The position numbers and the translations under genes were made by a program. From NCBI GenBank assembly GCA_963402885.1, contig OY727098.1, forward strand, positions 868,001 to 932,000: 64,000 bases of DNA, read 5' to 3'. Positions 1 through 64,000 of this stretch are shown piece by piece. The DNA comes from Antedon bifida. Taxonomy: Eukaryota > Echinodermata > Crinoidea > Comatulida > Antedonidae. How positions within the stretch are numbered: position 1 is the stretch's first letter; every line of letters starts with the position of its first letter. The notes below the pieces were generated by a model. It was not told where the DNA came from. It was given only the letters and a program-made list of their open reading frames with translations, and did no database searches.

Positions 1-2040
1 TACTGGCAACAGCAAATTCTTTACCACCACCATTTTCGTCCTCTAAACATAGGCCTACTTTTTTGACCAATGAACATTTGATGGTCTTCGTTTACAATTG
101 GTGGAAGGCACCCATATTCATGTTCCTTGATATTTTTCCTGGAGAGATAAAATGCAATCTTTGATCCCATACGCATTTAAAAGTTTTGGTAAATTATACA
201 TTTTATTGATATTTTGATTTCAAACAACCTTTTTGTACAAAACAAAACTGCAACGAATTTTAAAGAGTGCATAGACATTGGGTTTATTTATTCTCATCAT
301 TGTTTACAATATGCTTTTGTACTGAAAAAAAATTTGGTCCTCATATAGGCCTGTTTACAATAGGAAATTCACCATTATAACTGTACATTTTGAAAAACAA
401 GGTCATCGTACAGTACATACCATTACAAATCTGAAATTATTATTTATCAAAATATATATAAACAAATAAAACCTTGTAGAAAACATATATCAAAATAAAG
501 AATTTTTTTAAACCATAATACAACAATTTAAATCTAACAAACTAGCTTTAAAATAATTGGTACAATATTTGATCTTATGGCATTATTACTGCAGTTTACA
601 CTATCTAACTCATTAGATGACATATGACACAAATCATAGAATTTACTATTTGAGCCTATAATATTCAAATAATAAAAAGACTGTAATATTCATCTTGGCC
701 TATAGATTGGTTTTTTAAAATGTCATTAATTAAAAAAACCTGCATTTGCAATCAAATGAAAATTATCATTAAGACACATAATTAGTAATCTGTCACTTTT
801 TCATTATTTGTCAATGCAAAACTATGAAATATCTATTAAGTCTTTATCGCTTGATATCCTTAACTAAATCCCAATGACTATACGCCAATGATAAACAGGT
901 AGAATATATACAGAAATTAAAAGCATTTTCTACATTTAATACCCAACATTAAAAAATAAAATCACCAATAACATAAATTTTCTCTTTTTTTGCATTTACT
1001 CAAGAACTACCATAACAAATTTGAAAGAAAAAAAAATCATTTCCCAGGTATCACACCATTTTACGTGCACACAACGCAAATGTATAAATGACAAAATGTA
1101 GAAACATTGCTCTGGTGCACAGCAGTAGCTTGCATTGTAAAATGGGAATACACACTAAAATAATAATAATATATATATTGCTAATAAAATACAGTAAACA
1201 AGCAAATTATTAATGACGATGATGTGAATTGTATAAAAATAGATTTAGAAATAGCAAATTATACATATAAAAGCTTAAAATACCACCAGTGAAAGGGAAA
1301 ACTTCAACACAATATGGTAAGTTTTGTTTTTTTGTCAGGGCCTTTAATTAAACTAAAATCCAGTGACTTGGGGTGTTTTAAACATAATTAAACTAAAATC
1401 CAGTGACTTGAGGTGTTTTCAACATTCAATTTTAGTCATGTATATTGTCCAGTTGTGTTTAGGCTTGTTGGTATTCAGTTTTTGTTGTTGTAAATGAGGG
1501 GATGTTTGGGTACATATAGCATATTACTATACCCATTATCTAGAACAGGGCAAGTAATAATTTGCACATATACCAGGCATACTGAACCACAGTGAAATTA
1601 ATGAAACACAAAGTGACTGAATGCTACAGCAACTTGGCAACTTACTATGGTAATGATGACAAACTGGTATTGCCTTAAATTCGTAAACTAGTTTTCCTAA
1701 ACAGTTTTTAGAATTACAAAAATTTGACTGAAACGAGTAAAATGATGGCAAAATGTATCTATATTCATCATTACATTTATACCTACATAATTTCAAGAAA
1801 GTAAATTTTGTAAATGTCCTATTTTACAAACCTTCACAAGTACTGTACACTATGAGCTGATATCAATATTGAGAATATTATGCCAAAGCTATGTATTGAA
1901 TAATGAGATTAATTACTATTGAAAATGAATTAAGTTACACCTTCCAATTAATTATCATCCAACCTTTGTTTTAACTATAAAATAGTCTATCCATTGTTCA
2001 CTGTTATTACAAAATAGAAGAAACATTTTTAAAATACGGC
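1..2040. other. 3' flank / probable long 3' UTR of LASP
   Basis: No open frame here looks coding. The stretch follows the LASP stop codon on the minus strand and is AT-rich, with several AATAAA hexamers on that strand (TTTATT on the plus strand, for example near 202), so part or all may be a long 3' untranslated region. A 40-bp unit containing AACTAAAATCCAGTGACTTG is directly duplicated, with copies starting near 1346 and 1386. I see no RNA gene or other element. Confidence 0.5.
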
Positions 2041-5000
2041 TTAGACCTTCTCCACGTAGTTAGACGGTAGCATGCCATACTGTCCACTTCGCTGTACTCT
2101 ACCCTCCATCCAACCATCATCGATAACGGTCACGTCAATGATATAGTCTCCCTCAATAAATGACACCTCATCATCATCTGCTGCAGAATAGTCATATAAA
2201 GCTTGGTATCGTGGTCCCTATGGAGAATAATAGATTCAAATTGATTTTATGCCAATTATGGGTCACATGATAAAAAGTAAGTGTCCTATTAATTGCTCAA
2301 CATAGAGTGATGTATTCCAAGCCCATGCAATGCAACCACTTAAAGACCCCTTCCCTGCAATTTTGGACGTTTTTTGGAAAATAATACATATATATCACTT
2401 TAAAAACATTAAAACATGTCATTCCTTGTCTTAAATGTACGTTTTATGGTAAATTATGATAAAAAGTGAAAAACAATGCACTACCTTAGTAGCTCGCGGC
2501 GATCGACCTCTCGTGGACGGTCTCAGGCCTAGCCTAGCTAGGCTTAGTTTTGTAGGCCTAGCTGGTAAACATGGGTAACGTACGAACATCATACGCTAGC
2601 TATATACCTAGCCTGACGTTGTATAGTTGCTGCATTAATTGTCTTTCTATTTTTGCCACACTCCGTTGATACAAATTGGGGAAAACCCGGTATTTTCGCT
2701 TAAAAGTTAGGAGTCTTCCATTTGTTTTGGCCTCACGATCGATCGAAAAGTGGGCGAATTACAGGTGAAAAACAAAAATATCAATCCGCTATAATTATTA
2801 GAATCGACTTATTTTTCACATTTTTAACCGTTTAAAGACGAAAAAAGTTATCGCAATAGGACGATATAGTATTATTTTTACATTAAATATAGTTTGTGAT
2901 CTTAAATTAGATCTAAAAAACGTAGGGAAGGGGGCTTTAACAACAGCATAACAACAATGCTTTGCGCATGCTCTGAAGCCACGCAACCACTTAACAACGG
3001 CATAACAACAATGCTTTGCGCATGCTCTGAAGCCACGCAACCACTTAACAACGGCATAACAACAATGCTTTGCGCATGCTCTATCATGTTGTTCCTGGCT
3101 ATATGAAAGTTGGCATACCTCATACCTCTAAAACAATTGAGCTTGTTTCATGCCAACGAAGCAGTGGGTACTGCTTTAACCTCGCATAAAGGCTCTAGTT
3201 ATAACATACCTGAGGTTCTGCTTGAGTTGGCACTGGTGGGAGCGGCTGTTGTACAATAGAAGGTAATGGCTGCTGCGGTGGTGGCTGGTATGGAGCTGGT
3301 TCTGCTTTTCTTGGAGGTGGGTTGCTGCTTTGATAACTCATTGGAGGTGGGTTGCTTTGATAACTCATTGGAGGTGGATTGCTTTGATAACCGACATTCG
3401 CTGGAGGAGGATCATATGTAGCTCTAGGTGCACTGCCAGATGCATTTGGAGGTGCAGCTGTTAATTAGACATCAATAATATCAACAAAAGGACTCATAAT
3501 TATCATATAGGTGCATATTCAAAAAGAGTGCATAAGAATTTTGTTTTGTTGGTTAATGAGAGAATACTAACTGAATTATGCTCAGTGTGTGAGGAAGGTT
3601 GATATCAAATGTAGAATAAACATACTTTAAATGACACGTTCAATTACACTACAGCAGGTTTGTATACAGTTGGGTTTCAAAAAGGCAACACAAAGTAATG
3701 ACAATTGATGGTTAGGACAACCTAGTCAGAAGAGTCATTAATTGTGTTTTTTGCTGAAAATTCTTGAATTGCATCGTGGGTGTAAGTCAATTAATAGGCA
3801 TTTCACACAGTAATCAGTAATGTCACAAACAATATGAATACAGAATTTAAAGTGTATTCTTAAATAATAAAATGATAGCTTGTGTTTTCCTTACTGAATT
3901 TTCCTCGTTCTTCTTCAAATTGTTTTGTGTAGTTTACCTATAGAGAAAAAATACAAATATAGTGTTTAAAATTGCACAATAAAATAAGGTGGTGGGAAGG
4001 GGGAAATAGTCCTAGAACACATGCTTGCCTCCTTTAAGCAAGGACAAGCCAAGCTTAGGGGGCATGAAAGGAAAATACATTAACAAAATTGATATCCAAG
4101 AACATATTTCACATGTCCATAATAAATATATATAGCATAATAATTCAGTTTGGGTGCAGCAGAGTGATAAATGTAATGATTATGGATTAAAGGTGAATAA
4201 CATTGCATCAAGGTTTAGATGGAACATTGACACTCCAAACACATGTTTTTGTTTACAGATGAGTTCTCCATTTCAGTACAAAATCATAATATAAAGCATA
4301 GTTGTAAACATTTTCTTATTCAGATCAGATTTTTATTTTTAGACATTTGTTTTTCTTTAACTTTACTGTTATTGTTGTATTTTGTGTTCTGTTGTGAGGG
4401 TTCCAAATGATCAGCAACTAATAATATGTACAAAATAAAATTTTTACCTTGCTCTGATTCTGGGTGTTCTGTGCAAGGCGTTTGTTTTCTGGTGTGTCCG
4501 CAACAGCAGTGAATTTTGTTGTTGGATAATGACTAATAATAGTAATAGAAAAGACATTTCAACATATTTTTTTAATTAAAAAAGCTGCAGCTGTTGAATG
4601 TGAAAAAGCATTATCTGAAGTAATTGCATGGAATATTTTAATTTTAGAATGAAACTTTCTCCACATAGTCCTAATAAAATTTAACAATGCTGATGTAACG
4701 AGAAGAGATTGATGAAACTCTTGTTATATATCAGACTTGTACGGACAATTCTTACACTTAGTTGCAGCTATAACTTCAACTTTATAAAGCTTGCATACTG
4801 TAACCCCAGGGTATACAGTACTTCCATCAACCCATTTGGTTTTACAAATTTTGTAAGGAAATAATATACTGTATTCATCTCATGTACAATTTTTGTAGTG
4901 TGGACGAACACTATTATGAGCAATACAGTGGACAACACGGACTACGATCCGATTAAAATAAAGACACATAACCCATGTGTTCAATGATTTTTCCAGCAAA

Positions 5001-8000
5001 CAATCCAGTCAGTTAGAAGATGACCTTAATCAGTGATAGACTGAAATGTTTCTAAATTCATTTAAATAACTGTAATTGCTGGGGAAAGCGATTTTGAACG
5101 ATGTAATACAAGGAGGTTTTTCCATGTTACTTCTTGAAATTGTTTAATATGTGGTAGAGCATTTAAGAGGTTCATGAGTCAGAACAGGATGTGAGTGATA
5201 TGCATGGACCAAAGTTGCAATTGTCAGGAAATTTCCTGAAAAGGCTTAAGTTACAAACCTACAGTAGTTTTCACTCACAAATGAAAATAACAAATATACA
5301 CAACAATATCTAAATAATATAGGTCATGATTAAATGTTTGGCTGTGGCATAGCAGATAGGCAGCCATCATGAAAGTTATGGTTGTGTAGCTCGAGCCTGA
5401 ACTTAACACCCCATCATTTTATTACTATCATCAATGGGAAAATAAGAAGTCATAAATAAATTTCTAAGATTTTAGGCCATACAAATAAATGGATTCATAC
5501 TTGATTGAGTTTAATTTATTCAAATATCAAGGAATCATACTGTAGTACACAGACTTAAGCGCTGTTTACACTATAAAACTAGTTTGACAAAAAAAGTGTG
5601 ATATGCTCAAATATGGTAGTGATATGGCATCATCATGTCCATACTGTATATGGGCACATCACATTTTTTTGTCACATAAAGTTTGATAGTGTAGACAGAG
5701 CTTTATTTTTTTTAATTGTTTAATTGTTTTACTGTACAGTACAATATAGATACATACGTATTGCAATAAGGTTTCTTTGAGTAACCTTTGTAGGTCTTCA
5801 ATGTCAGCTTTAAGTCACATGTTTCACATCGAAAACAGCCTTTATGCCAATACTGAAAAAACAAACAGGTACATACTCTAATATTATTATGTTTACTACA
5901 GGTGTTGAACAATGATAAGCGACAGTTCGAATAATTCATTGCTTGTGATTGGTCAACTCACTTATGTCTCTAGTGGAAACTAAGCATTACAATGGATGCC
6001 AATAATGCAATTTTTTAATTTTTTCTTATAGCGCTGTATTACAAGACAGCAGTTTTTAAACTTTATAAATGCTCAGTGTAATTATAAAAATTACTAAAAT
6101 TACAGTTAATATTCTACACAAGCAGATTTTTGCAAAAAGGTACCAATTCTTTCCTACTAGTTTTTACATCATAATGCACTTCTGGAAAATGGATTTTGAG
6201 AAGGATTAGAATAGCTATACAGTACAAAACCTTTTTTACTACAAAGAGTCAAAGTCACCATTGTCATCAATGAAATCAAAGAAAGAAAATTGGTTAATCT
6301 GCTTTGTACTGTACATCTATGGCCAGTCATTCTTTAAATGACATTTTACAGTATGCAAAGTAGTTAGGACTACTTACTGTACTCCAGTGCTGTAAGGAGG
6401 AAATCAACAAATTAAGGCGTGGTACATTTAGTCTGATCCCACACATACTATACTGTAGTCATTCATAACTGTACAGATGTACCTGTATTGTACATACTTA
6501 AGTTTAGACATTACTACAGGTATGCAAATAATGCAACAGATACAAAATAACTATGTTTAAACTGAGATTTTAATTTTACGTGTAAACATACTGTACTTTC
6601 ACATAGACACACTCAAACCTAAATTTCCTTAAAAGTTCAAACTAAAAACATGCATTTGGAAAGCCAAGATTTAAAAAATGTTGGCCCAGTTTCTAGAATA
6701 CAATAAATAGTGGATGTCGTTTAAATACTGACATGATACACTGATCATACGTATTGCTGTAGATTATTATTTATTTTATGTTTATACATTTACGACAAAG
6801 TTACCTAATAAAATGTTTCAATTGGTACAATCATAGAGATATTATAGTGAACTATCTCTATGGTACAATGAATACAGAACTTTAATAAGTTTAAACAAAC
6901 TCTTGATTAGAAAGGTTTTTATGCATGAGTTTATTTACTTTTTCCGCTCCAATGCACACATTACTGACTCCATCCACAAATGGGCGTTTATTTGAATAAA
7001 AACAGTCACTGTTCCTTTTGCATGCATGGCTAAGTTTTCCTTATTAGGCAATTAGGAGACACAAAACGAGTTTTGATTAAATATTGACTTATTTTTATCT
7101 TATTACTAATTATATTTCATTTGGTAGGGAACATAATTATAGTAATCTGTGGTGGTAAATGAATGAATTAATAATCAGTACATTGTATGACAAGTTTTGA
7201 GTGGGTTTAAATTCACAATTCAAGACCAAGAATTTATCGTTTTTTCTTGTCAGGATTTGCCAATTTTTAACACAATGTTTAATCAGTTTTCTCTTCTACT
7301 CCATGATTTTCTTTACTGTAACAATTTAAATTACAAGTGCATTCCTCATTAGTTGTGTTATTTGGTGCCAATTTTTCCTTACTGTAATTTTTTCTAATGT
7401 TAACTAATATATAATATTATATAATTATCTTTTAAATAAGAATTGTATACTGTATTCAATTTAGTTTAGCAGGCCATACATTATTGTTTCATAGAACTCA
7501 GTCAGTATTCGCCGCCTAATTTCAGATTCACATGTTATGGCCCATATTAGGTCTACAGTGAAATAAATGACCTACTGTACAGTATTCACAGTGACCCTGC
7601 AACATTTTCTTTAAACTAGATCATTCCTTTTTGGCTACAGTACAGTAGTAATAGCTAAATTGATATTTTAGTGGTTCAACTTCTTCCTGAAATATTACAA
7701 TAACTTTAAGTAATATTTGGTAAATTTGGGAACATCTACAGTATGAATTAGTGCAAGGATATCAGTTTTCAAGAAAGGATTGTCTTATTAGAAAAGTGAC
7801 TGTATTTCAGGAAGTTATTTCTATAGTGATTCATCAAGTTAACATTTCTTATTCTATTCATGGGCAATTACTACAGTAAAGCATTACATTTCTTATTCTA
7901 TTCATGGGCAATTACTGCAGTAAAGTATTACATTTCTTATTCTATTCATGGGCAATTACTGTATGTAGTAAAGCATTTCTCCGCATTTACAAAAATAAAA

Positions 8001-8993
8001 AGGACCAAACGATGGTCCTAATCCATATAGTCAATCAAAAGTGGCACATCAATTCTAAAACTAAAAGTGACTCGGACTATAGTCGCTTATTGTTTTGATC
8101 TTCTAGCGATCTATATATTAAAAGTATGATTGTAAACCACTGTGTATCTTTACTCCATGTTTTAATTAATGAGGGGTGTAGCCTATTTACTCTCTTGTGT
8201 AATGATAGTAATCTATTCTACTAATCAATGCATACTACTGAACTGTATTTAATATTATAAATATATTCAATCTAGTAGGTCTACTAGGGAGGTAGTAGAG
8301 TAGATTTAGGTCTACTACTACTACTAGGCCTGGTCTCCGTATCTATTCTATTATAGGCCTAACTAGGAAGGAAGGATAGATTGGTTTAACTTAAAAAAAG
8401 TTATTCATAATATTAATCATTTTATATTTAATACTAGGAAATACACAGTAGTTTCCAATATCAATCCAGCCTATAAATCCCTGGAAAATCCTGGAGGCGT
8501 CTAGGCTACCTTTCACTTTGTATGTGTAAGCCGGGGTCAACATCGCCGGGAATCAAAAGGTTTCACTTCCTGCACGCTCTACACTCTCTGGCTGCACTGC
8601 TAGAGCCAATTAATTGTAGGCCTAAGCATAGGCTTAGACTTTCCGGACTTCTGTTCAAATATAATTTAAAATAACTAGGCTACTATATTACTATCCATCT
8701 TGAATTTCCTGTATTCAATTTATAAAAAATATGGAATATTGTTTTATTCAAAAAATCATAAATTTTGATCTACAAATAAGAAAGAATTTGTGATTTAAGT
8801 GCACGTAATACAGTGATCTAAATACAACAGAGGCAAGGACACGACGCCCTGCTGCTGCTGCCACGACATGCTGATGCAGCGCCGCGTCCCAGCAGCAGCA
8901 GGAAGAAAAATAAAACACACCTACCTTGTCCAAAACAGACATTTTTTCCATTGGATAAACTGTTTTACTACACTTAGCACATTGTTGATTCAT
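2041..8993 (-). CDS. LASP1: LIM and SH3 domain protein (LASP), six coding exons
   Basis: Actin-binding adaptor of the LASP/nebulin family, acting at focal adhesions and cortical actin. Coding exons in transcript order: 8993-8925, 5852-5758, 4532-4448, 3937-3895, 3457-3210, 2217-2041, with phases that agree and give 238 residues. An N-terminal LIM domain has ligands C5, C8, H26, C29, C32, C35, C53 and H56. One nebulin repeat follows the ADTPEN motif (about 62-95), then a proline-rich linker with tandem YQSNPPPM units, then a C-terminal SH3 domain (about 181-238) with ALYDY and ending PSNYVEKV. The start was chosen because MNQQCAKC matches the family N-terminus; the frame is open further upstream but unlike LASP. 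Vertebrate LASP1 is about 261 residues with two nebulin repeats, and I could not find the second in the introns. The introns host a piggyBac-like MITE, a 44-bp tandem repeat and a palindromic MITE. Confidence 0.95.
2340..2940. mobile_element. TTAA-flanked piggyBac-like MITE in LASP intron 5
   Basis: The element is bounded by TTAA at 2340-2343 and 2937-2940. Its ends are inverted: AGACCCCTTCCCTGC inward from the left and AGCCCCCTTCCCTAC on the opposite strand at the right, matching with few changes. TTAA target duplication is the hallmark of piggyBac elements. No transposase frame is present, so it is non-autonomous. It interrupts a 54-bp tandem repeat whose intact copies lie just to the right and show the empty site. 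Confidence 0.65.
2941..3085. repeat. 54-bp tandem repeat, about 2.7 copies
   Basis: Units begin at about 2941, 2995 and 3049 with the start CAACGGCATAACAACAATGC. Each contains TGCGCATGC, which resembles the core of an NRF1 site, but the position inside a LASP intron suggests a repeat rather than a promoter. Confidence 0.85.
5557..5703. mobile_element. Palindromic MITE family A, copy 1 (LASP intron 2)
   Basis: The element has inverted ends related to AAGCTCTGTCTACACTATC. The interior reads GTTTGACAAAAAAAGTGTGA, then AATATGGTAGTGATATGGCA, then GGGCACATCACA. Related copies in both orientations lie at 40692-40824, 45875-46035, 50772-50924 and 56579-56698, and a triplicated one at 31635-32140. 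It has no coding capacity. Confidence 0.8.
7843..7976. repeat. 44-bp tandem repeat, three copies
   Basis: Three near-identical units start at 7843, 7887 and 7931, each beginning CATTTCTTATTCTATTCATG, inside LASP intron 1. The plus-strand open frame across them is a product of the repetition and is not a gene. Confidence 0.9.
8845..8902. repeat. GC-rich imperfect inverted repeat beside LASP exon 1
   Basis: A CCTGCTGCTGCTG arm and a CAGCAGCAGCAGG arm face each other across roughly 30 bases of GC-rich sequence, just downstream of the first LASP donor. The segment can fold into a stem and stands out against the AT-rich surroundings. Confidence 0.6.
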
Positions 8994-11405
8994 TTTGAAT
9001 AAACCTAAAAGGTGGATATTTAAACGACAATAAACTTTACAGTAGGTCTGCAAAAGTCCCAGACCTATAAAATGTACGTTGTTGGTTTCCAATACTTCGC
9101 AAAAATTGTTGAAAGTGGGTTTGGTTTCCGCCTTCGGGGATTGGTCACGTCACACACTGTTATTGTGTACACGCTTCTGCACAACAAGGGAGTCGGAAGT
9201 CGCCAAAAATCGTGTAGTGAATTTAACTATAATTTGGGGGACAGGTCCAATACTTTTTAGGCTATCTAAAACTAGAGCTTATTCGTTCATTTAGCCAGGT
9301 CGTTTGTGACTTTTTACTGAGGGGGAATATGCACCTCAAAAGGTTTTGGTTTAAAAAAGGTTTTCTTAAAAAATTGGTCCTGAATTAATGATGTCCACAT
9401 GGAAATACCGGAGATATTTTTTTCCCGGTTCTAATCAACATATGTAATTCAAGTTTGCTGGTGCTTTTATTCAACTTCAGATTTTTTATTTTCCACGCTA
9501 TATAAAACTACCGTATATAACAACAGCTCATCTCATATATACCTTTTTTCATTTTAACAGAAAAATGACAGGTTGAAGTTGAACTGATATGGTGAATTGA
9601 TAAAAACATTTTATTTTTTTATTAAACTGAATGCTTTTTGTAAAACTAAACATAATATTTTAAGCTCTGCGTGGGAAAAGGTATCATTAAAAAAATTCCA
9701 ATTTTTCTTCTTTCTTCTTTAAGTTTCGTTATTAGTTTTCAATACTTCAAGTTTTTTCACGCTGCTGCTCTAGCCCGCTACGTCACACGAGATGACTCAT
9801 TTTTTAGCTGAAAGCAAGCAGCAGTTATAGTACTAGACACTGACGTTTTTGCGAAAATGTAAACTCGACTATAATATTTATAGGTCCCAGCTGATGGGCC
9901 CAAAAAACGTCGGGAAAAGAGCCTATTAGGACATTTCATGCTAAAATTACAAATCCCAAAGCATTTCTGGTATTTATGAGTCCCATTTGACTATAATACT
10001 GTAATTCGCTGTCAGATAATCATTTAATTATTATCAAAACAATCTATTAAAGTTTTTGTTTGTAATAGGATACATCACACTTGAAGTATCTGGGCGTGAT
10101 GAAGTGACCTCCAGACTTGACATTAGCAATAAAATAAACTAAAGTAAATTGAGTCTGTGTTTCATATCAAATTTATTCACTTCTGTAACAAAAAAATAAT
10201 ATTTATTCACGTATAAAAAGAGAAAAGAAACGTTTAATTATAACCCAAAAAACATTGTCTGACAGACAATTTAAGTATTTTTTGCTTTAAATTACATTTT
10301 TTCAGGTAAAATAACTATTATGTGACTATAAAATGACACATTAAAAAAAAGATGGGAAATAAAAAATATTTTCCAGAGGGACAGTATATCTTTAAAACTG
10401 TTACATCAATAAGCGAGCAGCGTTTTTTGTAAGAAATATTTCTTGTTTACAAATGTAATTTGTTCTTTACTGGACTGCATCTCGTTTGTGAATGTGAGTG
10501 TCTCTGAATCAAAGGTGAAAAATGGTCAACAATAGGCCTATTGAAAATACTGAGCCTTTTACTGTGAGGAAACGGTAGGCCTAGGCCCTTAATCGATCCG
10601 GTTTCTTATTTTTAATCAGAATTAACTATTGAAATTTAAAACAGGAGTATTTGCATAACAACAGTCTAATTCTTTACACGTGTTTTACACATACCGTAAC
10701 GTACAGTACGACGGAAAACAATTGCTATGTCGATATGTTGGATTTTCACAGAAAGATTAGAACTATATCGTTTTTTATTGACGGACGATCAAAGGATAAA
10801 ATTATAGACCTACATAGGCTCTAATGGATGTCTTTCCAAACGGTAAGATTTCGGTATAGTAATTCTGAATAAATTCGTTTACACAGTGGGTTACTATTAG
10901 TTTTAAAAAACTGTTTGCTTTAGGCCTCCTCCATTTAGCCAACGTTATGTCATAACGCAAGGCGGCCATGAATTACGGAGTGGACACGGGATAACAACTT
11001 TATTGAAAACATTTGTTCTTTTTATTAGTTAATTATAGTTATGGTTATTTAGAACACTTTATACACTTTATTGATACAAATTACATCTTAAGTTGTAATT
11101 AAACAATTGAATAGACCACACGGTAGGCCTTTTGGCGATTTGTTTTGGTTTTTTTTTCAACTTCAATGAAGAAAACTAAAAGTACAGGCCTAGGTGATCA
11201 AATTAAAACGTATTTTAATACACTTTCCTATATACAATTTAATAGGTCTTTCAATTAAGGCCGAATACAGTAGGCCTATTTATTAATGTGTAGTCAAGTT
11301 ATGTTATTTTCTATTTACAGTAATTATATATATTCAGTATTCACGAAACAAAGATTAAACACATGATTTACCAAAACGACACATTCAACATCAGTAAGTT
11401 TTAAA
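8994..11405. other. Intergenic region between LASP and the synaptotagmin-like gene
   Basis: It should hold the 5' ends of two divergently transcribed genes, LASP (-) and the C2 gene (+). A possible splice acceptor (CTATTTACAG) near 11311-11320 could start the coding-exon 5' UTR of the latter. Two short overlapping plus frames near 9072-9294 have no recognisable content. I see no confident promoter element or repeat. Confidence 0.4.
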
Positions 11406-13878
11406 ATGAAAGACATCAACGAAACAACTACAACCATCTTGGAAAATACGTCGCTACCTCTTCCAATCGCCGTAACGTCTATACTAGCTGGTATCTTGTT
11501 GGTACCGTTTCTTATCCTCATAACTGCATACTACTGTAGAAGACGTAATAAATCAACTAAAACTTCTCCAGAGTATTTCATCTATCACAAACCGATGAAA
11601 CTAACGAGTTCTATCGCTTTCACAATTCCAAAAACATTATCCAAGAAAGAAGGTTCTTGTAGCAGTACGAAGAAACATATTAAAGTTTCATCGACTTTAA
11701 GGAGCACGAGCAGCGAAGACTCCTCAACTACTGCTGCCGATGAACCTTGTTTTCAGAGAACTTCAACACCATTAAGGAATAAAGATCATCCAAGTCCAGT
11801 CGATTATGGAATTGATCCTGCGGTTTATAAAATCAGCAGTGTACCAGACGAAGATCAGTCGCAAATACCTTCGAAGTATTGCCGGGGAAAATTGCAGTTT
11901 TCTATCTCTTACGCACCTATGGAGAGTCAACTTACATTTTTTCTTTTACAGGTAAAATAGGAGAATTGATATTCATTCATTCAATCTTTTATTTCGGATT
12001 CTCTGGCCCATAGAAAATGACATTATGTATAAATATTAACAAAGGCGCAGGATGGAAAGCATTTCAATATAGATTATAATGAAACAAGCAAAGAATGTGA
12101 AAGACTGTATAGAGGAAACCTTTGGAATACTGGCTAATATTAATCGATCTGTATACTACTACTATAGTAGTACTATTAGTAGTAGTATTCCATGTTTTTA
12201 TTTATTCATAGACAATTCAACTATCTCTCTATATCAGACTGCAGGAAACTCTTCTAAAAATATGTTTTTTTCTTTAGAGGTCGTCACAAGTCCAATAATT
12301 AAATAAGTTTAACTTTCGGACAAAAACAAAGCAAGTTAAAAATCCCATTATATATGGTAATTGGTTTAAAGTCGTGTATATTCAGTTGTCTGTTTCTTAT
12401 TGTTTCAGGTAATTCAACTACCGGCGACAAACATGCGTGGAACAACCGACTCGTACGTTGAAGTAAAAATGATCCCAAATACGCACAGATTAACGTACAG
12501 GTCCCGTATGAAGCGGGATACGTTATCACCGCAGTTCCGACAGTATTTCACGTTCACGGTTCCGATATCAGTAGTACAAGCTATGGCAGTCCGCTTTGTC
12601 GTTTTTCAGTGCGATGACGACAACAGTCCATATCCTCTAGGTGAAATTCTATATCCTCTTCGAACCTTTGATCCAAACTCGAACGAAAGATTTGAACCGA
12701 TTTGGATAGATATCCACCAAGACGATTTATTGGTAAGGGTTTTGTATTTGATTGTTTTTATATGTATATAGCTGATCATACATTTGTCTTGTTATTTGGA
12801 CTTTTTTCTATAAAATGTATTTGCGCAATGTGACATAGGTAAAAACTACCGACAGAATCAAATTTCGTGCACACGTACTTGCACTCATTTTTCCTCAATC
12901 ATCTTTTGTCTATTCTATTTGTTTCTCTCTTAATAGCGTGACTATCGACAGGGAGAATTGTTCTTGTCGTTAACGTACCTACCAAATGCAAGTCGACTGA
13001 ATGTGGTTATTCTACGTGCCAAAAACTTGCAACTTAACAATCACGAATTAAAATCATGTCAATGTAAGTTTTTTTCTTTTGAAAGTATATATTCTCAAAG
13101 ATTGCATGAGACTTTATATTTGTAGCTTTATGCGTATTATACACGTTATTTATCACTCGTCATGGGTATATATGATTACATTCTGCCATTAGCTCTCTCT
13201 CTCCTCCTCTCCGCAAATAACTCTCACAAAATGCGGTTTCACATGATCAAAGTCTTCGATTCTCTCTAATCCAATTAATTATATCGCGTTACTTTATTTA
13301 AAATGTCGGGCATATTCCCATTTTCTTCTAATTTCCCCTTATTATTTCTGTATTTGTTTTACGAGTTGACGCTAAGATCTTACTATATTTTTCTGTTATT
13401 ATACTGTGTATTTTTTCGGCTCTCCAGAATCACGTCTTACAATCATCGTGTTTTCTACTAAAAGTTAGTCAGCTGAGAAATAAATATTCCATCTAAATTA
13501 CTCATTGTGCACCAATTTAATTTTTATTTTGTAGGTCATCAAACAACTCGGCGTTCATTCAACAAAGGCAAGTGTGGTCTTTACGTCAAACTTTCCATGA
13601 TTAAATACAAGAAGTGCTACAAAAATCGACAAACTTCAGTGAAATCATGTCACCAGCACCCAGTGTTCAACCAGGCATTTTCATTAGACTTAAAGGCGAG
13701 CGAATTGGAACATGCGTATATCGTAATTGCTGTGTGTTACAGCTTACGTGCGCATGGCGTTGTAGGGAGAACCGTGATTGGGCCTTTTGTGTATTCCACT
13801 GGTGACGGTGCTGAGCATTGGAATGACATGCTGGAAGCACCAAGGAGCGCGGTACCTCACTGGCACACGTTGTTCTAA
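11406..13878 (+). CDS. Divergent synaptotagmin-like protein (TM plus two C2 domains)
   Basis: Probable vesicle or plasma-membrane protein of the synaptotagmin family. Coding exons 11406-11951, 12409-12732, 12937-13063 and 13535-13878 join in phase to give 446 residues. A short extracellular/lumenal N-terminus carries two N-glycosylation sequons (NET, NTS). A single membrane segment (about 20-43) is followed by CRRR and a Ser/Thr-rich linker. C2A (about 165-290) has the GTTDSYVEV core, and C2B ends HWNDMLEAPRSAVPHWHTLF, close to the family ending with WH. In C2A several aspartates that bind calcium in Syt1 are replaced: the motif reads NMRGTTDSY and FQCDDDNSPY. A calcium-independent member like Syt12 or Syt13 therefore seems likeliest. 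Which subtype it is cannot be settled without a tree. Confidence 0.85.
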
Positions 13879-14085
13879 ATTGCTGGTGTTCTAATATTAC
13901 ATTTTGTGTAGGCCTATAGCACTATGGAGGTAATAAATGTACCATGCTGGTGACGGTGCTGAGCACTGGAAGCACCAAGGAGCGCGGTACCTCACTGGAA
14001 CACATTGTACCATGCTGGTGACGGTGCTGAGCACTGGAAGCACCAAGGAGCGCGGTACCTCACTGGCACACAAATTGCTGGTGTA
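13801..14085. repeat. Tail of the last C2 exon plus two copies in the 3' flank (68-bp spacing)
   Basis: The segment starting GGTGACGGTGCTGAGCA at 13801, coding for the end of C2B, recurs at 13949 and 14017. The two non-coding copies lack 13 bases (ATGACATGCTGGA) present in the coding copy, at a TGGA direct repeat, so they descend from one shortened duplicate. They follow the stop codon and would lie in the 3' UTR. Confidence 0.9.
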
Positions 14086-14293
14086 CTTCTGTGAGTGAAT
14101 GAATTTAAAGCACCGTACTAACGAAAGAAATCGCCTGTTTTCTAGTAAAATAAATGTATTCAGAACTTGTTTTCGATTTTCTTTTTTTTTTGCAATCATT
14201 GCCACAAGTCGTTAAAAAATGAACGAGAAGTTTCCGTTTCAGATATTATATTAATTATTAACTAGACATGAAACTCGTCACTTTGACGAGTTA

Positions 14294-15847
14294 GTTATCC
14301 GCACCACGACAAACGCCACGTGCACGTCATACATTGGAATATTGCACACAGATAAAGATTATGGCATTATGACAAGAACTGAAGAATATGACATGCTGTT
14401 AGTGCTGAATTTTGTGTCATATAGTATATACATGCAAACAGTATAAGCTGTATACATATTACATACAGTGTAGAATAGGTGAAATTACGGGACCCGCCAT
14501 TTATTCCAATTTTTAACATGGCGACGGTATCAAAATGAAACACTTAGATAGCAATTTCAGAAGGAAATTATCTCAGGAACAACATATTAACGTGTAGAAG
14601 AAATTTGAATACGTAAAATATAGATGCGCACCCTTTTAAATGTGATGAACTATTACGCAAAATATGAAAATACGACTTTTTTTATTCAACTGGCCATATG
14701 ATGACGTCACAACATCCGATTGGCAAAATGTTTACATGAATTCGTATCTACAATCCAATAGCTTCCAGAAAACGTTTTAATCGTGATTATCACATTTTAT
14801 TCTTACGAGCTATTACAGATTAAAATTTACTGTAAAGATGAAATTAATGACCCACGTAATTAAAATTTGTAGGCATGATGACGTCATAAAAATTAAAATA
14901 TTTTTATCTCATGCTAAAGAAAGTTGATTGACCTACACAATATATAAATGTAGGAGAAAAAGGAATACAGATAAGCGCGATGCGCTCCATTGAATGTGAT
15001 GAGCAATAACGAAAGAGACAAAAATCCTATATTTTACATTCGTGTGGCCATACGATGACGTCACAATGTTTTTTTAGCCTTATTGATGCATGATCCGATA
15101 TCTACAACTCATCAACTTCTAGATTTTGTAATAAAAATAAACGGTTAACGGTTTACTTTAGAAACTATGACTGTTTAAAAAAAGACATAATTTTGACGAT
15201 TTTTTAAGCTTTTTCATAAAAAACGCGCACGAATTGTCTAATTCAACGTGTTCGTATGGCGTTATTTAAACTGGAAAAGGTCTAAATTGTTTTCAAAATC
15301 ACTGGGAAAGGCTTGAAAAATATAATTCAAGAGAAAAAAATATGTTTTCAACGCTATGTGCGCACCGCGCGCATAAAAAATTGCGCGCCCGTGGGAATTT
15401 TTGACATGCTCAAAATGACAAGAAACGCGTAAAAAGTTGATTAGAAATTAATTTTGCGCATTTTGAAATTTTAAATGCGCGTGCGCGCGTAACTTCTTGT
15501 CAAACATGCCATTTTTAATCCGTAGAAAGTTTGCCCCTGATATGACTTAAATTTTGTCAAAGTGTCAATACTAAATGACTTTTGGTTTTTAATCTATGAT
15601 CAATCATTGAAATTCATAAAATTGCGCATAAGTCACGTTGCGCAACTATGACGTCATTCAAAAATAGGAGGTGCACAACTTCACGTAAATGCCCATATGT
15701 TGTCAAAGTTATGAAATGTTATGTTTACACATTTTAGAGGAACACGACTCACAAAAAGGAAGGAAGGAAAGAAGAATAATACAGAAAAAAAATATTGATC
15801 TCATACAATTACAAGGAGTTATCCGCTTGGTATACCAAGCGGATAAC
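14294..15847. mobile_element. TA-flanked 1.55-kb non-autonomous element with CRE-like palindromes
   Basis: The left end TA|GTTATCCGC (from 14294) and the right end GCGGATAAC|TA (to 15847) form short terminal inverted repeats with a TA duplication, as in Tc1/mariner-type insertions. A perfect 32-bp palindrome (15817-15848) closes the right end, and a hairpin (AACTCGTCA / TGACGAGTT, 14272-14292) abuts the left. Inside, TGACGTCA occurs at 14702, 14879, 15056 and 15649. No transposase frame is visible. A Helitron-like origin is an alternative because of the terminal hairpin. Confidence 0.55.
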
Positions 15848-16240
15848 TAATAATAATAATCACTTGACTAGATACTAAGTACAAACACAGATAATCTGTT
15901 TAGAACAGGAAAATAAAACACTTGCAATTATACTACTGTATATGAACACATTACATGGAGGAAATATTAGTAAAAAATAGGTTTAAAAAAAACCCAGACA
16001 TTTAGTTACTTTTTATATTATTAGTTGACCCAATCTCACAACTAGGTATATTATGTAAAATAGCAGCGTTTCCTAAACGATTAAGTTTTTCCTCAAATAA
16101 TGATGCAGTTAAAGCTGAGAGATGTAAAATAACATTATTTATTTCATCTCCCTGGTTAGTCACTTTTAAAGGCGGATACGTAATGCAATAAACGTTAGGT
16201 GGATCGCCAGTGGAATTAAATGTTTAATACAGTATACAAT

Positions 16241-16425
16241 CAAGGCAATCTGACAACAGGACACCAAGCTCGCCTTGCCAATATAGGAACTCGTAACAGT
16301 CCTTTGATCTTATGTCTGGCTGCGACAAATACCAACAGTGCATAATCTCCGGGGCACTGATCATGTTGCAGCCACAGATAAACCATTTGATCTCCGGAGT
16401 TTAACATCAGCGTTAGATTGCCTTG
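16241..16425. mobile_element. Nested inverted-repeat MITE, copy 1
   Basis: Ends CAAGGCAATCTGACAACAG and GTTAGATTGCCTTG are inverted. An inner pair, around GTCTGGCTGCGACA and TTGCAGCCACAGATAAACC, is inverted as well. A second copy lies at 18504-18717. Confidence 0.75.
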
Positions 16426-17109
16426 ATATAATGTTCACTCATACTAATGCCTACATATCTTTTAAGAGGTACAGTCTCGAGTATTGCACATAATAATAGG
16501 ATTAAGGTAAATATCTTGTGATCGGCAAAAACACCACAAGAAAGTTAGTATGAATTGATATTGTCATTAACAATACTGAAAACCAAGTTTAAGTTTCAGT
16601 TTCTAAGCATAATTCATAAATATTATGGGAAAGTGTTCAGAATACTTTTGCTATAAAAATATATAAACATGCAAACCAAACAAAAGAATTCACATTAATA
16701 AGCTGATATTGTTTACACAAGATATACTATAAGATAATAATTATTTACTTTTTTTGGAAATTGACTAAAAAGAAAATCAACCTCAACTCAGATTAACCAA
16801 TGAAAAGAGACATCATTATGTACACATTTTTAAAATTAATGGTATGTTTATGGGTCTTGCGTGACAAGTAATATCTTCTTGCAAGATCCTCTATTAATGG
16901 TATTTTTGTATTGTCTCATTATAAATTATCATTCTTTTTTATTGTATTGTTTTACCATTGATAGAAACTACTAAATGTTAAATTATTATTATACATGAAG
17001 TAGCCTGCACAAATGATGAAATACACCTGGAGGTGATTGTAACTAAAACCTTGGTAGGCCTACATGTCATTACATTGCCAATGTATGCGGTACACATTAC
17101 AATGAGCTT

Positions 17110-17290
17110 AAGGCCAACTAAGACAGCGTCGTAAGACGAGTCATCTCTTCGAGAGAAAACTAAACATGTTTAAAGTTCTCCCGACGACTTAAAAACTATG
17201 CCCGACGCTATCTCAAGACGACTCGGACAGCACTGATGAGTCAAAACGTTTCGTCGGGCCTCATCGTATGACGCTGTCTACGTTGCCTTT
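17110..17290. mobile_element. TIR element, about 180 bp
   Basis: The left end AAGGCCAACTAAGACAGCGT is matched on the other strand by the right end (AAAGGCAACGTAGACAGCGT) with few differences. The interior is rich in CGACGA-type motifs, unlike the AT-rich flanks, and has no coding capacity. Confidence 0.65.
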
Positions 17291-17517
17291 AGTGGTTAAC
17301 TTGCATGCAATGTAGTTTGAATATACTAGCTCTTAATTAACCTAAGCAATTAAGAAGTGCCCCCACTAATACTCTCTTAGCTTTGTATTTAGAATAATTT
17401 TGTTTATCATGCAAGTGTTTTAGGTTTAGTTCTACTCTTGAGAAAAAAGTGCTTAACAAATTAAGTAATTAAAAATACATGATTAAACACAGCAAACACA
17501 AAGTCCATTAATACTGC

Positions 17518-17550
17518 CATGGAGGAAAAAAAGTTATTTTTTCCTCCATG
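17518..17550. repeat. Perfect 14-bp-arm hairpin
   Basis: CATGGAGGAAAAAA and its exact reverse complement flank a five-base loop. No gene ends here, so a terminator role has no support. Confidence 0.85.
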
Positions 17551-17683
17551 ATACTGTAGCTATTATAATTAAAGTTAAGTACTAATATAATAAGATACAT
17601 TTGGCATGATACTGTATTATATATAAGTACTGTAATTACCCATAAACCATAATTCTCAGCTGCTGAATACATGTTTACTGCAA

Positions 17684-17952
17684 GGCCGTGTTTCCGCAGC
17701 CCATAACAAAAATTATCGCTTAATTTTTTACTAACCAATCAGATAATTAATAAAAAAATAAAATGCACATGATCAGTCATTACCAACAACAAGTGGCCAA
17801 TCATAACTCAACAATTTGTCCTTCAGGTCAAAGGTTAAAAATTATCGGATTTGAATCGGATAATTATCGGTTAATTTTTCTTGAGCGGAATCGGTTAAAC
17901 CCCGTTTCCACAGGAACTTTATCGGTTCATTTTTGGTTGCGTAAACACGACC
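17684..17952. mobile_element. TIR element family E, copy 1
   Basis: GGCCGTGTTTCCGCAGCC at the left is mirrored by GGTCGTGTTTACGCAACC on the opposite strand at the right. The interior carries repeated ATTATCGGTTAATTTTT-like motifs. A second copy lies in inverted orientation at 53976-54172. The open frame inside is incidental. Confidence 0.7.
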
Positions 17953-18503
17953 TAAGCCTCATCCGCACCTTTTCATTACATTATTTCTTTTTACAAAAAT
18001 AATAACAAATTCACAAATACTGTATACATTCACCAAAAAGTAATACTACTACAAACCGAATATTATAGTACAATCGTTTTCACTAAACAAATTTCAGTTC
18101 CTCAACAATCCATCCCATTTTAGAAACACAATTTTAAAGGGCTTTACCAAATGCCATGAATGTTAAAAAAAATAATTGTTTAATGTGAGTTTAGCTGTCA
18201 GCACCAATTCACATTTCAAACGAACTGTTTAAAAAAAATTTGTCTAAAGCTTCATAAGATTTTTTTTACAATAACCAATAAAACAGAAAACTTTGGCAAT
18301 TTGTTAAGTGCATAAAATTTATAAAAATGTTTAAATTACTAGAGGGAATGTTAATAAAAACGTAAGTACTATATCAATGATTCTCTGATTCACTTAAATA
18401 CCAAGGCCAACTGATACTGCATTACAAAACGAGGTACAACCTTACATTTGGTCTAAATGGTTTCAGAGGCAGATTTTGCTAATGCAATCCGAGGTGGCCT
18501 TAT

Positions 18504-18717
18504 CAAGGCAATCTAACAACAGGACACTGAGCTCGCCTTGACAAGATAGGAACTCGTAACAGTCCTTTGATCTTATGTCTGGCTGCGACAAATATCAACA
18601 GTACTGTACTATGTACATATTCTCTGCGGCATGCGGTGTCTGTTAACTAATCGTGTCGCAGCCACAGATAAACCCTTTGATCTCCAGAGCTCAGTATACT
18701 GTTGTTAGATTGCCTTG
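18504..18717. mobile_element. Nested inverted-repeat MITE, copy 2
   Basis: A perfect 19-bp terminal inverted repeat (CAAGGCAATCTAACAACAG) encloses an inner inverted pair, GTCTGGCTGCGACA versus TGTCGCAGCCACAGA. The flanks G(C/T)CTTATC are nearly identical, compatible with an 8-bp target duplication of hAT type. That reading is tentative, because copy 1 does not show it. Confidence 0.8.
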
Positions 18718-18799
18718 GTCTTATCATGGAGCTATAAAATTAGATTTTAGCTCCATGGTCTTATCATGCTACTGTGTAACTATGACATATTACTATTAC

Positions 18800-21556
18800 T
18801 CACTTTTTGGCAAAGTATAATTTTTTAGTTAACATTGACATAAAGCATGGCACTTGCTTCTTGCCAATCATTGCAGGATCTCTACAAGCCTTTACTGACC
18901 GCTGAGAAACAATATGGTTGACCAACAGAAGCATGTCTGTAAATTCCATCGTCGTTCCATAGCGCTCCATGACAAATGAAAGAGCTTGTATGAACCATGA
19001 ACCATAGGCTGTGTCTCGGTGCGAGTAATATCCTAGTCAATGGAAATAACGAAAATCATTTTAAATAAAAATAATGTAACTACATATATGTATAATATAC
19101 ACTAATGAAGGCCTAGTGTTGCCCGAAAGCTCTGCTAACTTTTCTAGCTGTTTTACTTTATCGTTTGATTTAGCTTTTCACTTTTATTTTGTATCTCCAT
19201 TGAGATCCAGCCACTTATACCCACAACATTTTTTCAGTATTTTGCCTTTGGATTTAAAGTATATGTTATAAAGTGTATGTTATAACAAATACATAAACAC
19301 TATTACTCTATAATATTGTCTGTGGTTCATATTCTGTGAGAGTAATTCAATCCATGGAGTAAAGCAAAATATAATTTCTTGTTAACACATTGTTTATAGT
19401 TAAGCCACTAAGTAAATAAACAAGGTGTGCTTTCCCAATTCAAGGGATATTTAACTTATGAAGGGACAACAAGAAACACATTGAAATTTGGGACTGTATC
19501 CAATGGTGTAACGTATGGGGCTAAGGTCCCTGGTTTAGCATTCCTAAGGGGCCCTTTAACTCTGGGTCGTTGCATTGGGGCTGCTCATGCTCTGGGGTCC
19601 CTAGGATCTCGCCACTGTGCATACCTCATTAATGCATATGACTGTACATTGATAGGAAGCAGTTTACCTTCAGCTACAGAGTATGCTAATAGAAAGTCAG
19701 CACCAGCAGGAACAGTGGGCCTTGGGCCTGCATCTGCTACATCAACATCCATTAACTCTACATCATCAAGACCATCCATAGCATCTATACCTATCTCATG
19801 TTCCTCACCACGACATGCCTTTAAAATAAACAATCGTATATACTCAATTGTTGTCAAAGTTTGTGCTCCAAATTTCTAACCTTATATCTGCCATTGTGTA
19901 AATGCAAATTTGAAAACAAGGCTTTTAAAGTTGTATTAAGATATAATAATTTTTATTTATGGAGTATTGGGATCACTGTGGCTAAATGTGTTACATACAA
20001 TGTGTTGTTTCTGTATTTAGAGCAGAAGTTAATAGATGAGTAATTGAGATATGGGATCTTTTGAGATGTCCTAACTTACACAACCTCTGCAGTGGATGAC
20101 ATAGTACCAGTTAAACAGAAATAAGACCACATTTACCCTGGATCGGCAATCGATAGGTGTAAACACTCCAGAAAGTTAGGTCGGCCCTGGGTGACCAATG
20201 GCTTGAGAAAATTGAGTAAATGAATCCTCAGGGCCGTTGTTTGGAATGCAAATGTAAACAAGCTGGATCAGGCTCAAACAATTAAATTTGTACCCATCCT
20301 GGAGGGCCCAGGAATGGCCCAGCACCCAATCGTGTAAATGGGGTATACCCACAAACCTACAGTAAGTTGTAAAAATGGACATTATTTTTATTATAAATCT
20401 TCTACTAACCTGTATTAAAAAAATCTTTGGTTTTCCAACTAAACTTTTGCACTTCTCTCCTCTGAAACGGTCAATGAGTTCTTGTAACTTAAGCACACCA
20501 TCATAAGCATAAATGACGTCGTTATCACCATGAGTAAGGAAGACGCATACAAAGCAATCTGAATCTGCATGACTCTGTTGTGACACTAAAAATACAAATT
20601 GTTGTAAAGTAAAATTTCTGATATTAAAGATTTGATTTATAAAGGAAAATCATTAAAAAACCAGTCGTAATTATCTACAGTATGCCCGGTATAGGACATG
20701 TCTTCTCAGGACTATAAACCGTAGGTCCAGTGTACACATCTGGCTCATGTGCACTTTAAAGAACCTAGTACATCTTTCGAGACGAGTAGGGGGTTACTCC
20801 GGTGCACTAGTACATCACATCCACTGATCACAACTGATCTTTGACTGAAGAAGTCGCCCACCAACTTGCAGTACTGTTTAGTGTCGTACCATTTTTTAGG
20901 GCATCCCATAACTGCACCACTGTTAAATCTTGATGAACTTTGACATCAAACTGAAGCTTTGTAAGTTGTTTTTTCAAGTTATCAACATCGTGTTGGGTTC
21001 CTCGCCTACGTGGCATTTGCGTGCCCAGATGAAATTCTTCATGATTGAAAATGACAGCAACACCACGTTTTGGATGAGACATATTATAGCTTAATAAATT
21101 CTTGTCAATTCCCTGTAAAATACTAAATAATAATTTATAAAACATGTTATATAAATGTGTGTGTGTATTTGTTCAACAAGATGTATAATATAATATAGTA
21201 ATGTATGGCCTAGAGTAGTAGTAGTAGTAGGCCTACCCTAGGCCTATGCTAATTATTTATTAATTTACTATATTATAGGCCTAGGCCTACTATACAGTAT
21301 TGCTTTATAAGGTAGCAGGTATTTACCTTGGTACGTCACTAGAAGTAGAATAATCAGGCACTAGTCCTAGGCCTGGTTGAACATTCCAACTACTGGCTGT
21401 GGTCTCAGACGCCGGGGTTTGATACTGACTTCTTACCGTGGATGGCTGTTGTTGGTTTCTCGACGACGATGAATGAATGGAAGGACGAGACGATGCAAAC
21501 AAAGCATCGTTTTCTGTTATGTGATTATCGTTCTTTGATTGATCTGCCATGTCCAA
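18800..21556 (-). CDS. Executioner-type caspase (caspase-3/6/7-like)
   Basis: Cysteine protease of apoptosis acting in the cytosol. Five coding exons, 21556-21327, 21122-20890, 20585-20410, 19818-19668 and 19032-18800, join in phase to give 340 residues. The first ~90 residues are Ser/Gln-rich with no CARD or DED. The large subunit holds the catalytic histidine in LTHGD (His173) and the nucleophile in QACRG (Cys215), with intron 3 falling exactly between Q and A. An acidic interdomain linker (residues about 224-244) contains candidate Asp cleavage sites. The small subunit has [18 protein letters not shown] and ends in [12 protein letters not shown], typical of effector caspases. The exon 2 acceptor was set at TTATTTAG because the nearer TTTTACAG breaks the frame. 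The MDMADQ start is used; MADQ two codons later is possible. Confidence 0.94.
19186..19256 (-). repeat. Dispersed repeat family D, copy 1 (caspase intron 4)
   Basis: On the minus strand it reads CCAAAGGCAAAATACTG and continues to GGCTGGATCTCAATGGAGAT. Closely related plus-strand copies are at 43301-43360 and 58224-58291. Confidence 0.75.
19504..19566 (+). repeat. Dispersed repeat with GGTGTAACGT start (caspase intron 4)
   Basis: Resembles 41341-41425 (+) and 52286-52368 (-): GGCGTAACGCAGAGGCC, then CCTGGTTTAGGAAACC, then AAGTGGCCCTC. It is probably the end of a transposon family. Confidence 0.55.
20688..20822 (+). mobile_element. SINE body fragment (caspase intron 2)
   Basis: It shares GGTCCAGTGTACACATCTGG, GTGCACTTTAAAGAACC and GAGTAGGGGGTTACTCCGGT with the complete minus-strand copy at 60090-60318 and with fragments at 37660-37760, 48757-48830 and 49495-49660. 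The tRNA-like head is missing here. Confidence 0.75.
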
Positions 21557-22609
21557 ATTTAATTGAGGCTAGTTTTGACTAGGCCTACTTGATACAGATT
21601 TAGAAAATACTGTACGATATCATCAATCACAGAAGTGACACACACAACAAAACAAACAATAAAAATGATGTCATTAGTACGGCTGCTCTACAATGACAGA
21701 GGAAGCAATTCGCGTCAACTATTATGTGTAACGCGTTACTAATTTAAAACATGATAAAACAGCATATTTAACCTTGTTTTTTCTGGTATAAAATATAAAT
21801 TGATTTACCATTATTGGCATATTAATCAATAAAATAAAATGTAAATAGTTATATCATAGAACGAGGAGATTACAGTCGAGTCATGCGCAGTTCATACAAT
21901 CCAAACAAAGAAAAACAAAGATGTGATAGAGGGCGGTTTATTGCATAGAAAAGTTGTTTTTTTTCGTTTAGTATAGTTTTTAAATTGTTAAACAATTTAA
22001 ATTATTTCAACAAGAAAAAGGGTGATTTAAAAAAAAGTTTTACCGTCGGCACCGACGGAAAGTTTTCATCGTCAATCAGCCTTGCCTTTAGTTATAAACA
22101 GTACTTTTAGGCCTATAAAATATGAGGCTCTGTTTCGCTTTTATCATGATTTGTTGCTTGTTTTTACTATTTTTTTTTCTCTTTTGCAAATACAAAGCTT
22201 GGCTTAGTATCATCACTTTTTGCAAACAATTCTATATATCTACCACCCACATTGTGTTACATTTTCTTTACGTATTTCTCCATGGTCCGATGGAGAAATA
22301 TATATGCCTGTATCTGAATTCGTTTATCTATTTATGGTACTGAAAATAATTGACATCCGTTTCTTATCTGTTTCCTCTCCTCACGAACATCAACTACCAG
22401 CTACCCCAAGGTCGCCCTGAATAAACAATCATATGTGTAACGTCATAATTGTCCACTTTGTGATTGGCCCACGACTAGTAAAATTAACCGAGGATCCAAT
22501 TCTTACCTTATCCAGGAAGCTGTCACAAACGAATTGATAAAACAAAGCAAAGATCTCCTAAGACATGCCAATGTGATTCATAGAATCATCTACATCGGCA
22601 GCAGAAAAC
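21557..22609. promoter_or_regulatory. Shared 5' interval between caspase (-) and mosaic protease (+)
   Basis: About 1.05 kb separates the two start codons of divergently oriented genes, so both promoters probably lie here unless a remote 5' UTR exon exists. CATGCGCAG near 21884 resembles part of an NRF1 site. The small plus-strand frames in this interval have no recognisable content. Confidence 0.4.
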
Positions 22610-25600
22610 ATGTTATTATTCCGTCTGCTAATATGCTTAGCTTTTGTATTATTTATATCGGTAAGTATACTGACAAGTTGCAGGTAGTTCCATTATTGTT
22701 TGAAGTGAATTGTGAGATAATTTTACACATTTGCAAAATTTTTTACTCAAGTTTAGATAGAATGTTATGTTCTTAATATGCATATCTAGTCTAAGAGTTT
22801 ATATGCTAATGTGTGTACGTAACATAGAGATGGTGCATAGCCAGATTGTAGTGCTTCTAAATGCTATATAACAGGAATATCACGGAAGACTTACAACCAC
22901 ATGCTGAGAACTAAATTCAACTAACAACTCACGGCCACTCGTAAATGTCTCACCTCTCGTTATTATATACCTCCATGGATTTCTTAGCACCATAGGGGAT
23001 AGGCCTAACAATCACATATATGTTATGTTGTCTAAAATTTATACTTTTATATGGATTTATTCAAGGAAATAAAAGATAGATCCTGCAATGGTCGCCGTAT
23101 ATTTTTATAAAGATCCTTATAAAGTTTTCATTTTACGTATTATATTAACTTCAAGGCTATCTATCTAATATAAAGAAGTGATTAAATGTTGGGAAGAAAA
23201 TTCGTCTTTTAAATGGTAACAGTACAATTTGCCTAATCATTCAAGTCGTGATAAAGAAGTTTAGAGAGTGGGAAGAGAGGTATTAAGTCGAAAGAAAACT
23301 ATTTTCTATTATATTTAATTATTTTATTTGAGGACAGGAAAATGTTTGAATTTGAAACAGAACTATCAAAGGCGTGTAGGCCTACAATTCTCATCATCAA
23401 CATTTAATTATACTTCTTTATATTAGTTCTATACCATAAATGTTGAATATATAGTTTGGCAATAATCACCAAAAAAAACAAGGGCGTCTATCAGGTAACA
23501 CTTCCCATGTTACAATGTATAACTAAACAAAAGGGCGTTCAACAGTGTACGTAATTGGGTGTGGGCGCGACAAGTGTAATTTTTGCCACAATAATGGCCA
23601 CTGACTAATTTAATCAAAATTACGTAGGCTAGCTACAGATTCCGGGGGCTGGAGATGATTCAAATGTTTCAACAAATTACCGGTATGCGCGACTGTAGGA
23701 CATTATTTGGAAATATAATATATACTCTATATATTTTCCTGGTACTGGTAAAAATATATGTATATACTGTATACGGTACATGATTTGCAAGCAATACATT
23801 ACAAGTTCCTATCCCGTTGACCTAGACATCGTATATCGTGGGTTGCCTTCCATCCTTTATTTTCGCATATCAATTAATATCTTCCGTTTTCCCTTATATT
23901 CTCTGGGTTCTTGTTATATATTTCTATTAAATCGGTTAATTCTTTATGGTTTACAGAAGGTTACGTTCAATGTTCAATAAAGCCGATTAAGTTCGGGGTT
24001 TCCTTATGGATTTCCGGGTGTTCAATATTAGATCTCACTTAATTGTTATCTATTGTTATACAATGTGTATTGCTATTGCATAAAACAAAATTTATGAACT
24101 GCACTTTTGCTGAAATCGACAAAATTACGAAAAGGTTTAAATTTACAAAAAAATATCAAATAATATGACAAACTCTATTACATCCACCGAACCTGCATAA
24201 AATATGATTATTTAAATGATGATGATTTACTTAAATTTTATGGCGTAATGGTAGTTATATATTGTTTTTTTTTTTAAATTTTTATTTTAGTTCGTTGATG
24301 CTAGAAAACAAGAAGCTGACGGTAAGTTTTGAATAAAATGTTTTAACAACTTTGTTTCGTCTTGCCACAACTAGCCTATTTATTACTCAAATGTGTTTTA
24401 TACACAAACAGTTATTATGGGAGTGTAGACCTACATATTCTATAAATTATGAGAATCATAAACGACACATATTAAAATATTCAGTATACTACACTAGGCC
24501 TATATAATAGAATTCTAAAGTACTTTGTTAAATTATTTTGGAAACACAATATCATAGTTCCTCCAATTAAAATGGTTCTTTCTTGACTTACAATTCTTCT
24601 GGTCATGAATTTCATAGATGAATTATATCGTACTTTAAACAGAAGATCGCCTGGGAACCCACGACCACCAATTAAACCGAGAGAACCACATCGTCGTCAA
24701 ACAGATAGACCGAGACCCAGACCAAGATACCCTATAGCGACCTCACCACCTCCTCCTCTACCCCAAAAAGGTAGTGAAAAGATCAATGATTTCAGCACAT
24801 TGCACCTCGTTGCATAGCAAACTTCGGAGTTTACACATATCAGTGTGTGTGTGCAAACTCCGGGATTTTGCTAAGGGGATGAGATTAGTTTGCTACTATG
24901 GTGAGATTATTTATAGGACAGGAATATCATCTCATTTACATACACTTGCGGTCCTGAAGTCAGAACATTGTAGCTCACGCATCTACATTTATGATCACGT
25001 TTCGTCTTCGATAGTTTAGCTTGCAAACGAATTTCATATTAAAAAAACTCAACAGTTCTTTTCAGAACTAATACACGTGGTGTACCGCAAACTTTATATC
25101 AATATTAAAATGTTGTTTGTATCCTTTCAATGTCCAAGATAATAGCAACAATATTCTGCACCAATATTAGTATACAATAAAAATAACAGTAAATATTTAT
25201 AGATTTTGAGACAAAATTGGTACGGTAATAATAACAATAGCATTCAAATCGTTTGGTAATAATAGAATTTGTAATTTTCACATGTAAATACTTTTTTCTA
25301 CGAAAAGTCGGACCCATTCGGGGTGTCCTCAACTACAGTACATGTGAAATCGAACTTCTAATGTTTGCCATATTTTTTTTTCAAAGCTGTTAGGAACCAA
25401 AATAGGAATTCTAATGCTGATGAATGGTCAAAGGAAATAAGGTATATTATATTATGTTATCATATCTAGCAATTGTTATCTTTTCACTAGAATAAAAATT
25501 TTGATGCTCGTGTCACTCTTTTCTGAAATCTTGATCGTCCTAACTTAAAAACTAACATCTAACTCTCAAAATTGAGAATTAGGAAAACATGAATTACAGT

Positions 25601-28600
25601 TTTTGCTTGGCATTTTAGATTAGTTGATGGAGAAAGTGATAACATTGGTCGTGTTGAAGTTCGTGTAGAAATCAAGCCTGGTAAAATAAAATGGGGGAAA
25701 GTATGTCATGATAAATGGGAACAAGAAGATGCAGACGTTGCCTGTAGACAGTTAGGATTTTCACGGTAAATAATATGTATTGATCCACAGTCTGATCATG
25801 GAGTGAATGATCCATGTCTGCTGATACGCGTGTAATATTCGTGTGAATCAGTTATTGTGTATACATCCATACAGCGAGGAGCACTCGTTTTAGCGAGCAT
25901 GCAATGTTTCGACATGACACTCGCTTCTCCAACATTTCTGTTTACAGTAACTTTAGACAATTATTGTACATTTTGTGTCATCGCTTCTTTTTTAAAGTGT
26001 CTTCAATGATCAAAACTGTCTTTTATAGGGGTGCAAAGAAAGTCATTAAAAATGCAGAGAGAACATTTGGGCCAGGCAAACTTAATTTTTTTATGGATGA
26101 CGTCGAGTGTTCTGGAACCGAAGAAGCTTTACAGCTTTGCACATTTGGAAAGAAGGGTAGTAATAAGTTCGGTAGAGGTAATTGCAAGGATAAGAAAGTC
26201 AGGACTGCCGGGGTCGAATGCTGGATCAACCAGCTAACAAGTATGTAAAACTAAAATTAATATTGATATATTATTTTCAAAACAGTATTTCAGCAGCACT
26301 TTTCGTCATAGTAGGCCTACAAGAAGTGAGTTTCCAATGATATCATTTTTAATAAAATACTGGACTGGAATACAAGTGTTTGTTTTCATATATCTGCTAG
26401 TGCTATAATGTACCGTATTTTTTGTTTTTATCAAAAAGTATGTACAATTTTTTTGCAGCTCCAGCTCCAGATATGCTACACAAATTCGCTAAATTTCCCA
26501 ACGCCGCAATTCCAGCTAGCAACAACATACTAATAGAAAACATGGATCCCGGAGCATGCGCATTAAGATGTGTACGAGAGCAAAGCTTCACTTGCAGATC
26601 GTTTGATTTTGACAAAACGAAAGAGAGATGTTGGTTAAGTGAAGAAAACTCACGATCGGTGTCCTTGAGTTTCAATTACCGAGACAATCCTTACGATTAT
26701 TATGAACGAATTGATATAGGTACGTATTGTCAACATTTATATTTATAACTGAATAAATGTATGGAATAGAAGAATAACGTAACTGAACTGAATAAATTGG
26801 TAACGTATTAGTACATGATCCGATGAAACAAGGCTTAAATAAATTGCTCTCAGAACCAAATGTTTTACAGTTAACATTTGAATATATACAATATATAGTA
26901 CTATGTATTTCTATAATATTACTTCATCTTAACTTGTAAAGAAAATCTTCATTTTATATTTATAACTGTAGTAACGTTTCTGTCAGACTTTTATAAGTGA
27001 CAATGACTTGCTGTTGGTATGGATAATTGAAATAAAACGTCATTATTACACATTGATGGATGATACAATTAGTAACAAACTTTGATATAACTTAACAATT
27101 TTCTTTTTTAGGACCTGTATCATCTTTTCAAATTGTACCAAATTCTGCGTTGCCAGGTCAGAATATGATAGAATATCGCAATACTAAGCTAGAAAAGTGT
27201 GCTGAACTGTGTCTTGCTGCTGCGTTTCAATGCGCATCTTTTGACTTCTCACGTAAAACAAGCCAGTGCTGGCTAAGCAGTGCGAATCGTACAACGGCGA
27301 GTGCGCCACTACGGAGTGATTATCCGGACAACCCGTATGATTATTACGAACGCAAAGGAACATGTTTGTATTACTTTTAGCATTATTTTTATACTATTAT
27401 AACACATATATATATAACTCATTATATTATACTCATATTCAATAGTAAAACTCAACCAATAGTTGGATGGAAATTTACCGTATCTAATACTATATACACC
27501 TTAGTTTCTCCAACTTTTGCCAAACTGCTGATTTTCTAAATGACTTGGAAAACAAACGGAGATGAGCCTTTAGTGCATATACATCTGAATCCCAAAGGTT
27601 ACGGTACCTTAAGTATACATGTAAATCACTTGTAAGGCTTTGAAATTTAGTGCAATGATTCATCATTTCTTTAATTTATTCCGTAAATACATAATAAACA
27701 TATAATTTAACGAAACATTTGTTTTCTTGCAAATATATATTTTATACTATCCATACCTGTTGGATAGTGCAAAGATCAACCATACGAAAGGACAAAAGTG
27801 AGGAACCAATATAAGTATAAGTCCTTACCAATCAAAGAGGATCATAAAGGTTTATACAACAATGTACTAAATAAATGTGTTTACAGAAAAATAACTAAGT
27901 TATGCACTGATGTTTTAGCGGCTCGTGAGTGTGTTGTTGGAAAAGGAGAATCATACAGAGGAAAGACATCTATGACTGGTGGAGGACAGCGATGTGCCAA
28001 CTGGCAGGATGTTGGCAATGCAGTAGACGTCAATCCTACAACATTTCCAAATGCAGGTATTTCATGGTTTTGTATTACTTTAGGTATATACAAATCAAAT
28101 AAACGTTAGAATTTACCATTGTAATAAAATAAGGGATAGGTTTTTAACTTTCAGTACGGCAAATTTAGTGAAAAATAGCGAAGATTGATATAAATGGCAG
28201 AATCATTGACAATAATCATAGCATTTTTCAATAGCACCAACATGTCCATTTTAATTTATGTTGCGAGTTATTAATATTGAGAAAGTCTTTATCCACATCC
28301 TTTTTCACAATGATTCTGACACTTTATTTAACTTGTTAAAACCATTTTAATCTTTTGATTCGTGTGAATCTTCATTTTGATCTGTTTTATTTTGTTGTAT
28401 AGTTTTTATATGTTTCTCCTAAGGGAGGTGAATACAATTTTAATTAAACGTATGTTAAACTTGCAGGACTTGGTGACCATAATTTTTGTCGAAATCCTGA
28501 TGGCGATGAAAAACCATGGTGTTACTACTATGTGTCTTCGAGCTCTATTGCTGGTTTGCAGATCGTGAGTGGTTGGGATTATTGTAGTGTTTCTCCTTGT

Positions 28601-31600
28601 GCAGATCCAACAGGAAAGCCTAATATATTAACTGCTACTCAAGATATTAGTAAGTAACTGTCAATTATACACCTGTATATACACACCTTCGTAGAAATTC
28701 CAATATTGAAAATGGCGAAACTTTAGTAATATAATCACAAAATCGAGAATTTGAGAACTTGTCTACACCCACCATGACCAATATTTGTAAAATGTTGTTA
28801 AATCATGAACAAAAAGCTATATTTACTGCTTGTTCCGAGTCATAAAGCATTGTAACCTTTTCCTATTCTTTAAACGGTAGAATTATTATCGCTTGGCAAG
28901 ACAACTGGTCAAAGCAGTACAACGTCTTGGTCGGACATTATTGGAAGTTCGGATAAAGCCGTGGATGGTAACTTGTCTCCTAACTATTATGAGGGTAGCT
29001 GTACACATACAGGTACGTCAATCAATTCAAGCGTTTGGTGTATATTCAAACGTGCACTCCATGTTGAAATAAAATATGAACGTTTGTAATATATGGAAAA
29101 GGAAAGCAGGAACGTGTGCGGAGTTAGTAGTATGCATGTACGTCTGCCTAAACCAAGAATTTGTCCAAAAAGGAAATTAATTTGTCGAAGCAACAAATGT
29201 AGATGTATGGAGTAATATATGTTTATTATTACAGATCTTGAGCCGGAGCCATATTGGTATGTTGATCTTGGTGCTGAATTTAACATTGAACATGTTACAA
29301 TTGTTAATAGAGCGACAAACGGTAAGAAAATACTCTTATTCGCGACTCTACAGCTCTACACCTACGGTTGGTCGGTCGGTAAACACTAACTCAAATTTGC
29401 GCACGCGACTGCAGCCATGCATATGGCCTGTTTTTTATAGTGTGGATTATATTCCTTCCTAATCACCATCAAAGAGGAACGTAAAGTTTGGATCTTTCGT
29501 GTTCTATCGAAGTTCTTTCCTCGGCGATAAAAACTTGTTACATACTGAAACCCCACGATGAACATAACAATTCTATATATGTCTATTATTACAGGTAACC
29601 GTTTAATTAACGCACAGGTTAGTGTAAGTAGGCAATCGGCACCAACAACCTTCCAGAGTTGTGGCAGCCCTGTCACCACATCAATGTACGAAGAGAGTCA
29701 AAAGGATTCATCAAGAGTCATTACCATTCAATGTGGAAGTTTGCTTCGAGGTCGTTACGTCACTGTCAAATTAGTTGATACGCAGAATTATCTATCTCTA
29801 TGTGAAGTCAGCGTCTATGGATATAGCATGTCAGGTACCGTATGATGAATTTTGAAATGATTCATTCATTTCTTTATACTAATTCTTTATATATATATAT
29901 ACATGTTTAACTATGTTTACTAATAGGTATTACACAGAGTGTGCGGGTGCTACGTGTATAGAGATAACGTTTGACAAAATACTGCATCGGAGTCAACTTA
30001 ATCATGAATACAAAGATAATATGAATGGTATACAATTGTATGGAATATAATACAGTAGATTTCAGATTTACTTTATGATTTCCATCATTATGCGATAATA
30101 ACATGTATATATATTATAAATTATTTAGGAAACCAAGTTGTACCTACGCCAGCAGCTACAACCCCATCGCCCACATGTAGTACAACCGACTTCCGTTGCA
30201 ACGATGATCAAAGGTAGGTTAAAAGAACATATGTGATATAATAAAAAATCAAATATTAAATGTATTAAGTCAAAAAAACGTTAGACCAACATCTGAGTGG
30301 AACTATGCAGTGTAAGATCAGCAACCTGGTGTCACTATCCAAACATTCTTACCTTGAACTTCGTGTTTATCGGATGGACATACGACATCTCCTAGCATGG
30401 CAAACATTATACATACGTTTTTAGGGAATACTATATAAGCCCATATTAAACTATAGGTGTAGTCGAATAGAAGAGCACAATCTTCGGTTCTAAAACAAGG
30501 ATCATTAATTAATCAATAAACTTGCAAGTAGTCTTTGAATTTATTTCTCACCATAACGGAACACATTAATCAAGCAAGCTGCCTGTACAGGCCACCTTAT
30601 TCTGAGGGAGGAGTAAATTAACTATACTGAGGGAGGAGTAAAGATTCCTTTGCAGGCCTCCTTGTCTTTTTAAAATTGTAGGTGGGCTACAAATTGCACT
30701 CATCAATACATTCAGGGGTGCTGTAGGTGTGCCGTTTGTATTTTGGTGTGTAGAAGTTTACCAAATTTAAGTGTGTTGTAAATCACACTCCTCAAGGGCA
30801 GTTTAGGAGTGTGTTAGGTGAGTGATCGCACTCGCTCACCTCAAAAGAAAAGGCATGCCTTTGGATAAATCGCTTTGGTTTTACTAATATCTGATTGTGG
30901 TTTTTAGATGTATTCCACTATCATGGAAGTGTAATGGGGAAGATAACTGTGCAGATAGAAGTGATGAAGATGGATGCGGTAAGAAAAATAACCACTTTCT
31001 ATTATTCTCTGCTTAGTTCATCATTGTACTTTATCTCAGTATGAGCTATTCTTACTCTCTATGGTATTAGTAAATCTTTCTCAGTCACATCGTCATTATT
31101 TGAAGTGTGTATTAAGAATTCTTTAAATCACGTTTTATTGTTAGTAATAAACTAAAAATATGATTTTAAAAAAAACATCTAATTTACTCAAAAGTTATAA
31201 ATTTGACCTATAGTGAACCCGTTAGATGACTTTCGAGGTTTTGAAAATCAGCAACTACCGAAGGCTAGATCAGAAGAGGAATATATGCGCGTGAGTGCGT
31301 GGGAATGTGCGCAGAAATGTATCGAGACTGAATCATTTGTGTGTCGCTCTTTTGACTATAAATCAACCACAATGGATTGCTACCTGTTTTCACAAAATAG
31401 AGCTTTGAGAGGAGGGTTGATCGATGCTAATGACTACACTCATTATGAAAGAAGTTCACAAACAAGTAAGACTTTCACTTTTGCAGCTTTAAAAAAAAAG
31501 GTATATGGAAGAGTCAAAGTTCAGTAATTGATTAAACGTCATGAGTGACGACACAATAAGTCAACAATTGATGGTTAACAATCATACCATCAATCTTTAA

Positions 31601-34600
31601 ATAATGTATTTGCTGTTTGATAAATGCCGGAAAAAACAATTATATACCAGGATCTCCTATATTCGTTCATGGTGGTGTAAGTTTATAATCTAAATCTCTG
31701 TCTACACTATCAAACTAGTTAGACCAAAAAATGGGTGTCATGTGGCCACATATGGTAGTGATATGGCATCAACATGTCCATATGGACAAAAACAATTATA
31801 TACCAGGATCTCCTATATTCGTTCATGGTGGTGTAAGTTTATAATCTAAATCTCTGTCTACACTATCAAACTAGTTAGACCAAAAAATGGGTGTCATGTG
31901 GCCACATATGGTAGTGATATGGCATCAACATGTCCATATGGACAAAAACAATTATATACCAGGATCTCCTATATTCGTTCATGGTGGTGTAAGTTTATAA
32001 TCTAAATCTCTGTCTACACTATCAAACTAGTTAGACCAAAAAATGGGTGTCATGTGGCCACATATGGTAGTGATATGGCATCAACATGTCCATATGGACA
32101 CGATGATGTCACATAAAGTTTGATAGTGTAGACACAGTTTAAGATTATTGTTCTCATTATTTCAGCTGACTGTGATGATGCAGACCACCACCCGTGTCCT
32201 TCTGGTCTATGCATCCCGATGCGATGGCTCTGTGATGGCGATAACGACTGTAAAGATTTCAGCGACGAATCAAATTGTGGTAAGGGATCACGTCATTCTT
32301 ACCGCAGTAACTACATCTTGTTTACACTTTCACCTGTTTTAATTATGTAATATATATACAAACAAGGGTTCCTTGGGTAATCACACACACTCTGTATATT
32401 GCAGTGACTGCCTCATAAACTTCTATATTGAAAATAGCTATCGTATACGTTACTGCAGTAAAACATGTAGTTCCTGCAGCAATTGCAGTAAAATAATTTT
32501 GACATCTAAAGATTTTGAGAAAGTTTAATAATCCATGATTTATGTAATTTCCAACAATTCCTACTTATGTTTTGATTATTAAATTTAAACCTTCTTAGGC
32601 ACAACAGCCCCGTTTGAGGTACGCATTGTTGACGGTACATCAGAGAGTGAGGGACGAGTTGAGGTACGCTGGATGGGGGTATGGGGTATAGTTTGTGATG
32701 ATAGATGGGATTTGACGGATGCTAATGTTGTTTGCAAGCAACTAGGCTACTCAAGGTAAATACAATAATTGTCATCATCTAGAAATACGAACTGACATCA
32801 ATAATGTAAAACGTACAACAAATCAACAGAATCTAGAAAATGTGTTGATATGAAGTATTTGAAACTATTTAAGATGTTAGAATATCTAATTAAAGAGAGG
32901 TTACGAGAGAATGTACAAAACAGTTTTATATTCATAATATTACATAAACGGTTGTATGAGTGTGTATATTGATATTATAAAGGGGTGCCTCGAAGGCGAC
33001 AGCTATGGCAGAGTTTGGGTCTGGAGGAGGTAACATCATTCTAGATGAGGTAAAGTGTACAGGATCTGAAAGCTCTTTGGCAGAGTGTCCAAATGCCGGA
33101 TGGGGAACACATGATTGTGTTAAAGGAGAAGCTGCTGGAGTTGTTTGCCTTATGGATTCTGGTAAGATTGCAATCATATTAAGATGAGATAAACATTAAT
33201 CATCCCCTTTGGACAAATTAGACACATCAAAAAGACAGATACAATAATTATTGAGAATTATATTCTGTGTGTACATATTTGTATATCAAAAACTTCACGT
33301 TGGGACAGACCAAAAAATACCTGTATCAGTATCTTTTATTTTAAAATATGACTCAATCAAATCAAAGATCGAGATTTGATCTTGTACTTAACTTTCTTTT
33401 CATAGGCTGCCTTGAAGGGGAGTTTAGGTGTGGAAACGATAGGTGTATCCCAGGATCTGAACAATGCGATGGATCTATGCAGTGTGTAGATGGCAGTGAT
33501 GAAATGGGCTGTCCCACTGGTAGGTTTTCTTCCTTCTTTTCTGCTATTTTAGAATACTTCGATATTAAATACTTCAGTTAGAGTATTTGGTTTATTAACT
33601 AATTATGCGTTAGTGCCGATTTGTGTGGATTCATTGTCATGTCATTGTCACCAGTTAACTTCTTGCGGAAATGACGTAAGGAAGATGCGCACAGTATCAG
33701 TAACGTAGTAGAAAATCGTGCTGTACCCTTCATTGCCTGTACTTTCAGACGATAAAAAAACAATATATTGTCTTTTCAGAAAAACCAGTAGAGTTACCAC
33801 TTCGACTTGTTGGTGGAAGTAACGAAAAGGAGGGCCGATTGGAAGTACTCTATGAAGGAACCTGGGGAACGGTCTGCGATGATTTGTTTGATAAAAAAGC
33901 AGCAGAAGTTGTATGTAGAAAACTTGGCTTTAGGTTTGTACATTTCTTTCATTACGACGACACAAGAACTAGTTACGTCATATTAATTCATTGTGCACAT
34001 GCGTGGGGACATTGTCAGATGCTTGCTCACTCAATTCCTCGAGTGAGGACATTTGTAGGTTCAGATGACGACAACCAACGACATAGCTACTACATCTTTC
34101 ATCATCTAACTTGGCAAAACACAGATATATGACTTTGTATTTACTTTTATGCTATCTGTACACCATACTTTCATTTAGTTTAGTTAAGTTACAAAAAATA
34201 AAAAAGTATATTCTTATAAATACAAAATTCATTAAAGTATGTTTTTATTTGATGAATAGTGGTGATGTTGATGTCATCCCGACTGCTACGTTTGGAGAAG
34301 GAGTCGGTCAGATTATACTCGATGACGTCATCTGTGAAGGCAATGAAAACGATCTTAATGAGTGTGACCATGCACCTTTAAAACGACACAATTGCGCTCA
34401 CAGCGAAGACGTAGGTGTTCGATGTGGAATCGAAATGGTCACAATAGGTAAGACTCGGCAAACATTATTAACAAACTTTTGTTCAAACCAATCATTCGAA
34501 ACATAGATGCAAACAAATCATAATATTTACAATAATGTAAATCAACGTAAAAAATACATACAGTATTATTGGCTTTGAGAGTCGAATCCAAATTCACAAA

Positions 34601-35930
34601 AAAACACTTATTACAAATGTTGAGGAACAATGTTTTGAGATAAAATTCTTGCGTATGTTTTCAGAACCAAACACTTGTGGCGTCAAGATGGCTACCTCTG
34701 GCATCAATGCTCGCATCATTGGTGGGACATCAGCGAAGCGAGGGAGTTGGCCTTGGCAAGTACAACTGATATTGAAAGGGGGTGGAGGTCACTATTGTGG
34801 TGGCACCCTAATATCAGAAGACTACGTGATCAGTGCGGCTCACTGCTTCACAAGGTATGCTTTCTAGTCAAACAGGACCTACTGTGAAGCTCTGTCTGCA
34901 GACAGAGATTTAATATTATATTTTGATCTTTTCATGTAAACCATTTTAGTAATGTTCAACACAAGATGTTTGTTATTTTCCCATTCAATTCCGTTGTGGT
35001 TGAATTAACCTTTAATTATATAAAAGAGTACATTAATTAGAATATCTTTGTATCCATGATACAACTTGGAAACTATAGGAAAAGCCAACGTCAAACAAAC
35101 ATAACTATCTTTCTAAAACTTAAAATATGGAACTACAGAAATAACAATCATAAATGAAAGACTACTAAATTGTTTTCTTCAATTCAAGATACACAAAAGA
35201 ACTGTTTACAGTTCGTCTTGGAGAACATGATCAACGCATCAATGAAGGAAGTGAACAATCTTTTGACATTGAATGTCTTTTTCTTCACCCAAAATACGAC
35301 TCGGACACCACCAACAATGACATCGCCGTTTTGAAGTTGAAACGAAAGTCCAACGGTGGTGCTCAGTTCGGACCGTACGTAATGCCGGCTTGTTTGCCAT
35401 GGCCTACTAATGGTACAGCACAGTTTCCCAGTGGCCATGTCTGCTGGACTTCTGGATGGGGGAATACAGGTAATTATGCTTTAATTGTTATACATGTATT
35501 TTAATAAAGACAAAGAAAAACAAGTTTGTTCATTAAAAAAAAAGTAGAACAAGCCAAATATTATATTATTAATATTATAATTATTAATATATATATATTA
35601 TTATATTTCCAAGGTGGCGACTATCCCCGTATTCTACAAGAAGCCCGTATACCTTTGCTTCCACGTTCAGAGTGCAAGAGTCAGAAAGTTTATGGAAAAA
35701 AGTTGACAGCGAAGATGTTCTGCGCAGGATATCTGAAAGGCGGCATCGACTCTTGCGATGGCGATAGTGGCGGACCTTTAGTATGTGAACGTAACGGAGT
35801 ATGGACACTTTATGGTGTGACATCATGGGGTTACGGCTGTGCTCAAGCTAATGCTCCGGGTGTGTATGCCAGGGTGTCTGAATATATTAACTGGATTAAC
35901 CAAAAAAAGAATTCCAGAGTGTGTGAATAA
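22610..35930 (+). CDS. Neurotrypsin-like mosaic serine protease (SRCR/PAN/kringle/FTP/LDLa/trypsin)
   Basis: Secreted trypsin-family protease of 1,347 residues from 25 exons: 22610-22660, 24291-24321, 24618-24770, 25387-25441, 25619-25765, 26029-26240, 26459-26719, 27112-27363, 27919-28056, 28467-28649, 28881-29012, 29235-29321, 29595-29834, 30129-30213, 30908-30978, 31214-31465, 32166-32279, 32599-32755, 32983-33161, 33406-33519, 33780-33933, 34260-34447, 34665-34854, 35189-35469, 35614-35930. Order: signal peptide; basic proline-rich segment (about 30-78); SRCR (97-217); two PAN/apple (217-388); kringle with six cysteines (388-495); FTP/fucolectin (495-648); LDLa; PAN (700-784); LDLa; SRCR (822-934); LDLa; SRCR (972-1086); trypsin. 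Cleavage at R1102 before IIGG would activate it. His1145, Asp1193 and Ser1294 form the triad, and Asp1288 predicts Arg/Lys specificity. Neurotrypsin (PRSS12) shares the Pro-rich/kringle/SRCR/trypsin plan but has no PAN, FTP or LDLa. The least certain joint is exon 8 to 9 (weak donor ATGTTTGT). Some splice variation is possible. Confidence 0.93.
30590..30850. repeat. Low-copy repeat-like segment with short duplications (protease intron 14)
   Basis: ACTGAGGGAGGAGTAAA-type words are duplicated (about 30600-30645). A palindrome AGGTGAGTG / CACTCGCTCACCT closes the right end near 30815-30842. The composition differs from the surrounding intron; it may be a degenerate transposon. Confidence 0.4.
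31635..32140. repeat. 156-bp tandem triplication of a family A MITE half (protease intron 16)
   Basis: Units start at about 31635, 31791 and 31947 and are almost identical. Each carries CTCTGTCTACACTATCAAAC and ATATGGTAGTGATATGGCAT. The closing inverted end, GTTTGATAGTGTAGACA, occurs once, near 32120. One MITE therefore seems to have been partly triplicated together with its left flank. Confidence 0.9.
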
Positions 35931-36790
35931 ATGTTATACTGTACTGTATTAATATTATTATGTGTGTGTATCTCGTTGACATTCAACTACAGTTAGTTAC
36001 AATCTTCTTGAATGAGATTTAGCGTTCTAACTGATAAATCAGGTATAATGAAAGCTTGTTTACCAACATGGTGTTCATCAACAACGAGGCTGTAGTAGAA
36101 CATTTTATTATTTTGTAGTTTTTATTTATCAAGTTGTTCCACAAGGATCAGAAACATTACATTTTTTCTTTTTTAGTGTTATTTTTCAGTGTTTGACTTA
36201 TCTTACAATTTGTTATTCCACTTTCTATGTTGGCAGATTAAGTTAAATGGTCTCCTATTGTTCATAAACTCTATTTTTATATATTTACTCTAATAAAAAA
36301 ATGTTTAAAGAAAGTTACTGGAAACATTTCATTTTGTCCTTGAATTACAATAGGGACTTTACAATACACGACGGTTAGGGGAGGATGATAAATATCCTGT
36401 GTTCACTAGAGCATAAAATCATATACAGTCAACATAACCGTTTTATTAGTTACGCACCCTTGCGCGAAGACGACCACGACCGACAGTATCTCTCTCCCTC
36501 CCCTGTCTCACGGCGTGGGGCCCTTCTGAATCGCTTGGCTCTGGTGGAACAGTAAAAATTAAATTGAGTTCTCTTTCCAAACAATTTTAACGATGAGTAT
36601 AATTTCAGCATATACAAAATTAGATATTCACGAAAAAAATACAGAATATGGAAATTGAAAAACTTTTACTACATTCTCACAGTACTATTTATAATACAAA
36701 TGGTAAACAGAATTGAACTGAATGATCATCACAACGTTCTCTGTAAACATCATTTGAGCAAAGGTTCCCCGACCGTTATTATACATTGCC
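35931..36790. other. Convergent intergenic region between mosaic protease and COX18
   Basis: Both genes end here. AATAAA at 36292-36297 (+) is a good polyadenylation signal for the protease. On the minus strand an AATAAA near 36442-36447 could serve COX18. A GC-rich island at 36446-36540 forms an orphan open exon on the minus strand, listed separately. Confidence 0.55.
36446..36540 (-). CDS. Possible orphan terminal exon with an Arg/Gly-rich tail
   Basis: On the minus strand the sequence TACTGTTCCACCAG forms a fair splice acceptor. A 30-codon frame follows (PSDSEGPHAV...), ending GRGRLRARVRN, with a TAA stop immediately overlapped by AATAAA. It begins in phase 1. It is markedly GC-richer than its surroundings and lies downstream of the COX18 stop, so it could be an alternative last exon of COX18 or of an unseen transcript. 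It could also be chance. I do not recognise the peptide. Confidence 0.25.
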
Positions 36791-39550
36791 TTAAAAATAT
36801 TTTTTTGATTGAAATCGTATTTTAAATATCTGATGCATTTCTTCGAGAGGATATTTCATTTCACTTGGTACAAGTGGAATATAAAGCAATCGTCTTACAG
36901 ATGGAATCCTAAGAAGAAAGAAGTACAGAAGTCCACAGAGACTAGAAACGGTCCAGTATAACGTGATAGCCTGAAAAACACAAACAGATTTGTTTGTTGG
37001 GACTACAGTAGTAGGTGCAAACACAGTTGAGGTAAGATGAACTTGATTATGAAGACTCTCGGTGGGTACTCCCACAACCTGAAACTACTGTACGCCCGAG
37101 TCACAGAATGCAAATACATGAAATTATCAGGGGCAGATCCAGCATTATAGATTAGGGGGGAGGTGGGAGGCTGCATAATTCATAAATGATAAAAACGATC
37201 TGTTGGGTTGCAGAAAAATAAAAATAGTTACTATTTAATTTTAAAAAGACATGGCTGTTAAATTTAAGGCGGAGGAGGGGGTCTAAAGCCTGTCTACCTC
37301 CTGCCTAAATCCGCGCCTGATTATACACTAAAATAAATAAAACAAGACTTACTGAAGGCATTAACATAGCTGTGGGTACCAGGCCGATGGAAAGTGAAAA
37401 CAATAAATATTGCAAACGGTGTTGAATTCTTGTAAGAGGGCCACGACGTAATGACCATAGCTGGTGAAAAGAAGAAAACAGAATCCAGTTATGTAATATT
37501 TATGGAAGGAATAAAAACCAATTGATGGGTCATTCATGTAGGTACATATGAAAAGAAAATGTATCTAGACATTATAAAATGGTAAGGTAGTGTGTCTGTG
37601 GATTATGTGTTGTGAGAAATACAATTAGTTTGTTTGTTTACATCATTCATACTGTAACTAGGGGAATAACTAGGGGAACCTCCTACTCTTCCAAAAGATG
37701 CACTGTGTTCTTTAAAGTGTACACTGGACCCCTGTTATGTCCTTATCCAAGAGGCCTTGTTAAACCATCACAACAATGTACAGAACAACTGTACTGATTT
37801 TATGGCTCTATTTTGCAGCGCTCCACTCGGCCACTCAAGTAGACTATTTAATTCATGAAAACAATAATAGCAATATTAAGGTACATTTATACTGTAGGTA
37901 CAAAAAAGTAGGCTTACCAACACTAACGATATATTTGAAACTCCAAATAAAAAAGGTAAAATAAAATCTGATTGAACTAGGTCCTGGAACCACAGTGTAC
38001 CTCCTGTTAGCAAACTTGGTAAAAAATCAATATCCACTTCTGAAAAATTCAAATTTGAGTACGACCAATTAAAGTTAAGCTTTAAAAAAATGCATAGATT
38101 GCTTTAAAAAGTATCCTCCTCAGTATAAATGAAATACTGTACCTGTTCCAAATAAACTGGGATATACACCAGTCATTTGTCCAATAGCTGTTGTCATAGT
38201 AACCCAAGATGCAACCTGTGCTATTGAAACATAACACAATCGAAATGGTCTGCAGTTTTCTCTCTTGTGAACCTTTTTGACAAACGCAGAAATCTGCAAG
38301 GCATAGTAAAATAAAATGATAAAACTGTTATTATCTATTGATGGTGAGATTCAAGTTTGATGGCATAGTACCCAAGCAATTTAGTAAAACCTAGGAGAAC
38401 CATAGGGAAGTCGGCAAAACCCTAGTAAAACCTAGGAGAACCATAGGGAAGTCGGCAAAACCCTAGGCCCTATATCAAAACTTGAAGAGGCCTTGACCCT
38501 GCAGTGGGTTGAAAATGTTGATCATCTAATTGTAGATCTGTAACTGTGTTGGGTGGAGTAGGCTGGGATACACACCTTCATTCAATCAAGTAATAGTTTA
38601 TAAATAACATAATTATTGACCATGATTTTCTATACAAAAAAGATATTTTACCTGATCACTGTAAACATCTGCCATTTGTCTTTGCGACCACCCAGATTCT
38701 TTTGCACGAACCGCAGTCTGTTGTTTTAAATGTTCTGCATATGTGTTAATCTCAATTTGTGTAGATTCAATTTTAGCCATCACTTTTTGTTGCAAAACAG
38801 CAAATGGCAAAATCAGAAAAGTTCTAAGCATTACTGTTGAAGCTATGATTGCCAACCACCAGGGAATGCCATAGCCATCATGCAATTTCTCCAACAGTTC
38901 ATAGAATGTTTCAACTGGTGTAGGAATATATATATTGTCCACTACTTTACCAGTAACTTCCACTTTGAATCCACGTGTACATGCTGTTAATGGTAGTTTT
39001 CTATATAGCAATGTATTATTTTTTAATGTTAAACTGTGGAATGATGACTTCCGTAATATCGCAGTGTTTCGGATGAGAAATCCATGGTTACTTGTACAGC
39101 TAGTGATGTATTTAAATTGCACAGAATTTATCTGGAATTAAAATTGAAATAATATTTGATCCTTAATATTATATTACATTTAAAAAGTTGGAAGACTTTA
39201 ATTGTACAGTGGGATAATAGTGGCAGATCCAGGGAGAACTAAGGTTGAGTGCTCCTCCATTTTAACAGCTAAAATTAAATTATTCAACTACATTTTGACA
39301 TCCATTTTTTGGCTAATTTTAAATATTATATGTTATTTCTCTCCTGTTTAAAAAATCCTGGATTCACCCTAGATTTAAAATGTTGAGTTTAGTTTAAAAA
39401 TTAGTGTAATGTGGTGTGCCTGTCATTTTGTTTCTTTCCAAGCAGATCTTAATAGAGAAGTATTTATTTATCAGTTTGATCAAATGCTTTCGGTAAATTA
39501 CAGGTACTTACCTGTTTTGCACATCTGTGGAACAATTTTAAAACACTCAT
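36791..39550 (-). CDS. COX18: COX18, mitochondrial inner-membrane insertase (Oxa1/YidC family)
   Basis: Inserts the C-terminal part of cytochrome c oxidase subunit 2 into the inner membrane during complex IV assembly. Exons 39550-39512, 39131-38652, 38293-38143, 38039-37918, 37460-37353 and 36970-36791 join in phase to 359 residues (human about 333). The first exon gives MSVLKLFHRCAKQ, a basic amphipathic start suited to mitochondrial import; translation from the second exon alone would lack an ATG. Oxa1-family hallmarks follow: YGIPWWLAIIASTVMLRTF membrane segment, LQQKVMAKIE, the AVRAKESGWS loop, VKKVHKRENCRPFR, then further membrane segments and ALTLYW-like AITLYWTVSSL. The C-terminus IPLVPSEMKYPLEEMH resembles COX18 rather than OXA1L. 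Introns hold a 41-bp duplication, a SINE fragment and a TIR element. Confidence 0.94.
37127..37320. mobile_element. TIR element (COX18 intron 5)
   Basis: The left end TCAGGGGCAGATCCAG is matched by TCAGGCGCGGATTTA on the other strand at the right end. A related but degraded element may lie at 39221-39371 (TGGCAGATCCAGGG and ATCCTGGATTCACCCTAG). It is non-coding. Confidence 0.6.
37660..37760 (-). mobile_element. SINE body fragment (COX18 intron 4)
   Basis: In minus orientation it matches the body of the SINE at 60090-60318: TTCTTTAAAGTGTACACTGG, TCCTTATCCAAGAGGC and an ACCTCCTACTC end. The head is absent. Confidence 0.6.
38383..38465. repeat. 41-bp tandem duplication (COX18 intron 2)
   Basis: AGTAAAACCTAGGAGAACCA starts at 38383 and again at 38424, and the two units are identical up to GGCAAAACCCT. 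Confidence 0.9.
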
Positions 39551-40691
39551 TCTTGATACTGAAGTTAACTGTACATTAACTCAGCAGCACCTCTTGTAAT
39601 TGTTAGGCCTGGATGGATGCTAAAAATAAGAGAAAGAGTGATTGCTTACATTTATGTATTGCTTGTAACAGGTAAACTGAAAATATGACATTAAAAGTAG
39701 TTGCAGTTTAATTTATCATCTGTTATATAAACACTTTTTAGGCCTAGGCCGTTTTATTTTATATTTATAACATTTTATTCTGTTATTATATTAATTAATA
39801 TAAATAATAAATAATTATTATTACTTTAATTATTTATCAATATTGCCTTTGGTGTTATACTCTTATCAAATAATACTGGAAAATACTTCATGCATGCAGT
39901 TTGTTTGAAATTTTCTGCACAATTTGAATTGAGTATTTTGATTCAAATTGCGCATTAATTAACACTACTAGGCTATACTAGCTAGGCCTAGCCTAGGCCC
40001 TACTAGGCTGTGTGCACTGACTTGGTCCGACTCTAATCAGAGCCTATTTACTAGCCAATAGCTACTAGGCCTACTACTAGGTAGCTAGGCAGCAAACTTC
40101 CCCTGCTCTGCTGGCCACCCCTCCCCCTTTTAGTCTACAGCAGAGCGAGGCCTAGCATTGACCCGCGGAAAATATGCCTAGCTTGGCGTACATTGCCCTA
40201 ATTATAGTGCAGTTAGTAAAAGTACCTTTTTACGCCATTACAAATTATTTTTGTCGTTAAAAACTAGGCCTTATAATGGCTAAAAATAACAAATTAACCA
40301 TGCACAGCGCGGTGGTGAGTTAATTTTTGAGGATGAGACTGACGACACGAGAATACCTATGGAACGCAAGACGTGCCTTCAGTGGAATTAACTTTTCATC
40401 TAAAATCTACAATCAAAAATGTGAAAAAAAGTATTTTACTACAGTATATAAAAGTTAGAGTACTTGAATTAAATACGGAACATATAGAACAAACTACAGT
40501 TTTAAATTTTAATTGTTTATTTCTGTTCTGTAGGTCATGGTACTATATTTACAACATTTGTATGTAGCCTTTAAATTGTTTAAATTACAATACCTGAGGA
40601 TGCACATGTATGGGTCATAGTATTAAAAAGTAGTAAAATAAATTCAAAAACTAAAATAAAACAAAACCATTATAGTTTACCCAATGTTCTA

Positions 40692-40824
40692 AAGTTCTGT
40701 CTACATTATTAAGCTTTATGTGACAAAACAAACTCTGATGTGCCACATTAGTAAAGCATATCACTACCATATTTGGGCACATCACACTTTTTCTTGTCAA
40801 ACTTTGATAGTGTAGACAGAGCTT
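40692..40824. mobile_element. Palindromic MITE family A, copy 3
   Basis: AAGTTCTGTCTACATTATTAA at one end and GATAGTGTAGACAGAGCTT at the other are inverted, with the shared interior CATATCACTACCATATTTGG in reverse orientation relative to copy 1. Confidence 0.8.
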
Positions 40825-41340
40825 AACAGATAATAGGCTGCAAAAAATATATTTCTCCTGAAATATTTACTTATTATCTGTATCAGCCATGTTTAAAATG
40901 TGGAATACTCCACTGTGTAATAGACTCACACACATATTTAGATTTAAAATACAGTAGTACAAATTTGAAATCTATAAGATAATATGGACCTTTAGATTTG
41001 CAATGCAAATGCATAGTTGTAGATCATATCACAAACTGAAATCTCACTCAAAGACTTTAGTAGAATAAAATACCATTGTAGAATGTAAACAAAATATCAA
41101 TTGGTTGAGCAGGCAAGCATTGATTACCACCCTTATAACCACATTAAACATCATGAAAAAGATCTTAACTAGAGTTTAAAATATACTTTTAATAAAACTT
41201 GTTAAGCATGCTCTCAATAAAGCTGACCATGTGTTTGCAGAATTTAAATCTTAAATTTTGTTTAATATGAAAAACTAAGGACTAAATCCATGCAATGTTA
41301 CATTTTTCTCTACAGGTTTTGGAATCTGGATTACTGTCAG

Positions 41341-41425
41341 GGGCGTAAAGCAGAGGCCTGAGGCCCCTGGTTTAGGAAACCTAAGTGGCCCTCCAAGTTC
41401 CGATGCTGGAGGTCTTTGGCGTTTT
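41341..41425 (+). repeat. Dispersed repeat, GGCGTAA family
   Basis: GGGGCGTAAAGCAGAGGCC and CCCCTGGTTTAGGAAACCTA match 52286-52368 (-) and more weakly 19504-19566. It is probably a transposon end. Confidence 0.6.
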
Positions 41426-41995
41426 TAGCCTTTCAGTATATTTTAATGACTGTTTTTCCTCTGGGCACTGCTTAGCTCTCAGTATTTTGTTTGGTGTGAG
41501 GAGCAAATTCTTATTTATTTTTTTAAGAATACAAATTTAAATTCATTAAAATGACCTCATTGTCTCAGAATAATTGTTAATGAACTTCTAACTATGACAA
41601 TAAACACACATTCACGACAAACTTTAAAAATGTATAATAAATAGTATTAAGATTTATATACAAAAATCAATAATTTCGGCACAATAATAAAACCAAAAAA
41701 TTGCTTAATAATACACAATACCTATTCGCTGCATACATTAGGTCATTTTTGTTCTTCATTCCAAATTATATGCAACATCATTTCTACATTCTGAAGTACT
41801 GTATTTCACAAAAAGATAGAAAGTTTCTTTAGACCAAACTTTTACACAATGAATGCACATATTCATCTGTAATAATTAAAGCAACATCTAATTATAACCA
41901 CATTGTGGTTGAACAAGATTAGTAACACATTAACCTAGTTACTATTTGTCAATAAAACTCAGCCTGAATTGTTTTATGTAAATGCGATAACCATG

Positions 41996-44900
41996 TCAGC
42001 GATTTGATAATGAATGTTCATAGATGTTACCAAACGATAGGCTTGATATTATCCGTGTCAGCATTTCGCGTTTGCCGGGTTTCATACGATGTAAATTATT
42101 TAAAAAGTCTTGGAATTGGCTACCTCCACACGGTGACATGAGGAACGCGCTCTGTGCGTTGCGCATAATCCCGAGTACCTCCTCATACTCGTGCTGGTTA
42201 ATATGATTCATACGCTGATGAATACACTGCATGTACATCTGCTGGCATTTCTGAATTATGTGTGTTAGTGGCGGTGTTCGTAGCGTGTTCTGTAGCGGCG
42301 TATGATGGACATTTGACAGGAATTGAGCGGACTCGGTCACAATCTCCTGAAGAACATACGGACTAAATATGATGTTTGGAACACTGAGGCAATACTGCTG
42401 CACATGTGACGCACCTATTTTAAAATTTGGAAAATATTTATTAGATAAAGTATTGTAATTCAAATTACGGGATTTGTTTAAATTCATTATAAAAATGTTG
42501 ATACATACCTAGTTTCTTAGCTATACCGAGTAGCCACTTCACATCTTCTCCATACGGAGGATTACGAGAGAACCGCGACTGATAACGTTCATCATGTACC
42601 CGTCTAGCTAGTGTATCCATTGCCAGCATACCTACACGGTATGTGTGATGAAGGTAATACTGACTCTGGTGTGGTACTACAGCAGCAGGAACTAGAGCTG
42701 GTGATCCAGTTCTGGCACCTCTTCCTGAAGCTGGAAGCATGGCAGAGACTGGAGGTGTACCACCCATGTACGGTTGAACAGTTGGGCCTACAATCCCTCT
42801 TGAAGGGAAGCCAACAGCAGGTACATAGGGCAGAGAGCCTGCTGGAAACATTGGTGGACCATACATTGCATTTGCTTGTGATGTTGGTGGCTGGTTGTGA
42901 GGAATAAAACCAGGCCTTGCTGGATGGTAGGGATGAGATGGATGGTTAGGCCTAGCCCCATACTGTAAAGGATAAGTGTGGTACAGCGGTAGTGGAATAG
43001 ATACTGGTACAGCCTCATGGTATGGTGGTATCATTCCTTGCGCAACCAATGCTCCCGCAACTGCAATATTGTTGTCCTCTGGTGGAATGTTGGCATCATC
43101 ATCACGGTGATGCTGTGTTTGCTTGTGAAGCCATTCCCAGTGTTTACCAACAGTAAAGAGTACATCAGGGTAAACATCTCCTCCTTTAGCAGCAGTCTCA
43201 ACTGCTAAACATGCCTTACTCAGCATGCTCACATCTTGTTCTTTACACTAAAACAAAGTGGGAAAACACATAATATATATATAGAGTAAAATATACAAAT
43301 CCAAAGGCAAATTACTGAAAAAATGACAATGCTGTGGGTATCAGTGGCTGGATCTAGAGTAAAATATACAGTTATACTTATTGATAAAAGGTCAAGGGTT
43401 AATTTCTTTTTGTATAAAAGAACAAAGACATCGCATAATATATGTTATAAAGATAATGTAGTAGTATGTAAAGTATGATAAAGTATGTAGTATGCTGGTA
43501 TTATCCTAAAGATTAGGAAATAATAGTTGAATCATTAAAGGGGAATAGGGAAAGTGCTAACTTGTCTATAGCTGTGTACCAGTGGCCATATTCACCAATC
43601 ATACTGGGTATGTAAAAATGTTCCTAACTAAGTGAATACTACTTAAGTAAGGAACAGGCCAACTGGTGTTTTTAAGGTTCTTTGAAACACGAATTGGCTT
43701 CACACTACTAAACATATTTTGTTTCTAAATAATAAGCTTGTTACTACTTGTTAGTGTGGAAGGATGTATGTGCAAGATATCTACCTGTAGCAAAGCTCTG
43801 TTGACATCTGATGGATTTAAAGCATGGGCATGAGAGAGACAGGACAAAGCTAGCTCAGCTGCCGCTTGAACCATCTGTAGGTCACGACATCTTGATGCAC
43901 GGTCAGCTATGGCAGCAGCTTCTGCTGGCGTTAGATGTCCTTCCCAATAGTTAACAAGAATATTGATTCCACCACTACCCAACTCAAGAGCTTGACCTGA
44001 AACAGTGCAATGACCTCTATGAAAAGTTTTGTTTAAAGTAAACATCTTGCTATGTTCAACTAGGGTTTATAATTGAGAAATGTTATAATTCAAAATTTGG
44101 TATTGGTATTGTTAGGTTCATACACTAGTAAGCTTTGTTATAAGAGCCTTATATGTAAATCACAGTAAATATAACATCCCTCTACAACAAAAATAAAACA
44201 ACAACAACACAATATAATCTCATCAAACAATATACGTGAGTAAAACATTAAATTGTTTTTTTGTTAATGTTATCCACTAAAAAGACACTATGACAAGCGT
44301 GTATGACAATTACTTCGAAAAGAAAAAGTCATATGATTGGTCATAAACCCCATTTTCAATCAATATGTCCATATTTACAACTAACTTTTAGTTTCAAGGT
44401 TTGTGTTTTTCATGGTTTTCACAAGCGCCTTGAGCACTTTGTGGATAAGTGCGCTTCATAAATCTTATTATCTTATCTTAACTTACTTCTAATAAAAGAC
44501 TCATATGCAGAATATGTCCTCGACAGCCAGTTTGGTGATACAGCATTGTATAAGCTAAGGGCATAAAACCCAACTTCAAAAGCAGCCAATAACAGTCCCC
44601 GGTGAGGACCAGACTGGTTGTTATTGGCTGGATTCTGAGTAAAGTGTGTTGGACTAGAGTTACCCCCAGCTTTGGTGACTATGGTCTTTGCTAGCTCTAG
44701 GTAAAAATGAGCCGATGCCTCGCTTGGCTGATTAGGTATTGAAGGACAATACGTTCGGTTTTTCCCACGATATCTGAAAAGAGTTTGAAATCAAATAAAA
44801 TTCTTTTTAGATTGGTTGCAAAGAAAATAGAAAAATACAATTACCTTTATAAAGGTTAACTATAAATTATTATTTTGCTGTTAGATGAGCTTTATTATTT

Positions 44901-47900
44901 ATCTTTGATCTTTAATGTTGTCTTTTATAGATTAATGCATTCTACAAAAATTATTATAGTAATTAGCATAGGACATTGTGATAAATAAATAAAAGTCATC
45001 TACTGGGACTCGAACTCACAAAGATTAGTCCACCGTATCATTAATTAAGAATTATCTGTATATTATTCTTCGCAAGGTAAAGTGATTGCAACGCTTAACT
45101 AGCCTAGGCAGGCTTATTTACATAAGGAGGCCTAGCTACCCAACCCAGCAGATATTCTACTGGTTGTTGGCTATATAATATAGCAGATGCCGTCTTTTAT
45201 ATTGGTAAAATATAAGATTTGACATACCCTGCTCTCGTGAATATATATTTCCCTGAGCTTGCGCTTCGGGAAACATATATTCCCTCAGGGATGTAAAATC
45301 TTATATTTCACCTCTAAGCAGGCAATATCTGTATATTACTGTACTATAAAATTATAGTTCTACAGTAACCTTTGTTGTACACATACCTTCCATTACGGGG
45401 GCTAGGAGTTGAACTTCTCGATTCGTTCATTTCGGATGCCACACAAGGTCCTACCCTTAATGCAACATTTATTGCACTATAAAACCAAGACCAATGATTG
45501 AAATATTAAGTACACATATAACACAATGATTACAATGCAAATTAAATGTTGTTAAAATACATGATGAAGTTTAGGTGCATACACATACACATTGATTTTC
45601 CTGCACAATAAATTACATATTGGGGTGTGGAGGTAAGGAGGTAAGCACGCTGCTATATGATCTACAATGCCAGATATACGCTTACTGGAGCTAGGGGCAC
45701 ACACTCTCCCTTTCGACATTTAAAATGAAATCATGATCTACTTTATAACTTTTTGACATACTATTATAATTATATGTTAGCACTCCCCAATTAAAAAATA
45801 TGTGAACGATCAAATAATAGTAATACTTGCGATTGAGATTGGGCAAATACTTATTTCCAGATAAGGATAATCCTAAACTCTCGTCAACACTATCTTTATG
45901 TGACAGAAAAATGTAATGTGGCCATATATGGACATGATGATGACATATCACTACCATATTCAAGCATATCACTACCATTTTAGGGCACATCACACCTTTT
46001 TTTTTCAAACTAGTTTGATAGTGTAAACAGAGTTTTACAGAATGTTAATGTTATACAGATATTGTTATATGAATGAAATATATATATATGAATGAATGAG
46101 CTTCCTGTGTTTAGATAGAGTAGCCTACTTACCCTTCTACGTGATCTCTTGCTTCATTGGAAGCAGCGTTTGCAGGCCTGTCCCATGAACTACTAGAACT
46201 AAGGGAGTCACTAGAGTTGCCACTGCTGCCGCTGTCACTTCCAGGGCCTTGATGCCTACTCCAGCCACCTGATGGTGGTAACCGACGTCCTAGGGCAGGT
46301 GAATTGTCACTGGATGTGGTCTCTGGTGCGCTACTATCAATGCTTGCCATTTCTATATTAAAACAAACATATTTTTAGTTACAAAGAAATATATACACAT
46401 TTATAAACATTATGTAATAACGAATTTGGATGATTCAAAATATTACATAGAAATATTTTTGTTTTGTTCATTATGCTGGGTGAACACAATTTTCAAAATG
46501 GTTACTGTTTTTGGTCAACAGTTTAATCATGATTATTTTTTTCATTCAAGTTGCAGAATGCTATAATCTCAGATTTACAATCAGTAATTTTAAATGGAGG
46601 AACTGTAGTTTCAATTTACAAATAAAAAGGAATATTAACCTCGACTTCTCTTTGTATGTCGTCCAAACATTTTGTCCCACTTAGATGGGTTACTGCTACA
46701 AGAGGCACCGCCATGTGCACCAGCAGCTTCCTCTTCCCAGCTAGTAACCATAGAGGTACTTTTCCCGGTCTGCTGTTGTGCTAACATACTTTGAACGTGT
46801 TCATGCTCAGGGCAGTCTTTAGAGGCGCCGCTTCTTCTAGCGTTTCTACCTTCAGAATCGCATGCGCCACCCCGTGCACCATCTAGATGCTTTGTCCGTC
46901 GGCCTTTGCTATCAACGGATTGGTTCCCTTTCTTCTGGTCATGATTTGTGGTTCTAGGTTCATGACTAGATACTCTGTTGACAACATGGTGATGTGGTTG
47001 TTCCCTCCTTGATGCTTCACTAACAGTTTGCCTTGATGCCGTTGATTGAAATGTAGGTTTGTTTGGAGCTATAGAACTTGGAATACACTGCACAACTTTC
47101 TGTGTAGGACTTAAATGCTGTTTGTCCAAGAATGCATCTAATATCTTTAATGAAAATTGATAAATAATGTTAATGGTACACTTCGTTATTGTTTGTTAAT
47201 CAATCAAACAACCTTTTCAAGTCAAAGATTACAAAAACATATTTTTGTTAAAATGTATACTTCAAGAAACAAATACTTTTATGACTGTATATAGTTCAAG
47301 GGGGTAATTTGACGAAAATTTTAGGGGAGAGGGGAGGGGAGGAGGGTAGGATTATACTTGGTCATATACCATTCTTTAATATGTAAGATAAAGATTTATG
47401 TAGAAGAAAGATCATTGTATATTAATGCTATACTGTAATACACTGATTACTAACCCTTCTTAGCCTTGTCTGGTCATCTCTGTAGTGCATACACATGGAC
47501 AAAGCTAAGTCTCCACGTTGTCTTCGTGTTCCTTCACACAGCAAGGGGTGAGCAGCTTCTGATACGTTGTTTTTCATTGCCAGAGCGGCCACTGCAGCCT
47601 CAAACCCTAGAATTTCATCTTCCTGTCGATGTTCTGTCGTTATGATAGATTTTGATGGAGATCTCACTGGTGACAACGCTGAAAAAAATATTTACATAAC
47701 TTATAGTTTTTGTACAATAAAATTGCACAATATAATAATAATAAAAATAACAATGTAGAAATTAATATATTTTAAAACTAAAATTATTTCTATTTTTATT
47801 TTATATTAAAGTGAATTTTCCATGCACACCTGATGATGTTAAACACATGGCCTCAAAGATGTAGCCAGCAAGCATAAGTGGCAGAACGCCTTCTGCAAGT

Positions 47901-50900
47901 TTCTGCATCGACCAATTGCGCATTTGCTCCGCCAGCTGCCGTAGCTGATCCATTTCTGGAACTCCTAGTGGAACCCTCTTCAATAACAGCACTAGTTCAG
48001 ACTCTTGGTTCGCTAATTTCACCTGGATGAAACAAATATTTAAAATGTAAATCACAAACAATAAACAAAAATAAATCACAACCCCTAGCCATCAGCTCAA
48101 GCTCGGTGGACTAGAGGTATCAACGCCAGGTTATTGATCGTGAATTTGAGTCGCACCCGAGAATTACATTCCATACTACATATCCCAGTATGAAAATTAG
48201 TATTATATAATCATACATTCTTTTTTATAGCGCACCTAAGTGTATCCTAATTGGTCAATTTTGTTGAAATTCTGACTGTTTTATTTAACCGGGCTCTGCC
48301 TTGAATAGAATAGTTACACTTTCAACTCAGGACGCCTCATAAATAAAACAATCTTTCAACTCTTAAAAAAGTTCATTCATTATAAACATTCATTTTTTGA
48401 GATGAGATTTCAATATACATTGGCTGTATCTACTGTATGATGCCATTGATCAATATGCTTAATTTATCAATCTTTAAACTATTTTGTCAATGACTTACCT
48501 CAAGTCCTTTAGTTGATGCAGGCTGTCTAGTAATCTGTAAACCTAGTAATCCAATTTGAAATGCTAGGTTATGGCAACCAGGCTGTTCTGCTAGAACACT
48601 GCAGAGGAAGCTGATCTTAAACAGTAATTGACTTGCCAATTTACTCTGCTGGTGAAGGTAGCGTTTTCTTACCTGGCAGTAGGAATAATAAAAAATGGTT
48701 AAAACAAGTTTATTTATACTACTTATTAACATGAGGCAAGTCGAGTCTGGACTTAAAACTGGAGGTCCAGTGTACACATCTGGCTTGTGTTCATTTGAAA
48801 GAACCCAGTGCATCTTTCGGAGGAGTAGTTACAAGAGCATATTGATCCATCTCAGACTGATTCTTGAGCTGCTGTGGAGGACTTAAGCCCAGTTTCTTCA
48901 ACTGAGGATAAATATTATTAAATAAATCAAATTCTGGATCAGGATAAGGGGTTTGAAAGGCTCAGCCTAGAAACCACCCTTTAAACTGTCACCAGTAGCA
49001 GAATGTTCTCCTGACCAAAAACAGTGTTTCATTAATATGAAACATATAGTTTTATATTGTTATCTTGTATGGACATGTAATGCTGTTGGATGCTTCTTGT
49101 ATCTCAAAAATAAATTTGTATTAAGATTTAAGATAATATTAAACCTTATTGGACAGTCCACTTGGTATCTCAGTATCAAGCTTAGGTGGATTAGCTACCA
49201 TCTCCTCAGCTAGCTGGATGGCTAGATGACAGGCATACCAAGTATGACCATGTACATACAGAGCCTCTGTTCTGTTAAACTGTATCTGAAATAACAAAAT
49301 GTATGTTTTAATAATCACAGAAACAAATACCGAAATAATAATGAATTATAAAGACTATTTGGCATAATGAATACACCCCGAACGCAATGAAAACAATACA
49401 GATAATGTTTGTAGTCTATCTGCTGTAAGAGAATATTATTTTTTTTCTAAAAATAGTTTATGAAGACATTATAATTTATGTTTAGTAGAGTCAAGTTCTA
49501 AGTGGTTAAGGCAGGGGCACTACAAACCATAATAGCAGCACATGTTCAAGTCTCTCCTAGATCATAGTTCTGGTGGTAGAACTTTCTCGGATAACAACTT
49601 ATAATGGAGGTCCAGTGTACATATATGGCTTGTGTGCACTATAAAACCCAGGGCATCATATACATACACACCTGCATTTTATCATCAACTGGTTTGACAC
49701 CATTAAATGGATTATACACTTCATCTTTCTTCTTTTTTGGTAGATCTTGAACTTTAGCCTTTGTGTCATAAAAGTACATGTTTAATTCATCAGGCTCTTT
49801 GACTTGGCCTGGGGGTGCTTCGGCTGCAGCGCCACCATCGGGGATGGAACCTGCTGCTGCATCATCCACAACGTTCGATGTTTCCGTGTTTGAACCGTCA
49901 GAATCACCATCACTTTTTTCTCGATTTGAGAAATCTTTCTCAGAATGTTTACTCTTGTTCTTTCTTCTTGCTCCTTGAACTACATTTCCAGATTCCGACT
50001 CGTCATCGCCGTCTAAAACATGCAAACCTTCGATGGATTGTACAATATTTTCCGTTTCGTCGCCACGAGAGTCTGAACTGTCAATTGCAATAAAGTCAGA
50101 GTCGCATTCATCAGATTTCTGCCGATTGACATGTTTTGTATCAGTGGAATGCTTGCAGTCCGATTGTGGCACAGTGTAATCTTTGGACGATGCTGCAAAA
50201 TGATCATCCTCTATCCAATTACAAACATCTTCTTCAGAATTCCGTTCTGAAAATGTAACGCCCTCGATTGGAAAGTCATTCCAATCCTGAAGGCATGCCT
50301 CAATAGCTGGTTTAAATCCTGCAAAAACGTCCATGTCAACTTTACGTACATTCACACCTCCTCCTCCCACTCTTCGCCCCTTCTTGGAACTCTCGATGAC
50401 CTGAAGGTGCCATTTACGGAATTCAGCACCAAACTGTTTCCGCTGTGCGGGTGAGTTAGCGGGATTCAGTGAAGCGTAACGCCACAGAGTTACGATCTCA
50501 TCACACATACTGGCACATGAATGCTGATTCTGCATTGACGAACTGTTGTTGTTATGAGCACGGTGGCCATGGTTACCGTGGTGAGAGTGAATCGCTGAAG
50601 TACGTATACTAAACCACCATACAACCACCTACAGGTAAAATCAAGAAATTATTATAATGCACAATTTTTGGTCATGGCTAAAAACTTTAGTCCAAAGAAA
50701 TTATTATCACAACACTTGATGGTGGCAATCATGAATAATGAAAATGAAGATGCATTTTTTTCAATACTGTAAAGCTCTTTCTACACTATCAAACAAGTTT
50801 GACAAAAAAGTGTTATGTGGCCAAATAATATGGTAGTGATATGCTTAAATATGGTAGTGATATTACATCATGGTGTCCATATATGTTTTTTGTCACATAA

Positions 50901-53900
50901 CGTTTGATAGTGTAGACAGAGCTTAATAAATCATGTATTTTTGGTAAATCTTACCTGTTCACAAGAAATACATTCTTCTGTAAGAATCTTCAAAAGAAAG
51001 ATGGCATTACTATCACGTCTACGAAACAATTCACGAATTATAGATAAAAGATTCCAGACGCCTTCTGGTTCTCGTCCTCTCAGTGGACGTAATAAGTTGG
51101 TCCATTCAGCTGAGGCAGCAGGAGCAGGATTTGATAGGTACAGGGAATTCACATCACTGTAAGACAAAATCGATATCAATATTATTCAAAGAATGCATAC
51201 ACATTTTTGTCCTTTCTAGAGTTTGGCTAGAAGTAGTTTAAGATATACCGCATTTGCGCACATTATTGCCCTTGTGCTGATACACATGTTTGGGTTTCAT
51301 TTTATTTATCAGCAAAATAACCATACAGGACTAAACTATATTTGAACAGGTACTTATTTTTGTGAGTAATGGATAACGTTAATGCATATAATTACAAACA
51401 TACAATAATACAATTTAAGCTAACAATAATTTCAAGAGAACTTTACCTAAAAACAAGTGGGCCTGGTCCACAAAAGCGCAATAATGTTTTCTTGATGTTC
51501 TCATGTAATAGGCTATCATCCAGGAACCATTGGCTTGGTTCAGTCGCTGGTGGTCCTGCTGTAGGATCTGGTGCTCCACGAACTGTATTGATGGTATTTG
51601 CTTGCGATGACAGTAATTCATCTAGCAATCGTTGAGCTGTAGGTAGAATCTATAAACAAAAAAAAGGGTTTCATTTGCATTTCTTGACAGCAATCAAACA
51701 AAAATCTTTCCTTTTCTTTCAAAAATACATTTCCCCAATACAAATGTCAGTCACAAGAAAAATTGTTTTGTTTATGTGTATTGTTACAAAAGACTTTTAA
51801 AACACAATCAATATATCGAAACTAACTATATAGTAATAATAAATGGGGCTTATATAGCGCATTATGCAAAGCCTCAATGTGCTTAACAAATTAAATAAAA
51901 AGCAGAAAATTAAGAGTTAAAAAGGTGAGAATTTGTGTGTACTCCTAAAATTGCATTGTCACTTACTTGTTGTGGTAGTTCACTAATTAAGTATTGTGCA
52001 AACTTCTGAAGCTGATCGCGATGAAGGCGCGACAACGATTCTGAAACTGGCGCACGCAGACATACATTTTCCGCATTCACAATACGATAAAGGCAGAGCG
52101 CGACGACGTGAGAACACCACTTGCCCGTTATGGTACACGTGCAGCTACATGTTGTTATGCGTCTCTTGTAGAAGGTAATGGCAACATTAAAGGTATCTTT
52201 GATTGACAAGGTTGTTGATGGTCCAATGGTTCCACTAAGGTGAAATCCTTGTTAGAGAAAAAAATATATATTGTTAATGTGTGCTAAAAACGCCTGAGGC
52301 CTCCAGTGTTAGAGGGCCACTTAGGGTTCCTAAACAAGAGGCCTTAGGCCTCTGCGTTACGCCACTGATAAGGAACTCATGTACTGTACGAAGGACTATA
52401 CCAGTATATACAAACAATAGGAGATCTAAGAAAACTGACCCCTAGTCACTTTTCATGATAAAACAATTAAATGATAAAATTGTAATACTTACCAATTTGT
52501 AAAACATCCTTAACCACTTTACTTTTCAGCAAAAGCTCACCCTTCTGAAATTCCTCAGGACTCCCATTAGCTAAACAGGAATACAATCTAAAAAAGGGAA
52601 GAGAATGTTTATTAAAAGGAATTTAGATCTTCAAATAATTAATATATTTATGGTCTCCTATAAGAAAATATCAAAATAGTATTGTCTTTTATGTGATTAA
52701 AGAATGATTCATAAATCTACCATGCTATTCTACTTATGAATATTAGAATACAAAGAAATGACACAATATAGTTATCATTAGTTATACCACTTATTGTACC
52801 ATACTGTAATTTGTTATATGTTCACATTAAAATTAATATAGTAGGTCTAGGTATCTGTTATACAGTATAACACATGTATATGTACATTTGGTTGGTGCTG
52901 GATTAAACTTTACTGGAAGGACAAACCTTGAGCTAAGGTTTAGGCTGTATGGTATGGTAGACCTTGAAGGAAATGGCCTTTTTTACAATGTACAGTACAA
53001 CTAAATAATGACAATGGGTCTGTTTCTGTTGTGAACAGATAACTGATTAATAATGAGTATGAATAAATTACCACATTTTCTTGGCAGCAGAAATAGGACT
53101 AATTAAATATCATTTTAAAAATAACAGTTATAAAGCAAAATAGTTAAAATATAATTTAACTGTTTAAAACTGGCTTGATTGGAGTTGACTAACAGAAACG
53201 TACACAATAACAAGACGGTCACATACCGTATATCATCCTCATTTTCTGGGAAGCTCCAAAAGGAGATCCGCAGTTGAAGATTTTCAGGAACAGGTGGATA
53301 GACATTCTCTACAACTTCAAATGGAATGTGAAATGCTACAGTCCTTGCAGCTAGCTCGACCAATGGCAAAACTTCTAAGAAATGAATTATATTAATTTAT
53401 AATAACTATAACAAACAGGCATTCATTTCCTTGATTGGAACTGTTACTGAGACTATTGTGAAGGGGATACACGAACTGCCCCCATATACAGTACTAGATG
53501 GATCTATAACTCTCATATGGAAAATGAAATTGTACACAAGCTCTATTTTGAGTAACAGACTTGACATGTTGCCAATTTCCATCAACAATTATTTTTTACA
53601 CTTTTCTGAAGAAAAAATGATATTTTATATGGATTTAATAATAGAAAAACAAAGGTGATCATACTCTCTTTAATGTACATGTATGGTTTGAGTTTAACCT
53701 TAGGAAAAAAATAAGAACAGCTTAATATAATGATCTACCATCGGGAAAAATGTGTGAAAGTGTACCAGCAGACAGATTATTTTGAAATCAGAAAATAGGG
53801 AATGGAACTTGTGTGTAATGGATGGTGTACAATGTTTATAGCATGTTCTTCATCTTAATTTCAATTCCTCAACCAGGATGAATATCATTATTCATGTGGG

Positions 53901-54434
53901 GTTAGGTTAGGGTCAAACCTAGAAACACAAATTAGCCATGCCAAATACATTACAACATATAATTTCAACTACTTTGGCCGTATTTTCGCAGCCAAAAATT
54001 AACCGATAAACTGTCTGTGGAAACGGGGTTTACAATTTCGCTCGAGAAAAATTAACTGATAAATTATCTCATTTAAATCAGTTGTGATTGGGCTCTTGGT
54101 TGTTCGGTAATGACTGGACTTTATTTTTGTATTAATTACACAATTTTTGTTTTGGCTGCGGAAACAAAGACTAGGCCTAAGTTTACTTTTGAATTCAATA
54201 AATAAAATAGTACAAATGTAAACCAAAATTACCGTCACATGTTTCGACGGGGGCTGCTGCCGCTGCCTGTGATGTTGTAGGTGATCCCCCGGCTGCCCCT
54301 TTCTTCCAGCCTCGCCAGTTGTTACAAATACTTTCTGTGTCACTCAACCAAGAACAAAGCGAGTCCTCTTCAAACCGATCACTATCCTCAAAAGAAAACC
54401 GATCACCATCCTCCCAATCAAACATAAACTCCAT
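41996..54434 (-). CDS. ZSWIM8: ZSWIM8, SWIM-type zinc-finger Cullin-RING substrate receptor
   Basis: Receptor of a Cullin-RING ubiquitin ligase that removes Argonaute bound to extensively paired targets, causing target-directed microRNA decay. Eighteen exons (54434-54233, 53374-53227, 52587-52493, 52247-51967, 51649-51447, 51156-50955, 50628-49672, 49285-49145, 48672-48499, 48022-47830, 47678-47455, 47144-46640, 46352-46133, 45476-45387, 44773-44487, 43996-43785, 43247-42509, 42414-41996) give 1,763 residues (human about 1,837). The N-terminus WEDGDRFSFEDSDRFEEDSL is nearly invariant. The SWIM finger is CSCTC...WCSHVVALC in exon 4. LRPLRGREPEGVWNLLSI, EDEILGFEAAVAALAMK and MASIDSSAPETTS are other conserved blocks. 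Exon 7 is a long acidic Ser-rich, probably disordered region, and exon 17 is Pro/Tyr-rich. The C-terminal domain ends SFGNIYEHSLSNR. Introns carry MITE and SINE copies. Confidence 0.97.
43301..43360 (+). repeat. Dispersed repeat family D, copy 2 (ZSWIM8 intron 16)
   Basis: CCAAAGGCAAATTACTGAAA and ACAATGCTGTGGGTATCAGT match copies at 58224-58291 and, inverted, 19186-19256. Confidence 0.8.
45875..46035. mobile_element. Palindromic MITE family A, copy 4 (ZSWIM8 intron 13)
   Basis: The ends AACTCTCGTCAACACTATC and GATAGTGTAAACAGAGTT are inverted. The interior contains CATATCACTACCAT twice. Confidence 0.8.
48086..48160 (+). mobile_element. tRNA-like SINE head (ZSWIM8 intron 9)
   Basis: GCTCGGTGGACTAGAGGTAT resembles a tRNA A box region, and GAATTTGAGTCGCACCCGAG a degenerate B box at tRNA-like spacing. 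It does not fold as a functional tRNA, so a SINE remnant is the likelier reading. Confidence 0.45.
48757..48890 (+). mobile_element. SINE body fragment (ZSWIM8 intron 8)
   Basis: GGAGGTCCAGTGTACACATC and GAAAGAACCCAGTGCATC match the SINE family seen in full at 60090-60318. It lies antisense to ZSWIM8. Confidence 0.7.
49495..49662 (+). mobile_element. SINE copy with degenerate head, beside ZSWIM8 exon 7 donor
   Basis: A box-like AAGTGGTTAAGGCAG and B box-like GTTCAAGTCTC are followed by the shared body (TTCTGGTGGTAGAAC, GGTCCAGTGTACATATATGG). It is inserted antisense and stops about 10 bases from the exon 7 splice donor at 49671. Confidence 0.65.
50772..50924. mobile_element. Palindromic MITE family A, copy 5 (ZSWIM8 intron 6)
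   Basis: AAGCTCTTTCTACACTATC and GATAGTGTAGACAGAGCTT are almost perfect terminal inverted repeats. The interior has TATGGTAGTGATATGCTTAA and a partial internal duplication. Confidence 0.85.
52286..52368 (-). repeat. Dispersed repeat, GGCGTAA family (ZSWIM8 intron 3)
   Basis: In minus orientation it begins AGTGGCGTAACGCAGAGGCC and continues with TTTAGGAACCCTAAGTGGCC, matching 41341-41425. Confidence 0.65.
53976..54172 (-). mobile_element. TIR element family E, copy 2 (ZSWIM8 intron 1)
   Basis: The minus strand matches 17684-17952: TTTCCGCAGCCAAAACAAAA at one end, and AAACCCCGTTTCCACAGACA followed by TTTTTGGCTGCGAAAATACG at the other. It is shorter than copy 1. Confidence 0.7.
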
Positions 54435-55304
54435 GACACAATATTACCTTTTTTGTAGTTAGTCCTACTGTTCTTCAACAAAGAACAAAGACAGGGATCG
54501 GTGCCTTATTGTCTAAAGCTAGGCCGATCTGTCGATGGGTTCCTCCGCTCTGTTTTATGTACGTCAGACCAGCTGATCGGCCAGGGAGAGTAGTGCTTGT
54601 TGTAGGGCCACACTTGGCCAGACGACAAAGGAATTCCGTAATGAATTAGATATACCGGTAAATGACCTAATAAGCCTAGACTTATTGTCAGATAACACGT
54701 ATATTATTTCCAATCTAACATTTCGAAAAGTACAACCACACATGAACCTATATAGACTTTGAGAATCCCGAATTTAATGGGGAAAATTGACTACTTTTTA
54801 TCTACATTTAAAGTCCCACACACACGTACTCGATCCTGGCTATCAAAACAATAACACAATATGGCACCTGATAACTTCGGACTTTGTCGGAAATGCTCGA
54901 GAAATCGATTGTCAAGCTCTAAATCATGCGCATGTGTAGAATTCGTCAATATTATACTATCGCATATGACTTGGGTTGTCGAGGGGAGTCCCGTAAGTTT
55001 ATAACAAAATTTATCAAGAGAAAATTCAATTTAATTTTACCACTAGTCTACTAAAATGTGAGAACAGACTTAAAATGGGAGTATTTTGGTCTTAAAAATC
55101 GTCTCATGCTTGAACTCATTGACATGAAATAAAGTAATTGGCAAAATGAGTAACGGGAAGGGCGTATGCAGCCACGCCTTTAGAGTACAGTATGTTGTCC
55201 CCCATTTTTGATACAACATAAAGTCTCGCATAGGGAGATTTTAACATTAACATTTTAATATTTTTGTACAGTTTTAAAATGTTGCGTACTGTTAATTAAT
55301 AGTA

Positions 55305-55689
55305 TCTCTTTATTTTGTCTGTCTTGAGCAGAAGCCCCCGGCTCCTCCGTATACCTTATATAAACTATAATTAGGCCTATCTCTTTATTTTGTCTGTCTT
55401 GAGCAGAAGCCCCCGGCTCCTCCGTATACCTTATATAAACTATAATTAGGCCTATCTCTTCATTTTGTCTGTCTTGAGCAGAAGCCCCCGGCTCCTCCTC
55501 CGTATACCTTATATAAACTATAATTAGGCCTATCTCTTCATTTTGTCTGTCTTGAGCAGAAGCCCCCGGCTCCTCCTCCGTATACCTTATATAAACTATA
55601 ATTAGGCCTATCTCTTCATTTTGTCTGTCTTGAGCAGAAGCCCCCGGCTCCTCCTCCGTATACCTTATATAAACTATAATTAGGCCTAT
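55305..55689. repeat. Minisatellite, five copies of 75/78 bp
   Basis: Units start at 55305, 55380, 55455, 55533 and 55611. Each begins TCTCTT(T/C)ATTTTGTCTGTC and contains AGAAGCCCCCGGCTCCTCC and ATATAAACTATAATTAGGCC. Copies 3 to 5 carry one more CTC triplet than copies 1 and 2, showing recent stepwise expansion. Confidence 0.95.
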
Positions 55690-55808
55690 CGGGAATTGTC
55701 TTCAAAGTTTGATAAATAAATGTAATTACTATCAATTTCTTCAATAGCCTTCTTTGCACAATGCTAGTGAAGATGATGGTCTTGTGTTATTGGTAGTATC
55801 CATCACGG

Positions 55809-56230
55809 TACCGTATTTACTCGAATAAACGCCCCGGGGCGTCGTTCAGGTACTATTTAGGGGCTTCGTTTATTCGAGCGGGGCGGTTACCCGGTTATTC
55901 GGGGAGGCGTTTATTTTTTTTTGGGTGTAATATGGTAAAATGTATAATCAAATAAATACCCCCTAGATATGAAAAATACACATAATTAATACCGAGAAGT
56001 AATAAAATCAGTAAAAATAAATAAAAAATGCTTGATAATTTGTAGATCATGTCAATCAATGAATTCTATTACAAATATAAATGTGTTGTAATACAATGTT
56101 GTGTATTATACAAATGTGGCGGGGTGTTTATTCAGAAATAAATAAATATTCGAGGGGTAGGGGGTGTTAGGAGTTGCCTTTATTCAAAATGATGTTTTAT
56201 GGGTGTGTTTATATTCGAATAAATACGGTA
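55809..56230. mobile_element. Foldback MITE with TACCGTATTTACTCGAATAA ends
   Basis: The left end TACCGTATTTACTCGAATAA is matched on the other strand by the right end, TACCGTATTTATTCGAATAT. Internal segments repeat CGTTTATTCGAG-type words in both directions. No coding capacity is visible. Ends of this type are common in animal DNA-transposon MITEs. Confidence 0.8.
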
Positions 56231-56578
56231 ATTCTTTTGTTTGTTGTATGACAATGGACAGTTTGTAGTAAAAGTTGAATTGATTATTTCAATCGAAGGT
56301 GTCAAAACAGACAATAGATTATAGTGATGATTGAAACCAATTCGAACAACAGATTTGGTTATCAAGTACGCTATTACATTATATATCATTTGCAATTAAA
56401 AACACCATGGAGAAATACCTATGTCTAAAAAATGCGCCAAATTGCTGGATTGCAAGGTATCTAATAATGTTGTTGTAGAAATCGTGACGGACACGTCAAC
56501 CAGGAGTGTGTACATTGCTTGCTTTTTTATAGGACAACCTTCCCTACTTTTATTTTATGCATTCATAATTATTTTATA

Positions 56579-56698
56579 TTGTCTACACTATCAAAGTGAA
56601 TACGACAAAAAAAGTGTGCTGTGCCCAAATATGGTAGTGATATGGCGGCATCGTGTCCATATATGGGCACATCACATTTGATAGTGTAGACAGAGCTT
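56579..56698. mobile_element. Palindromic MITE family A, copy 6
   Basis: GTCTACACTATCAAAGTG and ATTTGATAGTGTAGACAGAG are inverted, and the interior has AAATATGGTAGTGATATGGC and ATATATGGGCACATCACA. Confidence 0.85.
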
Positions 56699-56952
56699 TA
56701 GATGTGGACTTGTTATGATCCAGAATCATCCATCTGCTTGTTGCTGATGGTGAATACACAAGATACTCTTTTCTTTTGTTTCAATCAATATGAGATGTTC
56801 AGTACCTCTCCTAATTCTAACTTGCATTTCGCCCCTTTATAACTCGCTCTTCATTTTAAATACAGCAAGTCTCGGTCAGCAGTAATAACGTTATGCTGTT
56901 AAATACAGTATAGTGAGCTTCCGACTTGAGACAAGGCACCGTAAAAACAAAT

Positions 56953-57363
56953 TACTGTAAAACCGTGAAAAGAAGCCCATGGGGTTGTTGGGGTCTTGAA
57001 AAGAAGCCCAATATGGGCTTCTTTACTAGATTACTTTTGCGAACTAAAGAGGGGGTCTAAATGCGTCCATGAATGCTGATTTGCTATTACAACAGGATTA
57101 TAATAATTAACTGTCAATTTTATTTGTGATCAAAATACCATTTAAAACTGTAAAATTAATGTATGTTATAAACTCGATACATTATATCTGTATCACAAGA
57201 TACCTGGCATTAAATCATGTTTGATATTCAAATATTCCATCTCAAAAAAAGAAGTTCATATTATCTTGAAAAGAAGCTCAGTTAGCTGCTTTTGAGTATG
57301 GCTTCTTTTCGAGATTACTTTTGCAGACCAAAGAGGGGTGCTTCTTTTCAAGGTTTTACTGTA
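56953..57363. mobile_element. TIR element with TACTGTAAAACC ends, 411 bp
   Basis: The left end TACTGTAAAACCGTGAAAAG mirrors the right end, TACAGTAAAACCTTGAAAAG on the other strand. GAAAAGAAGC and GCTTCTTTT words recur four or more times inside, in both directions. It has no transposase frame. Confidence 0.8.
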
Positions 57364-57641
57364 GGTCATAAAGTAATTGTGCGCAAGTTAGGAAACGCTT
57401 CCTCACTTTCTAGCTCCAGACAACACATCAATAGAATCGTATTTCCTATAGTTCTTGGTAAATCGAAAGCTAATTAATTAATTGAAGAATTTGAGTAGAC
57501 ACATTGTTTATCACAAATAGTGTTTGTGTAACAGAGCCTTTTTAATTGATATACTGTATTGAAAGAAGTTACGGTATAGGACTTTATAACCAAAGACACT
57601 GAAATAACATACAAGTTACAATATTTTGATTCAGATACAGT

Positions 57642-57647
57642 TTTAAT
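57642..57647 (-). terminator. Candidate RPS14 polyadenylation signal (ATTAAA)
   Basis: ATTAAA on the minus strand lies about 95 bases after the RPS14 stop codon, which gives the short 3' UTR usual for ribosomal protein mRNAs. Confidence 0.5.
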
Positions 57648-57739
57648 TACAATGACTCTTCTTCACCACCATGGACCAACTATAGACATATTTTGATAAC
57701 GATGTTCTTTCATATTGTCCGACCATTCTGGCAATACTT

Positions 57740-59385
<1,646 letters not shown>

Positions 59386-60089
59386 CCTAAATAAAAGCAT
59401 AGTAAAAAAGGTTGGAGATGGGTTAATTTCAGTATTATTGGTTAAATTTAAAAGCTTAGATTTGAGTAACAATGGTGATGTAGGCTACGAGACATTGTCA
59501 TTAGTCAAAATACCAAAAAAGTGTTTCGGTCTTCTTCCATGACGTAAAAATCACTGCACTATACATGAATATTATGGTTTTCATTATGAATTGCTCAGAT
59601 TAAAATTATTCTACCCACAAGTAAATTTTAGGCATATTATTAAGACAACTCTAAGCAATGATTGTTAGGCACCTCACACACAATGAACATACTATAATGC
59701 CAGTGGAACAACAATCATTTCTCAGCCTCAACCAGAGAGAATTGATTGTATGTATTTACAGATTCAATAATTTACTAGGCCTTCTAGGGCGACTAAAATT
59801 ATTAAATAAAACCAAGATAGGAGTAGTAAATTAGTAGCTGGTAAAACTACTAGGCTATCTAAACAAGGCAAGCAGGGGTAGAGGAAGTCCAGGCTCTCGA
59901 AACTTGTACTTTGTAGGCTTATATTAGCAGGTCGCCCTACGCGGCATGCCTAGCTAGCTTCTTCTTCTTCTTTTGGAATACTGCTTAACGATCCTTAAGG
60001 ATCAAAACAAGCAGGGTTTGTGCGCATGCTATTGCATGCATGATATTTAGTCTCTGATTAATTGCAGTGGCTGTGTGTGACGACAGTGG

Positions 60090-60318
60090 CTGTGTTTGTG
60101 TGGACTAGTACACCGGGGTAACCCCCTACTCGAGGTTCTTTAAAGTGCACATGAGCTATGTGTACACTGGCTGGACCTACGGTTTATAGTCCTTATCCGA
60201 GAAGACTCGTTCTACCACCAGAACCATGGAGTGAGTGAGCCTCGAACCCTTGCCGATGTTATGGCTACGTAATTACGGTTCCACTGTCTTAACCGCTCGG
60301 CCACTCACTCACTAGGCC
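60090..60318 (-). mobile_element. tRNA-derived SINE, near-complete copy
   Basis: On the minus strand the 5' head reads GTGGCCGAGCGGTTAAGAC (A box, tRNA-Ser/Leu-like), and GGGTTCGAGGC is a good B box about 45 bases later. The body follows, with TTCTGGTGGTAGAACGAG, GTGTACACATAGCTCATG and ending near ACCCCGGTGTACTAG. It is not a functional tRNA: the acceptor stem is replaced by GAGTGAGT repeats. Fragments of the body are scattered in four gene introns of this window. Confidence 0.85.
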
Positions 60319-60759
60319 TAGCCCAGCGAGCTGCACTACTGCATGTAGATTGCAGGGGCCTAGCTCCTCTCTGTTTCTGTGGCTGTAGGCCTAGCCTAGC
60401 TAGGCCCGGACAGGCTATACCTGGGACTATTTTATTCAGGCATAGCATAGGCCTATAAAATTATGTTTTTGTTGTTGCTATATTAGACAATTGTTTTTAA
60501 AGAGTGTGTGTGTAGCCTACACCAACCAAGCCAGCCGAGCGAGGAAGTGGACAGCGATTTTCCTAGCAAGAAAACAATTTAGACAGTCGTATTTAAACGC
60601 TTCATTTTTACGGAACGAATGTTGGTATTTTGATAAATATTGGGTTTCCTAAATTCAGGTAAAGGTATAATTTATTATAATGTTAACATGAGTATATCAA
60701 ATACATTGATTAAGCCAAATAAAGCCGATCATTTTCGGCAATTTAACAACAACATTTAC

Positions 60760-60804
60760 CTGTTTAGCTATGAGAATTAAAAGAACGTTATAGAGCATGC
60801 GCAG
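60760..60804 (-). promoter_or_regulatory. Candidate RPS14 TOP-type promoter and non-coding exon 1
   Basis: On the minus strand TGCGCATGC (NRF1-like) is followed by CTATAACG and then GTTCTTTTAATTC. The latter contains a C followed by pyrimidines, as at the start of ribosomal protein mRNAs. About 24 bases later AAACAG|GTAAAT forms a splice donor at 60760. This would supply the upstream exon demanded by the acceptor at 59386 and mirrors the non-coding first exon of vertebrate RPS14. It is an inference from motifs only. Confidence 0.45.
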
Positions 60805-61012
60805 AATTAATTGCCAGGTTATCTTGTTTCCTTTTAACCCTATTTTCATCCACAGCACAAATAGCTTACAAAATACAAAAATCAACAACACGACAAGCTA
60901 TTGTATATTAACTACCAAGACAGTCCTAAATCGATTTCTTAGGAAATAATTTCTTTAATTATTGATCAACATTGGATGATGTGATCACGATTACATCTGT
61001 TTAAAGAAAAAT

Positions 61013-61238
61013 CAATTGTCGTATTCGATTGGGAACTTGTCAACGTAAAGATTCGTTGAGTACTTTTTGTATTCGAATTGTAAATTTGTGCTCAACAGAA
61101 AGTCATTCGAATAGAAAACGTTGACAACGAAAGCTTTTTCGTTAAGAACAATCTCAGCGCTCAAAATACTCCGTTAAAGAAGTACTCAACGGAAAAACTG
61201 TACTCAACGGTGAAAGTCTAAATCGAATACGACAGTTG
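61013..61238. mobile_element. TIR element with CAATTGTCGTATTCGAT ends
   Basis: The left end CAATTGTCGTATTCGAT and the right end ATCGAATACGACAGTTG are inverted with one mismatch. Inside, GTACTCAACGG-like words recur in both orientations. It is non-coding. Confidence 0.8.
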
Positions 61239-61279
61239 TTTCTCAATCTGTAACCCCGTGGGGGTTTATGGGCCTTTAC

Positions 61280-61441
61280 AAAATGGCGGCCAAAATATTC
61301 AAATAGCTTATCTTCGTAATGGCTGGTTATTCACATATATTTATATTCCCTCCATACATTTTGTCCAAATAGCTGTAACTACTATTTCTGGCATTTTGAC
61401 CATTACGAAGATATTTAGCTATTAATATTTTGGCCGCCATC
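61280..61441. repeat. Long inverted repeat with ATGGCGGCC arms
   Basis: Arms of about 42 bases, starting AAATGGCGGCCAAAATATT and ending AATATTTTGGCCGCCAT, also share TAGCT and TTCGTAATGG blocks, and are separated by some 75 bases. It is a foldback element or MITE. The arm tips resemble YY1 sites. Confidence 0.8.
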
Positions 61442-62788
61442 TAGTAAGGCTTTATTATCTCTCTTGCAATGGCACTCTCCTTATCATGTTGTCTTTATGT
61501 TCAACCTTAATTCAATTCATTCCGCATATTTTTGTAGCCAGTCGGCTTCAATGTTTCTCCTTTTTCTTTACCGATAGTACGTGCGTATGTAATATACCAC
61601 AGTTACTTTGAACACAAATATTGATTTGAACATTTTACTCACTCAATAAATAATTACTAAGCCTACCGGATAATACATTAATTAAAATAAGGCTATCATT
61701 ATATACATACATATTTATTTTTCGTTAAATTAGCCTATAATACAAAACTCATAAATGATGAAATTTAAATATTTCTCTCAATGAATACAATCAAACTTAG
61801 GCAATACATTTTATTTATCAAAAGGTGAACTTATATCATTATATTTAGATTTAGTCTCTGAAATAATATTACACTCAGTAGTGGTCATCAATAGATGACT
61901 TTGTCACACATTTGCCCGTGGCCTTATAAGAGTCCTTGAATGGAAATATCACTTTTCGTTGCAAGATAGGCCTATAAGGTAAAACAGCTAGAAAGAGAAA
62001 CTTTTGGAAAACAATCCTTCGTCAGGCCTAATATCCATGGACCATAATAATAATCCTTATTGGAAAAAATACCAATTTATATTGGTAGCACTCGTATCCA
62101 TGAAAAATAAACGAAAAACTTTAAAAACGACAATAAATGAAAATAAGTCAATTAAAAATAATTAAAAGAACTTATAGCAACAACAACAGAATAATTTGGC
62201 ATCAAATTATGTTTGATATCATCAATCAATAAAGATGATAACGTTTTACATAATGATTAGGAATATAATACAACACTGTGCTTTCAAGTTTCAAATCTAA
62301 TTTTAAAATGTTCTATATTTCATCTAAATTGTACTGTAGTCTTAGTTGTTACAATTTTATATTTTACAATTATTAATATGACCATATATTGCAATTTCAG
62401 CGAAATCAATTAAGATTCAGTTACTGATACCCACAGCTTGTTATTTTCTGTCCGTAAATTTTCCTGTTGATATTTAATGGACACTAGATTAAACAGGTAC
62501 TGAAACTTACATTAGTGTCTGAGGGATTCATAGCTCACAACAATTTGTTATGGGTTTTTTTAATATTCACGATCGGTGTCAATGACTTTATAAGTCTTAA
62601 TTAAAATCGCCATTTATTTTGACTGACATTTTTTATTTAGACTTTCAGTAAAATAGCATTAAATCATCTGATTGTGGTTATGAAGGATAAATTCAATCTA
62701 CGTACATAAAAATGACTTATGAATTAGCAAATACGAGATAGATATTCTAGGATGTACCGTATAAGGCCTACTTGCCAGAAACGGAAAG

Positions 62789-63855
62789 TTAACAATATTT
62801 AACCAGCGGATACGATTGCGACTGTTTCTGATAATACACAATATCAGACTCTCCTGGTACTCGGTCCTCAATACTTGACTGTGAAAAGGCGATGCATGCG
62901 TTAGTTACAGAGTTAAACTTAAACGCTTTACAACACGGTAGATGTACACATGTTTTTGAACATGCCAATGCAGATGTCTCCGTACCTTCGTAGAGCTGTG
63001 ATCCCGTAATGCCCAGTGATTGAACAACCTTCGAAAATGTTGCGCTTTTGTCGAACGGCCAATCTATCAAAACAATAAAAAAAAATTATTAAAGTATGTA
63101 ATTGGCATGCAATTGGCAACTATAAAATAGAGGTAAAGAGTGATGGTTATGTATTACTTTCTAGTGAACTTCCACCACATCAAGATTGGGAATGTATAGC
63201 CACGGAGAACTTATTTCTCCGTGTTGTAACACTGTTTGTCACGTAGACATACTTTCAAGTATCTTGTCTTTTGCAGCTTTCATTTCCACTTCATTTAATG
63301 CATGGCTGTAAACTTGTAATGCAGCTACTCTAGCAAATAAATCATCGTTGGAACTTCCGAGTTGTAGCTCACTTAAGTCCAGGTCCATGCTATCGAAATC
63401 TGTAAACGCAATGCTAGCGATCTCTCCATCTCTCCACAGTTTGAAGTTTCTTTTTGAACCGTCAAATGTAATGGCAATAAAAGTCCAAACACTTGGTAAA
63501 AGTACGTGTGCTTTCGTTATCTCCTGATCATTGTAGGAAACCGTGACTTCTGAATGATATAAGTAGTTATTCGAATATGTTTGTTCAATTTTGAGATGTG
63601 TGTCGCCGTTGATGGTGCTTAGTATTTCACCAGACGATACTTCATTTGGATATATGTACATCGTTACTGTTAACGCTGTTACTTCATTCCCAACACTCTG
63701 ACTGTCAATAGTAATAGCATGGTTTAAGGACTGAATATTATCGTCTAAACAGTCAGAATTTATGTTTACGGAATTAGTAGATGCAAACCATGATTGTAGG
63801 CAACTAAGGCTAAGATCTGATATCTGAAGAGCACTCAAGTCTGGAATTACTGAAC
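62789..63855 (-). CDS. LamG-like plus PAN/apple protein, 3' part (runs off the right edge)
   Basis: Two terminal exons, 63855-63253 and 63063-62789, join in phase 1 and end in a stop; upstream exons lie beyond the window. The first exon (about 200 residues) has the concanavalin-like/LamG pattern of long beta strands: ALTVTMYIYPNE, VWTFIAITFDGSKRNFKLWR and a closing VAALQVYSHALNEVEM. The last exon (about 90 residues) is PAN-like, with ACSKTC, CCKAFKF and a late CIAFSQ. Both domains occur in secreted or surface adhesion proteins, so an extracellular role is likely. The complete protein and its name cannot be given from this fragment. Confidence 0.75.
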
Positions 63856-64000
63856 CTAAGTAGAACGAAATTACAAAAAAACAAATATATAAACAAACCT
63901 TTAATATATATATTTATATAGAGAAAGAGAAGTTTAAACGTTATTAAATCTGAGAAATAGTATTATACTTTAGGCCTATATATTATATTATACTTAAATA

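What the first reader, a model, noticed from the sequence alone, without database searches (positions are those of the whole stretch)
22610..35930. Neurotrypsin-like protease with added PAN, fucolectin and LDLa modules
Seen: one continuous 25-exon reading frame of 1,347 codons combining a basic Pro-rich segment, 3 SRCR, 3 PAN, kringle, FTP, 3 LDLa and trypsin. Known: neurotrypsin (PRSS12) has the Pro-rich, kringle, SRCR and trypsin parts only. Inferred: an expanded secreted protease that could act in matrix remodelling, synapse or immune recognition. I know of no described protein with this exact order.
Basis: partly seen in the sequence, partly recalled or inferred. Interest (0 to 1): 0.78.

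Follow-up and report, generated by a model that had tools for sequence, protein, structure and literature searches.

The report
Feather-star neurotrypsin/Tequila-type mosaic protease gene
A feather-star-like genome carries a real gene for a large secreted trypsin-type protease built from many borrowed binding modules; most of this module set is already described in insects and lancelets, and the extra fucose-lectin-like module is the new detail.

Summary
Each domain family scores above its Pfam cut-off; the catalytic motifs and trypsin pocket are intact. The host is an echinoderm by mitochondrial code and probably a crinoid by mitochondrial composition and gene order.

It is neurotrypsin-like, but PAN, LDLa and kringle are not evidently 'additions': the honey-bee Tequila/Sp22D relative SP23 is printed as SR-Clect-KR-LDLA-PA-2LDLA-SP, whose shared modules run in the same order as here, and lancelet proteins are listed with SRCR, kringle, LDLRA, PAN and trypsin. 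The kind is therefore known; the FTP lectin and extra PANs are variant features. I read it as an old bilaterian mosaic protease of which neurotrypsin may be a reduced form, probably a secreted, surface- or matrix-targeted zymogen. No transcript was available, and no Tequila, lancelet or echinoderm neurotrypsin sequence could be compared.

The parts
22610..22683 (+). exon 1: start codon and signal peptide ([24 protein letters not shown]), phase-2 donor
   Evidence: hydrophobic start scan; model
24643..25441 (+). exons 2-3: basic Pro/Arg-rich segment (43 aa: 15 P, 10 R) and linker
   Evidence: exon 3 (25387-25441, first seen) solves the phase and gives the SRCR start EIRLVDG
25619..26240 (+). 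exons 4-5: SRCR1 (6 Cys; its first residues lie in exon 3)
26459..26719 (+). exon 6: PAN/apple 1
   Evidence: PAN_1 3.6e-11
27112..27363 (+). exon 7: PAN/apple 2; weak donor CAT|gtttgt
   Evidence: PAN_1 1.2e-12; donor score -2.6
27919..28649 (+). exons 8-9: kringle
   Evidence: Kringle 5.7e-17; plasminogen, HGF and tPA kringles among PDB hits
28881..29834 (+). exons 10-12: FTP-like F5/8 type C lectin domain
   Evidence: F5_F8_type_C_2 1.8e-14; 3cqo and 1k12
30129..30978 (+). exons 13-14: LDLa1
31214..31465 (+). exon 15: PAN/apple 3; weak acceptor
   Evidence: PAN_1 1.8e-11; acceptor score -2.7
32166..32279 (+). exon 16: LDLa2
32599..33161 (+). exons 17-18: SRCR2 (6 Cys)
33406..33519 (+). exon 19: LDLa3
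33780..34447 (+). exons 20-21: SRCR3 (6 Cys), next to the protease
   Evidence: PDB: LOXL2 5ze3 1.3e-32, neurotrypsin 6h8m 2.0e-30
34665..35930 (+). exons 22-24: activation segment (NTC...NAR|IIGG) and trypsin domain with His, Asp, Ser motifs and DGG S1 pocket, then TAA stop
   Evidence: Trypsin 2.2e-72

Best explanation
It is the crinoid (feather-star) representative of the neurotrypsin/Tequila-type mosaic proteases: a secreted zymogen of about 1,310 residues after removal of the signal peptide. Shown from sequence: signal peptide, eleven cysteine-rich or lectin modules plus the protease domain, intact catalytic motifs, trypsin-like pocket, an Arg|Ile-Ile-Gly-Gly activation site, and a Cys just before it that can pair with the Cys of the 'MPAC' loop, so the activated protease should stay tied to its module chain. 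Inferred: the modules act as an anchor. The SRCRs (acids of cation sites 2 and 3 largely kept in SRCR2 and SRCR3), the fucolectin-like domain (His/Arg/Arg aligned with the eel lectin), the kringle, the PANs and the LDLa repeats hold the protease at glycan- or proteoglycan-rich surfaces of matrix, cells or microbes. There a trypsin-like enzyme activates it and it cuts nearby proteins after Lys/Arg. The module set, and most of the order, was probably present in the bilaterian ancestor; the FTP lectin and the PAN pair before the kringle are lineage features.
For: Domain set and order. Honey-bee order SR-KR-LDLA-PA-2LDLA-SP (its CBDs and C-type lectin, and our FTP, left out) is a subsequence of ours; 6 of 120 possible orders of those six modules would be, and shuffling our ten modules keeps it in 4,126 of 100,000 trials (order). 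Daphnia SCV3, a Tequila co-orthologue, has three SRCRs. Lancelet module set in 3 of 4 entries. Trypsin domain: recalled human neurotrypsin scores 214.6 bits by phmmer, against 191.5 for the best of 177,635 distinct PDB sequences (HGF activator, query one residue longer) and 181.5 for recalled bovine trypsin. No close paralogue seen in its own genome: the best non-self matches of the last 686 aa are trypsins at 31-38% identity (65 of 755 candidates scored). S1 residues D/G/G assigned by motif, the class printed for bee and beetle Tequila relatives. Eel lectin His/Arg/Arg align with H, R, R here (their role is recalled). Echinoderm host: AAA read as Asn at four COX1 sites, tRNA-Lys CTT; mt composition 26.4 A/46.7 T/11.4 C/15.4 G against 26.7/46.0/11.4/15.9 in the crinoid Comaster.
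Against: No transcript. No Tequila, lancelet or echinoderm neurotrypsin sequence could be aligned, so orthology rests on architecture plus one recalled sequence. By BLAST identity the protease is 43.9% to recalled neurotrypsin and 42.9% to recalled bovine trypsin, hardly different. SRCR3's PDB score is higher with lysyl oxidase homologue 2 (1.3e-32) than with neurotrypsin (2.0e-30), so the SRCRs do not point to neurotrypsin. The collinearity test is modest (about 1 in 20 to 25). Our activation site is NAR|IIGG; the bee's is IFQK|VVRG and the beetle's R|VVRG. No chitin-binding domain was found here, while bee, beetle and fly Tequilas have them. The bee order as printed shows no SRCR near the protease. 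SRCR1 lacks part of the cation site and SRCR3 one acid of site 1. Two of four lancelet entries have a trypsin domain predicted non-functional. Domain-shuffled proteins can look related without common descent (PMC3927612 passages).
Confidence: 0.7

Rival explanations
1. A lineage-specific mosaic assembled by exon shuffling in echinoderms; the likeness to neurotrypsin, Tequila and lancelet proteins is convergent reuse of promiscuous phase-1 modules (epaktology).
For: 16 of 23 introns are phase 1, the usual condition for shuffling; a neighbour gene reaching into the window has FTP-like, kringle, Laminin_G_3 and PAN modules and no listed trypsin match, so the modules are locally available; PMC3927612 warns of exactly this error (passages).
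Against: Shared order with the bee protein and the same set in lancelets; best phmmer score with recalled neurotrypsin.
Confidence: 0.22
2. Two transcription units, or two main isoforms: a short secreted SRCR-PAN-PAN protein ending in the retained intron after exon 7, and a kringle-to-trypsin protease from another start.
For: The donor after PAN2 is the weakest donor in the model (-2.6); the exon 7 frame runs to a stop at 27378-27380 if unspliced; AATAAA occurs at 27693 and 27870; Drosophila Tequila has at least three spliced forms.
Against: Of the ten hydrophobic ATG starts listed in 26240-34665, the three upstream of the kringle (26337, 27337, 27362) had no donor scoring above 1; the bee protein joins SRCR and kringle in one chain; AATAAA is frequent in this AT-rich DNA (30 sites in 16 kb).
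Confidence: 0.1
3. [quoted passage not shown]
For: Lancelet proteins with SRCR, kringle, LDLRA, PAN and trypsin were best reciprocal hits of tPA or HABP2, and one without PAN of HGFAC; the best PDB chain for our protease is HGF activator (191.5 bits).
Against: Recalled neurotrypsin scores 23 bits higher; PDB scores of HGFA, chymotrypsin and TMPRSS2 differ by about one bit, so that ranking is uninformative; the lancelet placement had 41% bootstrap support. The two readings need not exclude each other if both groups descend from this type.
Confidence: 0.2

Closest known systems
Tequila/Graal/Sp22D (Scrasp1) family of arthropods, especially honey-bee SP23
   Same: SRCR, a lectin, kringle, LDLa, PAN, LDLa, LDLa, trypsin, with the shared modules in the same order; trypsin-type pocket; low-complexity N-terminal part (PMC1761132, PMC11172050, PMC2685406 passages)
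   Different: chitin-binding domains there (not in Daphnia SCV4) and none found here; a C-type lectin before the kringle in the bee, an FTP-like lectin after it here; one PAN listed there, three here; VVRG instead of IIGG at the activation site
Neurotrypsin (PRSS12)
   Same: Pro-rich start, kringle, several SRCRs, trypsin at the C-terminus with an SRCR next to it; best phmmer score of the protease (recalled sequence)
   Different: neurotrypsin has Pro-rich, kringle, 3-4 SRCRs, protease and a predicted furin activation site (PMC9616769 passages); here SRCR1 precedes the kringle, PAN, LDLa and FTP modules are present, and no furin motif was found
Lancelet SRCR-kringle-LDLRA-PAN-trypsin proteins (Branchiostoma belcheri, Asymmetron)
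   Same: the same five module types in one protein in 3 of 4 lancelet entries (PMC6337849 Table 2, passage)
   Different: no F5/8 or FTP module listed; order and copy number not given in what I saw; 2 of 4 have a trypsin domain predicted non-functional
Holothuria neurotrypsin-clade SRCR proteins
   Same: echinoderm proteins grouping with vertebrate neurotrypsins (PMC13228809 passages)
   Different: average of two SRCRs; architectures not seen by me; the authors had no non-holothuroid echinoderm sequence in that clade and say that sampling may be the cause

Membership tests
Neurotrypsin (PRSS12) | C-terminal trypsin domain with catalytic triad and basic (Asp189) specificity | tested here: met
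   Trypsin 2.2e-72; AAHC, NNDIAVL, GDSGGP and DSCDGDSGG motifs
Neurotrypsin (PRSS12) | Pro-rich segment, then kringle, then tandem SRCRs with no other modules | tested here: not met
   SRCR1 comes before the kringle and PAN, FTP and LDLa modules intervene
Neurotrypsin (PRSS12) | furin-type zymogen activation site | tested here: not met
   site reads [10 protein letters not shown]; no R-x-K/R-R in the 1,307-aa model
Neurotrypsin (PRSS12) | protease domain closest to neurotrypsin | tested here: inconclusive
Neurotrypsin (PRSS12) | SRCR next to the protease closest to neurotrypsin SRCRs | tested here: inconclusive
   one neurotrypsin SRCR entry among the PDB hits (6h8m, 2.0e-30); LOXL2 scores better (1.3e-32)
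Tequila/Graal/Sp22D | SRCR, LDLa and trypsin in one secreted protein, PAN and kringle in some members, in collinear order | tested here: met
   order test 6 of 120; family orders
Tequila/Graal/Sp22D | chitin-binding domains | tested here: not met
   no chitin-binding hit at E 0.01 in Pfam scans of the 1,307-aa version or the N-terminal 215 aa; Daphnia SCV4 of this family also lacks them
Tequila/Graal/Sp22D | sequence grouping of SRCR and protease domains with Tequila | not testable with these tools
   no animal sequence collection on hand beyond the own genome and PDB chains
Plasminogen-activator/HGF group | kringle(s) next to trypsin, with FN1/FN2/EGF (activators) or a single N-terminal PAN (PLG/HGF) | tested here: not met
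   no FN1, FN2 or EGF hit at E 0.01; kringle not adjacent to trypsin
Fucolectin (FTP) domain | F5/8-type fold with His/Arg/Arg fucose site | tested here: inconclusive
   fold by profile and PDB hits; three residues align with 1k12 with a one-residue gap, binding untested (residue roles recalled)

The most novel reading that the evidence does not exclude
The bilaterian ancestor already had a secreted protease of the form SRCR-kringle-LDLa-PAN-LDLa-SRCR-LDLa-SRCR-trypsin with a lectin module near the kringle. Vertebrate neurotrypsin, and possibly the plasminogen-activator group as well, are stripped-down descendants, while crinoids, lancelets and insects keep the long form and swap its lectin (FTP in the crinoid, C-type lectin in the bee). 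The synaptic protease would then derive from a glycan-targeted matrix or immune protease.
Probability: 0.4. Interest if true: 0.55.

Novelty: new variant of a known kind. Interest (0 to 1): 0.34.

Why it matters
[quoted passage not shown] A complete gene in a crinoid-like genome bears on that directly. Taken with the bee and lancelet architectures it makes the origin of neurotrypsin by module loss a testable statement, and it suggests that the lectin module is the exchangeable targeting part.

Tried and rejected
A first exon-chaining run with over-long anchors gave spurious small exons and a wrong last exon (stop set two bases early); corrected. One search used an exon start off by one base, gave a frame full of stops and was discarded. 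For exon 2 I first took 24618 (phase 1) with a weak SRCR1 acceptor at 25600; replaced by 24643, plus exon 3, plus 25619, which satisfies signal peptide, phase and the SRCR start together. A start at 23685 (with its upstream in-frame ATGs) was the only hit of an early scan demanding a phase-1 donor; rejected for the far better one at 22610. That the gene is one of a tandem family found no support: no close copy in the own-genome search of its last 686 aa, which scored 65 of 755 candidates and did not list even this gene's own short LDLa exons. That the genome has another kringle+trypsin gene found no support: reading the trypsin (154 matches, list truncated), kringle (64) and PAN (117) lists by eye, only this locus combined trypsin and kringle within 25 kb; the next are the neighbour gene's kringle, 28 kb away on the other strand, and a pair on C7 near 29.25-29.32 Mb, about 66 kb apart. 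The PDB ranking of the protease domain does not separate families and was not used as such. Structure prediction was not run: spliced chains are not letter-for-letter window translations, and a model would not have decided the question. The search for related loci and the phage, plasmid and E. coli collections were not used because they hold no animal genomes.
Full report
WHAT IS THERE. The window is C11:868001-932000 of a 315.6-Mb, 27-contig genome. On the + strand, exon cores with clear domain content run from 25.6 to 35.9 kb. A dynamic-programming chain over GT/AG sites, with hand checking, gave a 22-exon frame of 1,307 aa, extended 5' to a 24-exon model of 1,336 aa. All 23 introns are GT-AG and agree in phase: 16 are phase 1 and 7 phase 2 (exon ends 1, 3, 4, 13, 17, 20, 22). 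Exon 1 (22610-22683) codes a signal peptide, and exon 2 starts straight in the Pro/Arg-rich part (15 Pro and 10 Arg in 43 residues). The stop is TAA at 35928-35930. I trust least exons 1 and 2 (chosen by hand) and the junctions at 27363 and 31214 (scores -2.6 and -2.7); several further sites also score below zero (for example acceptors 27919, 32983 and 34260 and donor 33933, -1.5 to -0.8).

DOMAINS. Pfam on the 1,307-aa version: SRCR (3), PAN_1 (3), Ldl_recept_a (3), Kringle, F5_F8_type_C_2 and Trypsin, each family above its gathering score. The longer N-terminus (215 aa, scanned apart) adds no further domain, and SRCR1 there scores 1.2e-20. Order: signal, Pro/Arg-rich, SRCR, PAN, PAN, kringle, FTP-like, LDLa, PAN, LDLa, SRCR, LDLa, SRCR, trypsin. 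Each SRCR has six Cys, each LDLa six, the kringle six, each PAN four and the FTP-like domain four. The FTP-like domain's two best of six PDB hits are FBP32 and the lectin 1k12, fish fucolectins as I recall; the His and two Arg that, as I recall, bind fucose in the eel lectin 1k12 align with H, R, R here across a one-residue gap.

PROTEASE. The motifs AAHC, NNDIAVL and GDSGGP are intact, and the motif positions for 189/216/226 read D, G, G, the trypsin class. The activation site is NAR|IIGG, not a furin site. A Cys before it (NTCGVK) and the Cys in MPACLP are in the places of the usual inter-chain disulfide (inference from the chymotrypsin family). Two further Cys (DIEC and the penultimate residue) have no standard partner. 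By phmmer the domain scores 214.6 bits against recalled human neurotrypsin, 181.5 against recalled bovine trypsin and at most 191.5 against any PDB sequence (HGF activator). By BLAST identity the two recalled controls hardly differ, 43.9% and 42.9%. The first two scores and both identities rest on memory.

SRCR DOMAINS. In PDB the SRCR2-LDLa3-SRCR3 stretch scores highest with multi-domain CD163. Among single matches of SRCR3, lysyl oxidase homologue 2 (1.3e-32) is above neurotrypsin 6h8m (2.0e-30), so these domains do not by themselves point to neurotrypsin. From the residue numbers in PMC7043408 (passages) I placed the cation ligands by motif, which is my reading and not an alignment from a call. 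For sites 2 and 3, SRCR3 keeps CDD, LDDV and HNC..E; SRCR2 has CDD, LDEV and HDC..E; SRCR1 has CHD, MDDV and NC and lacks the Glu. For the two acids of site 1, SRCR2 has both, SRCR1 has Glu and Asp, and SRCR3 has one (Ala for the second). In neurotrypsin, calcium and heparin act on the SRCR and protease part (PMC9616769 passages).

HOST. Contig C27 is a 15,844-base mitochondrial genome. AAA stands at four COX1 positions that read Asn under code 9 (contexts RVNNMSFW, VINMRSP, NVNTTFF, GSNISWD) and AGA or AGG at four listed Ser positions, and tRNA-Lys has anticodon CTT. This is the code shared by echinoderms and flatworms; that those positions are Asn and Ser in other animals is recalled. Gene names of the mitochondrial frames other than COX1 (found by Pfam) were given by eye. 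On the COX1 strand the composition is A 26.4, T 46.7, C 11.4, G 15.4%, against 26.7/46.0/11.4/15.9 in the crinoid Comaster and 26.9/44.9/12.0/16.1 in Florometra, where high T and low C are called crinoid-specific (whole texts). ND4L lies between tRNA-Arg and ND5, and ND1 and ND2 are on the opposite strand to COX1; a paper title reports an nad4L rearrangement within crinoids (reference lists). I therefore take the animal as a crinoid, probably a feather star; the species is unknown.

OWN GENOME. A search with the last 686 aa finds only this locus at high identity. The best other matches are trypsins at 31-38%, and SRCRs at up to 57% (75 matches, 65 of 755 candidates scored; this gene's own short LDLa exons were not listed, so small exons are missed). 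Among kringle (64), PAN (117) and trypsin (154, truncated list) matches read by eye, no second locus joins kringle and trypsin within 25 kb. The gene looks single-copy, within those limits.

COMPARISON WITH PRINT. Honey-bee SP23, 'most similar to An. gambiae SP22D' and like Tequila, is printed as 4LC-4CBD-SR-Clect-KR-LDLA-PA-2LDLA-SP (PMC1761132 passages; another sentence of that paper calls SP23 the orthologue of Manduca HP14, which elsewhere it gives to SP49). A beetle Tequila has CBM(3), LDL(3), SRCR(2) and PAN (PMC11172050 passages). Daphnia SCV3 of the same group has three SRCRs and two chitin-binding domains, and SCV4 has two SRCRs and none (PMC2685406 passages). Of four lancelet entries, three are listed with SRCR, kringle, LDLRA, PAN and trypsin and one without PAN; two have a trypsin predicted non-functional (PMC6337849 passages). 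Taking the bee's six shared modules, with its CBDs and C-type lectin and our FTP left out and the protease fixed at the end, 6 of 120 possible orders are subsequences of ours and the bee's is one; shuffling our ten modules keeps it in 4,126 of 100,000 trials. This is moderate evidence for shared order, stronger together with the shared set. Drosophila Tequila is titled a neurotrypsin orthologue by Didelot et al. 2006 (reference list entry only).

LIMITS OF THE 'NOT IN PRINT' CLAIM. In the searches (open-access PubMed Central only; listings read, passages of the papers named) I saw no protein with this full order, and none combining FTP with SRCR, kringle, LDLa, PAN and trypsin. Database predictions such as sea urchin XP_030831393.1 could not be read, and figures were not available.

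HOW IT LIKELY WORKS. Shown: secretion signal, modules and complete catalytic motifs. From family knowledge: activation by cleavage at Arg|Ile, Lys/Arg specificity and a two-chain product. Inferred: the module chain docks the enzyme on glycan- or proteoglycan-bearing surfaces (matrix, cells or microbes), and limited proteolysis follows there. Fly Tequila is induced on infection, yet mutants showed no clear infection defect, and neurotrypsin cuts agrin, so matrix, immune and synaptic roles all remain open. I favour a matrix or coelomic-fluid role with immune overtones, at low confidence.

VERDICT. A real, well-formed gene of a known kind with a variant lectin module. The claim of a new architecture is largely answered by earlier insect and lancelet reports; the evolutionary inference is the part worth testing.

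Noticed in passing
window 62825-62977 (-) and L026:5789-8341 (-) (C11:930789-933341): Neighbouring minus-strand gene with an FTP-like stretch (tblastn 38%, 2.6e-5), a single-exon kringle, a Laminin_G_3 domain and a PAN; no trypsin match nearby in the listed part.
   Followed up: partly
window 31632-32100: Three perfect head-to-tail copies of a 156-bp unit in the intron between PAN3 and LDLa2: very recent, homogenised, or an assembly feature.
   Followed up: no
window 20176-21172 (-): Two stretches matching the caspase domain (Peptidase_C14, 2e-14 and 3.4e-11) on the minus strand directly upstream of the protease gene.
   Followed up: no
window 38613-39137 (-): Exon resembling the OXA1/YidC insertase family by eye; Pfam 60KD_IMP only E 0.0058, below its cut-off.
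   Followed up: no
L028 and L029 (C9:32305001-32325000): Region with several kringles, seven PANs and a long LDLa array, no listed trypsin match within 200 kb; its PANs are 32-50% identical to those of the protease (output of 53 was cut).
   Followed up: partly
G000:C27 (L010, L011): Crinoid-like mitochondrial genome with ND4L next to ND5 and with ND1 and ND2 on the strand opposite to COX1.
   Followed up: partly
window 35260-35930 (protease exons 23-24): Two Cys of the trypsin domain (in DIEC, and the penultimate residue of the protein) have no standard disulfide partner; they may pair with each other or with another chain.
   Followed up: no
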